This document shows, piece after piece, positions 1-57,094 of a stretch of 57,094 nt of DNA (position 1 is its first letter; every line of letters starts with the position of its first letter). A model generated the notes under the pieces. The model was not told where the DNA came from, made no database searches, and saw only the letters and a list, made by a program, of their open reading frames with translations. Made by a program: the position numbers and the translations under genes. This stretch comes from Gammaproteobacteria bacterium (lineage in GTDB: Bacteria > Pseudomonadota > Gammaproteobacteria > Ga0077554 > Ga007554): contig JAKFXX010000022.1 in the NCBI GenBank assembly GCA_021731145.1, positions 1 through 57,094 on the forward strand, read 5' to 3'.

Positions 1-97
1 GGCGGATCATCCAGCGTCCTTCGTCGCCCGTTATATCCCCACCTGCAAGAATGCGTGTGGTCAGGCTGTCGATACGCTGATAGATTTCGTTGTTCAT
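1..97 (-). CDS. bioB: Biotin synthase-like N-terminus (partial)
   Basis: Only the first 32 codons lie in the window; the gene runs off the left edge. The start ATG (97-95) has an AGGAAAAG ribosome binding site about 8 nt upstream. The peptide starts MNNEIYQRIDSLTTRILAGG and continues DITGDEGRWMIR. This resembles the leader of the clostridial-type biotin synthase BioB ('...ADKILAGGEIT..EAL'), before the radical-SAM cysteine motif, which is not in view. A divergent bioB/comF arrangement is common in gammaproteobacteria, which supports the call. The assignment rests on about 30 residues plus context. Confidence 0.5.
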   Translation of the reverse strand, partial: MNNEIYQRIDSLTTRILAGGDITGDEGRWMIR

Positions 98-138
98 GGC
101 GACTCTTTTCCTGTTTGGGTATGCTATGGAGAGGCTCA

Positions 139-166
139 ATATTAACGGCAACACGATTCCTGTCAA
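139..166 (-). promoter_or_regulatory. Candidate sigma-70 promoter of the bioB-like gene
   Basis: On the minus strand a perfect -35 TTGACA (166-161) is separated by 16 bp from a -10-like TAATAT (144-139), about 40 bp before the bioB-like ATG. No full BirA operator palindrome is visible; only a GGTTGACA half-site-like string overlaps the -35. Confidence 0.4.
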
Positions 167-184
167 CCTACTGGCGGCCAAAAA

Positions 185-910
185 GTGAACAAATGGCTAA
201 ATAATATACAATCACTGCTGTTTCCGCCGATCTGCGTTATTTGCGGTGCCAAGGGTGGTCAAGGCATGGATCTCTGCGTGGGGTGCCATGAGGATCTCCC
301 CTATCAACAGCAGGCGTGCCAGCGCTGCGCATTGCCATTGCATGGCATGCACGATGATGAGGAGTCCGGCGCGGCATTATGCGGCAACTGCCTGAATGAT
401 TCTCCCGCCTACGACCGTGTTATAAGCGTGTTCACCTACGCCAGCCCCGTCGATCACCTTATCCAGGATCTTAAATTTCACCACAAGCTCCACATCGCGC
501 GTTTGCTGGGGGACATCATGGCCAGCCATCTGGCGCCACGTGTGCAAACAAGGCCCGATCTGATCATCCCGGTGCCCCTGCATAGCGCGCGTTTGCGCGA
601 ACGTGGCTATAACCAGGCGCTGGAACTGGCGCGCCCGATTGCGCGCAAGCTCCACCTCCCGATTGACTATCGCGGCTGTGAACGATTGCGCGCCACGCCT
701 GCGCAATCCGATTTGCCGGCCAAGGAACGCCCACGCAATGTAAAGGGGGTGTTCAATATCACGGGCAACTTCAAAGGACGTCATGTCGCCATTATTGATG
801 ATGTGATGACCACCGGCAGCACGGTTGAGGAACTTGCCACGGCGTTACGCAAGGCCGAGGCGAGGGCTATCGATGTGTGGGTATGCGCTCGCGCATCGTT
901 AAACGATTGA
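185..910 (+). CDS. comF: ComF family phosphoribosyltransferase-like protein
   Basis: ComF/GntX family protein of 241 aa, usual length. The N-terminus carries a zinc-finger pattern (Cys17, Cys20, Cys31, Cys34), followed by more CxxC pairs (CQRC, CGNC). The C-terminal half is a type I phosphoribosyltransferase fold with the PRPP loop DDVMTTGST at about residues 205-213 and the family motif RERGYNQ. Family members are needed for DNA uptake in competent bacteria (ComF) or use of DNA as a nutrient; the exact biochemical step is not settled. The start is GTG at 185; no better ATG precedes it in frame. It is transcribed divergently from the bioB-like gene. Confidence 0.9.
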   Translation: MNKWLNNIQSLLFPPICVICGAKGGQGMDLCVGCHEDLPYQQQACQRCALPLHGMHDDEESGAALCGNCLNDSPAYDRVISVFTYASPVDHLIQDLKFHHKLHIARLLGDIMASHLAPRVQTRPDLIIPVPLHSARLRERGYNQALELARPIARKLHLPIDYRGCERLRATPAQSDLPAKERPRNVKGVFNITGNFKGRHVAIIDDVMTTGSTVEELATALRKAEARAIDVWVCARASLND

Positions 911-920
911 CGCTGCAAGA

Positions 921-949
921 TTGGGCGTACGATGGTGTTGTGTTATTCT
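921..949 (+). promoter_or_regulatory. Candidate sigma-70 promoter of yfaZ
   Basis: TTGGGC (921-926), a 17-bp spacer, then TATTCT (944-949), 30 bp before the yfaZ start. The spacing is ideal and the -35 is weak. Confidence 0.35.
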
Positions 950-979
950 TGGAACCTATGATTAATCAAGGAGAAATTT

Positions 980-1543
980 ATGACGTTACGCCAAACCCTC
1001 GCTATTGCTCTGTTGGCCGCCAGCACCAGCGCCCTGGCGGATGCCGTGGACATCAACCTGAGCGATAAAAGCGCCCAATTGCGCTATTCCATGCCATTGG
1101 GGCGAGACAGCCTGGGGAAATCGGAATTCAATGCCGGCCTCCTCTATTCCGAAAACGGCAAGGGCATGGTTGAGGCGGGTATGCAGGTAATGAACGAGGT
1201 GGGTGCCAATCTTCCTGGCCTGACGTTAGGTGTGGGCGTCAAAGGCTTGGCCGCCTCCTTGAAAAAATACGATGCCGCCGCATTGGCGCTGGGTGGGCAG
1301 GTGCGCTTTTCACCATCGATTGCCAAGCGCCTGGGCCTGGTTGGACAATTCTATTTTGCACCGAAAATTGTAACGTTTGGTGATGCTGACCGATTTCTCG
1401 AAACGGGCCTCCGGCTGGAATATGAAATATTGCCTCAGGCAACAGCCTATGTGGGTTATCGAAAAATCAGGTTTGGCATCGAAAACAACCCGGGCGCCAC
1501 CCTTGATGAAGGCGCCAATGTGGGCGTGAAGTTCCTGTTTTAG
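980..1543 (+). CDS. yfaZ: YfaZ family outer-membrane protein
   Basis: A 187-aa protein with an N-terminal signal peptide (cleavage likely after ALA at residue 20) and alternating beta-strand sequence ending in Phe, as expected of an outer-membrane beta-barrel. The order of strands and the closing 'GANVGVKFLF' resemble the YfaZ family, whose function is unknown. The start ATG at 980 has AAGGAG at 968-973. It is probably monocistronic: a 69-bp gap with a plausible promoter separates it from comF. Confidence 0.75.
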   Translation: MTLRQTLAIALLAASTSALADAVDINLSDKSAQLRYSMPLGRDSLGKSEFNAGLLYSENGKGMVEAGMQVMNEVGANLPGLTLGVGVKGLAASLKKYDAAALALGGQVRFSPSIAKRLGLVGQFYFAPKIVTFGDADRFLETGLRLEYEILPQATAYVGYRKIRFGIENNPGATLDEGANVGVKFLF

Positions 1544-1598
1544 AAAGCTCCACGGCTTTGCCGTTGACTTGAGAACATGCTAATGGAATAGTTGGACG

Positions 1599-1940
1599 AT
1601 GCCTGTCACCACCGCCCTGATACCTGGTTATGGCGCACCACCACGGCGCGCCGATGGCGGTGTGCGGCAGATTGCCTCGTCAGCACCGGCACTGGCCCCC
1701 GCCTCAAACCGGCAGGTCCGGCAGCAAATCCCTGTTGAACAGGTGGTGGAAGGTGATTTCCTTGAAAAAAAGGACCTGTCCGGCATTAATGCCGCAAGTT
1801 TTCACCAAACACGCCGCTATACTACGCCGATGGGCGGCGAAAGCATGCTCGTGCGGCGCGCCGTGGCGGAATACTGGTCACTGTCCCTGATGGAGGGTGG
1901 CCGGGTTCCACCGCTTCACAGGATTGATGACTATGCCTGA
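1599..1940 (+). CDS. Small hypothetical protein, Pro/Ala-rich N-terminus
   Basis: A 113-aa ORF starting MPVTTALIPGYGAPP and ending RIDDYA. It has no signal peptide or membrane segment: a flexible Ala/Pro-rich N-terminal half, then a charged patch (VEGDFLEKKD) and a basic stretch. The general form (disordered head, '(V/I)xGxxLE' motif, '(I/V)DxYA' end) is one I associate with uncharacterised gammaproteobacterial proteins, so I keep it as a probable gene. Ribosome binding is weak (GGA about 6 nt upstream of 1599). An overlapping frame at 1630-1890 has no such features. Function unknown. Confidence 0.5.
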   Translation: MPVTTALIPGYGAPPRRADGGVRQIASSAPALAPASNRQVRQQIPVEQVVEGDFLEKKDLSGINAASFHQTRRYTTPMGGESMLVRRAVAEYWSLSLMEGGRVPPLHRIDDYA

Positions 1941-1998
1941 GAAGCGTCTCACCTTACCTTTTTATTTCAACTTTTTATTTCCAACGTGCGGGGGAGTT

Positions 1999-2736
1999 AT
2001 GAAAAAAAGCGGACGGATAGCAGTTGCTTTAATGATGTTGCCGACAGGTTCGGCGTTTGCCTTGGGGCCGGTGGATCTTGACGTGCAAGTGGCGGGCTGG
2101 AAGTCCAGCGTTTCGGGACAAACCCATACCAATTCCTCCCCGGACATCAACTTCAAGGATGACTTGGGACTCAAGGATCAAACCATCGCCTTTGCCCGTG
2201 CCAGACTGCATGTAATAGCCTTGGGAAATGTCTACGTCGGGTATACGCCGATCAAATATGACGCAACCAGAACGCTCTCTCAAGGCGTTACTTACGACAA
2301 CAAAATATTTGGCGCAGGCACCTCATTGCAAACAGCCGCAGAATTAAAAAGCTATGATCTGGGCTGGACGTTTACAGCGCTGGATGCAGGGGTCGTCGAG
2401 GCGGAGCTTGGCGCAAACCTGAAATACGTGGATGGCTCGGTCGCATTGACAGGCTCCTCGCAAACCGCGAGCGCCAGCTTCTCCGTCCCTGTTCCCATGC
2501 TCAAGGCCGTAGTGCGCGCCAGCGTGCCTTTTGTTAAAGCAGAGGTTGATGGCATGGGCATGGTCTATCAGGGCAACCATTTTTATGATGTCACCGCCCA
2601 GGTTAAATTGAGCCCTGTGCCGTTCTTTTATATGGCGGGCGGATACCGCTATATAGATGTAGAGCTCAAAGACGGCGCCAACAAGGCACTCATCAAAAAC
2701 TCAGGCCCATTCCTGGCGATCGGGGCGGATTTTTAG
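1999..2736 (+). CDS. TIGR04219 family outer-membrane beta-barrel protein
   Basis: A 245-aa protein. The start at 1999 is chosen because GGGGAG at 1991-1995 sits just upstream and MKKSGRIAVALMMLPTGSAFA is a classical signal peptide; a longer in-frame reading from 1897 has neither. The mature part carries the phrase 'DDLGLKDQT', a mid-protein 'KSYDLGWTFTALD' and 'ANLKYVDGSVAL', then '...MAGGYRYIDVELKD...' and a terminal Phe. These match the TIGR04219 outer-membrane protein family, of unknown function. No adjacent partner suggests a substrate. Confidence 0.75.
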   Translation: MKKSGRIAVALMMLPTGSAFALGPVDLDVQVAGWKSSVSGQTHTNSSPDINFKDDLGLKDQTIAFARARLHVIALGNVYVGYTPIKYDATRTLSQGVTYDNKIFGAGTSLQTAAELKSYDLGWTFTALDAGVVEAELGANLKYVDGSVALTGSSQTASASFSVPVPMLKAVVRASVPFVKAEVDGMGMVYQGNHFYDVTAQVKLSPVPFFYMAGGYRYIDVELKDGANKALIKNSGPFLAIGADF

Positions 2737-2795
2737 CCCTGTTGCGAACTCCGGGATGGGCCGCAGGATTGCAGGCGTGCCCCTCCCGGTTTTGC

Positions 2796-2948
2796 TTATT
2801 CGAACTGCCGAACCACCAGCGGATGAACAAGGAACGCGACGATCAGCGCCAGTATGTAATCTTTATAGGCAGCAAAGGCACTGACACCATCACCGGGGTT
2901 GGTGATTACCATCAATCCTACTATGACAGCAAATATGATTTTTAACAT
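2796..2948 (-). CDS. 50-residue membrane protein
   Basis: A small protein of 50 aa, read directly from the minus strand. The start ATG (2948-2946) is preceded by CTGGAG 7 nt upstream and the stop TAA is at 2798-2796. It begins MLKIIFAVIVGLMVIT, a hydrophobic segment, then a short polar turn (NPGDGVS), then AAYKDYILALIVAFLVHPLV, a second hydrophobic segment, and ends RQFE. This predicts two short membrane spans. Two hydrophobic spans, a proper ribosome binding site and a stop in open intergenic DNA argue that it is real. I do not recognise the family. It is convergent with the TIGR04219 gene and divergent from the Nudix fusion. Confidence 0.65.
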   Translation of the reverse strand: MLKIIFAVIVGLMVITNPGDGVSAFAAYKDYILALIVAFLVHPLVVRQFE

Positions 2949-3137
2949 TTTCGACTCCAGGGATAAAAAGTTAGGTTAAGTTGTTTCCGTGGAGTCTATA
3001 GTGCCAAGAGTCGAAGGCTTTTGCTGTGCGGGGCGTATCACTATAGTTGTGAACTGTGACGCAAAATGACAACAAGTGTCCTTTTTGGGCATAAAAATCC
3101 TCTTTTCAAAACACTTATTGCTACTGCTTAACCCGCC

Positions 3138-4124
3138 ATGCCATCCCCTAAGATTCAACACGTCGCCGCCGCCGTTGTATTTAACAGTGCAGGCGAGGTG
3201 CTGCTGGCGTTGCGCCCGCCCGAGGCACATCAAGGCGGATTGTGGGAGTTTCCCGGCGGCAAGGTTGAGGCGGGTGAAGACATACAGCGCGCCCTTGCGC
3301 GTGAGCTGCATGAGGAACTGGGCATCACCGTCGAGGCCGCCCGCCCGCTGATCCGGGTGCGCCACGATTACCCGGACAAATCCGTGCTGCTCGATGTATG
3401 GCGCGTCGATGCCTTTGCCGGGCAACCGCATGGCCGTGAGGGCCAACAGATCGAGTGGGTTGCACCGGAGCACCTGCTGGAGCGCGCCTACCCGGCTGCG
3501 AACTGGCCTATCGTGACCGCCGTGCGCCTGCCCTCCCTTTATTTGATCACGCCTGAGCCGCGCAACGGGACGGCTGATTTTCTCCGCGCGCTCGAACAAT
3601 CCCTGCGCGGCGGCCGTTCCGGCGAATCGCTGCACGGCAGCATCCGGCTGGTGCAATTGCGTGTAAAGACCCTGGCGGGTGATGATTATAAACGCCTGGC
3701 AGAGCAGTCGCTGCACCTGTGCCGCCGCTATCAGGCGCAACTGATGCTAAACGCCCCTCCTCAGCTTGCACAGGAGCTGGGTGCTGATGGAGTACACTTG
3801 GATAGCACGCGCCTGATGACACTGGATGAACGTCCGCTGACCCGGGACCTGTGGGTCGCCGCCTCCTGCCACAACGCCACAGAACTGGCCCATGCCTGCC
3901 GCATCGGCGTTGATTTTGCGGTGGTCTCACCCGTGCTGGAAACCGCCAGCCATCCAGGTGCGCAGACCTTGGGATGGACCGGGCTGCGCGCGCTGACCGA
4001 GCAGGCCACAGTGCCGGTATACGCACTGGGCGGGATGACACCGGGCCATCTGCTCCAGGCCTGGGCGCACGGGGCGCAAGGTATTGCGGGAATCGGGGCG
4101 TTATGGGGAAATGACTGCAACTAA
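3138..4124 (+). CDS. Nudix hydrolase (MutT-type) fused to a thiamine-phosphate-synthase-like domain
   Basis: A 328-aa two-domain protein. Residues 5-130 are a MutT-like Nudix domain with the Nudix box starting at Gly41 (GGKVEAGE, then RELHEELGI), expected to hydrolyse oxidised nucleoside triphosphates such as 8-oxo-dGTP. Residues about 134-325 form a TIM-barrel domain like ThiE/TenI (LVQLRVKTL, DGVHLDS, VSPVLET, YALGGMTP). This fusion is a known architecture in gammaproteobacteria, typically next to the secA/argJ/yacG region, as roughly here. The ThiE phosphate-binding and pyrimidine-binding motifs are altered (DGVHLDS instead of GVHLGQ), so thiamine synthase activity is doubtful. It converges with yacG. 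Confidence 0.85.
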   Translation: MPSPKIQHVAAAVVFNSAGEVLLALRPPEAHQGGLWEFPGGKVEAGEDIQRALARELHEELGITVEAARPLIRVRHDYPDKSVLLDVWRVDAFAGQPHGREGQQIEWVAPEHLLERAYPAANWPIVTAVRLPSLYLITPEPRNGTADFLRALEQSLRGGRSGESLHGSIRLVQLRVKTLAGDDYKRLAEQSLHLCRRYQAQLMLNAPPQLAQELGADGVHLDSTRLMTLDERPLTRDLWVAASCHNATELAHACRIGVDFAVVSPVLETASHPGAQTLGWTGLRALTEQATVPVYALGGMTPGHLLQAWAHGAQGIAGIGALWGNDCN

Positions 4125-4144
4125 CATATGCAGGGCAGGAACGT

Positions 4145-4342
4145 CTACTGCTTCTCCGCCTCTGAATCTTCAGCGGGCGTCTGTTCCTCGGCCGGGACGC
4201 GGTATGACTCGCTTGCCCATTCGCCCAGATCGATGAGTCGGCAGCGTTCGCTGCAAAACGGCCGCCAGCGCTGCTCCGACACCCATTCCACGGTCTTGCC
4301 GCACGTGGGGCAGGTGACAACGGTTTTTTTCAGCGGTGTCAT
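4145..4342 (-). CDS. yacG: DNA gyrase inhibitor YacG, zinc protein
   Basis: A 65-aa protein with the four zinc ligands of YacG: Cys11, Cys14, Cys30 and Cys34 (CPTC...FCSERC), then the conserved '[16 protein letters not shown]'. In E. coli YacG binds GyrB and inhibits gyrase. Its ATG overlaps the zapD stop by 4 nt (ATGA), so the two genes are translationally coupled. The C-terminal tail ([14 protein letters not shown]) is acidic. Confidence 0.93.
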
Positions 4343-5130
4343 ATGGTGCAGCAGGTCAACTCAAAGTTCACATCTTCCATGGTCTGAACCGGACGCTCGT
4401 CTATCCGCTGCTCCATGAAGCGCACTGTGAAACGGTGCTTGCCGCCGCTGATCTCGGCAAAATAGGGGCTGTCCGCCGGCACGGTAACACGCACGATGTG
4501 ACATGGGGGCGTCGGCTCCAGGGTTTTTTGGAAAAAACCCGCCTCGGCGACTTCCTTCGCCGGTGGGGCGCTGTCACGGATCAGCCGCAGGATCAGGCTA
4601 ATGGATTGCGCGATAACACTGAAGGGCTTGAGCCAGCGCTCAAGCTGCTGCCTGCGCATCTCGGGGGGTTGTTGCAGCCAGTAGTGGTACGCGGGGAGAT
4701 CGAAATCGCATGTGCCACCTGGAATGCTGCTGCGCTGCCGGATGCTATTGAGAAATTCATTCTGCCGCAATTCGTGGCCGATTTGGCCCTTGCTGGCGTG
4801 CAGATGATCAATGAGTCCATCCATCTCACTGAGCAGTGAGTTTAGCCTTTGGCGATCGACACTCGGATTTTGCTCCAGCCTTTCCAATACGATAATTTGC
4901 CGCTCAAGCTCCTTCATGACCTCGGTCTTGAGATCGGCACGACTGAAGATGCTCAGCATTTCCAGGATGCTGTTAAGCGTCGCGCGGCTGTCCCATACGG
5001 AATTATTCGCCAGATGGGCATGCGCCTGTTGAAACAGGAATTCGAGCCGCAAAAAGGTGCGGATTCGTTCGTTCAGCGGTTGTTCGTAAGTGATTTTTTT
5101 CTGCACGAAGATTACCGTTTCGCTAGTCAT
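4339..5130 (-). CDS. zapD: Cell division protein ZapD
   Basis: A 263-aa ZapD (DUF1342/YacF) protein: N-terminal '[18 protein letters not shown]', a helical middle, 'STRKSS'-like surface replaced by '[16 protein letters not shown]', and a C-terminal beta domain ending in '...NFELTCC'. ZapD crosslinks FtsZ filaments by binding the FtsZ C-terminal peptide, which is intact in the ftsZ gene of this window. Upstream, a terminator separates it from coaE, so zapD-yacG is probably its own unit. Confidence 0.93.
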
Positions 5131-5204
5131 CGCCGGAGCTTAGGCACTATACCTGATAATTTAAATAAATAAACAGGGAGTGTAAAACATTAAGAATAAT
5201 AGCG

Positions 5205-5233
5205 TAAAAAAATTGCGTCGTTGCAAGACGACG
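5205..5233 (-). terminator. Rho-independent terminator after coaE
   Basis: On the minus strand, CGTCGT (5233-5228) pairs with ACGACG (5221-5216) around a short loop, followed within a few bases by seven T (5212-5206). It lies 37 bp after the coaE stop. Confidence 0.65.
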
Positions 5234-5269
5234 TCCGGCAACCGGAACCACGCCGTGCGACATGAAAAT

Positions 5270-5872
5270 CTAACCCGAATGTTTTAGATAGCGCTGGTGC
5301 AGCCCCAGGACGTGCTGGCGCAGCTCTTCAAGCCCGCCATCATTGGCAATGATATCGTCCGCTACCGCCAGACGCTGTTCCCTGCTGACTTGGGCATGGA
5401 TGATCGCAGCGATTTCGGCATCCGGCAGACCATTGCGCACTCTCACGCGGTGGTATTGCAGGTCTTCGAGGGTGTCCACTACCAGAATGCGGTCCACCAG
5501 ATCGGTTTGTCCGGTTTCCAGCAGCAGGGGGATGGAGAGAATGCAGTAGGGAGCGGCGCTTGCTTCGATATCGGCGATGCGGCGGCGCATCTCGGCGCGG
5601 ATCCGGGGATGCAGGATTTCCTCAAGCTGCTTGCGGCGCGCGGTGTCATTGAACACGATGGCGCGCAGCCGTGCCCGGTCAAGTTGTCCATCGTCACACA
5701 GGATGTCTGGCCCAAAGGCGCTGGCGATGGCCTGCAACGCCGGTTGCCCGGGGGCTGCCAGCTCATGGGCGATCTTATCGGCGTCGATGACCGGCACACC
5801 CAATGAAGCGAAGCAATCCGCCACAGTGGTTTTGCCGCTACCGATGCCGCCAGTTAAGCCGATTTTGAGCAT
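5270..5872 (-). CDS. coaE: Dephospho-CoA kinase
   Basis: A 200-aa CoaE, the last enzyme of coenzyme A synthesis (phosphorylates the 3'-hydroxyl of dephospho-CoA). The P-loop GGIGSGKTT is at residues 8-16; 'VIDADKIAHEL', 'LHPRIRAEM', 'SIPLLLETG' and 'VVDTLEDLQYHRVRVRNG' are all family hallmarks. The length is normal. In many gammaproteobacteria coaE follows the type IV pilus genes pilBCD; here nothing of that kind lies upstream. Confidence 0.96.
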   Translation of the reverse strand: MLKIGLTGGIGSGKTTVADCFASLGVPVIDADKIAHELAAPGQPALQAIASAFGPDILCDDGQLDRARLRAIVFNDTARRKQLEEILHPRIRAEMRRRIADIEASAAPYCILSIPLLLETGQTDLVDRILVVDTLEDLQYHRVRVRNGLPDAEIAAIIHAQVSREQRLAVADDIIANDGGLEELRQHVLGLHQRYLKHSG

Positions 5873-6292
5873 GGATCAAGTCTCAACACTGTTCGATTAG
5901 TTGATAAGATCAAATGAAAATCAAATGGTTACTATTACTTTTACCAAAAATCTGCGGCTATTTTTAATGGGCAGTCATCTGCCGCCATTTTCTGGCTTTT
6001 CTTATCGGTCGGCATGACCGATTTAGCTTGGCGGTGGCATACGGGATCTCGAACGCACCTCACCCTGCGGGGTGCCGCACCGCCATTGATTGGGAGGCGT
6101 ATTCGCAACACACTATTGGGCCATGAAGAAAAAAATCGAAATGCCGCGTGAAATTTCGTCCGGAAAAGGCTTGCCCGATCAGGTTTTGCGTTGCTGCGCG
6201 CACCCACTTTTCACCCCAAGGGCAGGCATTGTCACCTTCACGGTGATTACGGTGGCTTCGCGCTCGCTACGACCCCCAAGCCTGGCCGTTTG
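5873..6292. other. Gene-poor stretch upstream of the palindromic element
   Basis: No coding frame here shows a recognisable family, a good ribosome binding site or normal composition; the ORFs present are short and low in plausibility. The only structures seen are short hairpins, for example ATCGGTC/GACCGAT (6004-6022) and CACCC/GGGTG near 6062. It could hold a decayed gene. Confidence 0.4.
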
Positions 6293-6439
6293 TTAGAACC
6301 TGTTCACGATCTTGATCAAGGGATGCAGTGCAAGGCAAAATCGAACGAAAAAGCGGAGCATACACGAAGTATGTGAGCATTTTGAGTTCGATTTTAACGC
6401 CGCAATGCGCCCTTCAGCGAGATCGTGAACAGGTTCTTA
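6293..6439. repeat. 141-bp palindromic MITE-like element, copy 1, with TTA direct repeats
   Basis: The body (6296-6436) starts GAACCTGTTCACGATC and ends GATCGTGAACAGGTTC, so its termini are inverted repeats; the interior also folds back (AAAATCGAAC with GTTCGATTTT, CATAC with GTATG). It is flanked on both sides by TTA (6293-6295 and 6437-6439), which looks like a 3-bp target-site duplication. A second copy of exactly the same length lies at 48799-48939. The right-hand TTA is, on the minus strand, the TAA stop codon of bfd. No transposase is encoded, so it would be non-autonomous. Confidence 0.8.
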
Positions 6440-6631
6440 GGCGGCCATCTCCTGATCGCCTGCAATTTCGGCAAGAGCTTGGTTGAGGCAGGTCCGTGCG
6501 CAGGTGGCGCAGCGCCCGCACTGGGTGGCCACCTTTAGTTCGTCGCGCAGCCCGCGCATAGTACAGGCGCCATGCTCCACGGCGTTTTGGATATCGCTTT
6601 CGGTTACGGCATGGCAAAGGCAGATGTACAT
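6437..6631 (-). CDS. bfd: Bacterioferritin-associated ferredoxin
   Basis: A 64-aa protein, the same length as E. coli Bfd, with the [2Fe-2S] ligands at the canonical positions Cys4, Cys6, Cys38 and Cys41 (MYICLC ... QCGRCATC). Bfd binds bacterioferritin and donates electrons to release stored iron under iron starvation. A perfect TTGACA promoter with an overlapping Fur-type box lies just upstream (6664-6699), matching the known iron repression of bfd. No bacterioferritin gene is in the window. The stop codon is supplied by the flanking base triplet of the palindromic element. Confidence 0.95.
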   Translation of the reverse strand: MYICLCHAVTESDIQNAVEHGACTMRGLRDELKVATQCGRCATCARTCLNQALAEIAGDQEMAA

Positions 6632-6663
6632 GATGGATCACCCAGTGAAACAACCTAGCGCTA

Positions 6664-6699
6664 TTTATAAATGCAAATGAGAATGATTGTCAATCATTT
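6664..6699 (-). promoter_or_regulatory. bfd promoter with overlapping Fur-type box
   Basis: Minus strand: -35 TTGACA (6693-6688), an 18-bp spacer, -10 TATAAA (6669-6664). The spacer and -35 contain AT-rich Fur-like hexamers: on the plus strand AATGAG, AATGAT, then AATCAT after a 4-bp gap (about 6677-6697). Fur-Fe2+ bound here would block the polymerase. The divergent GNAT gene begins about 95 bp away and could share the control. Confidence 0.65.
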
Positions 6700-6793
6700 T
6701 TTGCTTGCGGGCCAGCGAAAAGTAAGTTGACAATTCCACACAGATATAGTAAGGATTGCTGGGGCGGCGTTGTTCACCACATGGAGGTGTTAC

Positions 6794-7300
6794 ATGGGCA
6801 GCAGATTTTTAGTCGTGGATAACAAGGATGGGGTGGACTGGGTTCGCCTGGCTGAGATCTTTAAAGATGCGCCGTTCGCCAAGAGAAATCCGCTTGATAT
6901 ACAGCGGGCTTTTGAAAACAGCTATATTTCGTGCTTTGCCTATGACGATGCCACGCTGATCGGCGCGGCGCGCGCGATTTCGGATGGAGTGTATTACGCC
7001 ACGGTGTTTGATGTCGTGGTGGCCATAGAGTATCAGGGCATGGGTGTTGGCAGGGCGTTGATGGGCGCGCTACTGGAAAACCTCCCCTTTGACAAGATTT
7101 TCCTCACGGCCCCGCCGGACAAACAAGGGTTTTATCGAAAGTTCGGGTTTTACAAACACAACAATGCCATGGGACGATACGCCCACCCTGAACAGGCCTT
7201 TGAGTACGGCGTTTTGTCACGTTGGGAGCATGCGGCTTCGCGGTATTTCTGGTGGTCAAAACCGTCTTATGAGCCGCGCCCTGATAAAAAGCCGGACTGA
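6794..7300 (+). CDS. GNAT family N-acetyltransferase
   Basis: A 168-aa acetyltransferase. The start at 6794 is preferred because GGAGG (6783-6787) lies 6 nt upstream; an upstream in-frame start at 6770 has none. The acetyl-CoA-binding motif A is 'VAIEYQGMGVGRALMGALLE' (Q/RxxGxG/A), followed by 'KIFLTAPPDKQGFYRKFGFYK', the usual GNAT motif B. The substrate cannot be told from sequence. The gene is divergent from bfd across a Fur-type site. Confidence 0.85.
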   Translation: MGSRFLVVDNKDGVDWVRLAEIFKDAPFAKRNPLDIQRAFENSYISCFAYDDATLIGAARAISDGVYYATVFDVVVAIEYQGMGVGRALMGALLENLPFDKIFLTAPPDKQGFYRKFGFYKHNNAMGRYAHPEQAFEYGVLSRWEHAASRYFWWSKPSYEPRPDKKPD

Positions 7301-7341
7301 GCTTTATCCTTATCGCAATAACCGGCAGTATGCTGCTTGGG

Positions 7342-8544
7342 CTATTCGTATCTTAACGCCTCAATAGGATTAAGCCGCGCCGCCTTCATGGCAGGGTAGA
7401 TGCCGAAGAAGGCGCCGACAAAAAAGGCAAAGGTGAAGGCCAGCGCCACCGACCAGGCGCTGACATCGACGGGCAGTACCGGAAAAGCAGCCTTGGCGCC
7501 GTAGGCGACGCCGGCGCCGAACAGGATGCCGATGATGCCGCCGATCACCGAGAGCGTCACGGATTCGATGACGAACTGCAGCAGGATGTCGCGCTGCGAG
7601 GCACCTATGGCCTTGCGCAGGCCGATCTCTCGGGTGCGTTCGCGCACTGACACCAGCATGATGTTCATGATGCCGATGCCGCCGACCAGCAGCGAGATGC
7701 TGGCGATGCCGCCCAGCACGTAGGTGAAAGTGGTCAGAATGGTCTGCATGGTGGAGAGCATGGCCTGTTGACTGATGATGGTGAAGTCTTCTTCGCCTGC
7801 GTGGCGCTGCATCATGATGGCCTTGATCTGATCCTTGGCGCGCTCGATGGTGTTTTCGTTGATGGCCTGGGTGAGGATGTTGGTCAGGCCGTCCTGATCG
7901 AAAATTTCCTGCGCAGTCTCCACCGGAATGAAGACGTGATCGTCAATGTCCATGCCCAGCGTGACGCCCTTGCTTTCCATGATGCCTATGACGCGAAACT
8001 TGGTCTCGCCAATCTTGACAGTGCGCCCCAGCGGGTTAGCCTCGCCGAACAGCTCTTTCCTGACCGTACGCCCGATGACTGCAACGCGGCGTTGCGCGTC
8101 GACATCGGCCTTGGAGATGAACGAGCCGATCTCCGCATGCAGATTGCGCACCTGCTCGAAATTCTGGTCGGTGCCGATAATCTGCACGTTGCGCAGGCGG
8201 TTTTGATATTTGACCGGGGCGTTGCTGACCACTACCGCGCTCAGGCCGTTAAGCAGGGTGGCGCGTTTTTCCAGGGCGCGCAGGTCGGCGATAGTGATTT
8301 TTTGTATACCCGACGGCATGCGGCCCATGCCGGTAGTTTCGGTTTTGCCGGGGACGATGATCAGCAGGTTGGTACCGATGCCCATCAATTCCTTGCGGAT
8401 GTATGTCTGGGCGCCCTCGCCGATGGCGACCAGCATGATCACCGAGGCCACGCCGATGATGACACCGAGCATGGTCAGGAAGGCGCGTATCTTGTTGGCG
8501 AGCAGGGCGTCGAAGGCGATGCGCAGGTGCTCGAACGGATTCAT
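7342..8544 (-). CDS. MacB-like ABC transporter permease
   Basis: A 400-aa permease of the MacB/FtsX type: one N-terminal membrane helix ('AFLTMLGVIIGVASVIMLVAIGEG'-type, split here by family position), a large MacB periplasmic core (about residues 45-240), then three C-terminal helices with 'IGLRKAIGASQRDILLQFVIESV', the FtsX-like region. It lacks a nucleotide-binding domain; that is encoded by the next gene upstream. With the MacA-like adaptor it should form a tripartite efflux pump working with a TolC-type channel not in the window. The ATPase stop lies 5 bp upstream of its start: one operon. Confidence 0.88.
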   Translation of the reverse strand: MNPFEHLRIAFDALLANKIRAFLTMLGVIIGVASVIMLVAIGEGAQTYIRKELMGIGTNLLIIVPGKTETTGMGRMPSGIQKITIADLRALEKRATLLNGLSAVVVSNAPVKYQNRLRNVQIIGTDQNFEQVRNLHAEIGSFISKADVDAQRRVAVIGRTVRKELFGEANPLGRTVKIGETKFRVIGIMESKGVTLGMDIDDHVFIPVETAQEIFDQDGLTNILTQAINENTIERAKDQIKAIMMQRHAGEEDFTIISQQAMLSTMQTILTTFTYVLGGIASISLLVGGIGIMNIMLVSVRERTREIGLRKAIGASQRDILLQFVIESVTLSVIGGIIGILFGAGVAYGAKAAFPVLPVDVSAWSVALAFTFAFFVGAFFGIYPAMKAARLNPIEALRYE

Positions 8545-8549
8545 GGCGC

Positions 8550-9263
8550 TTATGCTCCCGTCAGTTCCGCGATTGAATTCTGCTTGTCGGTGAGCATACG
8601 CCCATCGGCCAGGGTCAGCACGCGCCGCGCGTGTTGCGCCACCCGCGCATCGTGGGTGACGACTACCAGCGTCGTGCCCTCCGCGTTGAGTTGCTCGAAC
8701 AGTGAGATGATCTCCGTGCCGGTCTTGCTGTCCAGATTGCCGGTGGGTTCGTCGGCAAACAGCACTGCCGGATTGTTGGCCAATGCACGGGCGATGGCTA
8801 CGCGCTGCTGCATCCCGCCGGACAGTTCCGACGGGTAATGACCGGTGAATTCACCCAGGCCGACGCGGGTGAGCAGCGCCTTGGCCTTGTCGAGCCGTTC
8901 ACGGCGGCCCAGTCCGTGGTACACCATCGGTAACGCCACGTTCTCGGCTACAGTGTAGCGCCCCAACAAGTTGAATGACTGGAACACGAAGCCGAAAAAG
9001 CGATTGCGGATGTGCGCCATCTCCGTGTCGCTCTTGGCCGATATTTCTTCACCTTCGAGGCGGTAATGGCCGGAGGTGGGCACATCCAGGCAGCCGAGGA
9101 TGTTCAGCAGGGTGGATTTGCCGGAGCCGGAGGCGCCGATCAAGGCGATATATTCGCCACGGCGCACCTCAATGCTGATGTCTTTGAGCACCTCATAACG
9201 AATGGCGCCAGTGACAAACACCTTGGTGACATCGTCAAGCTGAATAAGAGGTGCGTCGGACAT
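8550..9263 (-). CDS. ABC transporter ATP-binding protein (LolD/MacB-type)
   Basis: A 237-aa ATPase with Walker A 'GASGSGKST' (about residues 42-50), Q-loop 'FVFQSFNLLGRYTVAENV', signature 'LSGGMQQRVAIARAL', Walker B 'AVLFADEPTGNLD' and switch His in 'VVVTHD'. This is the MacB/LolD/FtsE branch, which pairs with FtsX-like permeases. It sits between the adaptor and permease genes with gaps of 3 and 5 bp. Substrate unknown; antibiotics, lipids or peptides are typical. Confidence 0.92.
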   Translation of the reverse strand: MSDAPLIQLDDVTKVFVTGAIRYEVLKDISIEVRRGEYIALIGASGSGKSTLLNILGCLDVPTSGHYRLEGEEISAKSDTEMAHIRNRFFGFVFQSFNLLGRYTVAENVALPMVYHGLGRRERLDKAKALLTRVGLGEFTGHYPSELSGGMQQRVAIARALANNPAVLFADEPTGNLDSKTGTEIISLFEQLNAEGTTLVVVTHDARVAQHARRVLTLADGRMLTDKQNSIAELTGA

Positions 9264-9266
9264 TTT

Positions 9267-10493
9267 TTACTTCTGCCGGGCGCGCACGCCGGGTTGCAAC
9301 CCTTCCTGATCGAGCGAGGTGATGATCCGCTCATTTTCGCTCAGCCCTTTGCGCACCTCGGTGGAATCCCAGTTTGACTGGCCGGGGGTGATGGCGCGCT
9401 TGGCAACCTTGCCGTCCTCGATCACATAGACGTAGTGTTCCTTATCCTTGGACATGATCGTCTGGGCGGGGGCGTAGAGTATGTTCTTGAGCGTGTTCAC
9501 AATGATTTCCACATCGGCGGACATGCCGGGGCGGAGGAAGGGGGGTGGATCGGTCAGGCGCAGCTTCACGGTGACGTTGCGGCTCTTGAGTTTTTCGATA
9601 GACACGCCGGGCGAGACCTCAAACAGGGTGGCGCTGAATTTTTTATCGGGCAGGGTATCGAATTTAATCTCGGCGGCTTGCCCGAGCCGTAACCGGCTAA
9701 GGTCCACCTCGTCCACCAGCGCCTTTACATACAGCCCGCTCATGCGTGTGACGCGCGCCACCGGCGTGCCGGGTTGGACCAATTCGCCTGCCTTGACAGG
9801 TACTTCCATGACCGTGCCGTTCATGGGTGTGCGGATTGTGGCGTAATCCAGGTTCAACTGCGCCACGCGCAATGAGGCTTCCTGCTGTTTTACATCGGCC
9901 TCCGCCGTCTTGATTTGGCGTTCCTGAACGCCTGCTTGCTGGAGGTTTGCCTGTGCAGTGTTGAGCGCGGCGCGCGCCACTGCCTGTTCGGCTTCACTCG
10001 TCTCCATCTCACCGAGTGGGATCAGGCGTTTGTCGAAGAGCTGTTTTTTCTTGTCGTATTTCTGTGTCGCGTCGCCTAGCCGTGCCTTGGCCTCCGCCAG
10101 CGCCGCCGTGGTGCGCGCCTTATCCATTTGCAGCGCGATGTGCGCCGAGGCGAGGCGGGAACGCGCCGCTTCCAGCGCGGAGCGCGCTAGGTTCAGCTTG
10201 GCTTGCGCCTGCTCCGCATCAAGGCGCATCAGGGTGTCGCCGGCCTTGACCACATCCCCCTCCTGCGCCCGGACCTCGACCACCTGGGCTGCAATTTCAG
10301 CCTTCACAAGCGCCGTTGCGTCGGTATCCACCGTCCCGGTTTCCGTGGGGGTAACCGTGATCACCAGATCGCCCCGCTTGACGGGCGTTGTTTCCACGGT
10401 CATCACCTGGCTTTGGCGATAATAGTAGGCAATCGCCCCGAGGATCAGCGCGACGACAGTGGCGGCCAGGAGTTTCTTGCGGGATGGTGACAT
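9267..10493 (-). CDS. MacA-like periplasmic adaptor (HlyD family)
   Basis: A 408-aa membrane-fusion protein. I place the start at ATG 10493 (GAGGAA 10 nt upstream); an in-frame GTG at 10511 would add six residues. A single N-terminal helix (KKLLAATVVALILGAIAYYY) is followed by a lipoyl half-motif (KAEIAAQVVEVRAQEGDVVKAGDTL in parts), a long coiled-coil hairpin (about residues 95-190), the second lipoyl half (TIRTPMNGTVMEVPVKAGEL) and beta-barrel domains. It should link the ABC permease to an outer-membrane channel. First gene of the three-gene operon. Confidence 0.9.
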   Translation of the reverse strand: MSPSRKKLLAATVVALILGAIAYYYRQSQVMTVETTPVKRGDLVITVTPTETGTVDTDATALVKAEIAAQVVEVRAQEGDVVKAGDTLMRLDAEQAQAKLNLARSALEAARSRLASAHIALQMDKARTTAALAEAKARLGDATQKYDKKKQLFDKRLIPLGEMETSEAEQAVARAALNTAQANLQQAGVQERQIKTAEADVKQQEASLRVAQLNLDYATIRTPMNGTVMEVPVKAGELVQPGTPVARVTRMSGLYVKALVDEVDLSRLRLGQAAEIKFDTLPDKKFSATLFEVSPGVSIEKLKSRNVTVKLRLTDPPPFLRPGMSADVEIIVNTLKNILYAPAQTIMSKDKEHYVYVIEDGKVAKRAITPGQSNWDSTEVRKGLSENERIITSLDQEGLQPGVRARQK

Positions 10494-10571
10494 GAAAAAT
10501 GTTTTCCTCACGGCATTGGCTGATAATAGTAAACAATAGTCGCGGGCCTATTGCGATAAAAAGAGGAACGC

Positions 10572-11369
10572 ATGAATAAAATAGATCAACTTCTGGACAT
10601 TATGGCACGGTTGCGCGACCCCAAGGATGGCTGCCCCTGGGACCGTGAGCAAACCTTCGCGAGCCTGGTACCCCATACCATTGAAGAGGCCTACGAAGTG
10701 GCCGATGCGATTGCGCAGGGTAACCTGGACGAACTACGCTCCGAGCTGGGTGATCTGTTGTTCCAAGTGGTGTTCTATGCCCAAGTGGCGCGTGAGACGG
10801 GGCAGTTTGACTTCGATGAGGTCGTTGATGCGATTATTGGCAAAATCATCCGCCGCCACCCGCATGTCTTTGGCGAGGCGAAAATCGCATCCGCCGCCGA
10901 TCAGTCGCTGGCCTGGGACGAGCACAAGGCTGCCGAGCGTGCCGAACGCGCCAGGGCCGAAGATCGGTCTGCCAGCATTCTCGACGGCGTAGCGCGCACT
11001 CTGCCCGGTCTGACGCGCGCTGCAAAGCTGCAAAACCGCGCAGCAAAGGTCGGGTTCGATTGGCCGCAGATAAGCCAGGTTATGGAAAAACTCGAGGAAG
11101 AGACGGCGGAAATCCACGCCGAGATTGCCCAAGGCGCTCCGCCCGAGCGCATGGAGGACGAGATCGGCGACTTGCTGTTCGTTGCCGTCAATCTCGCCCG
11201 CCACGCCAACATCGATGCCGAAGCTGCGCTACGTGTCGCCTGCGCCAAATTCGAACGGCGCTTCCGGCGTATCGAGGCATTGCTTGGTGAGCAGGGTAGA
11301 ACGCCGCAGGAGGCTACGCTGGAGGAGATGGATGCGTTGTGGGATCGGGCGAAAGGAGAGGAGAGGTGA
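10572..11369 (+). CDS. mazG: Nucleoside triphosphate pyrophosphohydrolase MazG
   Basis: A 265-aa two-domain MazG. The first MazG domain carries 'CPWDREQTFASLVPHTIEEAYEVADAI' (in sections) with the EExxE...ExxD metal site at 'EEAYE' and 'SELGDLLFQVVFYA'. The second repeats it at 'EEETAEI' and 'DEIGDLLFVAVNLARH'. It hydrolyses (d)NTPs to monophosphates and can lower ppGpp. RBS AGAGGA lies just upstream of ATG 10572. It is divergent from the efflux operon and convergent with rtcA. Confidence 0.95.
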   Translation: MNKIDQLLDIMARLRDPKDGCPWDREQTFASLVPHTIEEAYEVADAIAQGNLDELRSELGDLLFQVVFYAQVARETGQFDFDEVVDAIIGKIIRRHPHVFGEAKIASAADQSLAWDEHKAAERAERARAEDRSASILDGVARTLPGLTRAAKLQNRAAKVGFDWPQISQVMEKLEEETAEIHAEIAQGAPPERMEDEIGDLLFVAVNLARHANIDAEAALRVACAKFERRFRRIEALLGEQGRTPQEATLEEMDALWDRAKGEER

Positions 11370-11379
11370 CACAGTAGAG

Positions 11380-12417
11380 CTATGTGGTCGAGGGATAGAC
11401 ATCAACACGTGTCAGCTCCCCCGCTGGCGTTACCGTAAAGCGTACCGGCAGGAACTGTTCCAGCAGCCATATCGTGGTCTGCGCATGGGAGGAGAGGGTG
11501 CGAACAAGGAAGCGCGAGGGGCCGTGCGCCAAGGCCAGATAGATCAGCATCTGGTCCGCAGTGTGAATGTCCAGGGTGGCGCCACTCTGGATCTCGGCGC
11601 GCAGTGCCTGTCCTGCTTGCTCGCCCAGCCGTTCGGCGGGCACGCCGCGTTCTGCCACTGTTGCTGCGCCCAATAGGGTAGTGGCCGTCTGTGCCCACAA
11701 GACCACGGCCCCGCCTTGTCCGATGGCCTCATCCCGCCCCAGCACCCGGCCTTCTATGTGTGCGTCAGGGAATTCCGTGAGTTCCTGTAGTGCAGCCTGT
11801 TTCATGCGTTCGACGATGTGGACCGACAGGTTGGCGATATGTGCGATGCCCCGGATCGCTTCAAGAGTGCCGCGTGTGTCCAGCACCAGGGGATGCAGGG
11901 CGGTCACTGGGAGTATCTCCGCCTCGATCTCCCCGCCGCCGCGCGGATAATAGCCGCGCTTGAGTACCGTCACGCGGGTTTGAAGTCCCATGCGTGCCAG
12001 CAGGGCCAGCAATACGTGGCACAGATAATCCAGAGGCGGTGCGGCCTTCACGTCAGTGCCGCCGGTCAGCAGCAGGTGGACGGACTCACCGCAGGCCGCC
12101 GCTGCCGGGAGCACGGCCTGTAGCACCAGGGTCAGGCTGCCCGCCGTGCCCACATCGAACTGAAACCTACCGCCGTGCAGCAGTCCGGGCCGGAAAGTCA
12201 GCTCCTGGGAGCCCACTTGCAGGCCGTCCACCTGCGCGTCGCACAGTGCGGCCACTGCGCGCACGGCGGCCATATGCTGCGCGGCCAGGCCGGGATTGGC
12301 GCGTCTTGCACGGACATTGCGTATCAAGACCTCTGTCCCCGATATCGCCGCCAAGGCCACTGCCGTGCGGATCAACTGCCCACCGCCCTCACCGTGGGAA
12401 CCGTCTATTTCGCGCAT
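11380..12417 (-). CDS. rtcA: RNA 3'-terminal phosphate cyclase
   Basis: A 345-aa RtcA: N-terminal 'IDGSHGEGGGQLIRTAVALAAISG', 'NPGLAAQHM', 'GRFQFDVGTAGSLTLVLQAVLP' (in parts), 'YYPRGGGEI', and the nucleophilic histidine in 'SSHAQTTIWLLEQF' (His311). It adenylates RNA 3'-phosphates and converts them to 2',3'-cyclic phosphates. In enterobacteria it is co-transcribed with rtcB under RtcR; neither is here. It is convergent with mazG (10-bp gap). Confidence 0.95.
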   Translation of the reverse strand: MREIDGSHGEGGGQLIRTAVALAAISGTEVLIRNVRARRANPGLAAQHMAAVRAVAALCDAQVDGLQVGSQELTFRPGLLHGGRFQFDVGTAGSLTLVLQAVLPAAAACGESVHLLLTGGTDVKAAPPLDYLCHVLLALLARMGLQTRVTVLKRGYYPRGGGEIEAEILPVTALHPLVLDTRGTLEAIRGIAHIANLSVHIVERMKQAALQELTEFPDAHIEGRVLGRDEAIGQGGAVVLWAQTATTLLGAATVAERGVPAERLGEQAGQALRAEIQSGATLDIHTADQMLIYLALAHGPSRFLVRTLSSHAQTTIWLLEQFLPVRFTVTPAGELTRVDVYPSTT

Positions 12418-12605
12418 ATGAACTTATCTACCGTTCTTTGCCATAGCAAGGCCCGCTGTTGTAATCTGTGTATCTTAAAGTGAAAATGGGTTGCTTCCCA
12501 TGCGCTGACCGGCTGTGCTTGTGGTGCGTCAGATGCCGCGCGCGGGAGGCGAACTCAGTGTCATCGGCCTATACTTAGAGCGTTTCACAAGCGAGCCTGC
12601 CATTT

Positions 12606-13559
12606 ATGATCAGCAACAATCTCTCCATCGTCGTGGTAGACGATATGCCTCTTGGCCGCGAGGCGGTATGCGTCGCGCTTGCCAGTAACGGTTATCACGA
12701 TGTCCGTGCCGCCAGTTCTGCCAGTGAGGCACTGACACTGCTGGCGGAGCACCCCGCCGATGTCGTGCTGGCGGACTGGGTGATGCCTGAGATGGATGGT
12801 CTGGAGCTCACCAGCCGCATCCGTCAGCAGGATGAGACTGGCAACCACTATACCTCCATCATCCTGTTTACCGCAAAGGAGGGTGTGGAGAATCTTGTGC
12901 TTGCCTTTGAGCATGGCGTCGATGATTACCTGACCAAACCCGTCAATGAGCGTGAACTCACCGCGCGCCTCCACGCCGCCGGGCGCATTGCTGCGTTGCA
13001 GAATACGCTGTTTGAAACTGCCCAGAACCTGGCCGCTCACAACCTGCGTCTGGAAGAAATGGCGACCACGGACCCGCTCACCAGTCTTGGCAACCGGCGT
13101 TTTATGCGAACCCATCTGGAAGCGTTGATGCTGGAAACCGCCACGCGCGGCGGTGCCATTTATCTTGCTATCGCAGACATCGATCACTTCAAGGCCGTTA
13201 ATGACAGCCACGGGCATGCGGTGGGCGACGAGGTGCTGGTGGCCGTCGCCAACCGCATGCGTCGCGCAGTGCGTCCAACCGATGTTGTGGTACGCATGGG
13301 CGGGGAGGAGTTTGCGGTGATCATGTATTGCGCAGATGCTAACCAATCCAACCCCGCGCTCTTTGAGCGTATCCTGCGCGCTATCAATCAGCGGCCAGTC
13401 AAAACCGCTGCGGGTAACCTTTCCGTCACTGTCTCACTCGGTGTCTGTTTCTACAGTGGCGCGGCGCAAGGGCCGCAGTCATTGGAAGCCCTCCTTGAAT
13501 GCGCCGACGCCAAGCTGTATCAGGCCAAAGAAGGAGGGCGGAACCGGGTGGTGTATTGA
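12606..13559 (+). CDS. Response regulator with diguanylate cyclase (REC-GGDEF)
   Basis: A 317-aa two-domain regulator. The receiver domain (1-125) has acidic Asp12/Asp13, phospho-acceptor Asp57 (VLADWVMPEMDG) and conserved Lys in 'DYLTKPVNE'. A short helical linker leads to a GGDEF domain with the active motif GGEEF at 232-236 and an inhibitory I-site RPTD at 223-226, exactly five residues upstream. It should make c-di-GMP when phosphorylated and be product-inhibited. No histidine kinase is adjacent. Its architecture matches WspR/PleD-like single-receiver cyclases. Confidence 0.92.
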   Translation: MISNNLSIVVVDDMPLGREAVCVALASNGYHDVRAASSASEALTLLAEHPADVVLADWVMPEMDGLELTSRIRQQDETGNHYTSIILFTAKEGVENLVLAFEHGVDDYLTKPVNERELTARLHAAGRIAALQNTLFETAQNLAAHNLRLEEMATTDPLTSLGNRRFMRTHLEALMLETATRGGAIYLAIADIDHFKAVNDSHGHAVGDEVLVAVANRMRRAVRPTDVVVRMGGEEFAVIMYCADANQSNPALFERILRAINQRPVKTAAGNLSVTVSLGVCFYSGAAQGPQSLEALLECADAKLYQAKEGGRNRVVY

Positions 13560-13602
13560 GTTGGCGTTAATGCACGCGCACCTGCCGGAGTATCGGGCTA
13601 TT

Positions 13603-16203
13603 ATGAAAGTTTGGCGGCGATTTTTCTTTAGTGTGATATTTGCCCTTGCCGCTACGCAGAGCGGATGCGGAGGAGGTGGCACGCCTGCGCCGCCCGTAAA
13701 AACCTATACGATTAGCGGCACGATAAGCGCCGCCGCATATACCGCGATGGACAGTGATGTTAACGACCTCGCCGCGCCATATGCGCCGAATGACGATATC
13801 GACCATGCCCAACCGGTCGGCAATCCTGTGGCGATTGGAGGGTATGTCAATCAACCCAGGAACGGGCGCCCCGGCCGATCGTGGCGGAACGGTGATGTGT
13901 CGGATTTTTACAAGATCACCCTGGCCGCAGGCCAGACCATCACTCTCAGCATCGGCGAGGCCGATCTGCAATCCAACGATATCGACATTTTCCTGTACGA
14001 CGAAGGCAAGCGCCTTGTAACCAGCTCGCAGGGTATAACCAAGACCGAATCCATCACGGTCGCACTGTCTGGCACCTATTACATCGAAGTCGCCATATGC
14101 ACGTTCTGCCCTACCGGAGCATCGAACTACACCCTGACGATTGGCTTTAACTCCGCCACAGCATCGACTGCGGCAGGGGCGTTACGGCTGGGCGACGACT
14201 TTGTGCCCGGCGACATCATTGTCCAATTCAATGATGACAAGCGCTCGACGAATAGCGCCGCCGTCGCATCACGCGCCCAATCGCTCGGTTTCACCGCCAA
14301 GGCCGGTGACGCAGGCCGGCCCATGCTGCTCGGCCTGGGCGACGCCCAGCAACGCCGCCAGATGCGCAGCGCATTGGGCATAACCGCTACCGGCAGCGCA
14401 ACCCGCGACGAACAGGCCCAGCTCAAGCGCGAGACCATCCAGGCGATCAAAGCGCTGCGCCGCCGCGCCGATGTCGCCTATGCCGAACCCAATTACATCC
14501 GCACCGCCACTGCGATTCCCAATGACGAATTTTATCCCCGCCAGTGGCACTATCCGCTGATCAACCTGCCGCAGGCCTGGGATATCCCCACCGGCAACAG
14601 CAACGTGATCGTCGCGGTGATCGACACCGGCGTGTTGTCCGTCCACCCGGACCTGCAAGGCCAGTTCGTCGACGGTTACGATTTCATCAAGGATCCAACC
14701 AATGCCCTGGACGGTGACGGTATCGACAGCAACCCCGCGGACCCCGGCGACCAAGGACCGACGGGCAGCAGTTTTCACGGCACCCATGTGGCGGGCACCA
14801 TCGCCGCAACCACTGATAATGGCAAGGGAGTGGCTGGCGTGGCGCGGGGTGCCAAGGTCATGCCGTTGCGCGTACTCGGCAAACTGGGCGGCACCAGCTA
14901 TGACATCCTCCAGGCGGTGCGTTACGCGGCGGGGTTGATCAATGATTCCGGCAAGGTTCCTGACAAGCCCGCCGACATCATCAACCTGAGCCTGGGCGGC
15001 AGCGGCTATTCCCAGGCTGAGCAGGATGTCTATACCAAGGCCCGTGCGCAGGGCGTGATCGTCGTGGCCGCCGCCGGTAATGAGGCGAGCAGCACCGACT
15101 TCTATCCCGCCTCCTACGCGGGTGTAATCTCGGTGAGTGCGGTGGATGCCACCAAGAGCCTGGCATACTACTCCAACTATGGCACGAATATCGACGTGGC
15201 CGCGCCGGGCGGCGACAGCCGTAAAGATATCAATGGAGATGGGTTCCCCGACGGCATTCTCAGTACGCGTGGCGATGATGCGGGAGGTACTTTGCAATAC
15301 ACCTACAGCTTTCTGCAAGGCACCTCGATGGCCGCGCCGCATGTGGCCGGGGTGATCGCCTTGATGAAGGCGGTGAATTCCAGATTGACGCCGGATAGCG
15401 TCGATGCGTTTCTGATACAGGGCGATATCACCCAGGATATCGGTGTGCAAGGACGTGACGACCAGTTTGGTTATGGGTTGATAGATGCTTACAAGGCGGT
15501 CTCGGCAGCCCAAAGTAGTGCCCTCAAGCCAACACTGATTATCAGTCCCGCCACTCTCAACTTCGGTCTGACATCCACCGAAATCGACCTTGCTGTCGGG
15601 AACATCGGCGGCCCAGTCACCGTAAATGCCCCGACGGGTGACGCCCCATGGTTGAGTGTCACGGAAAACTCCGTTGACTCCGTCACCAAGCTGGGGGTTT
15701 ATACAGTAACGGTAAACCGCAGCGGCCTCGACATCGGCGCGTATTCCGCCACCCTCACCTTCACCTCATCGGCAAACACCGTAGCGCTGCGTGTCACCCT
15801 GCAGGTAGGCAGCCCCGGCGGCGCCACCAAACCGGATGCCGGTTATCACTATGTACTGCTGATCGACCCCGCCACCGGCAAGGTCGTGGAACAGGCTGCC
15901 GTTGGCGCTGATGCCAGTGGCCAATACCACTACAACCTCACCGGCGTTGCGGCGGGCACCTACCAGATCATCGCCGGATCGGATTCCAACAATAACCAGA
16001 CCATCTGCGATCCCGGCGAGGCCTGCGGCGGCTACCTCACCCTGGAGCAACCCAAAACGATCACCATCACCGACAGCGGCCTCGCCGGTATCGACTTCAC
16101 CACCGGCTTCGACACCAGCCTGCGCGCCAATCTGTCCGCCCAGACGCAGCAATCGGGGTTGCGCCGCACCACAGCGATTAAGGAAAGAGCCTGGCAGCGC
16201 TAA
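13603..16203 (+). CDS. Subtilisin-like S8 serine peptidase, putative lipoprotein
   Basis: About 866 aa from ATG 13603 (MKVWRRFFFSVIFALAATQSG, then Cys-Gly4). The sequence is a lipoprotein-type signal with an imperfect lipobox (QSGC). Next comes a pre-peptidase C-terminal-like domain ('DVSDFYKITLAAGQTITLSI'), here N-terminal, then an inhibitor-like propeptide region ('DDFVPGDIIVQF', 'RADVAYAEPNYI'). The S8 catalytic domain has Asp in 'VIDTGVLSVHPDL', His in 'FHGTHVAGTIAA' and Ser in 'QGTSMAAPHVAGVIAL'. Two beta-rich modules follow ('ISPATLNFGLTS', 'GYHYVLLIDPATGKVV'). All three catalytic residues are present, so it should be active, outside the cytoplasm. An alternative ATG at 13570 is possible; both starts have weak ribosome binding sites. 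Confidence 0.88.
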   Translation: MKVWRRFFFSVIFALAATQSGCGGGGTPAPPVKTYTISGTISAAAYTAMDSDVNDLAAPYAPNDDIDHAQPVGNPVAIGGYVNQPRNGRPGRSWRNGDVSDFYKITLAAGQTITLSIGEADLQSNDIDIFLYDEGKRLVTSSQGITKTESITVALSGTYYIEVAICTFCPTGASNYTLTIGFNSATASTAAGALRLGDDFVPGDIIVQFNDDKRSTNSAAVASRAQSLGFTAKAGDAGRPMLLGLGDAQQRRQMRSALGITATGSATRDEQAQLKRETIQAIKALRRRADVAYAEPNYIRTATAIPNDEFYPRQWHYPLINLPQAWDIPTGNSNVIVAVIDTGVLSVHPDLQGQFVDGYDFIKDPTNALDGDGIDSNPADPGDQGPTGSSFHGTHVAGTIAATTDNGKGVAGVARGAKVMPLRVLGKLGGTSYDILQAVRYAAGLINDSGKVPDKPADIINLSLGGSGYSQAEQDVYTKARAQGVIVVAAAGNEASSTDFYPASYAGVISVSAVDATKSLAYYSNYGTNIDVAAPGGDSRKDINGDGFPDGILSTRGDDAGGTLQYTYSFLQGTSMAAPHVAGVIALMKAVNSRLTPDSVDAFLIQGDITQDIGVQGRDDQFGYGLIDAYKAVSAAQSSALKPTLIISPATLNFGLTSTEIDLAVGNIGGPVTVNAPTGDAPWLSVTENSVDSVTKLGVYTVTVNRSGLDIGAYSATLTFTSSANTVALRVTLQVGSPGGATKPDAGYHYVLLIDPATGKVVEQAAVGADASGQYHYNLTGVAAGTYQIIAGSDSNNNQTICDPGEACGGYLTLEQPKTITITDSGLAGIDFTTGFDTSLRANLSAQTQQSGLRRTTAIKERAWQR

Positions 16204-16218
16204 GTAATGCGGATTTGA

Positions 16219-16623
16219 TGCGGTAACATAGCCATCGATGCGACGGTGCCCCTCAAGGTTCTCACCACCATCAACATGGTGACGCGCGACGATACTGCGG
16301 GCAAGGTATACAAGATGGAAAATTATCAACTGTTTGCCAGTGTAAATCCGGGCGTCTGGGTGGATGTCAGCATGACGGGGAGATTCTATGGCCCGGATGA
16401 TGGGTATGTAGATCTGACTACGCCCACGCCATTCCGTTTCGATATTGCTGCTGCGGGTGTCGTAGCGGTGACGCCTTCGCAAGGCGAGCTCGTTGTCACG
16501 GGGGGCAATGGATCCAAGGCCACATTAATAGCCCTTAGCAATACCGATTATCGTATTGATGTCGATGCGGATGGAGACGGCATTCTTGAGAAGCAAATAC
16601 CAGGAAAGTGGGCCGATCTTTGA
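16219..16623 (+). pseudogene. Remnant of an exported-protein C-terminus
   Basis: An open frame from after a TGA at 16216 to the stop at 16623 begins '...CGNIAIDATVPLKVLTT' and continues 'WVDVSMTGRFYGPDDGYVDL', 'RIDVDADGDGILEKQIPGKW'. It has no signal peptide, no convincing start (only GTG at 16246, no ribosome binding site) and looks like the last 130 residues of a larger beta-rich secreted protein. It lies just behind the S8 peptidase, so it may come from a related or fused gene. A stand-alone gene is less likely. Confidence 0.5.
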
Positions 16624-16633
16624 CTCCTGGGTG

Positions 16634-16664
16634 ACAAACAAAAGGGGCGGCTTGATGCCGCCCC
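16634..16664 (-). terminator. Rho-independent terminator of grxD
   Basis: GGGGCGGC (16644-16651) pairs with GCCGCCCC (16657-16664) over a 5-nt loop. Read on the minus strand the stem is followed by TTTTGTTTGT, 32 bp after the grxD stop. Confidence 0.85.
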
Positions 16665-16695
16665 CTAGCCTGAAGGGATAGAGGGATGCGCAGTA

Positions 16696-17028
16696 TCAGC
16701 CCGCCGCTTCCTTCCCCGCCTTGATCTCATCCACCATCTTCTGCAACTCACCGCGCTGGTAAAGCTCCAGGGTGATGTCGCAGCCGCCGATCAGTTCGCC
16801 GTTGATGTAGATCTGCGGGAAAGTGGGCCAGTTGGCGTAGCGGGGCAGATTTTCGAGGACTTCCGAGTCTTCGAGCACGTTGACAAAGGCAAAGTCGGCG
16901 TCGCAGGCGCGCAGGGCCTGGACGGCGCGGCTGGAGAAGCCGCACATCGGCATCTGCGGCGTGCCTTTCATATAGATGAGGACGGGGTTGCTTTTGACCT
17001 GTTGGTCGATGACTTCCAGAATTTCCAT
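16696..17028 (-). CDS. grxD: Monothiol glutaredoxin, Grx4 family
   Basis: A 110-aa monothiol glutaredoxin with the active-site motif CGFS at residues 29-32, 'LIYMKGTPQMPMCGFSSRAV', and the glutathione-binding 'WPTFPQIYINGELIGGCDI'. Grx4 proteins hold and pass on [2Fe-2S] clusters and partner with BolA. RBS GAGGT is 6 nt upstream of ATG 17028. A terminator follows. Confidence 0.96.
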   Translation of the reverse strand: MEILEVIDQQVKSNPVLIYMKGTPQMPMCGFSSRAVQALRACDADFAFVNVLEDSEVLENLPRYANWPTFPQIYINGELIGGCDITLELYQRGELQKMVDEIKAGKEAAG

Positions 17029-17160
17029 AGATTACCTCGTTTTCAGATTGTGGCGCCGTGATAGGCAGGCGGGCCGATTAAATAATAGGCCAGGCGGTCC
17101 GGTTAAATGGGATTCTACTTGTAAATCCAGTCCAAAACAATTCTTGACATAATTGCTTGG

Positions 17161-18939
17161 TTATTTTGCGTCGACATTCAACTGCAGCCAACACTCCAGC
17201 AGCGCCAGGTGCCACAGCTTGCTGCCTTGCAGCGGTGTCAGGTATTTCTCCGGTGCGCCGAGCAGTTTTTCCACGTACCCGCGCTGGAACAACCCCCGGT
17301 TGCGGCAGGCCTGCGAATCCAGTACGCCGTGCATGAATTCCAGGAACGGCCCGCGCACGTACTTGAGGGCGGGCACCGGGAAATAGCCCTTGGGGCGGTC
17401 GATTACCGTGTCCGGTAGCCGCCCACGCGCAATGGTCTTGAGCGGGTATTTACCGTCGTCCTTTAGCTTCAACTCTGGTGGCATCTGCGCGGCCAGCTCC
17501 ACCACATGATGATCGAGAAACGGCACGCGCGCCTCCAGTCCCCACGCCATGGTCATGTTGTCCACGCGCTTGACCGGGTCATCGACGATCAGCGTCGTCA
17601 CATCCATGCGCAGCACCCGGTCAAGGAAGGTGTCCGCGCCGGGCGCGGCGAGCAGCGCGGCCACTATTGCCGAGGTATGGTCCTCACCGTGATAGCGTTC
17701 TGTCACCGTCTCCAGAAATTCGGCATGGCTGCGGTCGAAATAGTGTTTTCGGAAGCGCTCCAGATCCGTGCCTGATTCGGCCTGCATCTGCGGATACCAG
17801 AAATAGCCGCCGAACACCTCATCCGCGCCCTGGCCGCTTTGTACCACCTTCACTTCCTGGGAGACGCGCTCGGCGAGCAGGTAAAACGCCACGGCATCCT
17901 GGCCCACCATCGGCTCGGCCATGGCGCGTATCGCCTCGGGTAGGCGGTCCAGGATGTCGCTGTTGGGGATGGTGTATTTGTGGTGGCGCGTGCCATAGCG
18001 TTGCACCACCAGATCCGAATATTCAAACTCGCTGCCGCGCTCCTCTGGCTGGTCTTCAAAGCCTACCGAAAAGGTACGCAAATCACTTACGCCCGCCTCG
18101 GCGAGCAGTGCCACCAGCAGGCTTGAATCAAGCCCGCCTGAGAGCAGCACGCCCACCGGCACATCCGCCGCGCTGAGATGGCTTTGCACCGCGTTGCGCA
18201 GCGTGGTGTGGACGGCCTCCACCCATTCAGTTTCGTCCCTGGTGGTGGTTGGCCGCGTCGCATTGAGCCGCCAGTAGGTATTGAAAGCGGTCGTGCCCCG
18301 CGCATCCACCGTCAGGGTGGTGGCTGGTTCCAGTTTGCGCACACCGTTGAGGATGGTGCGTGGCGCGGGTACCACTGCGTGCAATGTCAATTGATGATGC
18401 AGCGCCACCGGGTCAATGGAGGTATCCACATTGCCCGCCGCCAGCAGGGCTTGCAGGCTGGAGGCGAAGCGCAGTGTTTGCCCGTTGCGGCTGTAGTAGA
18501 GCGGTTTGATGCCCAGCCTGTCGCGTGCAAGAAATAGGCGTTGGTCACGGCTATCCCACACCGCGAAGGCGAACATGCCTTCCAGCCGCTCGACGCAGGC
18601 GGGACCCCATGCGGCATAGGCCTTGATGATAACTTCGGTGTCGCCATCGGAAAAAAAGCGATAACCCAGGGCCTGCAACTCAGTGCGCAGGGCGCGGTAG
18701 TTGTAGATTGTGCCGTTGAACACCACAGCAACACCCAGTTCGCTGTCTACCATCGGCTGGTTGGCGCGCCCGGAGAGATCAATGATCGCGAGCCGCCGGT
18801 GCCCTAGCGCCACCGGGCCGGAGGAGTAACCACCCTCGTTGTCCGGCCCGCGCCGCGCAAGCTGAGCCATCATGCGCTGCAACGCCGCCAGGTCGGGCGC
18901 GCCGCCGTCAAATCGCAATTCACCACAGATGCCGCACAT
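17161..18939 (-). CDS. asnO: N-acetylglutaminylglutamine amidotransferase (asparagine-synthase-like)
   Basis: About 592 aa. The start is ATG 18939 because class II amidotransferases need Cys right after Met (MCGICGELRFDGG); an upstream in-frame start would bury it. The glutaminase domain (1-190) has 'RRGPDNEGG', 'ALGHRRLAIIDLS' and 'FNGTIYNYRAL'. The synthetase domain has the ATP motif 'GVLLSGGLDSSLLVAL', then 'QGADEVFGGYFWYPQM' and 'VDNMTMAWGLEARVPFLDH'. The middle and C-terminal wording ('RPKGYFPVPALKYVRGPF', 'LTPLQGSKLWHLALLE') matches the TIGR03104 family that makes the osmoprotectant N-acetylglutaminylglutamine amide, not ordinary AsnB. The usual partner ngg is not next to it. Confidence 0.82.
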   Translation of the reverse strand: MCGICGELRFDGGAPDLAALQRMMAQLARRGPDNEGGYSSGPVALGHRRLAIIDLSGRANQPMVDSELGVAVVFNGTIYNYRALRTELQALGYRFFSDGDTEVIIKAYAAWGPACVERLEGMFAFAVWDSRDQRLFLARDRLGIKPLYYSRNGQTLRFASSLQALLAAGNVDTSIDPVALHHQLTLHAVVPAPRTILNGVRKLEPATTLTVDARGTTAFNTYWRLNATRPTTTRDETEWVEAVHTTLRNAVQSHLSAADVPVGVLLSGGLDSSLLVALLAEAGVSDLRTFSVGFEDQPEERGSEFEYSDLVVQRYGTRHHKYTIPNSDILDRLPEAIRAMAEPMVGQDAVAFYLLAERVSQEVKVVQSGQGADEVFGGYFWYPQMQAESGTDLERFRKHYFDRSHAEFLETVTERYHGEDHTSAIVAALLAAPGADTFLDRVLRMDVTTLIVDDPVKRVDNMTMAWGLEARVPFLDHHVVELAAQMPPELKLKDDGKYPLKTIARGRLPDTVIDRPKGYFPVPALKYVRGPFLEFMHGVLDSQACRNRGLFQRGYVEKLLGAPEKYLTPLQGSKLWHLALLECWLQLNVDAK

Positions 18940-19123
18940 AAAATATTCCCATATTTTCAACAATGTTAAGGTTTGTTAATTCCAGTCTTGATCCATTGTG
19001 CCGCAAGGGATGCCTCATTACCATGTGCCACACCTTTGGGAAACGGCATTGTGAGCTTTTTCGAAGGTAATCGATGTCGTGAATCATAGTTAAATATGGA
19101 TTATAAAATTGCGGAGAATGGTT

Positions 19124-20446
19124 ATGAAAAAAAGAAATGTGGCATACGCGTTAACTGCATCGGCGGCGCTGGTAGTTTGTGCTCAAGCTGGCGCGGGCGA
19201 GCCGGATAGCCGCTGGTATGTGGCGCCATCGGTATCGTTCATCGGTGCGGATGATGATCGTCAGGCCAAGAATCACCTGGGTGGACAGCTTGGCGTCGGC
19301 AGATCAGTAAGCGATTCCTGGAATCTGGAATTCAGCGGCGTCGGTGATAATCTGCATACGGATAATGGCGCGAACACCTTCCGGCAGCGCGGCCTGCTGC
19401 TGGATGGCTTGTACTTTCTTAATCGCAGCCCAGGCTTTGCCCCTTATGCCGTAATCGGCGCAGGCGCGCTCAGGACCACCTATGCCGGGAGCCGCAACAC
19501 CAACCCCATGGCCAATGCCGGCTTGGGCGTCATGCACACCTTTAACGATTACGGCCTGGCTCTGCGTGCCGATGCGCGCTACCGCATAGACCGTGATGAC
19601 AACAGCATCCCCGGCGAGAAACGCTTTGGCGACTGGCTGGTCAATGTCGGCCTGGTAATTCCATTGGGCGCGAAGGCTGTGGCGCCGGTAGCGATGGCCG
19701 CGCCCGTCGTGGCAGCGGTGGTTGCTCCGCCCGCCCCTCCTATGGATAGCGATAACGATGGTGTGGTGGATAAAAAAGACCGCTGCCCCAATACGCCTGC
19801 CGGCGCCAAGGTCAACGCCGAAGGGTGTGAGCTGGACAACGACGCAGATGGCGTAGTGGATAGCAAGGACCGTTGCCCCAACTCACCCGCTGGTGCCAAG
19901 GTCAATGCCGAGGGCTGTGAGCTGGACGGCGATGCAGATGGCGTAGTGGACAGCAAGGATCGTTGCCCGAACTCACCTGCCGGTGCCAAGGTCAATGCCG
20001 AAGGTTGTGAGCTGGACAGCGATGCGGATGGTGTCGTGGACAGCAAAGACCGCTGCCCCGACAGCAAGGTGGGCGTCAAGGTTGATGGCAACGGCTGCGA
20101 GATCGCCGAGGTCATCGTACTCAAGGGCGTGAACTTCGAGACATCAACCGATCGTTTGACCAAAGGCTCTATCGACATCCTCAACGGCGTTGCTGACACC
20201 TTGTCGAAGCGGCCGGAGATCACCGTCGAAGTGGCCGGCTACACTGACAGTCGCGGTTCCGCCTCTGTGAACCAGAAGTTGTCTCAGAAGCGCGCCCAGA
20301 TGGTTGCCAATTATCTGATCAGCCGTGGTGTCAAGGCTGAAAAGTTGAGCGCCAAGGGTTACGGTGCAGCCAATCCGGTGGCGGATAACGCCACTGCTGC
20401 GGGACAAGCGCAGAACCGCCGCGTAGAGCTGCATATCTTGCAGTAA
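19124..20446 (+). CDS. OmpA family protein with four thrombospondin type 3 repeats
   Basis: A 440-aa outer-membrane protein. Start ATG 19124 has GGAG 7 nt upstream and gives the signal peptide MKKRNVAYALTASAALVVCA. Residues 28-195 are an eight-strand-type beta-barrel. A Pro/Ala/Val hinge leads to four 30-residue calcium-binding-type repeats (about residues 208-327; DxDxDGVVDxKDRCPN...GCEL). Residues 330-440 form the OmpA-C peptidoglycan-binding domain (EVAGYTDSRGSASVNQKLS, AKGYGAANPVADN, NRRVELHI). It should tether the outer membrane to peptidoglycan. A strong terminator follows. Confidence 0.92.
   Translation: MKKRNVAYALTASAALVVCAQAGAGEPDSRWYVAPSVSFIGADDDRQAKNHLGGQLGVGRSVSDSWNLEFSGVGDNLHTDNGANTFRQRGLLLDGLYFLNRSPGFAPYAVIGAGALRTTYAGSRNTNPMANAGLGVMHTFNDYGLALRADARYRIDRDDNSIPGEKRFGDWLVNVGLVIPLGAKAVAPVAMAAPVVAAVVAPPAPPMDSDNDGVVDKKDRCPNTPAGAKVNAEGCELDNDADGVVDSKDRCPNSPAGAKVNAEGCELDGDADGVVDSKDRCPNSPAGAKVNAEGCELDSDADGVVDSKDRCPDSKVGVKVDGNGCEIAEVIVLKGVNFETSTDRLTKGSIDILNGVADTLSKRPEITVEVAGYTDSRGSASVNQKLSQKRAQMVANYLISRGVKAEKLSAKGYGAANPVADNATAAGQAQNRRVELHILQ
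19745..20104 (+). repeat. Four tandem 90-bp repeats inside the OmpA gene
   Basis: Units at 19745-19834, 19835-19924, 19925-20014 and 20015-20104 encode the thrombospondin type 3 repeats. Units 2 and 3 are nearly identical in DNA (both encode DGVVDSKDRCPNSPAGAKVN); unit 4 diverges in its second half (DSKVGVKVDGNGCEI). The in-frame 90-bp period allows unit gain or loss by slippage or recombination without frameshift. Confidence 0.92.
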
Positions 20447-20461
20447 TTAGAGGTAGAGCAT

Positions 20462-20510
20462 AGGGGTTGCATCAGGTGGATTTATTTCCACAGATGCAAC
20501 CCCTGTTTTT
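20462..20510 (+). terminator. Rho-independent terminator of the ompA-like gene
   Basis: AGGGGTTGCATC (20462-20473) pairs with GATGCAACCCCT (20493-20504), with an inner GTGGA/TCCAC helix, followed by GTTTTT. Confidence 0.9.
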
Positions 20511-20528
20511 AAACTAAGGAGAGCCGCG

Positions 20529-21242
20529 ATGTCTATCAGAAATATTGCAGCAACAATCGTATTATTGGGCACCACTGTTCCAGCAATGGCGGAAGACGCC
20601 CCCAAACCCTGGAAAGGCGAGGCAGGATTGGGCGTGGTGGCAACCAGCGGTAATACCAAAACCACAACGGTCAAGGGCTATGCCGGAGTGGTCTATGAGA
20701 AGGAAAAATGGCGCCACACTGGAAAGTTCGACGTATTGAATTCCTCCGATGCAGTGCGTACCACGGCGGAGCGCTACATGCTGTCGGGCAAGAGCGATTA
20801 CAAGTTTGACGAGTTGAACTACATGTTCGGCCTGGTGGGTTATGAAAGCGACCGTTTTGCCGGATTTGATTACCGCGTGAGTGAGGTAGTGGGTTACGGC
20901 CGGCGCGTTATCAACCAAAGCAATCTGACGCTGGATCTGGAAGCAGGCCCAGGCGCGCGTCAGACCAAGTTCAAAACCGGCGATTCCGACAATGAATTGA
21001 TTGGTCGCGTCGCGGGCAATCTGCTGTGGAAGCTCAGCCCAACGGCGACGTTCTCCGAGAATTTGACAAGCGAGTTCGGCAGTACATCTACAATCACCCG
21101 TTCGGTAACGGCGCTGACGGCACAACTGGTGGGTAATCTGGCAATGAAGTTATCATTTACTGCAAGGCATATCTCTGATGTGCCTGTTGCGGTGAAGAAA
21201 ACGGATACCGAAACTGCGGTGACTCTGGTGTATGGTTTTTAA
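20529..21242 (+). CDS. DUF481 family outer-membrane protein (YdiY-like)
   Basis: A 237-aa protein with a signal peptide (cleavage after 'PAMA', residue 21), then 'GEAGLGVVATSGNTKTTTV', the typical DUF481 opening, and repeated amphipathic beta strands ending in 'AVTLVYGF' with terminal Phe. DUF481/YdiY proteins are putative salt- or acid-induced outer-membrane proteins of unknown function. AAGGAG lies 8 nt upstream. It sits between ompA-like and mscL, two other envelope or osmotic genes, with separate terminators. Confidence 0.87.
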   Translation: MSIRNIAATIVLLGTTVPAMAEDAPKPWKGEAGLGVVATSGNTKTTTVKGYAGVVYEKEKWRHTGKFDVLNSSDAVRTTAERYMLSGKSDYKFDELNYMFGLVGYESDRFAGFDYRVSEVVGYGRRVINQSNLTLDLEAGPGARQTKFKTGDSDNELIGRVAGNLLWKLSPTATFSENLTSEFGSTSTITRSVTALTAQLVGNLAMKLSFTARHISDVPVAVKKTDTETAVTLVYGF

Positions 21243-21281
21243 CGGATCAAGCCGGATTACGTTTTTCAGGAGGATAATGCC

Positions 21282-21692
21282 ATGAGCATGTTACAAGAGT
21301 TTAAAGCATTTGCAGTCAAGGGCAACGTGGTCGATATGGCGGTGGGTATCATCGTCGGTGCGGCGTTCGGCAAGATTGTGTCGTCTTTGGTGGAGGATGT
21401 AATCATGCCGCCGATTGGTATGCTGATCGGTGGGGTTAACTTCTCCGATCTGGCGATCACTTTGCAGGAAGCCACGGCGGGCGCTGCGGCGGTGAGCATG
21501 AAATATGGAAAATTCCTGCAAACCATCATTGATTTTACGATTATTGCATTCGCCATATTCATGGCGGTAAAGGCCATCAACTCGCTGAAGAAGCAGGAAG
21601 AGGCCACGCCGGCTGCCCCCGCCGCTCCGCCACCGCCCTCTGCGGAAGAAAGGTTGCTGACTGAGATCAGGGATTTGTTGCAGACCAAATAA
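21282..21692 (+). CDS. mscL: Large-conductance mechanosensitive channel MscL
   Basis: A 136-aa MscL: N-terminal amphipathic helix and first transmembrane helix '[20 protein letters not shown]' with '[18 protein letters not shown]', a periplasmic loop, second helix '[16 protein letters not shown]'-like (residues about 84-105), and the cytoplasmic bundle '[16 protein letters not shown]'. It opens under membrane tension to release solutes on osmotic downshock. A perfect AGGAGG lies at 21268-21273. Confidence 0.96.
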
Positions 21693-21707
21693 TAAAGCCC
21701 CCCCACT

Positions 21708-21730
21708 TCCCCCGCAAGGGGGATTTTTTT
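21708..21730 (+). terminator. Rho-independent terminator of mscL
   Basis: TCCCCC (21708-21713) pairs with GGGGGA (21718-21723) across a GCAA tetraloop, followed by seven T. Confidence 0.9.
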
Positions 21731-21732
21731 GC

Positions 21733-22428
21733 TCACACAACCGGCTTGGATTCACCCATTGCGCTTTCCAGCCGATAGCCATGCCGGTAGACCGTGCTGA
21801 GCTGCCATCCATTGTGCATTCCGATGTCCAGCTTCTGGCGGATCAGGCTGACATGGGTATCCACTGTGCGCGTGTTCAAATCAGCACGCTGGCCCCAGAC
21901 GCTTTCCAGAATATGGCCGCGGCCAAGCAACCGTCCCGCATTGCGGAACAGGAATTCGGCAAGTTCGTACTCTTTGGAGGTGAGTTGCACCGTCTGTTCA
22001 CCGTGAGTTACGGTGCGACTGGCGCGATCAAACCGGTATGGAGCAAATTCCGTCGTTTCAGGTGCCCCAGTGCGTCGCTGCAACGCGCGGAGGCGGGCCA
22101 GTATTTCCATCTGCCGCACTGGCTTGATCATATAGTCATCCGCCCCTGCCTCCAGGGCTTGCACGATATCTTCCTCGCGGTCGCGTGCAGTCACAAACAG
22201 GATAGGGATGTGCCAGTCCAGCCGCTCACGGATAAGGGTAACCACCTCAATGCCACTTAGGCCAGGGAGCTCCCAATCAATTATCAGCAAGTCGAAAGTG
22301 TTTCTCCCCAGGTCGCGCAACAAGGCCTCCCCTGCGCCAAAAACATGGCAACTGTAGCCTGCCGGATGCAGCCAATTCTGCAGCAGGGCCACCTGGTCTG
22401 GGTCATCTTCTAGGAGTGCTATACGCAA
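21733..22428 (-). CDS. OmpR/PhoB-family response regulator, orphan
   Basis: A 231-aa regulator: receiver domain with acidic pair in 'LLEDDPDQ', phospho-acceptor Asp in 'LLIIDWELPGLSG' (Asp51), Lys in 'DDYMIKPVRQ', and a winged-helix DNA-binding domain ('LTSKEYELAEFLFRNAGRLL', 'TVDTHVSLIRQKL', 'VYRHGYRLE'). No histidine kinase is adjacent. The frame opens with TTG (22428-22426) directly before the conserved RIALLEDD, with no ATG or GTG that would fit and only a weak ribosome binding site. It converges with mscL. Confidence 0.9.
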   Translation of the reverse strand: MRIALLEDDPDQVALLQNWLHPAGYSCHVFGAGEALLRDLGRNTFDLLIIDWELPGLSGIEVVTLIRERLDWHIPILFVTARDREEDIVQALEAGADDYMIKPVRQMEILARLRALQRRTGAPETTEFAPYRFDRASRTVTHGEQTVQLTSKEYELAEFLFRNAGRLLGRGHILESVWGQRADLNTRTVDTHVSLIRQKLDIGMHNGWQLSTVYRHGYRLESAMGESKPVV

Positions 22429-22533
22429 AGGACGGAGATCCGGGATAGTGGAAATTTTTAACTACAACATCCGCAATGTAGCAGTTTTAGCCTTATTGTA
22501 ACAATCCGGCGCTAAAGTAGGAGGCATGAAATC

Positions 22534-22562
22534 TTGCATTGATGCCCGCTCTCCCCTAGACT
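22534..22562 (+). promoter_or_regulatory. Possible sodB promoter
   Basis: TTGCAT (22534-22539), a 17-bp spacer and TAGACT (22557-22562), 50 bp before the sodB start. Weak -10. Confidence 0.25.
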
Positions 22563-22612
22563 CATTCTTATCCGCGACGCGGCATTATTTTACACATTAT
22601 GAGGAGAGAAAC

Positions 22613-23194
22613 ATGGCGCACGCATTGCCTGAATTACCCTATGCCAAGAATGCCCTGGAACCCCACATCTCGGCAGAAACCATCGAATACCACTACGGCA
22701 AGCACCACCAGGCGTATGTTAACAACCTGAACAATCTTGTTCCCGGCACCGAGTTCGAAAATCTCTCGCTGGAAGAGATTATCATGAAATCCTCCGGCGG
22801 CGTTTTCAACAATGCCGCGCAGGTGTGGAATCACACCTTTTACTGGCACTGCCTGAGCCCCAATGGCGGCGGCGAGCCTTCCGGCGCATTGGCTGAGGCG
22901 ATCACCAAAGCCTTCGGCTCGTTTGATGAGTTCAAAAAGAAATTCACCCAGACCGCCATCACCACCTTCGGCTCCGGCTGGGCCTGGCTGGTACAAGACA
23001 AGGACGGCGCACTCGCCATTGTCTCGACTTCCAACGCCGCCACTCCCATGACCGCCGGGCAAAAGGCGCTGCTCACCTGCGACGTATGGGAACATGCCTA
23101 TTACGTTGATTACCGCAACGCCCGCCCCTCCTATGTCGATCACTTCTGGAGCCTGGTGAACTGGGATTTCGTGGCGAAGAATCTGGCTTCGTAA
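22613..23194 (+). CDS. sodB: Superoxide dismutase [Fe]
   Basis: A 193-aa iron-type superoxide dismutase. Start ATG 22613 follows GAGGAG at 22601-22606; a longer frame from 22526 adds 29 non-conserved residues. Metal ligands are in '[11 protein letters not shown]' (His27), '[12 protein letters not shown]', and '[18 protein letters not shown]' (Asp and His). The '[11 protein letters not shown]' and 'GSGWAWLV' wording favours Fe over Mn. It converts superoxide to peroxide in the cytoplasm. Confidence 0.95.
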
Positions 23195-23225
23195 TAGATC
23201 CCGCCACGGGGTATCCCCCGTGCAA

Positions 23226-23266
23226 ATTACAGCGTCCCCGTGACATTGCCACGGGGACGCTGTAAT
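23226..23266. repeat. 17-bp perfect inverted repeat behind sodB
   Basis: ATTACAGCGTCCCCGTG (23226-23242) and its exact complement (23250-23266) enclose a 7-nt loop. A smaller hairpin CACGGGG/CCCCGTG (about 23205-23222) stands just before it and reuses the same core. It may be a terminator aid or a small palindromic repeat. Confidence 0.7.
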
Positions 23267-23285
23267 ATTATCTTTTGACCTCTAT

Positions 23286-23313
23286 GGCAGTCTTTTGACT
23301 GCCTTTTTGTTTT
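23286..23313 (+). terminator. Rho-independent terminator of sodB
   Basis: GGCAGTC (23286-23292) pairs with GACTGCC (23297-23303) over a TTTT loop, followed by TTTTTGTTTT. Confidence 0.85.
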
Positions 23314-23336
23314 GGAACGATATGTGAATAATCATC

Positions 23337-24527
23337 ATGTCTAGCAACACACAGGAACCGTTGATGAATACCTATTCCCGTCAGCCCGTCAGTTTTGAGC
23401 GTGGCGCGGGGTCGTGGTTATGGGATACGCAGGGCAATAAATATCTGGACGCCTTCAGCGGCGTTTCCGTTTGCAATCTCGGCCATGCCCACCCGGCAGT
23501 AACCGCGGCCGTGTGCAAACAGGCGGCAAAGCTGGTGCATACCTCCAATCATTTTGGGATCCCCTTGCAGGACGAACTGGGCGCGCACCTTATGCGTTTG
23601 TCCGGTATGGACAAGGTATTTTTCGGCAATTCCGGTGCGGAGGCCAATGAGGCGGCGATCAAGATTGCGCGGTTCCACGGCCATCGCAAGGGCATCGCTA
23701 TGCCCACTATCGTGGTGACTGAGGGCAGTTTCCACGGGCGCACCCTGGCCACACTCACGGCTACCGGCAACCGCAAGATCCAGGCGGGGTTTGAACCACT
23801 GGTGCAAGGTTTTGTGCGTGTCCCCTATAACGACCTGGAGGCGCTGCGCATCGTTGCCCGCAACAGCCCCAACATTGTCGCTGTGCTGGTTGAACCCATT
23901 CAGGGTGAGGGTGGCGTCAATATCCCCGCTGATGACTACCTGTCCGGCGTGCGCGCCCTGTGTGATGAGCATGGCTGGCTGATGATGCTTGATGAAATCC
24001 AGACTGGCATGGGCCGTACTGGTCAGTGGTTCGCCTGGCAGCACAGCGGCGCGGCGCCCGATGTCATGACGCTCGCCAAGGCGCTCGGCAATGGTGTACC
24101 CATCGGCGCCTGTCTGGCACGCGGACAGGCCGCCGAGGTGCTGCAACCCGGCTCGCATGGCTCCACCTTCGGCGGCAACCCGCTGGCGTGCGCTGCTGCA
24201 CTGGCCGTGCTCAAAACCATGGAGCAGGAAAATCTGGTCGCACACGCCGCAACCATGGGGGAATACTTGCTCAACGGCCTGACGCGTACCTTGAGCGGTT
24301 ACAAACATGTCACTGCGATCCGCGCTCAAGGTCTGATGATCGGCATCGAGCTCAACCGTCCCTGCTACGCACTGGTGCATCAGGCGCGCGAGCGCGGGCT
24401 GCTGATCAATGTCACTGCGGAGCGGGTTATCCGCCTGCTGCCGCCGCTGATTCTCACCGAGGCCGAGGCGGACATGGTCGTCGATCACCTGGCCGTGTTG
24501 GTCCGCGATTTTGCGGATGCCGCCTGA
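23337..24527 (+). CDS. argD: Acetylornithine aminotransferase
   Basis: A 396-aa class III PLP aminotransferase. '[15 protein letters not shown]' binds the cofactor phosphate, '[16 protein letters not shown]' holds the PLP Asp, and the Schiff-base Lys is in '[15 protein letters not shown]'. '[16 protein letters not shown]' and '[12 protein letters not shown]' are ArgD signatures. It converts N-acetylglutamate semialdehyde to N-acetylornithine. The start is ambiguous: ATG 23337 fits family N-termini (MSS...[10 protein letters not shown]), while ATG 23364 has a better AGGA. argF starts 22 bp after its stop, so they form an operon. Confidence 0.94.
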
Positions 24528-24549
24528 TTTATTGTTGCTGGAAACTCCA

Positions 24550-25470
24550 ATGGTCCCACGTCATTTTCTTACCTTAACGGATTTGAGTCCTGTCGAGCTT
24601 AGGGCGCTGATTCAGCGCGCGATTGAGCTCAAAGCGTTGCAGTACGCAGGAAAAATTCATGAGCCTCTGAAAAACAAGGTGCTCGGCATGGTGTTCGAGA
24701 AATCCTCGACACGGACTCGCGTTTCATTCGAGACCGGCATGGCCCAGTTCGGCGGCAGCGCAATCTTTTTGTCCCCGCGCGACACCCAGCTTGGGCGCGG
24801 CGAGCCGGTGGAGGACACTGCACGCGTGTTGTCGCGCATGGTGGATGTGATCATGATCCGCACCTATGCCCATGAACTCATCGAGCGCTTCGCCGCTCAC
24901 TCACGCGTGCCGGTGATCAATGCCCTCACCGATCAATGGCACCCGTGCCAGTTACTGGCCGACATGCAGACCTGGTTCGAGCACCGTGGTGATATCCAGG
25001 GTAAAACCGTGGCCTGGATCGGGGACGGCAACAACATGTGCCACACCTATATCAGCGCCGCCCGCCAGTTCGATTTCCATCTGCGCATTGCCTGCCCGCC
25101 GGGTTACGAGCCTGACAGCGCCATCATGGAATCTGGCATGAAATCCGGCGGCGGGCATGTCACGCTCATGCGTGATGCGGCCTCTGCCGCGCTCAATGCC
25201 GACCTGATAGTCACGGACACCTGGACCAGCATGGGCTGGGAGGAAGAGCAGGAAAAACGCCTGCGTGACTTTGCAACGTATCAGGTCAATACCGAAATCA
25301 TGGCCCACGCCAAACCCGATGCCCTGTTCATGCACTGCCTGCCCGCCCATCGCGGCGAGGAGGTTAGCGCCGAGGTGATCGACGGGCCGCAGAGCGTAGT
25401 GTGGGATGAGGCGGAGAATCGCCTGCACGCCCAAAAAGCGCTGCTAGAACTGCTGCTCGTGCAAAAATGA
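24550..25470 (+). CDS. argF: Ornithine carbamoyltransferase
   Basis: A 306-aa enzyme of usual length from ATG 24550. The carbamoyl-phosphate motif is '[13 protein letters not shown]', with '[14 protein letters not shown]' and the ornithine-binding '[16 protein letters not shown]'. It makes citrulline from ornithine and carbamoyl phosphate. It follows argD closely and is followed by an inverted repeat at 25479-25567. Confidence 0.95.
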
Positions 25471-25478
25471 GGATACTT

Positions 25479-25567
25479 GTAGGTTGGGTCAAGCGCAGCG
25501 GACCCAACATAGTCACCAACCAGGTTATTGTTGGGTCCGGAGCGTGCGCTCCTTGACCCGACCTACA
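25479..25567. repeat. Inverted-repeat element (GTAGGTTGGGTC type)
   Basis: The left arm starts TGTAGGTTGGGTCAAG and ends GGACCCAACA (25510); the right arm starts TGTTGGGTCC (about 25529) and ends TTGACCCGACCTACA (25567). The arms are complementary with a few mismatches and can form a long hairpin. It fills the gap between argF and the ABC ATPase gene, where it may end or protect the argF transcript. It belongs to the same general class as the repeats at 31306 and 36076. Confidence 0.8.
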
Positions 25568-25578
25568 AAATTATTCAC

Positions 25579-26634
25579 ATGAACCCCCTCCTCGAACTCA
25601 AAAACATCGAGTGCCGCTATAACAGCAGCACGGTGGTGCGCGACCTTTCGCTGCGCATCAATCAGGGTGCGCTGGCCTGTCTGCTGGGGCCGAGCGGTTG
25701 CGGCAAGACTACGGTGTTGCGTGCCATCGCGGGATTTGAGCCGGTTTACGGCGGGGAAATTGTGTTGCGCGGCAGTGCGGTTTCTCGCCCTGGCTACACC
25801 CTTCCGCCGGAGAAGCGCCGCCTGGGGATGGTGTTTCAGGATTACGCGCTGTTTCCGCACATGGATGTTGCGTCGAACATCGGTTTCGGTCTGCGCGATG
25901 CCTCAAAAGAGGACAGGCGGCAGACGGTTGCACGTTTGTTGGACGTGGTGGGATTGGGCGGGCTGGGTAAGCGCTATCCTCACGAGCTCTCGGGAGGCCA
26001 GCAACAGCGTGTTGCCCTGGCGCGGGCGCTGGCGCCACAACCCGAGATGATCCTGATGGACGAGCCTTTTTCCAATCTCGATGTCGAATTACGTGAACGG
26101 CTCGGGCTGGAAGTGCGTGATATTCTCAAAAGCCAAAACATCGCTACCATCCTGGTTACGCACGATCAGCAGGAGGCGTTCGCACTCGGCGAGATGGTGG
26201 GTATCATGCACCAGGGGCGCATATTGCAGTGGGATACGCCGTTCAATCTCTACCATGAACCCGCCAACCGCTTCGTCGCCGACTTCATCGGCCAGGGGGT
26301 GTTTCTCGCCGGGAAACTGCTGGCCCCCGACACGGTAGAGACCGAAGTTGGCGTGATTAGCGGTGACCGCGCCTATCCCTGGGCGACGGGCACCAAGGTG
26401 GATGTGCTGCTGCGCCCTGATGATATCGTGCCCTGCATGGAAAGTTCACTGCGCGGCGAAATTCTCAACAAGGCCTTCAAGGGGGCGTCGATCATGTACA
26501 CGCTAAGACTGGCCAGCGGCAGCAAGGTGCTGGCCCTGTTCCCCAGCCACCATGATCACGCCATCCACGAATGGGTGGGCATCCGCATCGCGGCGAATCA
26601 CCTGGTGACATTTCCGCATGAGGGCGGAATTTGA
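25579..26634 (+). CDS. Fe(3+)-type ABC transporter ATP-binding protein (FbpC-like), orphan
   Basis: A 351-aa ATPase from ATG 25579. Walker A 'GPSGCGKTT', Q-loop '[18 protein letters not shown]', signature '[15 protein letters not shown]', Walker B '[12 protein letters not shown]', switch 'LVTHDQQEA', and a C-terminal TOBE-type domain (about 280-350, '[20 protein letters not shown]'). The '[12 protein letters not shown]' junction is typical of FbpC iron(III) importers and relatives. No permease or binding-protein gene is nearby. Confidence 0.88.
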
Positions 26635-26641
26635 GCCTGCC

Positions 26642-28048
26642 CTACTTCACTGCTTCGATATAAGCCAACGCCTTATCAATCCGCTGCAAGGTCCGCTCGC
26701 GCCCAGTCAGGGCTACCGTCACGTCTATCGGCGGTGACACATCCGTACCGCACACCGCCACGCGCAGTGGCTGGGCGAGTTTACCCATCTTCAGGCCGTG
26801 TGCCTCGGCAATTTCCGTCACCGCTTGATGAATCCCCTCGGCGTTCCACTCTGGCAAATCGGAAAAGCGTGCGCGTAGCGCTGCCAGGATATCCCGAATC
26901 TCGGGTTTGAGATTTTTAGTGGCGGCTTTTTCGTCAAAGGTGTCGAAATCCCGGTAGAAAAATGCGCTGTTGTGCGCCATTTCCACCAGGGTCTTGGCGC
27001 GCTCACGCTGCGCCTTGACCACCTCAACCAGTTCCGGGCCGGTGGCAGGATCAATGCCGATACGCCCCATGTGCCAGCTCAAATGGTGCGCTACATGGGC
27101 AGGATCACTGGTCTTGATATAATGCTGATTGAGCCATAGCAGCTTGCCGGGGTTGAAGGTGGATGCGGAAGTGTTGACATTGTTGGTGTCGAACAGACTG
27201 ATCATTTCATCGGTCGAAAATATCTCCTGATCACCGTGCGACCAGCCCAGCCGCACCAGATAGTTCAGCACAGCCTCGGGCAGAAAACCGTCCTCGCGGT
27301 ATTGCATCACGCTCACCGCGCCGTGGCGCTTCGACAGGCGCGCGCCATCTTCACCCAGTATCATTGGAACGTGGGCATAGACCGGCGGGGTGGCCCCGAG
27401 TGTTTTCAGGATATTGATCTGGCGCGGTGTGTTGTTGAGGTGGTCATCACCGCGAATGACGTGCGTTACGTTCATGTCATGATCGTCCACCACTACGGTG
27501 AAATTGTAAGTGGGCGTGCCGTCCGAACGCACGATGATCAGGTCATCCAGCTCGTTGTTGTTGAATGTTACCCGGCCGCGGACTGAGTCCTCGACCACGA
27601 CGGAGTCCTCTTGCGGATTCCTGAAGCGGATCACCGGACGCACGCCGGGCGGCGGAGCATCTTTCATATCCCGGCAATAGCCGTCATAGCGCGGCTTTTC
27701 TTTTTTTGCCATCTGTTCGTTGCGCAGCGTTTCAAGCCGTTCCCTGGAGCAGTAACAGTGATAGGCCTTGCCTTCGGCCAGCAACTGCCGGGCCACCTCG
27801 CGGTAGCGGTCAAAGCGGTCGCTCTGTGAAAACGGACCCTCGTCATACTCCAGCCCCAGCCACGTCATCCCCTCCAGAATCGCATTCACCGATTCCGCCG
27901 TGGAGCGTTCCAGATCGGTGTCCTCGATGCGCAGAATAAACGTGCCGCCGTGCTTGCGTGCATACAACCAGGAAAACAGCGCAGTACGGGCACCGCCGAT
28001 ATGGAGATAGCCGGTGGGGCTGGGGGCGAAACGGGTGCGGACGGTCAT
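26642..28048 (-). CDS. gltX: Glutamate--tRNA ligase
   Basis: A 468-aa class I synthetase. ATG 28048 has AGGA 8 nt upstream; the longer frame to 28081 lacks conservation. The HIGH-type motif is '[10 protein letters not shown]' (His16) and the KMSKS-type motif is '[10 protein letters not shown]'. '[16 protein letters not shown]' and 'YDGYCRD' supply the Cys cluster seen in zinc-binding GluRS. It charges tRNA-Glu. It converges with the FbpC-like gene (7-bp gap). Confidence 0.96.
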
Positions 28049-28268
28049 GGGTAATTCCTTGATGAAATCATGCGCGAGCAACTGCTCAATCTATCTCGGC
28101 ATTGTAACGGAAAAGCGGCAGAGGGGCTAACGCGCGCCCACATGAAGGCGTGGTTGTGTTTATGAGACGCGAGGCCGATACAATTTAAAGTATACTAAAG
28201 GCGCCCTTTTTTCACTTGTGCCCTTTAGGGTACTCGAGGCACTATTAATAACCACCGGATGAAAACCC

Positions 28269-28736
28269 ATGCGGCATTTTGATGCTAATCGACGCCTGAT
28301 GAAAAGTGTGTGCTTTTTGGCGGGTGTTTTTTGCGTTCCCATTTTATCCCATGCCGCTGAGCCCCTGCCGGATGCAGTGCCGCTGCTCGCCGTAACGGCG
28401 GAGCAGTGGGCGAGCAACAGCGAGGCTATCGTATCAATGCCTCCGCTTGTGGCTGCGATGCAGGATGTCATGAACAGGCCCGCAAGCCGCATCGTGCTGC
28501 GCTACCCCCGTGGCGAGGAAGGCGTAGCGTGGGCGCAGGAGCTGCGCGACTGGCTGGTGGCGCTGGGCATGTCTTCCGATCGCATCGAGATGGTGCAGAG
28601 TGGCGCTGGCGGGGCCATTGAGCTTGCTGTTCTCGCCGCACCCAACAAGGAGGGCGCTGGTCAATCGGGCAGCGCAGGCATGGCGTCCTTTCCTGTTGTG
28701 GATATTCCCTCGATGGATCAGGGAGAGACCCCATGA
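28269..28736 (+). CDS. Exported hypothetical protein upstream of nit
   Basis: A 155-aa protein with a signal sequence (MKSVCFLAGVFCVPILSHAA from an internal Met at 28299), followed by 'LLAVTAEQWASNSEAIVSMP' and 'SRIVLRYPRGEEGVAWAQEL', 'LVALGMSSDRIEMV'. The second half looks like a small alpha/beta domain of the OmpA-like 'RYP...E...LR.WLVALG...RI' kind, but without the OmpA signature. Its stop overlaps the nit ATG (ATGA), which argues for a real, coupled gene. Start uncertain (28269 or 28299); neither has a strong ribosome binding site. Function unknown. Confidence 0.75.
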   Translation: MRHFDANRRLMKSVCFLAGVFCVPILSHAAEPLPDAVPLLAVTAEQWASNSEAIVSMPPLVAAMQDVMNRPASRIVLRYPRGEEGVAWAQELRDWLVALGMSSDRIEMVQSGAGGAIELAVLAAPNKEGAGQSGSAGMASFPVVDIPSMDQGETP

Positions 28737-29551
28737 GCCGCGTCGCCGCAATCCAGATGGCCTCCGGGCCGAGCGTCAGCGCCAATCTGCTGGAGGCCGC
28801 CAGACTCATCCGCAATGCCGCGCAAGCGGGTGCGGAGCTGATCGTGCTGCCTGAAAATTTCGCCATTATGGGTGTCACGGAATTCGATAAGGTCAAGATC
28901 AGCGAGCAGGACGGGCAGGGGCCGATCCAGGATTTTCTCTCCCAGCAGGCTGCAAAACACGGTGTCTGGCTGGTGGGCGGCACTATCCCGCTGGTGGCGA
29001 ACAACCCGAACAAAGTGCGCGCCGCCTGCCTGTTATTTAATGCCAAAGGCGAGCGCGTGGCGCGTTACGACAAGATACATATGTTCGATGTGCGCGTCGA
29101 AGAAAGCGGGGAAAACTACGTCGAATCGGAAACGATCGAGGCTGGAGACACGACGGTGGTGGTGGATACCCCTTTCGGCAGGCTGGGCCTGGCGGTGTGC
29201 TACGACTTGCGCTTTCCGGAGTTGTTCCGGCGCCTGCTGGATGATGGCATGGAGCTGGTGGCGGTGCCATCGGCGTTTACCGCCATCACCGGCAAAGCCC
29301 ACTGGGAAACGCTGGTGCGCGCCCGCGCCGTGGAAAATCTGTGCTATGTGGTTGCCGCTGCCCAGGGTGGTTATCACGTCGGCGGACGTGAAACCCACGG
29401 CGACAGCATGATCGTCGGGCCATGGGGTATAGTGCTGGATCGCCTGCCGCGCGGCTCAGGGTTTGTCAGCGCGGAGATTGACCGTGGCCGCCTGGAGAGC
29501 ATGCGCCGCAACTTTCCGTCGATACAGCATCGCAAGTTGCGCTGTTCATAA
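28733..29551 (+). CDS. Nitrilase-superfamily hydrolase (Nit1/omega-amidase-like)
   Basis: A 272-aa carbon-nitrogen hydrolase with the Glu-Lys-Cys triad: Glu in 'LIVLPENFAIMG', Lys in 'YDKIHMFDV', Cys in 'GLAVCYDLRFPELFR'. The spacing and wording match the Nit/YbeM branch, which cleaves deaminated glutathione or related omega-amides. Location just before tldD is usual in gammaproteobacteria. It overlaps the preceding gene by 4 nt. Confidence 0.9.
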   Translation: MSRVAAIQMASGPSVSANLLEAARLIRNAAQAGAELIVLPENFAIMGVTEFDKVKISEQDGQGPIQDFLSQQAAKHGVWLVGGTIPLVANNPNKVRAACLLFNAKGERVARYDKIHMFDVRVEESGENYVESETIEAGDTTVVVDTPFGRLGLAVCYDLRFPELFRRLLDDGMELVAVPSAFTAITGKAHWETLVRARAVENLCYVVAAAQGGYHVGGRETHGDSMIVGPWGIVLDRLPRGSGFVSAEIDRGRLESMRRNFPSIQHRKLRCS

Positions 29552-29671
29552 AAAATCATAAAGATGTTGGGAATACGCGTAGCAGCGGCAATTTATTGCT
29601 TTTCACCTCTATAAAGTCCAGACATGGAATTTTAGAGGTTCCCATTAAGCCAGAACCCGGAAGCCGAAATC

Positions 29672-31114
29672 ATGAATACATCGCTTGATATTGCCCGCCA
29701 CATGCTGCTTGCTCCTTCGGGCCTTACCGAGGCAGATCTCCACGGCGTACTGGGTCAGGTATTGAACCACGCCGTGGACAGCGCCGACCTCTATTTTCAG
29801 GCCACGCATTACGAATCCTGGTCGCTGGAAGATGGCATCGTCAAGGAAGGCAGTTACAGCATAGATCGCGGCGTTGGCGTGCGTGCCATCAGCGGCGAAA
29901 AAACCGGCTTTGCCTATTCCGATGAAATCGCCCTGCCCGCGCTGACCGAGGCCGCCCTCGCCGCACGCGCCATCGCCCGCAGCGGACAGCAGCACCGGGT
30001 AAAAGCCTTGTCAGCCGTCGCAGGCCATGGCCTGTATTTGCCTACGAATCCGCTGGGGACATTGCCCGAACAAGACAAGGTGGCCTTGCTGGAGTCGCTG
30101 GACGCAGAGGCGCGCAAGCAGGATCCGCGTGTCAAGCAGGTGATGGTCAGCCTCGCGGGCGTCTATGACGTGGTGCTGGTGGCCGCGTCAGATGGCACAC
30201 TGGCTGCCGACGTGCGTCCGCTGGTGCGTGTCAACGTGAGCGTGATCGTCGAGCACAATGGCCGTCGCGAGCAAGGGTCGAGCGGTGGTGGTGCGCGTGC
30301 CGGTTACGAGTTTTTTTCAGGAGACGGGCGTGCGCTGGGTTATGCGCGCGAAGCGGTACGTCAGGCGCTGGTCAACCTCGATGCGCGCGACGCACCCGCC
30401 GGTGCCATGCAAGTGGTGCTCGGGCCGGGCTGGCCGGGCGTGTTGCTGCACGAGGCGATCGGCCACGGACTGGAAGGCGACTTCAACCGCAAGGGCACTT
30501 CTGCATTTGCCGGGCGCGTCGGCGAGCGTGTCGCCTCCCCGCTGTGCACGGTGGTGGACGATGGCACCCTGGACAGCCGCCGCGGCTCGCTCAATGTCGA
30601 TGACGAAGGCACCCCCACGCAACGCACCGTACTCATCGAAAACGGCATCCTCAAGGGCTACATGCAGGACAAGATGAACGCCCGCCTGATGGGCGTCGCG
30701 CCCACCGGCAACGGCCGCCGCGAGTCCTATGCGCATCTCCCCATGCCGCGCATGACCAATACCTACATGCTGGCCGGGGAACATGATCCGCAAGAAATCA
30801 TCGCCTCGGTGAAAAATGGCCTGTACGCCGTCAACTTCGGCGGCGGCCAGGTGGACATCACCTCCGGCAAATTCGTGTTCTCGGCGAGCGAGGCCTACAT
30901 GATCGAAGACGGCAAAATCACCTACCCCGTCAAAGGCGCCACCCTCATCGGCAACGGCCCCGACGTACTCACCCGCGTCAGCATGGTCGGCAACGACCTG
31001 AAGCTCGACACAGGCGTCGGCACCTGCGGCAAGGAGGGACAGAGCGTGCCCGTCGGCGTGGGGCAGCCGACGTTAAGGATAGATGAGTTGACGGTGGGGG
31101 GGACGAGCGCGTAA
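29672..31114 (+). CDS. tldD: Metalloprotease TldD
   Basis: A 480-aa TldD. The zinc motif HEAIGH (HExxxH) is in '[16 protein letters not shown]', followed by '[20 protein letters not shown]'-type family sequence and '[10 protein letters not shown]'. TldD/TldE degrade unfolded peptides, mature microcins and affect CcdA turnover; the partner tldE (pmbA) is not in the window. It lies 120 bp downstream of nit. Confidence 0.95.
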
Positions 31115-31471
31115 CACTCGTTAGGCCTCTCTGAAGCGCAGCGGTCGCGGAGCGCAAAGCCGAGCAGGGTGGGCACGTTGTGTGTGTGTGTGCCCACGGG
31201 GGATCAATAAACGAGACACATGCGATGGGTGGCTTGGTCCTTGATTAAAAATTGCATAGAGAAGACTAACTGGCCAGAGATTAAGGCCTCATTATAGCGA
31301 AGGGCGTAGGGTGCATCCCACGCACCAAATCAAACAAAGCAAGTAGCCCGGACGAAGCGCAAGCGGAATCCGGGAAACGCTATCCCTCCATGCACATTCC
31401 CCGCAGATTCTACTCTATCCCATCCAAACTACGCTCGCTGACATCAAAATACCGGGGGCGACATAAACGGG
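31115..31471. repeat. Gene-free mosaic of short intergenic repeats
   Basis: No gene is visible. In order: a GTGGGCA/TGCCCAC hairpin whose loop is a TG microsatellite (about 31168-31198); the 22-bp motif GTAGGGTGCATCCCACGCAC (31306-31327), one base different from an arm of the repeat at 36076; and GTAGCCCGGACGAAGC...TCCGGG (31343-31374), another frequent intergenic hairpin type. It lies between convergent tldD and argJ. Confidence 0.65.
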
Positions 31472-32686
31472 TTATGTCCGGTATTCCGCATTAATCCGCA
31501 CGTAGTCATAGGAGAAGTCACAGGTCCATACCTTGTCGTGATGTGTGCCGCGTCCCAGGTGGATGCACACGGTGATTTCGTCGCGCTTCATCACCTGTTG
31601 CCCCAGTTCCTCACGGTATTCAGGCGCGCGGCCGCCGTTGCGGACGATACAGACTTCATCAAGATAGATGGTGATTCGCCCAACATCCAGACCAGAAAGC
31701 CCGGCGCGGCCCACGGCAGCGAGGATGCGGCCCCAGTTGGGGTCGCTGGCAAAGAACGCGGTTTTGACCAAAGGAGAATGGGCGACGGCGTAGGCCACCA
31801 GCGCGCACTCATCAGCGCTCCCGCCCTCCTGCACCTCGACAGTGATCAGTTTGGTGGCACCTTCGCCATCGCGGATGACGGCCTGCGCAAGCTCGGTGCA
31901 AACCTCGGCGACTGCCGTGCACAGCAACTTATAGGCATCACTGGATGTGCTCGCAATGGGCGCGAGTGCGCTTTTCCCTGTAGCAATCAGCACACATGCG
32001 TCGTTGGTGGAGGTGTCGCCGTCCACGGTGATGCGGTTAAATGACACCGCCACCGCTTCGTTCAGGCATTGCTGCAACAGCGCGGGATCACAGGCCGCAT
32101 CGGTGGCGACAAAAGCGAGCATGGTGGCCATGTCGGGACGGATCATGCCCGAGCCTTTGGCGATGCCGGTGACAGTGACTGCCTGCCCGTCTATTAGGAG
32201 GTGGCGCGACGCGCCCTTGGGCACGGTGTCGGTGGTCATGATGCCGTGGGCGGCATCGTCCCAGCCCGTCTCATTCAGATTTGCGCAGGCCTCGGGCAGC
32301 CCGGCAGTGATGCGCTGCACCGGCAAGGACTCGCCGATCACACCGGTGGAAAACGGCAGGACGGACTCGGGCATACACCCAACCTGTTGCGCCAGCGCGG
32401 CACAGCAGGCCAGGGCATCGCGCATACCCTGTTCGCCGGTGCCGGCGTTGGCGTTGCCGGTATTGATCAGCAGGTAGCGGGCGGCGGCAAGATGATGGCG
32501 GGCCACGGTCACCGGCGCGGCGCAAAAGGCGTTGCGCGTGAACACCGCGGCGCAACGCGCGCCCTCTGCCAATTCCACCACCACCAGATCACGCCGCCCC
32601 GGTTTTTTGATACCTGCGCATGCCGTGCCGAGCCGAATGCCTGCCACCGGATGCATTTCTGGCAAACCTGTCAATCCTACCGCCAC
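31472..32686 (-). CDS. argJ: Bifunctional glutamate N-acetyltransferase/ornithine acetyltransferase
   Basis: About 404 aa from GTG 32686 (GGAGG 8 nt upstream), where the family homology begins ([19 protein letters not shown]). The self-cleavage and catalytic site is in '[16 protein letters not shown]': ArgJ cuts itself before the Thr of 'ATML' to give two chains. Other signatures are '[12 protein letters not shown]' and '[11 protein letters not shown]'. It transfers the acetyl group from N-acetylornithine to glutamate, closing the cyclic arginine pathway. It sits after secA as in many gammaproteobacteria. Confidence 0.94.
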
Positions 32687-32713
32687 TATCTCGCCCTCCG
32701 GCCCTCTCCCCGA

Positions 32714-32738
32714 CCCTCTCCCGCAAAGCGGGAGAGGG
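32714..32738. repeat. 11-bp perfect hairpin between secA and argJ
   Basis: CCCTCTCCCGC (32714-32724), loop AAA, GCGGGAGAGGG (32728-32738). It lies 20 bp after the secA stop and 28 bp before the argJ start. No T-run follows on the minus strand, so it is not a standard terminator. This 'CCCTCTCCC' type is a common dispersed hairpin in proteobacteria. Confidence 0.65.
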
Positions 32739-32758
32739 GGAGTCAAAACAGAAATGGA

Positions 32759-35467
32759 TTACACCAACTTCCCATGACAATTTTTATACTTCTGGCCCGA
32801 ACCGCAGGGGCAAGGTTCGTTACGACCGACCTTGCGGCCTTCGCGCACGACGGGGGTGTGCTGTTCCTCACCTATCGCGCCTTCGCCTGCTTCGCCCGTG
32901 GTCATGGCACTCATCTGCGCATGCTCAAAATGCATGGGGACGTGCGAACGGCGCTGCTCTTCGACGGCCTGTACGTCTTCTTCGGCGCGTATCTGCACCC
33001 TGGAGAGGATGCTGATCACCTCGCGCTTGATGTTGCCCAGCATCATGCCAAACATATCGAAGGCTTCGCGCTTGTATTCCTGCTTGGGGTTTTTCTGGGC
33101 ATAGCCGCGCAGATGGATGCCCTGACGCAGGTGATCCATCGCCGCCAGGTGATCCTTCCAGTGGGTATCCAGCACTTGCAGCATCACCGCCTTTTCGAAA
33201 TGGCGCATCACGGGGCTGCCCGCCTCGGCTTCCTTGGCGACATAGGCCTTTTCCACCTCATCGCGAATGCGCTCGCGCAGCGTCTCTTCGTGCAGGTTTT
33301 CGTCGGTATGCAGCCATCCCGCAATATCAAGCTTCAGGCTGAACTCCGCCTCCAGCGCCTCTTGCAAGCCGGGGATATCCCACTGCTCATCAAGGCTGTG
33401 CGGCGGTATGTGCTGGCTGATTAAGGTCTCCATCACATCGGCGCGTATCGCGGCAATGGTTTCGGACACATCCTCCGACTCCATCAGGTGGTTGCGCTGC
33501 TCATAAATCACCTTGCGCTGATCGTTGGCGACATCGTCGTATTCCAGCAATTGCTTGCGGATATCGAAATTGTGCCCTTCCACCTTGCGCTGGGCGTTTT
33601 CAATCGCCTTGCTGACCCAGGGATGCTCAATCGCCTCGCCTTCCTCCATGCCCAGTTTTTGCATGATTGCGGATACGCGATCAGAGGCGAAAATGCGCAT
33701 CAGATTGTCTTCCAGTGACAGGTAAAAACGCGTTGAACCGGCATCACCCTGCCGTCCTGAACGACCGCGCAACTGGTTGTCGATGCGCCGCGATTCGTGG
33801 CGTTCTGTGCCGATGATGTGCAGTCCGCCCAGCGCCAGCACCTGCTCATGGCGCTTCTGCCATTCGTCGCGCAGCCGCTGCACTGCCTGCTCATCCGGCT
33901 CTTTCAGCGCGGCCAATTCCACTTCCAGGCTGCCGCCCAGCACGATGTCAGTACCACGGCCCGCCATATTGGTGGCGATGGTAACCGCAGCCGGACGCCC
34001 TGCCTGGGCGATGATCTCCGCCTCGCGGTCATGCTGCTTGGCGTTGAGCACTTCATGCTTGATCTTTTGCTCGGTGAGCAGGCGCGACAGAAGCTCGGAT
34101 GCTTCAATTGAGGCCGTGCCGACCAGTACCGGCTGGCCACGCTCCCGGCATCCTTTGATATCTTCGATGATCGCGGCAAACTTTTCCTTGGCGGTAAGAT
34201 AAATCAAATCGCCGTGATCCTTGCGGATCATGGGCCGGTTGGTGGGGATGACCACCACCTCCAGACCATAGATCTGCTGGAATTCGTAGGCTTCGGTATC
34301 CGCCGTGCCGGTCATGCCAGACAGTTTGTTGTAAAGCCGGAAATAGTTCTGGAAAGTAATCGACGCCAGTGTCTGATTCTCGTTCTGAATCGACACGCTT
34401 TCCTTTGCTTCTACCGCCTGGTGCAACCCATCGGACCAGCGGCGTCCCGGCATGATGCGGCCCGTGAATTCGTCGACGATGATCACCTCGCCGTCCCGCA
34501 CGATGTATTCGACATCACGGTGGTAGAGCACATGCGCGCGCAAGGCGGCATTCAGGTGATGCATCAGGCTGATATTGGCGGCATCATAGAGACTCTCGCC
34601 TTCCTGTAGCAGCCCGGCATTAAGCAACAATTCTTCGGCCTGCGCGTGACCTTCCTCGGTGAGATAGACCTGCCGCGCCTTTTCGTCCACGGAATAGTCG
34701 CCCGGCCCTTCCTCTACGTCCTGCTTGGTCAGCTTGGGGATAAGTACATTGATCTTTTTGTACATATCCGAGCTGTCTTCGGCAGGACCGGAGATGATCA
34801 ACGGCGTGCGTGCCTCGTCGATCAGGATCGAATCGACCTCGTCAATCACCGCATAATGAAGAGGACGCTGCACGCGGTCGGCGGGGCTGAACGCCATGTT
34901 GTCGCGCAGATAGTCAAAACCAAACTCGTTGTTGGTGCCGTAGGTGATGTCCGCCGCATACGCCTCGCGTTTGGCGGCGGAATCCTGCCCGGAGAGAATC
35001 ACGCCCGTGGTCAACCCCAGGAAACTATAGAGCCTGCCCATCCAGGCGGAGTCGCGGCGCGCCAGGTAATCATTGACCGTCACCACATGCACGCCATTGC
35101 CAGCCAAGGCATTCAGGTAGACAGGGAGCGTTCCGACCAGGGTTTTACCCTCGCCGGTGCGCATCTCGGCAATCTTGCCATCGTGCAGCGTCATACCGCC
35201 GACCAATTGTACATCGAAGTGACGCATGTTCATGACACGCTTGCCCGCCTCGCGCACCGTGGCGAAGGCCTCCGGCAACAAGGCGTCCAGGGCCTCGCCC
35301 TTGGCGAGCCGCTGCCGGAACTCTTCAGTCTTGGCGCGCAACGCGTCATCGGACAGGGCGGTATACTGAGGCTCAAGCGCGTTGATGCGCGCCACAGTGC
35401 TTTGCATGGCTTTTACGAGCCGCTCATTGCGGCTGCCAAAAATTTTGCTCAGGAATTTGGTGACCAT
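32759..35467 (-). CDS. secA: Preprotein translocase ATPase SecA
   Basis: A 902-aa SecA of full length. N-terminus '[18 protein letters not shown]'; Walker A '[15 protein letters not shown]'; '[19 protein letters not shown]' (Walker B region); '[10 protein letters not shown]' and '[20 protein letters not shown]'. The C-terminal zinc motif is '[16 protein letters not shown]' (CxCx8CH), which binds SecB. It drives Sec-dependent export. Confidence 0.98.
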
Positions 35468-35595
35468 GGGATAATCAATTCAGAAATCGGAGGATGGGGA
35501 AAGGAGCTAGAAGTCTGTCTGACTTAGGTAGACTCCCAGGATAAAGGCTCCCAGTCTATGTTATGTTTTCGTTTACATCGCAATCATTAAAAAAC

Positions 35596-36051
35596 ATGCC
35601 AATCAAGACACCTAAACGCATAGCCGGCCTGTTGGCAGGAAGTCATGACACGCTCCAGCCGCTACTCGCCCGCGCCAAGCGGCTGGAACAGTTGAACCAT
35701 GCCTTGCGTAACCAGCTTCCGCCGCCGCTAAACCAGCACTGTCAGGTGGCAAACATCCGGGGGGATACACTGGTATTGCATGCCGACTCTTCCGCCTGGG
35801 CGCTGAAGTTGCGCTATAGCGTGCCCGTCATGCTTGCACAACTACAAAAAACCCCCGCCTTGCAGAATCTGCGCGGCATCGACATCAAGGTCAGGCCCGC
35901 TAGCATGGTCGCCACCCCGGCAGAAAAACCAAGGCGCGCACACATGTCCGGGGACACCGCCAGCCTGCTTGACAGCATGGCCGATGCCATCACCCACCCC
36001 AAGCTCCAGGCCGCGCTGCACCGTCTGGCGCGGCATGGAAAACACGGCTAA
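35596..36051 (+). CDS. dciA: DUF721 (DciA-like) protein
   Basis: A 151-aa protein from ATG 35596 (MPIKTPKRIAGLLAGSHDTL), where the family homology begins; the frame opens earlier at 35563. 'PPLNQHCQVANIRGDTLVLH' and 'WALKLRYSVPVMLAQLQ' are DUF721 features. DciA loads or assists the replicative helicase DnaB in bacteria that lack DnaC. Position between lpxC and secA is conserved in many gammaproteobacteria. It is divergent from secA and convergent with lpxC. Confidence 0.85.
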   Translation: MPIKTPKRIAGLLAGSHDTLQPLLARAKRLEQLNHALRNQLPPPLNQHCQVANIRGDTLVLHADSSAWALKLRYSVPVMLAQLQKTPALQNLRGIDIKVRPASMVATPAEKPRRAHMSGDTASLLDSMADAITHPKLQAALHRLARHGKHG

Positions 36052-36075
36052 TTCTATTTCAAAACGCCAATATAT

Positions 36076-36126
36076 GTAGGGTGCGTCCCACGCACCAATG
36101 ATTATGGTGCGTGGGACGCACCCTAC
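36076..36126. terminator. Perfect 22-bp inverted repeat, likely bidirectional terminator
   Basis: GTAGGGTGCGTCCCACGCAC-CA (36076-36097) and its exact complement (36105-36126) enclose a 7-nt loop. It lies between convergent dciA and lpxC and is followed on the plus strand by a T-rich stretch (GATTTTACTTTATT). The same 22-bp arm, with one change, stands alone at 31306-31327, so this is also a dispersed repeat. Confidence 0.75.
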
Positions 36127-36178
36127 GATTTTACTTTATTGATTTAGAATGCAATAAGGGCGCCCTTAAATCAATCGC

Positions 36179-37093
36179 TCAACCCGCCGTCACCGGCTGC
36201 AGGAACGACACGGGGGCGGATTTGCTGTCTTCTTCGAAAGTCACCAGCTCCCACGCGTTTTCGTTGGCCATCAGCGCACGCAACAGACGATTATTCAATT
36301 GGTGCCCCGATTTGTAGCCGCTGAACGCGCCGATCAGGCTGTGCCCCAGCAGGTAAAGGTCGCCCACGGCGTCCAGCACCTTGTGTTTGACAAACTCGTC
36401 TTCGTAACGCAGACCATCTTCGTTGAGGATGCGGTAGTCGTCCACGACAATCGCGTTATCGGGGCTGCCGCCCAACGCCAGCTTGTTTTTGCGCAGCATC
36501 TCTATGTCGCGCATAAAACCGAAGGTGCGGGCGCGGCTGACTTCCTTGACAAACGAGGTCGTGGAAAAATCCACAACCACCTCTTGGGGACGCCCCTTGA
36601 AGGCCGGGTGGTCGAAGTCGATGCTGAACGATACCTTGAAACCGTCAAAGGGATCGAATCTGGCCCACTTGTCGCCATCCTGAACAAGCACGGACTCCTT
36701 GATGCGAATGAAACGCTTGGGCGCGTTCTGCTCTACCACGCCAGCGGACTGGATGAGGAACACAAAGGGGCCGGCGCTGCCATCCATGATTGGCACTTCA
36801 GGCGCGCTGATGTCGATACAGGCATTGTCGATGCCCAGACCCGCCAGCGCCGACAACAGATGCTCCACGGTGGAAACAGACGCGGCACCGCTGCCCAGCG
36901 TTGTGGACAAACGGGTATCTCCGACATTGTCCGGGGAGGCGTGGATTTCCACCGGCGGATCAAGATCCACGCGGCGAAACACGATACCCGCATCGGCGGC
37001 GGCAGGCCGGAGTGTCAGGTACACCTTTTCACCGGTGTGCAAACCGACGCCTGTGGCCCTGATGACGTTTTTTAAAGTGCGCTGCTTGATCAT
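36179..37093 (-). CDS. lpxC: UDP-3-O-acyl-N-acetylglucosamine deacetylase
   Basis: A 304-aa LpxC from ATG 37093 ([20 protein letters not shown]). Zinc ligands are in '[18 protein letters not shown]' (His79 type) and '[20 protein letters not shown]' (His and Asp), with the catalytic general base region '[12 protein letters not shown]'. It carries out the committed step of lipid A synthesis. It is the last gene of the dcw run. Confidence 0.96.
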
Positions 37094-37232
37094 GCTAACA
37101 ATACCACGATATCCATACACGATAGCTTACCCTGCCCCGCCATCACGACGGGACACTGCGAGGCTTCTTTGGCGCCATGTTATCACAGCGCAACAAACCC
37201 TGCCTAGTAAAAACAGGGGCGTCGCTGCCACG

Positions 37233-37256
37233 TGCTGGCCGGAGCTCCGGCCAGCA
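37233..37256. repeat. 24-bp perfect palindrome between ftsZ and lpxC
   Basis: TGCTGGCCGGAG and CTCCGGCCAGCA abut to form a perfect palindrome 8 bp after the ftsZ stop. On the minus strand a CTGTTTTTAC stretch follows about 20 nt later. It may end or weaken ftsZ transcripts before lpxC. Confidence 0.6.
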
Positions 37257-37263
37257 CAGCCGC

Positions 37264-38484
37264 TCAATCCGCCTGGCGGCGCAGAAACGCAGGGATATCC
37301 AGGTAGTCCAGGTTGGAATCCAGGTTGATCGCCTGCGCATGGCGCCCGGCCACGGCCTGGTTACGCATCACAGTCGGACGGTCCAGCTTGCCGTAATCAA
37401 TGTCGCCCATGCCAAATCCTGCGTTTTGGTCGCTGGCGTAGCTGCTCTGCGCACTGCTGTGACCGGTGCTCAATCCGGCGACGCTCTGGTAAACCAGCTT
37501 GACCGGCTTTTCGGTAATCTCCTCACGCCCACCCAACCCGGTTGCGACCACGGTGACGCGCAGTTCGCCAGCCACCATATCAGGGTCGATTACCGTCCCC
37601 ACCACCACAGTGGCGTTCTCCGAAGCGAACTCTTTGATGATATTGCCGACCTCTTCAAACTCACCAATAGACATGTCCAGACCGGCGGTGACATTCACCA
37701 GAATGCCACGCGCGCCGGACAGATTGATGTCTTCCAGCAGCGGGCTGGCGACGGCGGCCTCGGCGGCGCGTCTTGCGCGATCATCACCGCTGGCGGAGCC
37801 TGAGCCCATCATGCCCATGCCCATCTCGGACATCACGGTGCGCACGTCGGCAAAGTCAACGTTGATCAGGCCGGGACGGGTAATCAGTTCCGCGATGCCC
37901 TGCACCGCGCCCAACAGGACGTTGTTCGCCGACTTGAAGGCGTCGAGCAGGGATACGCCCTTGCCCAGCACGGAGAGCAGCTTTTCGTTGGGGATGGTGA
38001 TCAGCGAATCGACATGCTGCGCCAGTTCCTTGATGCCGGCTTGCGCCACCTTCATGCGCTTGGCGCCTTCGAAGGGGAACGGCTTGGTCACCACTGCCAC
38101 GGTCAGGATGCCCATTTCCTTTGCGATCTGTGCCACGATGGGCGCTGCGCCGGTGCCGGTGCCGCCGCCCATGCCGGCGGTGATAAACAGCATATCGGTT
38201 CCTTCGATCAGCTCCATGATGCGGTCACGGTCTTCCAGCGCCGCCTGCCTGCCGACATCGGGATTGGCGCCCGCGCCCAGCCCTTTGGTCATGCTGCCGC
38301 CCAGTTGCAGCACGGTGCGTGCCGATGAGTTTTTCAGCGCCTGAGCATCGGTGTTGGCGCAGATGAAATCGACGCCATCAATGCTCGCCACCACCATATG
38401 CTCAACAGCGTTGCCGCCGCCGCCACCCACACCAATGACCTTGATAACTGCGTTTTGACTGTATGCATCCATTAGTTCAAACAT
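37264..38484 (-). CDS. ftsZ: Cell division GTPase FtsZ
   Basis: A 406-aa FtsZ from ATG 38484 (AGGAGA 7 nt upstream); the longer frame to 38529 is not conserved. '[17 protein letters not shown]' binds GTP, the tubulin signature is '[12 protein letters not shown]', the T7 loop is '[11 protein letters not shown]'. The C-terminal peptide '[15 protein letters not shown]' is the docking site for FtsA, ZipA and ZapD. It forms the Z-ring. Confidence 0.98.
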
Positions 38485-38565
38485 GATTTTATCTCCTAAA
38501 ATAACCCGCCGTTGAATCGCCATTACCACAGAGACACCGCAAGCTCCGTGGCCAAACCCTTGAAA

Positions 38566-39801
38566 CTAGAAACTCCCCTGAAACCAGCCCCTCATCCTTT
38601 CCCACATGTTCTTGACGCCCTCTTTCACCTTCGCCTCCCCGCCACGCCCATGACGCTGCTGGCAGCCGAACAACAATAGTCCGACACCCGTGGCATGAAT
38701 CGGATTGCGCACTACATCCACCAACCCCACGACATTCTGCGGAACACCCAGGCGTACCGGCATGTGGAAAATTTCCTCTGCAAGCTCGACCACACCTTCC
38801 ATCTTGGACGTGCCGCCGGTCAGCACGATGCCGGCAGCAATCAGGCCTTCAAACCCGCTACGGCGTAGCTCCGCCTGAACCAGGCTCAACAACTCTTCAT
38901 AGCGCGGCTCAATCACCTCGGCCAGCGTCTGGCGCGCCAGACGGCGCGACGGGCGCTCGCCGACACCGGGCACTTCGATGGTTTCATTGACGCTGGCCAG
39001 TTGCCGCAACGCGCAACCGTATTTGATCTTGATGTCCTCGGCAAACTGGGTGGGCGTGCGCAGCGCCACGGCAATATCATTGGTCACCTGATCACCGGCG
39101 ATGGGTATCACCGCCGTATGGCGAATCGCGCCGTCGGTAAAAATGGCAATGTCCGTGGTGCCACCGCCAATATCGACCAGACACACGCCCAGCTCTTTTT
39201 CATCCTCGGTCAATACCGCGTAGCTGGAGGCAAGCTGTTCAAGGATGACATCGTCCACTTCCAGGCCGCAGCGCCGCACGCATTTCTCGATATTCTGCGC
39301 CGCGCTCACCGCGCCGGTAACGATGTGTACCTTGGCCTCAAGACGCACGCCCGACATGCCGATGGGCTCGCGGATGCCCTCCTGGTGATCGATAATGAAT
39401 TCCTGCGGCAGGATATGCAGGATCTTCTGGTCGGCAGGAATCGCCACCGCGCGCGCGGCGTCGATAACACGATCGACATCGGCGGAGGTGACTTCCTGGT
39501 CGCGAATCGCCACGATGCCATGTGAATTGAGGCTGCGGATGTGGCTGCCCGCGATGCCCGCGTAGACGGAGTGAATCTGGCAGCCGGCCATCAGCTCGGC
39601 CTCTTCCACGGCACGCTGGATGGATTGCACGGTGGACTCGATATTCACCACCACGCCCTTCTTCAGGCCGCGTGAGGGGTGCGAGCCGATACCGATGATA
39701 TCGACCTTCCCCTCCGGCGTAATCTCGCACACTATCGCCACCACCTTGGAGGTGCCGATATCGAGACCTACGATCAAATCTTTGTCAGACTTCTTGGACA
39801 T
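38566..39801 (-). CDS. ftsA: Cell division protein FtsA
   Basis: A 411-aa actin-like FtsA: 'DLIVGLDIGTSKVVAIVCEI' and 'LVDIGGGTTDIAIF' phosphate loops, the 1C domain (about 85-165), adenosine loop 'GIVLTGGTSKMEGVVELAE', and a C-terminal amphipathic membrane helix 'NMWERMRGWFQGSF'. It anchors FtsZ to the membrane. 81 bp upstream of ftsZ. Confidence 0.97.
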   Translation of the reverse strand: MSKKSDKDLIVGLDIGTSKVVAIVCEITPEGKVDIIGIGSHPSRGLKKGVVVNIESTVQSIQRAVEEAELMAGCQIHSVYAGIAGSHIRSLNSHGIVAIRDQEVTSADVDRVIDAARAVAIPADQKILHILPQEFIIDHQEGIREPIGMSGVRLEAKVHIVTGAVSAAQNIEKCVRRCGLEVDDVILEQLASSYAVLTEDEKELGVCLVDIGGGTTDIAIFTDGAIRHTAVIPIAGDQVTNDIAVALRTPTQFAEDIKIKYGCALRQLASVNETIEVPGVGERPSRRLARQTLAEVIEPRYEELLSLVQAELRRSGFEGLIAAGIVLTGGTSKMEGVVELAEEIFHMPVRLGVPQNVVGLVDVVRNPIHATGVGLLLFGCQQRHGRGGEAKVKEGVKNMWERMRGWFQGSF

Positions 39802-39853
39802 TTAAATCTTTTACCCCTACCTACCTAAACCAGTTGAGTTGCTGCGCAACGCT

Positions 39854-39906
39854 TGGTGGGTTACGCAAAAAACGCTCTTGTACCCTTTGGGTAAACCCAC
39901 CCTACA
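39854..39906. repeat. Short inverted repeat between ftsQ and ftsA
   Basis: GGTGGGTT (left, about 39855) pairs with AACCCACC (39894-39901), and the right end reads CCCTACA, the complement of TGTAGGG seen in the other repeats. It occupies most of the 121-bp gap between the ftsQ stop and the ftsA start. Confidence 0.55.
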
Positions 39907-39922
39907 TTTTCGCCATTCCGCT

Positions 39923-40690
39923 TCATACCTTTTTCCAGCGCACTGCAAATCCGTTCGTGTAACGCAGATCCACCTCGCCGATATCCGCCGCGCGTGCCGC
40001 GAGCGCTATCGGATAGATGCGCGCAAATCGCGTCAGGCGCGCATCGTCCGCAACGTGGCCCAACACCAGCAGGGCGCCGTTATCCAATTCGATCCGCCAG
40101 GAACGGCGCTCATCCAGCGATACGCGGCTGACATGCAGTGCGAGCGGCTTCAAGGTCTTGTCCATGTCCCGGTAACGCGCGGCGACCACGGTCTCGCTGC
40201 CTTGCGGCCCCTGCAACTCGGGCAACCCTGCGGGATAACTCGCCGCAGGAGGAAAGAACAGCGCGCCCTGGCTGTTGACCAGCCCGCCGCTGCCCCAGCG
40301 CGCCACGGGCAGATGTTCCACCACGGCAATCTGCAGCGTATCCGGCCAGACGCGGCGCACGCTGACGGCATTCACCCACGGCAAACGCAGCACGGCATCC
40401 CTGACCGCATCGACATTGACATTGAAAAACCCTCCCGCCGTATACGCGGTGGCCGCCTGCTGCAACTGTTGCGTGCTCAGGTGATGAAATTGGCCTTCAA
40501 CCTTCACCGCCGCAATCGGCAAGGTACGCGGATCATCCAGCTTCACCGAGCCCCATGCTGCCAATCCGCACACTGTCACGCCCAGCGCCGCCATGACGAT
40601 CAGACGGGCATTGATGCGCGCTCGCCAGCCACCGTCGGTTTGAGCCGGCTCGATGCGTCGATTGGTTTTAGGCGTGCGTTTGCTGAACAT
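39923..40690 (-). CDS. ftsQ: Cell division protein FtsQ
   Basis: A 255-aa bitopic protein: a cytoplasmic tail rich in Lys/Arg (MFSKRTPKTNRRIEPAQ), one membrane helix (about residues 29-48, 'LIVMAALGVTVCGLAAWG'), the POTRA domain (starting 'LPIAAVKVEGQFHHLST'), and the FtsQ beta domain with 'VARWGSGGLVNSQGALFFP'. It forms the FtsQBL complex. 44 bp after ddl. Confidence 0.95.
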   Translation of the reverse strand: MFSKRTPKTNRRIEPAQTDGGWRARINARLIVMAALGVTVCGLAAWGSVKLDDPRTLPIAAVKVEGQFHHLSTQQLQQAATAYTAGGFFNVNVDAVRDAVLRLPWVNAVSVRRVWPDTLQIAVVEHLPVARWGSGGLVNSQGALFFPPAASYPAGLPELQGPQGSETVVAARYRDMDKTLKPLALHVSRVSLDERRSWRIELDNGALLVLGHVADDARLTRFARIYPIALAARAADIGEVDLRYTNGFAVRWKKV

Positions 40691-40734
40691 CTGCTTTAAA
40701 GATCTCTTTCCTTAATTTGATTGCATGGTGCCCT

Positions 40735-41658
40735 TCATGGGTGCAGCGTTGTTTCCAATACCCGCCACACCAACTCGTCAAATTCGATTCCGGCCACACG
40801 GGCCGCCATTGGCACCAAGCTGTGGCTGGTCATGCCGGGTGAGGTATTCATCTCCAGAAAATACGGATTGCCCTGGTGGTCGATCATGAGATCCACCCGC
40901 GCCCAGCCCCGGCATCCCAGCACGCGGAAGGCGCGCAACACGATATCGTGCAGGCGGCTCTCCTCATCGGCGGGAAGGCCCGGGCAGTAGTAGCGCGTAT
41001 CGTCGCGAATATACTTGGCCTGATAATCATAGAACTCACACGGCGTTTCGATGCGGATCGAAGGCAGCACGCAATCGCCCAGGATGGGGAACTGCACCTC
41101 TTGCCCTTCGATAAACTGTTCCGCGAGCACCAGGCTGTCGTATTGCGATGCTGCCTGCCAGGCCTCCACAAGCTGATCGGCGCGCGTCACCTTGGCGATA
41201 CCGATGCTGGATCCCTCGGTAGCCGGTTTGACGAAAATCGGCAGCCCGAGCTGATGCACGACGGCATCAGGATCGAAGCCTTCCTCCAGCAGGATATAGC
41301 GTGGTGTAGGCACGCCCGCGGCCTGCCACACCAGTTTGGTACGCCACTTGTCCATCGCCAGCGCGCTCGCCAGCACGCCGCTGCCGGTATAGGGGATATC
41401 CATCAGCTCCAGCGCGCCCTGGATGGTGCCGTCCTCGCCGTAGCGTCCGTGCAAAATGATGAAGGCGCGGTCATAGCCGCGCAGATCAGCCAGATCACGC
41501 TCGGCGGGATCGAAGGGATGGGCGTCGACACCACGGTTGCGCAATCCGGTCAGCACGGCGTTGCCGCTCATCAGCGAAACCTCGCGCTCGGCCGACCGGC
41601 CGCCCAGAAGTACCGCGACCTTGCCGAAATCCGCTGGATTATTGGTGTTGCGCGTCAT
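40735..41658 (-). CDS. ddl: D-alanine--D-alanine ligase
   Basis: A 307-aa ATP-grasp ligase: '[19 protein letters not shown]', '[23 protein letters not shown]' (in parts), '[11 protein letters not shown]', and the metal site '[20 protein letters not shown]'. DdlB-type by position in the cluster. It makes the dipeptide used by MurF. 3 bp after murB. Confidence 0.97.
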
Positions 41659-41661
41659 GAC

Positions 41662-42579
41662 TCAAACCTCTTTTGACGGGAGGCGCTCACCGATAATGTG
41701 CGCCTCCCGGATTAATCTAATGCCGTGTTCCCGCTCCACCACATCTGCTACATGCGCGATCAATGTCTCGATATCCGCTGCCGTGGCATTGCCTGTATTC
41801 ACAATGAAATTGGCGTGCTTGGTGGACACGCAGGCGCCACCGATGCACGTGCCTTTCAGTCCACTGGCCTCGATCAACCGCGCCGCATGATCGCCGGGCG
41901 GATTGCGGAACACCGATCCGCAACTGGGCTGATTGGTCGGCTGGGTGCGGTTGCGCTGCTCCAGCAATTCCTTGATGCGCGCCTGACTGGCCTCGGTATC
42001 GCCGCTTTGCAGCCTGAAATTCGCAGCGATGAACCATTCCCCCGCAGGCCCGGTGACGCTGCGATAGCCGACATGATATTCGTCCGGTCTGCGTATACGG
42101 CGCACACCCTGGTGATCAATGGTCTCCACCGATTCGACCAGCGGCCAGGTCTCGCCACCGAAGGCGCCTGCGTTCATCGCCAAGGCGCCGCCTACCGTGC
42201 CGGGAATCCCGGCGAAAAATTCGATGCCCACCAGCCCCTGGCGCGCACAGTGACGAGCCACTTTGGCGCACGGCACGCCCGCCTCGGCCCGCACAGTGAC
42301 GCCATCATGCTGTAACCCGCCCAGCGCACCGGCAATCATGATGACAGTGCCGTTAATGCCTCCATCACGCACCAGCAGATTGCTGCCCAGGCCAACCCAG
42401 AATAGCGGTTCACTCTCCGGCAACTGGCTCAGGAACAGCGCCAGATCGTCGATATCGGCGGGCTGATAAAACTGCCGGGCCGGTCCACCCACGCGCCAGG
42501 TGGTGTGGCGCGCCATGGACTCATCACGGAGCAGGGTGCCGCGCAAGGCTGGTGGCTGGTGGTGCATTGTGCCCTTCAT
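41662..42579 (-). CDS. murB: UDP-N-acetylenolpyruvoylglucosamine reductase
   Basis: A 305-aa type I MurB: FAD-binding 'NTTWRVGGPA'-like 'RHTTWRVGGPARQFYQPAD', 'WVGLGSNLLVRDGGINGTVI', 'GIPGTVGGALAMNAGAFGGE', catalytic Ser in 'CGSVFRNPPGDHAARLIEA', and Glu near 'HIIGERL'. It reduces the enolpyruvyl to lactyl group. ATG 42579 lies 10 bp after the murC stop; ATG 42567 is an alternative. Confidence 0.96.
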   Translation of the reverse strand: MKGTMHHQPPALRGTLLRDESMARHTTWRVGGPARQFYQPADIDDLALFLSQLPESEPLFWVGLGSNLLVRDGGINGTVIMIAGALGGLQHDGVTVRAEAGVPCAKVARHCARQGLVGIEFFAGIPGTVGGALAMNAGAFGGETWPLVESVETIDHQGVRRIRRPDEYHVGYRSVTGPAGEWFIAANFRLQSGDTEASQARIKELLEQRNRTQPTNQPSCGSVFRNPPGDHAARLIEASGLKGTCIGGACVSTKHANFIVNTGNATAADIETLIAHVADVVEREHGIRLIREAHIIGERLPSKEV

Positions 42580-42589
42580 GGGTACGCCA

Positions 42590-43993
42590 TCACGCCATCA
42601 AGTCTTTAAGTTGCTGCGGCAATTTCGCCGCCGCTGCACCGATGTCGCCCGCGCCCAGCGTGAGCAGAATGTCGCCCTTGCGCAGCAGCCCGGCCAGCGT
42701 TTCCGGCAGTTCAGCGACACGCTCCACGAACACGGGATCGGCATGGCCGCGCGCCCGGATGGCGCGGCATAGCGTTCGCCCGTCGGCCCCGGCAATCGGC
42801 GCTTCACCGGCGGGATACACCTCCACCAGCGCCAGCACGTCCACCTCGGAGAGCACCTTGGCGAAGTCTTCAAACAGATCGCGGGTACGCGTGTAGCGAT
42901 GCGGCTGGAAAGCCACCACCAGGCGGCGTTCAGGCCAGCCAGCGCGAATCGCCTGCACCACGGCGGCGACTTCGCGCGGATGATGTCCATAATCGTCGAT
43001 CATCAGCACGCCGCCCGCAGGCGTGTCGATCTCGCCGTAATTCTGGAGGCGCCGCCCGACGCCCTGGAACCCTGCCAGACCGCGCAGAATCGCATCATCG
43101 GCAACATCCACCTCATGGGCGATGGCTATCGCCGCCAGGGCGTTCAATACATTGTGGCGGCCCGCCAGATTCGCGGTGACCGTCAACCAATCGCGTTTAC
43201 CGGGGCGCGACACGGTGAAGTAGGTGCGATCCTGCTCCTGGCGAATATCGCTGGCGAAAATATCCGCACCGCTGTCCTCACCGATGCCATAGGTAATCAC
43301 CGGGCGTGTCACCTGCGGCAGGATCTGGCGCACCACCGGATCATCCAGGCACAGCACTGCCAGCCCGTAAAAGGGCAGGTGGTGCAGAAACTCGACGAAG
43401 GTCTGGCGCAGCCGCCCGAAATCGCCACCATAGGTCTCCATATGGTCGGCGTCGATGTTGGTCACCACGGCAATCATCGGCTGTAAATACAAAAAAGATG
43501 CGTCGCTCTCGTCGGCCTCGGCCACCAGATATTGGCCCGCGCCGAGACGGGCGTTGGCGCCAGCGCTGTTGAGCCGTCCACCGATCACAAAAGTGGGATC
43601 CAGTCCGCCCTCGGCGAGCAGGCTGGCGGCCAGGCTGGTGGTGGTGGTTTTCCCGTGTGTGCCCGCCACGGCAATGCCTTGGCGGAAACGCATCAGTTCA
43701 GCGAGCATCTCGGCGCGCGGCACCACCGGGATACGCAAGCGTGTCGCCTCGATCACCTCGGGATTATCGGCGCGCACGGCGGTGGAGGTCACCACCACGT
43801 CGCAGCCGTTGATGCACTCCGCGCTGTGGCCCAGCGAGATGGAAACACCCAGCCCTGCCAGGCGGCGCGTTGCGGCGTTCTCATGGACATCCGAACCGGA
43901 CACCTGATAGCCCAGGTTATGCAACACCTCCGCGATGCCGCTCATGCCTGCGCCGCCGATGCCTACAAAATGAATACGTTTAATGCGTCTCAT
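42590..43993 (-). CDS. murC: UDP-N-acetylmuramate--L-alanine ligase
   Basis: A 467-aa Mur ligase from ATG 43993 ([19 protein letters not shown]); it overlaps the murG stop by 4 nt (ATGA). ATP loop '[20 protein letters not shown]', '[13 protein letters not shown]', '[14 protein letters not shown]', '[18 protein letters not shown]' (in parts). It adds L-Ala to UDP-MurNAc. Confidence 0.97.
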
Positions 43994-45084
43994 GCTCGCG
44001 CCGCCTCCATACACAGTGCCGCCACTACGCGGGTGGATTCCGGTTTCGCCAGACGCCGTGCGATGCGCGCCATCTCTAAAAGTTTTTGCCTGCCCTGCTG
44101 CGGCGCCTCGCAGAAACCGGCGAGCAGTTTACCCAGCGACTGCGCGGTGAGCTGCGGCTGTGGCGCCAATATGGCCGCACCTGCATCCGCCAGATACGCC
44201 GCGTTGTGCGTCTGATGGTCATCCACGGCGAACGGGTAAGGCACCAGAATCGATGCCGCGCCCGCCGAGGCCAGCTCCGACACCGTCAAGGCGCCTGCAC
44301 GGCACAGCACCAGATCGGCCCAGGCATAGGCCTCGGCCATATCACCGATGAATGGATCAACACGCGCCGCGACGCCCGCTTGTCGGTAAGACTCACGGGC
44401 GGCCTCGATGTGCTTTTTCCCCGCCTGATGCCATACCTCGGGGCGTACCCCCGGCCCCATCGCCTTGATGGCATCGGGCACCGTTTGATTGAATACCTGC
44501 GCGCCCAGACTACCGCCTACCACCAGCAGACGCAGCACGCCGCCGCGCCCGGCAAGGCGCTGCTCCGGCGGCGGCAGCGCGGTGATCGTGGCGCGGATAG
44601 GGTTGCCGGTGGCGACGGCCTTGTACCGTGCCGGAAACGTGCCGGGGAAGGCTTCCAGAACCTTATTCGCCAGCCGCGCCAGCCAGCGGTTGGTCATCCC
44701 CGCGAGGGCATTCTGCTCATGGATCACCAGCGGCTTGCGCAACAGCCAGGTGATAAACCCGCCGGGGCCGGTGACAAAGCCGCCCATCCCCAACACCGCC
44801 ATCGGACGGCGGCGCATCACTATTGCCAGCGATTGTGCCATCGCAACCATCAGCTTGAAGGGCGCCAGCAGCAGGCTGATCGGCCCTTTGCCGCGCAGGC
44901 CGCTGATCGACACCCATTCGATGTCGATACCGGCGCGCGGCACCACCTCGGCTTCCAGGCCGGCACGGGTGCCCATCCACACCACCTCGACCCCTTGCGC
45001 ACGCAACTCATCGGCCACCGCCAGCGCCGGGAAAACGTGTCCGCCAGTGCCGCCCGCCATAATCAAAACCCGCTGTACGCTCAT
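43990..45084 (-). CDS. murG: Lipid II synthase MurG
   Basis: A 364-aa GT-B glycosyltransferase: N-terminal '[20 protein letters not shown]', '[12 protein letters not shown]', second-domain '[14 protein letters not shown]', and UDP-GlcNAc site '[20 protein letters not shown]'. It adds GlcNAc to lipid I at the inner membrane. Its ATG overlaps the ftsW stop by 4 nt. Confidence 0.97.
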
Positions 45085-46367
45085 GTCGCCACGGCTCCCG
45101 CAGCACGCACCACAGGGGCGGTACGTGCATGGTCGTGCGCGCGGGTTTCATGCGCGACGCGCAACAGCAACGCCACTGCCACGCACATCACCACAATACT
45201 GCTGCCGCCGTAACTCATCAGTGGCAGCGTCAGCCCCTTGGTCGGCAGCACGCCCATGTTGACGCCGATGTTGATAATCGCCTGCAAGGCGATCCACAAC
45301 CCCAGCCCATAGGCGAGATAGGCCGCGAAGCTGTGGCCGGCCTTTTCCGCTGTCCGCCCGATGATATAGGCGCGCACCACCAGCAGCGCGAACAAGCCGA
45401 TCACCACCAGCGAACCCACCAAACCCAACTCTTCGGCCAGCACCGCAAACAGAAAATCGGTGTGCGCCTCGGGCAGGTAGAACAACTTCTGCACGCTCGC
45501 GCCCAGCCCCACGCCAAACCACTCGCCGCGCCCGAAGGCGATCAGCGCCTGGGTCAACTGGAAACCGCTGTCGAACGGATCGGCCCACGGATTCATGAAG
45601 CCCGTCAGGCGCGCCATGCGATACGGCGATGAAAAGATCAACCCCACCACCGCCACTGCCAGCGCCGCCATCAACGCCACGAACGGCAAAAGACGCGCGC
45701 CGCCCAGGAACAGCATGCCCAGCGCAGTGGCGAACATGACCGCAGTGGCACCGAAATCCGGCTCCAGCAACAGCAGCAACGCGATCAACGTCAACAGCAG
45801 CATTGGTTTGATAAAGCCCAGGATCGAGTTACGCACCTCCGCCCCGTGGCGCACCAGATAACCGGCGATATAGATCACCACAAACAGCTTCACCGGCTCG
45901 GAGGCCTGCAAATTAAACAACCCCAAAGAGACCCAACGCTGACTGCCGTTGATCACCTTGCCTATCCCCGGCAGCAACACCAATGCCAGCAACACCATGC
46001 CAACCAGCAGCAGTGTGCTGCCCGCCTTTTCCCAATAAACCAGGCGCGTGCGCGCCACCAGCACCGCTGCCATCACGCCCACCATCACAAATGCCACCTG
46101 GCGGATGATGTAATAAAAGGGATGGCCAAACTGGCGCTCGGCGATATTGAGCGATGCGGAACTTACCATCACCACCCCCAGCACCAGCAGCGTGAGCGCC
46201 GCACCGAGCAGCCAGGGGTCACCCAATGGCAGCGCGACCGCAGATCGTGCCGGTGCCTGGGGGCGCGTCCCGCTACGCGGACTCGGCATTACCACCCCGC
46301 CCCGCCCTGCAACCTTGCTGGCGTTCTTTGCGCGCGACACCCAGATTTTTTTGAGCCCCGCAATCAT
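45081..46367 (-). CDS. ftsW: Septal peptidoglycan polymerase FtsW
   Basis: A 428-aa SEDS protein with about ten membrane helices after a 45-residue cytoplasmic tail. 'SSLNIAERQFG', 'NGSQRWVSLGLFNLQASEPVKL' (in parts), 'PDFGATAVMF' (catalytic Asp region), 'EAHTDFLFAVLAEELGLVG' and 'LPLMSYGGSS' are SEDS signatures. It polymerises lipid II with FtsI. ATG overlaps the murD stop by 4 nt. Confidence 0.96.
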   Translation of the reverse strand: MIAGLKKIWVSRAKNASKVAGRGGVVMPSPRSGTRPQAPARSAVALPLGDPWLLGAALTLLVLGVVMVSSASLNIAERQFGHPFYYIIRQVAFVMVGVMAAVLVARTRLVYWEKAGSTLLLVGMVLLALVLLPGIGKVINGSQRWVSLGLFNLQASEPVKLFVVIYIAGYLVRHGAEVRNSILGFIKPMLLLTLIALLLLLEPDFGATAVMFATALGMLFLGGARLLPFVALMAALAVAVVGLIFSSPYRMARLTGFMNPWADPFDSGFQLTQALIAFGRGEWFGVGLGASVQKLFYLPEAHTDFLFAVLAEELGLVGSLVVIGLFALLVVRAYIIGRTAEKAGHSFAAYLAYGLGLWIALQAIINIGVNMGVLPTKGLTLPLMSYGGSSIVVMCVAVALLLRVAHETRAHDHARTAPVVRAAGAVAT

Positions 46368-47704
46368 GCGGTCACCTTCAACACTGCACTGGTGAATACA
46401 TCGCCACGCTCTTCATATCCGCTAAACATGTCGAAACTTGCGCAGGCCGGTGACAACAGCACGACATCGCCCGGTTGCGCAAGATGACGTGCCTGGGCCA
46501 CGGCGTCCTCCATGCTGGCCGCATGCACCACTGGCGTCACGCCGCCCAACGCGGCTTCGATGAGCGGCGCGTCGCGCCCGATCAACACCACGGCGCGCGC
46601 CTTGTCCGCAGCTGCCTGGCGCAACGGTGTAAAATCCGCTCCTTTGCCCAGTCCACCGGCAATCAGCACCACCCTGCCCGGCATACCTTGTAATGCGGCG
46701 AGCGTGGCGCCGACGTTGGTCCCCTTCGAATCGTTGTACCAGGCCACACCCTCTTTCTCGGCTACCCACTGACTGCGGTGCGGCAGGCCCGGGAATTCAC
46801 GCAGGGTTTGCAACATTGCCGCCATCGGCAAGCCCATGACATCACCCAAGGCCAATGCCGCCAGGGCATTGGCGACATTGTGCATGCCCTTGATGCGCAC
46901 CTCGGCCACCGGCATCAGCGGTTCGCTATCCCGCGCCAGCCAGGGCCCATGCACCCGCTGCATAATTCCGAAGTCATTAAATTCCGGCTCACCCAGATCA
47001 AAGCGCACCGTGCGCCTGCCCGTCTGCGCCATGCCCATCACTACAGGATCATCAATATTGAGCACCATCACGCCGTCGCCGTGAAAAATGCGCTGCTTGG
47101 CAGCAGCGTATTCATCCATGCTTTGATAACGATCCATATGATCAACACTGATATTGAGCACTGTCGCCGCCGCAGCATTGAGCGAGGACGTGGTCTCTAG
47201 CTGAAAACTGGACAGCTCCAGCACATACAGATCCGGCTCAGTGGCGCCAATCAGATCAAGCGCGGGCATACCAAGATTACCGCCGACGCGCACATTGCGA
47301 CCAGCGCGTACGGCCATCTCGCCCACCAGCGTGGTCACGGTGCTCTTGCCGTTCGAACCGGTGATCGCCACCACAGGCGCGGCGGCATGGCGCACAAACA
47401 ATTCGATATCACCTAGCACCGGCACACCGCGCCCCATGGCCTGGACAATCAGCGGCTCGCGTAGCGACACGCCGGGGCTCACCACCAATTGCTGTGCGGC
47501 GGCAAAGGCGGCGGGGTCAAAACCGCCAATAAAGACCGCCATGCCCGGAAACTCCTGTTCCAGGGCGGCCAATCCCGGCGGGAAATCGCGACTGTCGGTC
47601 ACCGCCACCGGCACCCCGCGCGCAGCGAGAAAACGCGCACAGGACAGGCCGGTCTTGCCCAGACCAACGATCAATGTATTGAGTTTTACCTCATTCATGC
47701 TCAT
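46364..47704 (-). CDS. murD: UDP-N-acetylmuramoylalanine--D-glutamate ligase
   Basis: A 446-aa Mur ligase. ATG 47704 overlaps the mraY stop by 4 nt (ATGA), which decides the start over a longer frame to 47788. '[21 protein letters not shown]', ATP loop '[17 protein letters not shown]', '[12 protein letters not shown]', '[17 protein letters not shown]'. It adds D-Glu. Confidence 0.97.
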
Positions 47705-48783
47705 CGTATCTTCAACGAACTCAAGCCAACCAGCACCAGGATCACGGTAATTATCCAGAAGCGCACGATGACGCGCGGTTCCGGCCAACCCTTCAATTCA
47801 TAATGATGATGCAGCGGCGCCATGCGGAAGATGCGTTGGCCGGTGAGTTTGTATGAACCCACTTGCAGCATCACCGACACCGCCTCCATCACGAACACCC
47901 CGCCCATGACGAGCAACACCAGCTCCTGACGCACCACCACCGCGACCACGCCAAGCGCCGCGCCGAGGGCGAGGGCGCCGACATCGCCCATGAACACCTG
48001 CGCCGGATAGGTGTTGAACCACAAAAAACCCAGGCCCGCCCCGACTATTGCGCCGCAAAACACCGCCACCTCGCCTACACCTGCGACATAGGGGATGCTG
48101 AGGTAAGGTGCGAATTTGGCATGCCCCGCGACATAGGCAAATACCGCCAGCGCCCCCGCCACCAGAACGGTGGGCATGATCGCCAAACCGTCCAGGCCAT
48201 CGGTCAGATTAACCGCGTTGCTGGTGCCGACGATCACGAAATAGGTGAGCAGGATGAACACCACCCCCAGCTCGATGGAGGCATGCTTGAGGAACGGTAT
48301 CAGCAGATCGGTTTCGGCCGGGGTTGCCGCGTAGTGATAGATGAACACCGCAGCGCCCAACCCCACCACCGACTGCCAGAAATACTTGGCACGCGCCGAC
48401 AGGCCCTTGGAGTTGCGCAGCACCAGTTTTTTATAGTCATCCACCCAGCCGATCACCCCAAACAGTAGTGTAACGATCAGCACCAGCCAAACATGGCGAT
48501 TGCCCAAATCACCCCACAGCAGGGTGCTCAACGCAATCGCCACCAGGATCAACGCACCGCCCATGGTTGGCGTGCCGGCCTTGGTCAGATGGGTCTGAGG
48601 ACCATCGTCGCGCACGCTCTGCCCCACCTTGTACATGGTCAACTTGCGGATCATCGCCGGCCCCACCAGCAGCGAAATCGCCAGCGCAGTGAGCGCACCC
48701 AGCACGACGCGCAGCGTCAGGTACTGGAACACACCGAAGCCGGTGTGGAACTGGGACAGATATTTGAAAAAATAAAGCAGCAT
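47701..48783 (-). CDS. mraY: Phospho-N-acetylmuramoyl-pentapeptide transferase MraY
   Basis: A 360-aa membrane enzyme with about ten helices. Catalytic Asp pairs are in '[10 protein letters not shown]' and '[16 protein letters not shown]', plus '[13 protein letters not shown]' and the His motif '[14 protein letters not shown]'. It makes lipid I on undecaprenyl phosphate. Unlike its neighbours it does not overlap the gene before it: a 164-bp gap holds the palindromic element. Confidence 0.97.
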
Positions 48784-48795
48784 TTAATTGGCCTT

Positions 48796-48942
48796 TAAGA
48801 ACCTGTTCAAAATCTCGATCAAGGGATGCAGCGCAAGGCGGAAACGGGCGAAAAAGCGGAGTGTACTTGTAGTACATGAGCATTTTGAGCCCGTTTCCAA
48901 CGCCGCGATGCGCCCTTCAGCGAGATATTGAACAGGTTCTAA
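48796..48942. repeat. 141-bp palindromic MITE-like element, copy 2, with TAA direct repeats
   Basis: The body (48799-48939) is gaplessly alignable to copy 1 at 6296-6436 in the same orientation. It starts GAACCTGTTCAAAATCT and ends AGATATTGAACAGGTTC, flanked by TAA on each side (48796-48798 and 48940-48942). Internal stems GAAACGGGC/GCCCGTTTC and TGTAC/GTACA replace different but equally paired bases in copy 1, while GAAAAAGCGGAG and GAGCATTTTGAG are unchanged. It lies between murF and mraY and is transcribed with them. Confidence 0.82.
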
Positions 48943-48947
48943 TGAAA

Positions 48948-50306
48948 TCACGCCTTTTCCACCAAAGCATCAACCACTCGCTCCATGCGCATGAACCGTG
49001 ATCCTTTCACCAGCACTGTCGTCCCTGGCGCCAGATCCGTCAGCAGCGCGGCTATCAATTCATCGTGGCTGGCACAGTGCCGCCCGTTCGCACCAAACTC
49101 CCGCACCGCGCCCACGCTGAGTTCCCCGGTGGCATAGAGGCGGCCTATACCGGCCTGCCTCGCTTGCGCGCCCACTTGCTCATGGAACAGCGGCGCATCA
49201 TCACCCAGCTCGCCCATATCGCCCAGCACCAGCACCTTTTCGCCCTCAACGGTGGCCAGCACAGCAATCGCCGCCTGCACTGACGGCGGGTTCGCATTGT
49301 AGGTGTCGTCTATGATACGCGTGCCATGTATACCCTTTTTAACCTGCAAGCGCCCTTTGACCGCGCGCATCGCCTCCAGCCCCGCCTTAATGTCGGCAAG
49401 CGTAGCGCCCGCTGCCAATGACGCGGCACTCGCCGCCAGGGCGTTCATCACGTTGTGCATGCCCATCAGAGGCAACACCACAGAGGCATCACCGGCAGGC
49501 GTGTGCATATGAAAAGAAGTTGTAATGGCGGTATCGTCCACCTCGCATCGCACGCTCTCCGCTGCCGCGTAGACATCCGCTGAATTACTCATGCCGAAAG
49601 TCATGCAGCGGCGTCCGCCCAGCAGGGTGCGCCAAAACCCGGCATAGACATCATCGGCATTCACTATGCCAATGCCGTTTTCATCCAGCCCTGCGTAGAT
49701 TCCGCCCTTGGTATGCGCGATTTCATCCAGACTACCAAAACCTCCGATATGGGCCATGGCAGCGTTGGTAATCAGCGCCACAGTGGGCCGTGCCAGATTG
49801 CTTAGATAGGCGATCTCGCCAGGATGATTGGCGCCCATTTCGATCACCGCGCAACGGTGCTCATCGCGCAGGCGCAACAGCGTCAAAGGCACACCGATGT
49901 CATTGTTCAAATTGCCCTGGGTCGCCAGCACCGGCCCACGTCGCGCCAGTATCGCGGCGAGCATCTCCTTGGTGGTGGTCTTGCCGTTGCTGCCAGTGAC
50001 TGCAACCAGCGGCATGGCGAAGCGCACACGCCATGCCGCAGCCAACTGGCCTAACGCCAGGCGGGTATCCGCCACGCGCAGGGTAGGCAAAGCAGACTCA
50101 ATAGGCGTGCTGACCAGCGCCGCCACCGCGCCACGGACAGCGGCCTCCGCCACAAAGGCATGACCATCAAAATTCTCGCCGCACAGCGCAACAAATAGAT
50201 CCCCTTGCTGCAAGGTGCGGGTATCGGTGTTCACTGCCGCGAACGCCACATCCTCGCCATGCAGCTCGGCACCCAACGCCTTGGCTGCTTCGGACAACGT
50301 CATCAT
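48948..50306 (-). CDS. murF: UDP-MurNAc-tripeptide--D-alanyl-D-alanine ligase
   Basis: A 452-aa Mur ligase: 'GDLFVALCGENFDGHAFV', ATP loop 'VTGSNGKTTTKEMLAAIL', 'EMGANHPGEIAYLSNLARP', 'IDDTYNANPPSVQAAI', 'VLGDMGELGDDA'. It adds D-Ala-D-Ala. Its start overlaps the murE stop by 4 nt (ATGATGA). Confidence 0.97.
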   Translation of the reverse strand: MMTLSEAAKALGAELHGEDVAFAAVNTDTRTLQQGDLFVALCGENFDGHAFVAEAAVRGAVAALVSTPIESALPTLRVADTRLALGQLAAAWRVRFAMPLVAVTGSNGKTTTKEMLAAILARRGPVLATQGNLNNDIGVPLTLLRLRDEHRCAVIEMGANHPGEIAYLSNLARPTVALITNAAMAHIGGFGSLDEIAHTKGGIYAGLDENGIGIVNADDVYAGFWRTLLGGRRCMTFGMSNSADVYAAAESVRCEVDDTAITTSFHMHTPAGDASVVLPLMGMHNVMNALAASAASLAAGATLADIKAGLEAMRAVKGRLQVKKGIHGTRIIDDTYNANPPSVQAAIAVLATVEGEKVLVLGDMGELGDDAPLFHEQVGAQARQAGIGRLYATGELSVGAVREFGANGRHCASHDELIAALLTDLAPGTTVLVKGSRFMRMERVVDALVEKA

Positions 50307-51838
50307 TCTGCAACTTCTCCGAGCAAGGCGCTCACCTGAGCACTATCGCTGAATGGCCGCTTATCATCACCCATGATTTGATAATCCTCATGACCCTTGC
50401 CTGCCACCAGCACCACATCGTTTTCTTTCGCCTGTTTCAAGACATGGGTAATCGCCCGTGCGCGGTCACGCTGCACATGCACATGACCAGGCTCATGCAG
50501 ACCCGCCGCAATCTCCGCGATAATTTCATCCGCATCCTCATGACGGGGGTTGTCATCGGTGAGTACTACATGGTCGGCATAGCGCTGCGCCACCTCGCCC
50601 ATCAGCGGGCGTTTGCCGCGGTCACGATTGCCGCCGCAGCCGAACACTACCCACAGCGCGCCCCGGCAGTGCTCGCGCAAGGCTTGCAAAACCTGCCGCA
50701 GTGCATCCGGGGAATGGGCGTAATCGACCACCACCAGCGGCTTCCCATCACTTCCACCAAAGCATTCCATGCGCCCCGGCACTGGACGGATCCGGCTGAC
50801 TTTGTGCAGGGCATCGAGAAAATCTATGCCCGACAGCACCAACGCCGACAGCACCGCCAGCAGATTGCTGGCATTGAAACGGCCCAGCAGCCTACTGGGA
50901 AAACGCCCCTCTCCCCACGGGGTGACAACGTGCATTTCCATGCCATTGATATATTGATGCAGCACTGTGCCCTGCACCCTGTTCATCCTGGCTGCAACAT
51001 GACGCGACGGGATACCGCCTTCATCGCCCTTGCCATACCCGACAAGAGAATAACTTATCGTTTTCACGCTCGCGGGCATGGATTGCAGCAGCTCGCTACC
51101 AAAGGGATCATCAGCATTGATCACCGCATAGCGCAGCCCCGGCATCTCAAACAAGCGCCGCTTGGCGCGTGCATAGGAGGCCATGTCACCGTGATAATCG
51201 AGATGATCGCGGCTGAGGTTGGTAAAAATTGCCAGGTCGAACGCAACACCGTTGACCCGCCCCTGCTCCAGCCCGTGGGACGATACTTCCATCGCAACAC
51301 TCGCCGCACCCTTCTCCAGCATGTCAGCCAGCAGGGCGTGCAGGGAAATCGCATCAGGCGTGGTGTGAGTGCCTGTCTCCAAGCGCCCGGACAGGCCATT
51401 GCCCAGCGTGCCAATCACACCGCAGGGCGCGTTTTCGTTGAGCGCCTGGGCAAGAAACTGGCTACACGAGGTCTTGCCGTTGGTGCCCGTCACGCCCGCC
51501 ACAAACAACCTGCGCGTGGGATTGCCGTAAAACCGTTCGGCGATAATCCCGGCGCACCGGCTCAGATCTGCAACGCCGAACAAAGGGGTATTCTCAGACA
51601 ACGGCGGCGCAGCCGCCTCGCCATCCGCCTCATAGGCAACAGCAATTGCGCCCGTCCGAATCGCAGCAGCGATAAAATCGTGGCCACGTTGAGATTGTCC
51701 CGCGCACGCCAAAAACAGATCGCCAGGCCGGGTCTTGCGGCTGTCCATCGACAAGCCCCGAATCTCCCGGTCACTGGCGGCGTCAACGTGTGCATATCCT
51801 TCCAGCAACATACTCAATGCGCAGCTGCGCGACACCAT
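50303..51838 (-). CDS. murE: UDP-MurNAc-tripeptide synthetase (meso-DAP type)
   Basis: A 511-aa Mur ligase; ATG 51838 shares its A with the ftsI stop TGA. ATP loop 'VTGTNGKTSCSQFLAQAL', carbamylated-Lys region 'SHGLEQGRVNGVAFDLAIFT' (in parts), 'DYAHSPDALRQVLQAL', and 'LTDDNPRHEDADEI'. The DNPR motif marks specificity for meso-diaminopimelate, as in Gram-negatives. Confidence 0.97.
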   Translation of the reverse strand: MVSRSCALSMLLEGYAHVDAASDREIRGLSMDSRKTRPGDLFLACAGQSQRGHDFIAAAIRTGAIAVAYEADGEAAAPPLSENTPLFGVADLSRCAGIIAERFYGNPTRRLFVAGVTGTNGKTSCSQFLAQALNENAPCGVIGTLGNGLSGRLETGTHTTPDAISLHALLADMLEKGAASVAMEVSSHGLEQGRVNGVAFDLAIFTNLSRDHLDYHGDMASYARAKRRLFEMPGLRYAVINADDPFGSELLQSMPASVKTISYSLVGYGKGDEGGIPSRHVAARMNRVQGTVLHQYINGMEMHVVTPWGEGRFPSRLLGRFNASNLLAVLSALVLSGIDFLDALHKVSRIRPVPGRMECFGGSDGKPLVVVDYAHSPDALRQVLQALREHCRGALWVVFGCGGNRDRGKRPLMGEVAQRYADHVVLTDDNPRHEDADEIIAEIAAGLHEPGHVHVQRDRARAITHVLKQAKENDVVLVAGKGHEDYQIMGDDKRPFSDSAQVSALLGEVAE

Positions 51839-53649
51839 CACAATACCCCCGCCATATGCTTGGGCTGCGGACTCGATACATGTGCCTGACGAACCGCAGG
51901 CTGTCCCGGCATCGCCTGCACTGCAGCACCCGTAGCATTTTTACCAACCCCATCTCCCTGCACCAACTGTGTCCGCAGCGATTGCACATCGTCCGGCGCC
52001 ACATCGAGGAGGCGTAGCGCACCCGCCATGATCCGCCCAAACACCGGCGCCGCCACCAATCCGCCGTAGTATTCGCCACTGCGCGGCTCGTCGATCATCA
52101 CCACCATGACCAGGCGCGGCTTACTGACGGGCGCCATGCCGGCAAAAAGGGCAAGGTAGCGGTCAGCCGCATACCCACCTGCCTGGGACTTATGCACCGT
52201 GCCGGTTTTGCCCGCCACCCGATAACCCGGCACACCTGCCGACAAACCGGTGCCACCGGCATTCACCACCGACTCCATCATCTTCAACACCTGCCCGGCG
52301 ACTTCAGGACGCATCACCTGCTCACCCTGCGGCGGCTCGGCTAAGTGGACGAAAGAGACTGGCTTGAATTGGCCGCCATTCGCCAGCACCATATACGCAC
52401 GGGCAAGTTGCAGCGGGGTCACCGACAGACCATAACCGTAAGAAAGCGTGGCCCGCTCAACCTCACCCCAACCTTCATAGCCGGACAGTGCGCCGGTCAT
52501 TTCTCCAGGGAAACGGCCCCCGCTGGCGGCGCCAAATCCCACCCGCGAAAAAATTGACCATAACTGCTTCGGCTCCATCGCCAGGGCCATCTTGGTAGCA
52601 CCGACGTTGCTCGATTTCTGAATAACGGTAGACACATCAATGACACCGTAGTTATGCACATCGCGCACCGTATGATTGCCCACCTTGAACAAACCGGAGC
52701 CGGTATCAATCATGGTGGTGGGGCGAAATTTTCCGGTTTCCAGCGCTGCGGCAACGGTAAATGGTTTGATCGTGGAGCCAGGCTCGAAGACATCCGTTAC
52801 GCCACGGTTGCGAAAATCATCACCGCGCAAATTGGCGCGATTATTTGGATTGAACGAGGGTTGATTAACCAGCGCCAACACCTCACCGGTATTCACATCA
52901 AGCATCACCACCGAACCTGAGCGCGCATGACTGCTCTGGATTGCCGCTTTCAATTCACGGTAGGCGAGATACTGAAGACGCCGGTCTATGCTCAAGGCCA
53001 CATCCTTGCCCGGCAGCGGCTCGCTCACTCTCTCGACATTTTCCACAACCCGGCCCAAGCGGTCCTTGATCACCCGTTTGCTGCCCGGCATGCCATGCAG
53101 CCATTCGTCATAGGCCAGCTCCAGACCCTCCTGGCCGGTATCATCCACATTGGTAAAACCGACCACGTGCGCCGCCACCTCGCCCGCCGGATAATAGCGG
53201 CGATACCCACGTTGCAGGGATACGCCCGGCACGCCCAGCGCCATCACCTGCTCGGCCAGATCCGGGCTGACATTGCGTTTGAGGTAGACGAATTCACGCC
53301 CCACGCGACTGGTCAGATGACGCCCCAAACCTTTTGCATCAATATTCAGCAGGCGTGCCAGATGCGGCCATTGCGCACGCGCCGCCAGCAGCTCTTGCGG
53401 ATTTGCCCACACCGAGTCGACCGGGGTGCTAATCGCCAGCGGCTCGCCATTGCGATCAGCAATCATGCCGCGATGCGCGGGTGTCGCCACCTCTCTCAGA
53501 TGACGCGCATCACCCTGATCCTGTAAAAAATCATTGCTCAATATTTGCAGATCCAGCGCACGCCATACCAGCAACAAGGCAATCGCGCCCAGCACACCCA
53601 GCACCACCAGGAGCCTGACCGGCTGGGTATGGGGTGTATTCTGCGTCAT
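51838..53649 (-). CDS. ftsI: Septal transpeptidase FtsI (PBP3)
   Basis: A 603-aa class B penicillin-binding protein. One N-terminal membrane helix ('LLVVLGVLGAIALLLVWRAL'), dimerisation domain ('AHRGMIADRNGEPLAIS'), and the penicillin-binding triad: 'PGSTIKPF' (SxxK), 'SSN' in 'VIQKSSNVGATKMAL', and 'KTG' in 'YRVAGKTGTVHKS'. It crosslinks septal peptidoglycan with FtsW. Overlaps ftsL by 4 nt. Confidence 0.97.
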   Translation of the reverse strand: MTQNTPHTQPVRLLVVLGVLGAIALLLVWRALDLQILSNDFLQDQGDARHLREVATPAHRGMIADRNGEPLAISTPVDSVWANPQELLAARAQWPHLARLLNIDAKGLGRHLTSRVGREFVYLKRNVSPDLAEQVMALGVPGVSLQRGYRRYYPAGEVAAHVVGFTNVDDTGQEGLELAYDEWLHGMPGSKRVIKDRLGRVVENVERVSEPLPGKDVALSIDRRLQYLAYRELKAAIQSSHARSGSVVMLDVNTGEVLALVNQPSFNPNNRANLRGDDFRNRGVTDVFEPGSTIKPFTVAAALETGKFRPTTMIDTGSGLFKVGNHTVRDVHNYGVIDVSTVIQKSSNVGATKMALAMEPKQLWSIFSRVGFGAASGGRFPGEMTGALSGYEGWGEVERATLSYGYGLSVTPLQLARAYMVLANGGQFKPVSFVHLAEPPQGEQVMRPEVAGQVLKMMESVVNAGGTGLSAGVPGYRVAGKTGTVHKSQAGGYAADRYLALFAGMAPVSKPRLVMVVMIDEPRSGEYYGGLVAAPVFGRIMAGALRLLDVAPDDVQSLRTQLVQGDGVGKNATGAAVQAMPGQPAVRQAHVSSPQPKHMAGVL

Positions 53650-53954
53650 GGCTTTACGATCACCACGGCTTCGGGTGGAGGCAGAATCATGCCCAAGGTA
53701 GTACGCGCCGTACCTTCAATCCTGCCATGCGTCGCCCACGTGCTTTGCTCCAATTGCAACTGCCCCCACTCGACAGCCATATCGTCACGGACCTTCTGCA
53801 GGGATTGCAATTCGACAAACAACTTACGGCTCTCATATTTGCTATAGACCACAGCGAAGGCAGACACCAGCACCGCCGCCGTCAGAAGGCCGCCCCGGAA
53901 ATAACGGCTATTGAACAAGGCCAGCCGTGAAGTTTTTGAGTTGCTCACCATCAT
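53646..53954 (-). CDS. ftsL: Cell division protein FtsL
   Basis: A 102-aa bitopic protein: a basic tail (MMVSNSKTSRLALFNSRYFR), one membrane helix ('GGLLTAAVLVSAFAVVYSKY'), then a periplasmic coiled coil ('SRKLFVELQSLQKVRDDMAV') and the 'EWGQLQLEQSTWATHGRIE' motif. It joins FtsQ and FtsB. ATG 53954 lies 4 bp after the rsmH stop. Confidence 0.92.
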   Translation of the reverse strand: MMVSNSKTSRLALFNSRYFRGGLLTAAVLVSAFAVVYSKYESRKLFVELQSLQKVRDDMAVEWGQLQLEQSTWATHGRIEGTARTTLGMILPPPEAVVIVKP

Positions 53955-53958
53955 CTTC

Positions 53959-54909
53959 TTAAACCTTCTCCGCCACGCGCAACACCGCACTGCGTGCACG
54001 GGGATTGGCCTGCAACTCCTCCGCACCCGGATATATCGCCTTACCCACCGCACGTAAACGCGGGCGCAACTGCGCCTGCGTCACCGGCAGCCCCGGCGGA
54101 AAGTCATCGCCGCGCACCTGTTCACGGATAAAACGCTTTACGATCCGATCTTCCAGGGAATGAAAACTGATCACCGCCAGCCGTCCGCCGGACGTCAGCG
54201 CCTCGACCACCTGAGGAAGACAGGTCTGCACATCCTCAAGTTCGTGATTAATAAAAATGCGTATCGCCTGAAAACTGCGCGTAGCGGGGTGCTTGTCTCG
54301 CTCCCAGGCCGGATTGGCGGCGGCCACAATCGCCGCCAGACGGCCAGTGGTGGTGATGGGCGCTTCCTGCCGGGCGGCAACGATAGCGCGCACAATGCGC
54401 CGGGCATAACGTTCTTCACCGTAGGTATACAGCACCGATGTGATCTCCTGCTCCGAGGCGGCAGCCAGCCACTGCGCGGCGCTGATACCCGTCGCGGGAT
54501 CCATGCGCATATCGAGTGGCCCATCCTGCCGGAAGCTGAAACCACGCTGGGGATCGTCCAACTGGGGCGAGGAAACCCCAAGGTCAAGCAACACACCGTT
54601 GACCTTGCCCACCCAGCCGCGCTCCCGAACATACTGCCCAAGCATGGCAAACGTCCCTCGCTCAATCGAAAACCTTGGCTCACCCTCAAACATCTGCCGC
54701 GCGGCAGTCACGGCCTGCGGATCCTTGTCGATGCCCAGCAATGCACCGTGCGGACCCAACTGCTGCAATATCACCTGCGCATGGCCGCCGCGCCCGAAGG
54801 TGGCATCCACATAGATGCCCTCCGGCGTGATATTCAAGGCGTCTATCGTCTCCGCCAGCAGCACTGGACGGTGAAGATAGGCGTCAGTCACTGTGGCGCG
54901 GGATTCCAT
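53959..54909 (-). CDS. rsmH: 16S rRNA (cytosine(1402)-N4)-methyltransferase
   Basis: A 316-aa RsmH (MraW). ATG 54909 has a GGAG 6 nt upstream, so I prefer it to an in-frame GTG at 54921. SAM site '[16 protein letters not shown]', '[20 protein letters not shown]' (in parts), '[15 protein letters not shown]', '[17 protein letters not shown]'. It modifies C1402 in the ribosomal P site. Confidence 0.97.
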
Positions 54910-54920
54910 ACTAAACTCCA

Positions 54921-55367
54921 CTAAAGCGACAACGACTCCAACTCTGCGGAAAGGCCTTCCTCGCCTGCCTCTTCGTTCGACCAGATGGCACTCCAGGCTT
55001 GCTCATCCCACAGCTCAAACTTATTGACCTGACCAAGCAGCATCACCTGCTTGTCGAGTCCGGCATACTCCCGCAATTTGGGAGGCAACAGGATACGGCC
55101 CGCACTGTCCAGCTCACACTCGGTGGCATGACCGATCAGCAGTCGCTGCAGGCGGCGCGTCTGCTTATTGAGGCTGGGCAATTTCGCCAGCTTACGCTCA
55201 ATCTCTTCCCACTCCGGCAGGGGATACACCAACAGACAGCGGTCGTCACGATCCACGGTGATCACCAGCTGACCGCCGCACAAATCCTGCAGGCGATCGC
55301 GATACTTGGCCGGCATTGCCATGCGGCCCTTGGTATCCAGATTCAGTGAAGTGACCCCGCGAAACAA
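54921..55367 (-). CDS. mraZ: Transcriptional regulator MraZ, TTG start
   Basis: A 148-aa AbrB-like protein with two DRxxR-type modules ('[23 protein letters not shown]' in parts, '[19 protein letters not shown]'). It represses the dcw operon by binding TGGGN repeats, and three such repeats stand just upstream. The start is TTG at 55367: the conserved N-terminus FRGVTSLN begins right after it, and an in-frame TAA lies two codons before it, so no ATG is possible. GGGGAT is a plausible ribosome binding site. Confidence 0.95.
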
Positions 55368-55374
55368 AATTTAT

Positions 55375-55438
55375 CCCCACTTTTTCCCACTTTGCCCCAC
55401 TCGACGACACTATAGGTATCACAAGCCACCCCTGTCAA
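55375..55438 (-). promoter_or_regulatory. dcw operon promoter with three MraZ boxes
   Basis: Minus strand: -35 TTGACA (55438-55433), 18-bp spacer, -10 TATAGT (55414-55409). Downstream are TGGGG (55399-55395), TGGGA (55389-55385) and TGGGG (55379-55375), each separated by exactly 5 nt. This is the known MraZ operator geometry. The boxes lie just after the expected transcription start, where MraZ would block the polymerase. Confidence 0.88.
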
Positions 55439-55626
55439 GAAAAAAACACCACGGAAATGGATAAATTCCTGCTTTGTGGACAGTGACTTAGCGCAACAAC
55501 ACGGGAATTGGAAGCAGGCAGGGACAAGAAGGGGAGCAAGCGGCAATCAAATCAAAAAGTTGGAGCGGATGATTACAGCAAAACATTAAGAGTGGGGCGG
55601 GGTCAGCATGTAGAACCAAGAAATAA
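55439..55626. other. Intergenic region between the dcw promoter and rnpB
   Basis: A 188-bp stretch with no recognisable gene. The end next to rnpB is T-rich on the minus strand (TTTATTTCTTGG right after the RNA), as expected for its 3' end, but no clean terminator hairpin beyond the rnpB P1 stem is seen. Confidence 0.4.
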
Positions 55627-55975
55627 AGGAGTCGGCCTATAAGCCGGGTTCTGTCGTGGACAGCCATTCATCTGGGATGTGCGTCACCGCACACCTCAAG
55701 CAACCTACCCGGGAACAGTGCGGGCCGCACCATCGTCCCCCTATTTGGTCTTGCTCCGGGCGGGGTTTTCCCTGCCACGGCTGTTGCCAGCCGCGCGGTG
55801 CGCTCTTACCGCACCATTTCAACCTTACCTGCCTCTTGCGAGACATCGGCGGTATATTTTCTGTGGCACTTTCCGTAGACTCGCGCCTCCCAGGCGTTAC
55901 CTGGCGCCCTGCCCTGTGGAGCCCGGACTTTCCTCCATACCCTCGCGGGTACCGCGGCTGTCTGGCCAACTCCAC
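55627..55975 (-). ncRNA. rnpB: RNase P RNA, bacterial class A
   Basis: On the minus strand the RNA runs from about 55975 to 55627. The P1 stem pairs GGAGTTGGCC (55973-55964) with GGCCGACTCC (55637-55628). Then come the universally conserved 'GAGGAAAGTCCGGGCTCC' and 'GGGCAGGGCGCCAGGTAACG', the mid-molecule 'AGAGCGCACCGCG', 'GACCAAATAGGGGGACGA', and the 3' 'AGAACCCGGCTTATAGGCC'. About 349 nt, close to other gammaproteobacterial rnpB. It is the catalytic part of RNase P, which trims tRNA 5' ends. ORFs overlapping it are spurious. Confidence 0.96.
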
Positions 55976-55980
55976 CCACT

Positions 55981-56009
55981 AGAATACGCGTGAACGCGCA
56001 ACTCCGCAA
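55981..56009 (-). promoter_or_regulatory. rnpB promoter
   Basis: Minus strand: TTGCGG (56009-56004), 17-bp spacer, TATTCT (55986-55981), which places the start at about 55974, matching the P1 end of the RNA. The -35 lies inside the palindrome at 55999-56024. Confidence 0.6.
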
Positions 56010-56024
56010 ATATTTGCGGAGTTG
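55999..56024. promoter_or_regulatory. 26-bp perfect palindrome at the rnpB promoter
   Basis: CAACTCCGCAAAT and ATTTGCGGAGTTG abut to form a perfect palindrome that overlaps the rnpB -35. It could be an operator or part of a divergent control region for the acyltransferase gene 134 bp away. No known regulator site is recognised. Confidence 0.55.
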
Positions 56025-56157
56025 CGGCCGCGCCGTAATGAAAAATTCATCATTCTGTTACGGCTCCGTAACACAAAATCGCCATTCTTTACCAGAACAT
56101 AACCGGAACACACGAATGCCGCAGGCGCGGCCTAAAACTAAAAGAGGAGCATAGGTC

Positions 56158-56940
56158 ATGGCACTGGCGGCGAGACAAAACCAATATTTTGAGATCGAAT
56201 CACACCAGGGACATCACCTGCATGTCGGCCTGGCAAATTCGAGAAAAGACATCGAGGCCGCCCAGCGCCTGCGCTATCAGGTGTTTGTCGAGGAAATGGG
56301 CGCATGCATCTCGTGCAAACAGCCCGGCATGGAAAGCGACCGCTTCGATCCCTACTGCCAGCACTTGCTGGTACGAGACCTCAACAATAATCAGGTGGTA
56401 GGCTGCTACCGCATCCTCACCGATACCCAGGCCATCGAAGCCGGTGGTTTTTATTCGCATACCGAGTTTGATCTGAAAAATATCCTTTCCATGCCCGCGC
56501 GCATCATGGAGGTAGGCCGCACCTGCGTCCACCCCAATTACCGCAATGGCAGCACCATCGGGCTGCTGTGGGCAGGGCTCACACGTTACATGTCCATCAA
56601 CAACTTCGATTACATGATGGGCTGCGCCAGCGTCCCCATGGGCATGGGCGTGAAGAAGGTCGCAGCCACTTATCGCCACCTGCGTGACAACCACCTCAGC
56701 CCCGAGGCATGGCGCGCCACACCCAGGTTAGCCGTACCCGGCATGGATCTGTTTCAGCATGACACAACGACTGCGCCCAGCACCCCACCCCTGCTCAAGG
56801 CCTACATGCGCCTCGGCGCGGTAATCTGCGGCGAACCCGCCTGGGACCCGCACTTTAATGTAGCGGACGTGCTGATCATGCTCGACAGAGACCGGCTGGA
56901 CGCGCGCTATGTGAGGCATTTCGCAAGCCGGGCCGCGTGA
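56158..56940 (+). CDS. GNAT-type N-acyltransferase (OlsB-like)
   Basis: A 260-aa protein of the Acetyltransf_5 type (OlsB and acyl-homoserine-lactone-synthase-like). 'RLRYQVFVEEMGA' near residues 38-50, 'DRFDPYCQHLLVRDL' (catalytic region), 'VVGCYRIL', 'MEVGRTCVHPNYRNGSTIGLL'-type core, 'MMGCASVPM'. OlsB makes lyso-ornithine lipid from acyl-ACP and ornithine; other members work with exosortase systems. No olsA is visible, but the next gene is cut off. GAGGAG lies 9 nt upstream of ATG 56158. Confidence 0.75.
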   Translation: MALAARQNQYFEIESHQGHHLHVGLANSRKDIEAAQRLRYQVFVEEMGACISCKQPGMESDRFDPYCQHLLVRDLNNNQVVGCYRILTDTQAIEAGGFYSHTEFDLKNILSMPARIMEVGRTCVHPNYRNGSTIGLLWAGLTRYMSINNFDYMMGCASVPMGMGVKKVAATYRHLRDNHLSPEAWRATPRLAVPGMDLFQHDTTTAPSTPPLLKAYMRLGAVICGEPAWDPHFNVADVLIMLDRDRLDARYVRHFASRAA

Positions 56941-56977
56941 TAAGCAACCTGCCGAGATCGAAAGTGACGCTAATGAA

Positions 56978-57061
56978 ATGGACTCCACCCTTCTTCAAAC
57001 GGCATCATAATGTGCCAAGCGGGTGAAGGGTCACCGGCTAAACGAAAAAGGAGGAGTCCAT
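56978..57061 (+). promoter_or_regulatory. Inverted repeat that can sequester the ribosome binding site of the last gene
   Basis: ATGGACTCC (56978-56986) is the exact complement of GGAGTCCAT (57053-57061), which contains the end of the AAGGAGGAG ribosome binding site. Between them, ACCCTTC and GAAGGGT can also pair. A 17-codon frame (ATG 56973, stop TGA 57024-57026) runs through the left arm. It could be a translational switch; no riboswitch family is recognised. Confidence 0.4.
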
Positions 57062-57062
57062 C

Positions 57063-57094
57063 ATGAAGCATACTGCAACTGTGATTGGTTTGGA
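57063..57094 (+). CDS. Start of an unidentified gene (partial)
   Basis: ATG 57063 follows a near-perfect AAGGAGGAG and reads MKHTATVIGL before the window ends. Ten residues are too few to identify it. The ribosome binding site makes a real gene very likely. Confidence 0.7.
   Translation, partial: MKHTATVIGL

Follow-up and report, generated by a model that had tools for sequence, protein, structure and literature searches.

A stretch of 57,094 nucleotides from a gammaproteobacterial genome (hereafter the window) contains two copies of a 141-bp palindrome, and this locus raises the question of what such elements are, how they came to their sites and whether it is a fold or only a sequence that is kept in them. 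The bodies of copy 1 (6296-6436) and copy 2 (48799-48939) are each exactly 141 bp long and align without gaps, with 117 of 141 positions identical. Among the 24 differing positions, 20 form 10 base pairs that are altered on both sides, and 9 of these 10 pairs stay Watson-Crick, the last one going from G-C to A.A. The remaining four differences are a U.G pair that became C-G and three changes in the apical loop. The two ungapped copies and their compensatory stem changes, on which the original prediction was built, are thus confirmed. The folding energies of the two copies (-75.4 and -79.4 kcal/mol) correspond to z-scores of -11.8 and -9.9 against dinucleotide shuffles, and the fold is far better than that of shuffles whichever strand is considered. 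A protein-coding core was ruled out: the apical and stem changes keep pairing and not codons, and length changes of 1 bp and 23 bp would disrupt a reading frame. An intrinsic terminator was also rejected as improbable, since copy 2 sits within the gap between mraY and murF. The element had no match among the curated covariance models of Rfam, whose sole match in the window was an ordinary bacterial RNase P class A RNA (55624-55973, minus strand), and six related loci searched up to an E-value of 5 gave no match to it either. A literature query with words of the core sequence returned unrelated papers only.

Copy 1 lies between two TTA triplets (6293-6295 and 6437-6439). The right one is also the stop codon of a minus-strand ORF of 64 amino acids (6437-6631), which we take, by eye, to resemble a bacterioferritin-associated ferredoxin (bfd-like). 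The left terminal inverted repeat, GAACCTGTTCACGATCT (6296-6312, plus strand), belongs to the end type that we call class A; its counterpart is at 6420-6436 (minus strand), and its pattern was matched 16 times forward and 16 times in reverse in the window's own genome. Both repeats enclose the hairpin core module (6313-6419, plus strand), and nearly the same 107-bp core is found in own-genome copies with TACTGTGTCACAAAG ends. Within the plus strand of this module, the 5' internal-loop motif AAGGC (6332-6336), conserved in our first copy set (A1) and in most ERIC repeats, precedes the 5' arm AAAATCGAAC (6337-6346) of a covarying stem. This arm pairs with the 3' arm GTTCGATTTT (6386-6395), and across 43 copies 9 of the 10 pairs of the stem show two-sided changes. 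Inside the stem, the conserved GAAAAAGCGGAG (6347-6358) and TGAGCATTTTGA (6374-6385, on the 3' side of the core loops) flank the apical hairpin CATAC-ACGAA-GTATG (6359-6373), two pairs of which covary and whose closing G.U is invariant in 43 of 43 copies as well as in 10 of 10 ERICs. The 3' internal-loop motif AACGC (6396-6400) follows the stem. GAAAAAGCGGAG is near-invariant in A1, an invariance that is partly by construction as this first set was picked by the exact motif, which also served as search key; in the sets picked by a model (A3 and A4), the motif is slightly relaxed compared with A1. The covariation of the stem is independent of this key.

Copy 2 (plus strand) is a complete element between mraY (47701-48783) on one side and murF (48948-50306) on the other, both on the minus strand. 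Its upper hairpin, from AAGGC to AACGC (48835-48903, plus strand), lies within a 100.8-bit match (48826-48913) of our covariance model R1, and TAA triplets flank its body at 48796-48798 and 48940-48942. In both window copies, the strand reading GGAG is antisense to the neighbouring genes.

Both copies were inserted with duplication of their TTA or TAA target, since precise empty sites exist in related genomes for each of them. The mraY-murF junction is intact in three genomes of the same genus (G005-G007), where the two flanks of copy 2 overlap by exactly the 3-bp TAA. For copy 1, the empty site was found in one of these genomes (G007), which has a single TTA at CCGTTTATTAGGCGGCG: it reads CCGTTTATTA followed directly by GGCGGCG, at the place where the window reads CCGTTTGTTA, the element and then TTAGGCGGCC. 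The flanking repeats had been predicted to be target duplications, and this they are. The occupancy of element sites varies among genomes of this genus.

The window holds only a small part of the family. Both copies first described are real, but the own genome of 2.89 Mb contains about 30 according to DNA similarity, and R1 likewise gives 30 at E <= 1. The core, which has the form AAGGC-stem-GAAAAAGCGGAG-hairpin-TGAGCATTTTGAG-stem-AACGC, is conserved whatever the ends. Other genomes, from many Proteobacteria and from Alistipes/Rikenellaceae, contain its exact pattern in at least 119 stretches. In the class, 274 genomes were sampled and R1 matched 101 of them at E <= 1e-5; at the same threshold it matched 27 of the 198 genomes in the phylum of a Bacteroidota genome. 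At a permissive threshold (E <= 10), 50-72 matches were obtained within single genomes. Two contigs of IMG/VR also carry the core.

Several variants accompany these copies. An insert of about 23 bp, CCTCGGTACCCCCTTGAGGGGTG, lies between the stem and AACGC in several own-genome copies (L018, L020, L021, L022 and L023) whose stems differ, and some ERICs (L190, L219) have an insert at a similar position. In two Alistipes loci (L044, L057), a different and longer conserved tail (TTTTGCCGTCAGAAGGCATTAGATACAACGCTCGGCGAA...) comes after the core, and a related tail occurs in a third (L065), as if core and tail were a portion of a larger composite element. A shorter repeat with a 69-nt match, near-identical at two places of the own genome (G000:C15:2483-2551 and G000:C8:57727-57795; L186 and L187), is scored lower by R1 (36.9 and 34.7 bits); its loops have diverged and it could be another branch.

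Then, we compared the ends. Three end types (AGAACCTGTTCACGATCT, TACTGTGTCACAAAG and a CCTCT-type) enclose the same core of about 107 bp in the own genome, and further types surround it in other genomes. With end classes assigned by best match to typed consensus ends, class A, to which the window copies belong, shows a 3-bp TNA duplication in 20 of 24 copies, class B a TA duplication in palindromic targets (7 of 11), class C a duplication mostly of 4 bp and class D a TA duplication (13 of 27). Some Halomonas copies have a CTAA duplication, and no consistent target duplication was found for the Alistipes copies. Class D is also represented on the Pseudomonas aeruginosa plasmid RW109, by a 172-bp element with a TA duplication (L304:2503-2674). 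Because the same core is found within several kinds of ends with differing target duplications, it is more than a site that a single transposase recognises. The converse case exists in the same genome, where class C ends also surround a different palindrome with a TCATTCCCGCGAAGGCGGGAAT core. This palindrome of about 130 bp (L025:2911-3041, contig C4) has the GGGCACCTCTAAAAATTC ends of class C copies, and both of its strands fold equally well.

A full-length transposon with the ends of the element, which the original prediction had suggested looking for, exists outside the own genome. The sequence TTAGAACCTGTTCACGATCT was matched over 20 of 20 positions in Xanthomonas plasmids, adjoining an IS5-family transposase. 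The corresponding element (L302) is 849 bp long, has GAACCTGTTCACGATCT at both ends (17/17 each against class A) and a TTA duplication, and its two ORFs match DUF4096 and DDE_Tnp_1. A similar element of 873 bp in Moraxella has ends of 16/17 and 15/17 against class A and a TTA or TAA duplication. Closer to the window, a genome of the same family (G008) has an 865-bp element with GAACCTATTCAATATCTT ends (14/17 each against class A) and a TAA duplication; its transposase is 77% identical to that of Xanthomonas, and type A copies are found elsewhere in the same genome. Class D has a partner in Mesorhizobium, a 1518-bp element with DUF772, DDE_Tnp_1 and a TA duplication. A Sulfitobacter candidate for class C matches at one end only, and class B ends gave no partner match in plasmids or phages. 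The hairpin core is absent from the four insertion sequences examined, so that the interior of the element does not derive from these four. A search of the window's own genome gave no IS5-family partner with class A ends, and the single DDE_Tnp_1 gene of this genome was rejected as mobiliser, its flanks matching none of the end classes tried. Judging from the shared ends, IS5-family insertion sequences with class A ends are likely the mobilisers of the window's class. The reading as a MITE-like mobile element is therefore supported both by the empty sites and by the match of inverted repeats and target duplications to these IS5-family elements. As of 2007, mobilisation of such repeats by a transposase had no experimental support (PMC2229807).

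We then investigated what is kept in the core. In the stem alignment of 43 diverse copies, 97.9% of the cells are paired and 122 two-sided changes were counted, where shuffles gave 29 and slid controls 7-19; this supports the proposed selection for the fold. The conserved unpaired loops are the most conserved part across phyla. Strand-symmetric mutation is expected to turn Watson-Crick pairs into G.U and A.C equally often at any composition. From 122 distinct versions of the 10-bp variable stem, however, mismatches were 67 G.U versus 15 A.C. This excess persisted after thinning of relatives at 85% identity (36:6), 75% (20:5) and 65% (7:1; P = 0.07), and the ratios set by set were 29:1, 11:2, 3:0 and, more weakly, 24:12 in the genome_contigs set. 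Purine-purine mismatches (G.A/A.G) also outnumbered C.U/U.C (26:9). According to crude ORF-based gene calls, G.U exceeds A.C by 21:2 in copies antisense to both neighbours and by 12:4 in sense copies, and because the polarity is present in antisense copies as well, selection on the neighbouring mRNA was rejected as its origin. In 95% of 171 copies, the predicted fold of the GGAG strand is the more stable of the two strands; the mean advantage is 9.4 kcal/mol and is partly supplied by the shared conserved loops. This strand folds better in all 28 Alistipes copies and all 10 ERICs, while a control palindrome shows no difference between strands. Given the G.U excess over A.C, antisense copies included, we conclude that selection preserves one single strand in its folded form, and does so irrespective of where a copy has landed. 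This strand is likely RNA.

The reading that we favour, with a probability of about 0.68, is that of a non-autonomous palindromic transposon (MITE) of an ERIC-like superfamily, whose end and core modules are separable and in which the fold of one strand is kept. The outer module would be the pair of terminal inverted repeats, on which a DDE transposase acts in trans by cut and paste, and for the window class (GAACCTGTTCACGATCT, TNA target) the enzyme would be of the IS5-family, DUF4096 plus DDE_Tnp_1 type. In the hairpin that forms the inner module, the non-Watson-Crick loops (two tandem G.A sites and the invariant G.U) would be fixed, and the stems would change freely but co-vary. Since it persists through changes of ends, this core would be maintained for a reason other than recognition by one transposase. 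What is kept would be the fold of the specific strand GGAG...UGA, most simply as an RNA hairpin, which by analogy with ERIC in Yersinia may act as a processing or stability element in transcripts. A structured RNA and a hairpin-recognised mobile element had been posed as alternatives; the data suggest both, in separable modules. A bolder proposal, which we hold only tentatively, makes the core a unit of selection of its own. It would be a functional hairpin of RNA or ssDNA, itself mobile, that spreads across two phyla by taking on the ends of different resident transposons, with ERIC as its enterobacterial branch, and the fold of one strand would serve its own propagation and not adjacent genes.

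Two other explanations bear on the hairpin itself. The copies could be an ordinary IS5-family MITE whose palindrome is a functionless passenger, the paired changes being produced by hairpin-templated (quasi-palindrome) correction, with one arm serving as template for the other at replication. Such correction produces two-sided changes in a single event without any selection, and the inverted repeats and target duplications agree with IS5-family mobilisation. Yet it would also wipe out the unpaired loops, which are the best conserved part, and it predicts no strand polarity, contrary to the G.U and purine-purine excesses reported above; moreover, one and the same core is found with different ends. 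We therefore regard this explanation as quite unlikely. The folded strand could instead be ssDNA that is extruded when the lagging strand is made or during transfer; a protein of the host or of the element would bind it and help the element to spread. The polarity would fit, as it belongs to the element itself and does not depend on transcription nearby, and tandem G.A and G.T pairs can form in DNA too. However, the 2-4 bp duplications specific to each class of inverted repeat indicate double-strand DDE transposition and no protein partner could be found for the core, so that a one-strand ssDNA is, in our opinion, unlikely.

Another possibility is a function for the host, in which an mRNA hairpin tunes the stability or termination of adjacent genes and the copies are kept for this benefit. 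Orientation-dependent effects of ERIC on Yersinia mRNA, as described in the parts of PMC2229807 and PMC10969869 that report De Gregorio 2005, are in its favour. The copies, moreover, sit between genes and use divergent gaps least. Nevertheless, both window copies are antisense to their neighbours, the polarity is unchanged in antisense copies and the occupancy of sites differs between genomes of the same genus. There is also no preference in orientation relative to genes (29 ++ vs. 34 --), which counts against a cis-acting role in host mRNA because such a role predicts one. A host-level function thus appears very unlikely, and the mobile element with separable ends and core remains our preferred reading.

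Although ERIC repeats have been used for decades in typing, their movement and the reason for their fold remain open questions. Here, the same core appears to belong to a far wider superfamily, and in several lineages the ends match identifiable insertion sequences, which gives a concrete pair of enzyme and substrate. As core and ends are separable, experiments on each module are possible. If the core truly functions as RNA or ssDNA and lasts longer than the vehicle that carries it, it would be an unusual kind of mobile module.

Several known systems resemble this element. REPIN/RAYT systems, too, consist of hairpin repeats between genes, and the transposase that spreads them is encoded at another locus, but the hairpin element has terminal inverted repeats and DDE-type target duplications. 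IS5-family insertion sequences (DUF4096 plus DDE_Tnp_1) have in common with class A an identical 17-bp terminal inverted repeat and a 3-bp TTA/TAA duplication; unlike the element, they are 849-873 bp long, carry a transposase and have no hairpin core. In Streptococcus pneumoniae, RUP is likewise a small palindrome whose ends match the resident IS630-Spn1 (PMC2229807), but a single end type is reported for it, unlike in the hairpin family. A further repeat in Salmonella and E. coli (L310:373-461, Salmonella, in the dnaN-recF gap; L311:379-460; L312:300-340, E. coli, in the rlmKL-ycbX gap) carries the GGAG..TGAG core with other flanks, scoring 44.9 and 35.9 bits in Salmonella; we suppose that this third enterobacterial repeat may be the RU-3 of Delihas.

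The closest relatives are ERIC/IRU/RU-1 of enterobacteria and Vibrionaceae, which like the window element are intergenic palindromes (about 127-149 bp) without a gene. Both share the order AAGGC ... GGAG-[YnTAC..GTAnR]-TGA ... AACGC, the invariant closing G.U and the better-folding strand, and the apical motif of the core is identical to the one in the ERIC primers. The apical GAG-stem-TGA and its flanking AAGGC and AACGC are collinear in cross-searches both ways. The match of R1 to an E. coli ERIC is collinear but weak (14.7 bits, E 0.19, rank 2 in 40 kb), and a chance-like match inside gpmA outscores it. As this scoring was not decisive, the reverse search was run with a model built from 10 ERICs only (R2). 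Over 712 kb, of which the hairpin elements make up an estimated 1%, R2 gave 5 matches at E <= 10, and ranks 1-3 (E 0.0032, 0.14 and 0.24) are hairpin elements aligned at AAGGC, GAA/UGAG and GGAG...UGA, and in ranks 2 and 3 also at AACGC. The match at rank 4 (L113) covers a short apical stretch with a similar sequence, and only a few hairpin elements reach E < 1. A Salmonella ERIC (L216) and class C copies also have GGCAAGGCGG and CCAACGCCGCCAT in common. In contrast, ERIC has a CCCCAG/CTGGGG stem between the loop motifs and inserts at TA, while the window class has GAAAAAGC/GCATTTTGA in place of this stem, its own GAACCTGTTC ends and a TNA target; TA targets are found in classes B and D only. 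The hosts of the hairpin element also lie outside the recorded range of ERIC, which is given as confined to Enterobacteriaceae and Vibrionaceae (PMC10969869, 2024). The original view that no named family has this core therefore has to be revised, since ERIC/IRU share the architecture of the core. Because a model built from ERICs alone picks out hairpin elements and the invariant G.U is common to both, we assign them to one superfamily, our confidence in this being moderate to high, and ERIC appears to be one of its branches; as its inner stem, ends and target differ from those of ERIC, the window element is not called an ERIC.
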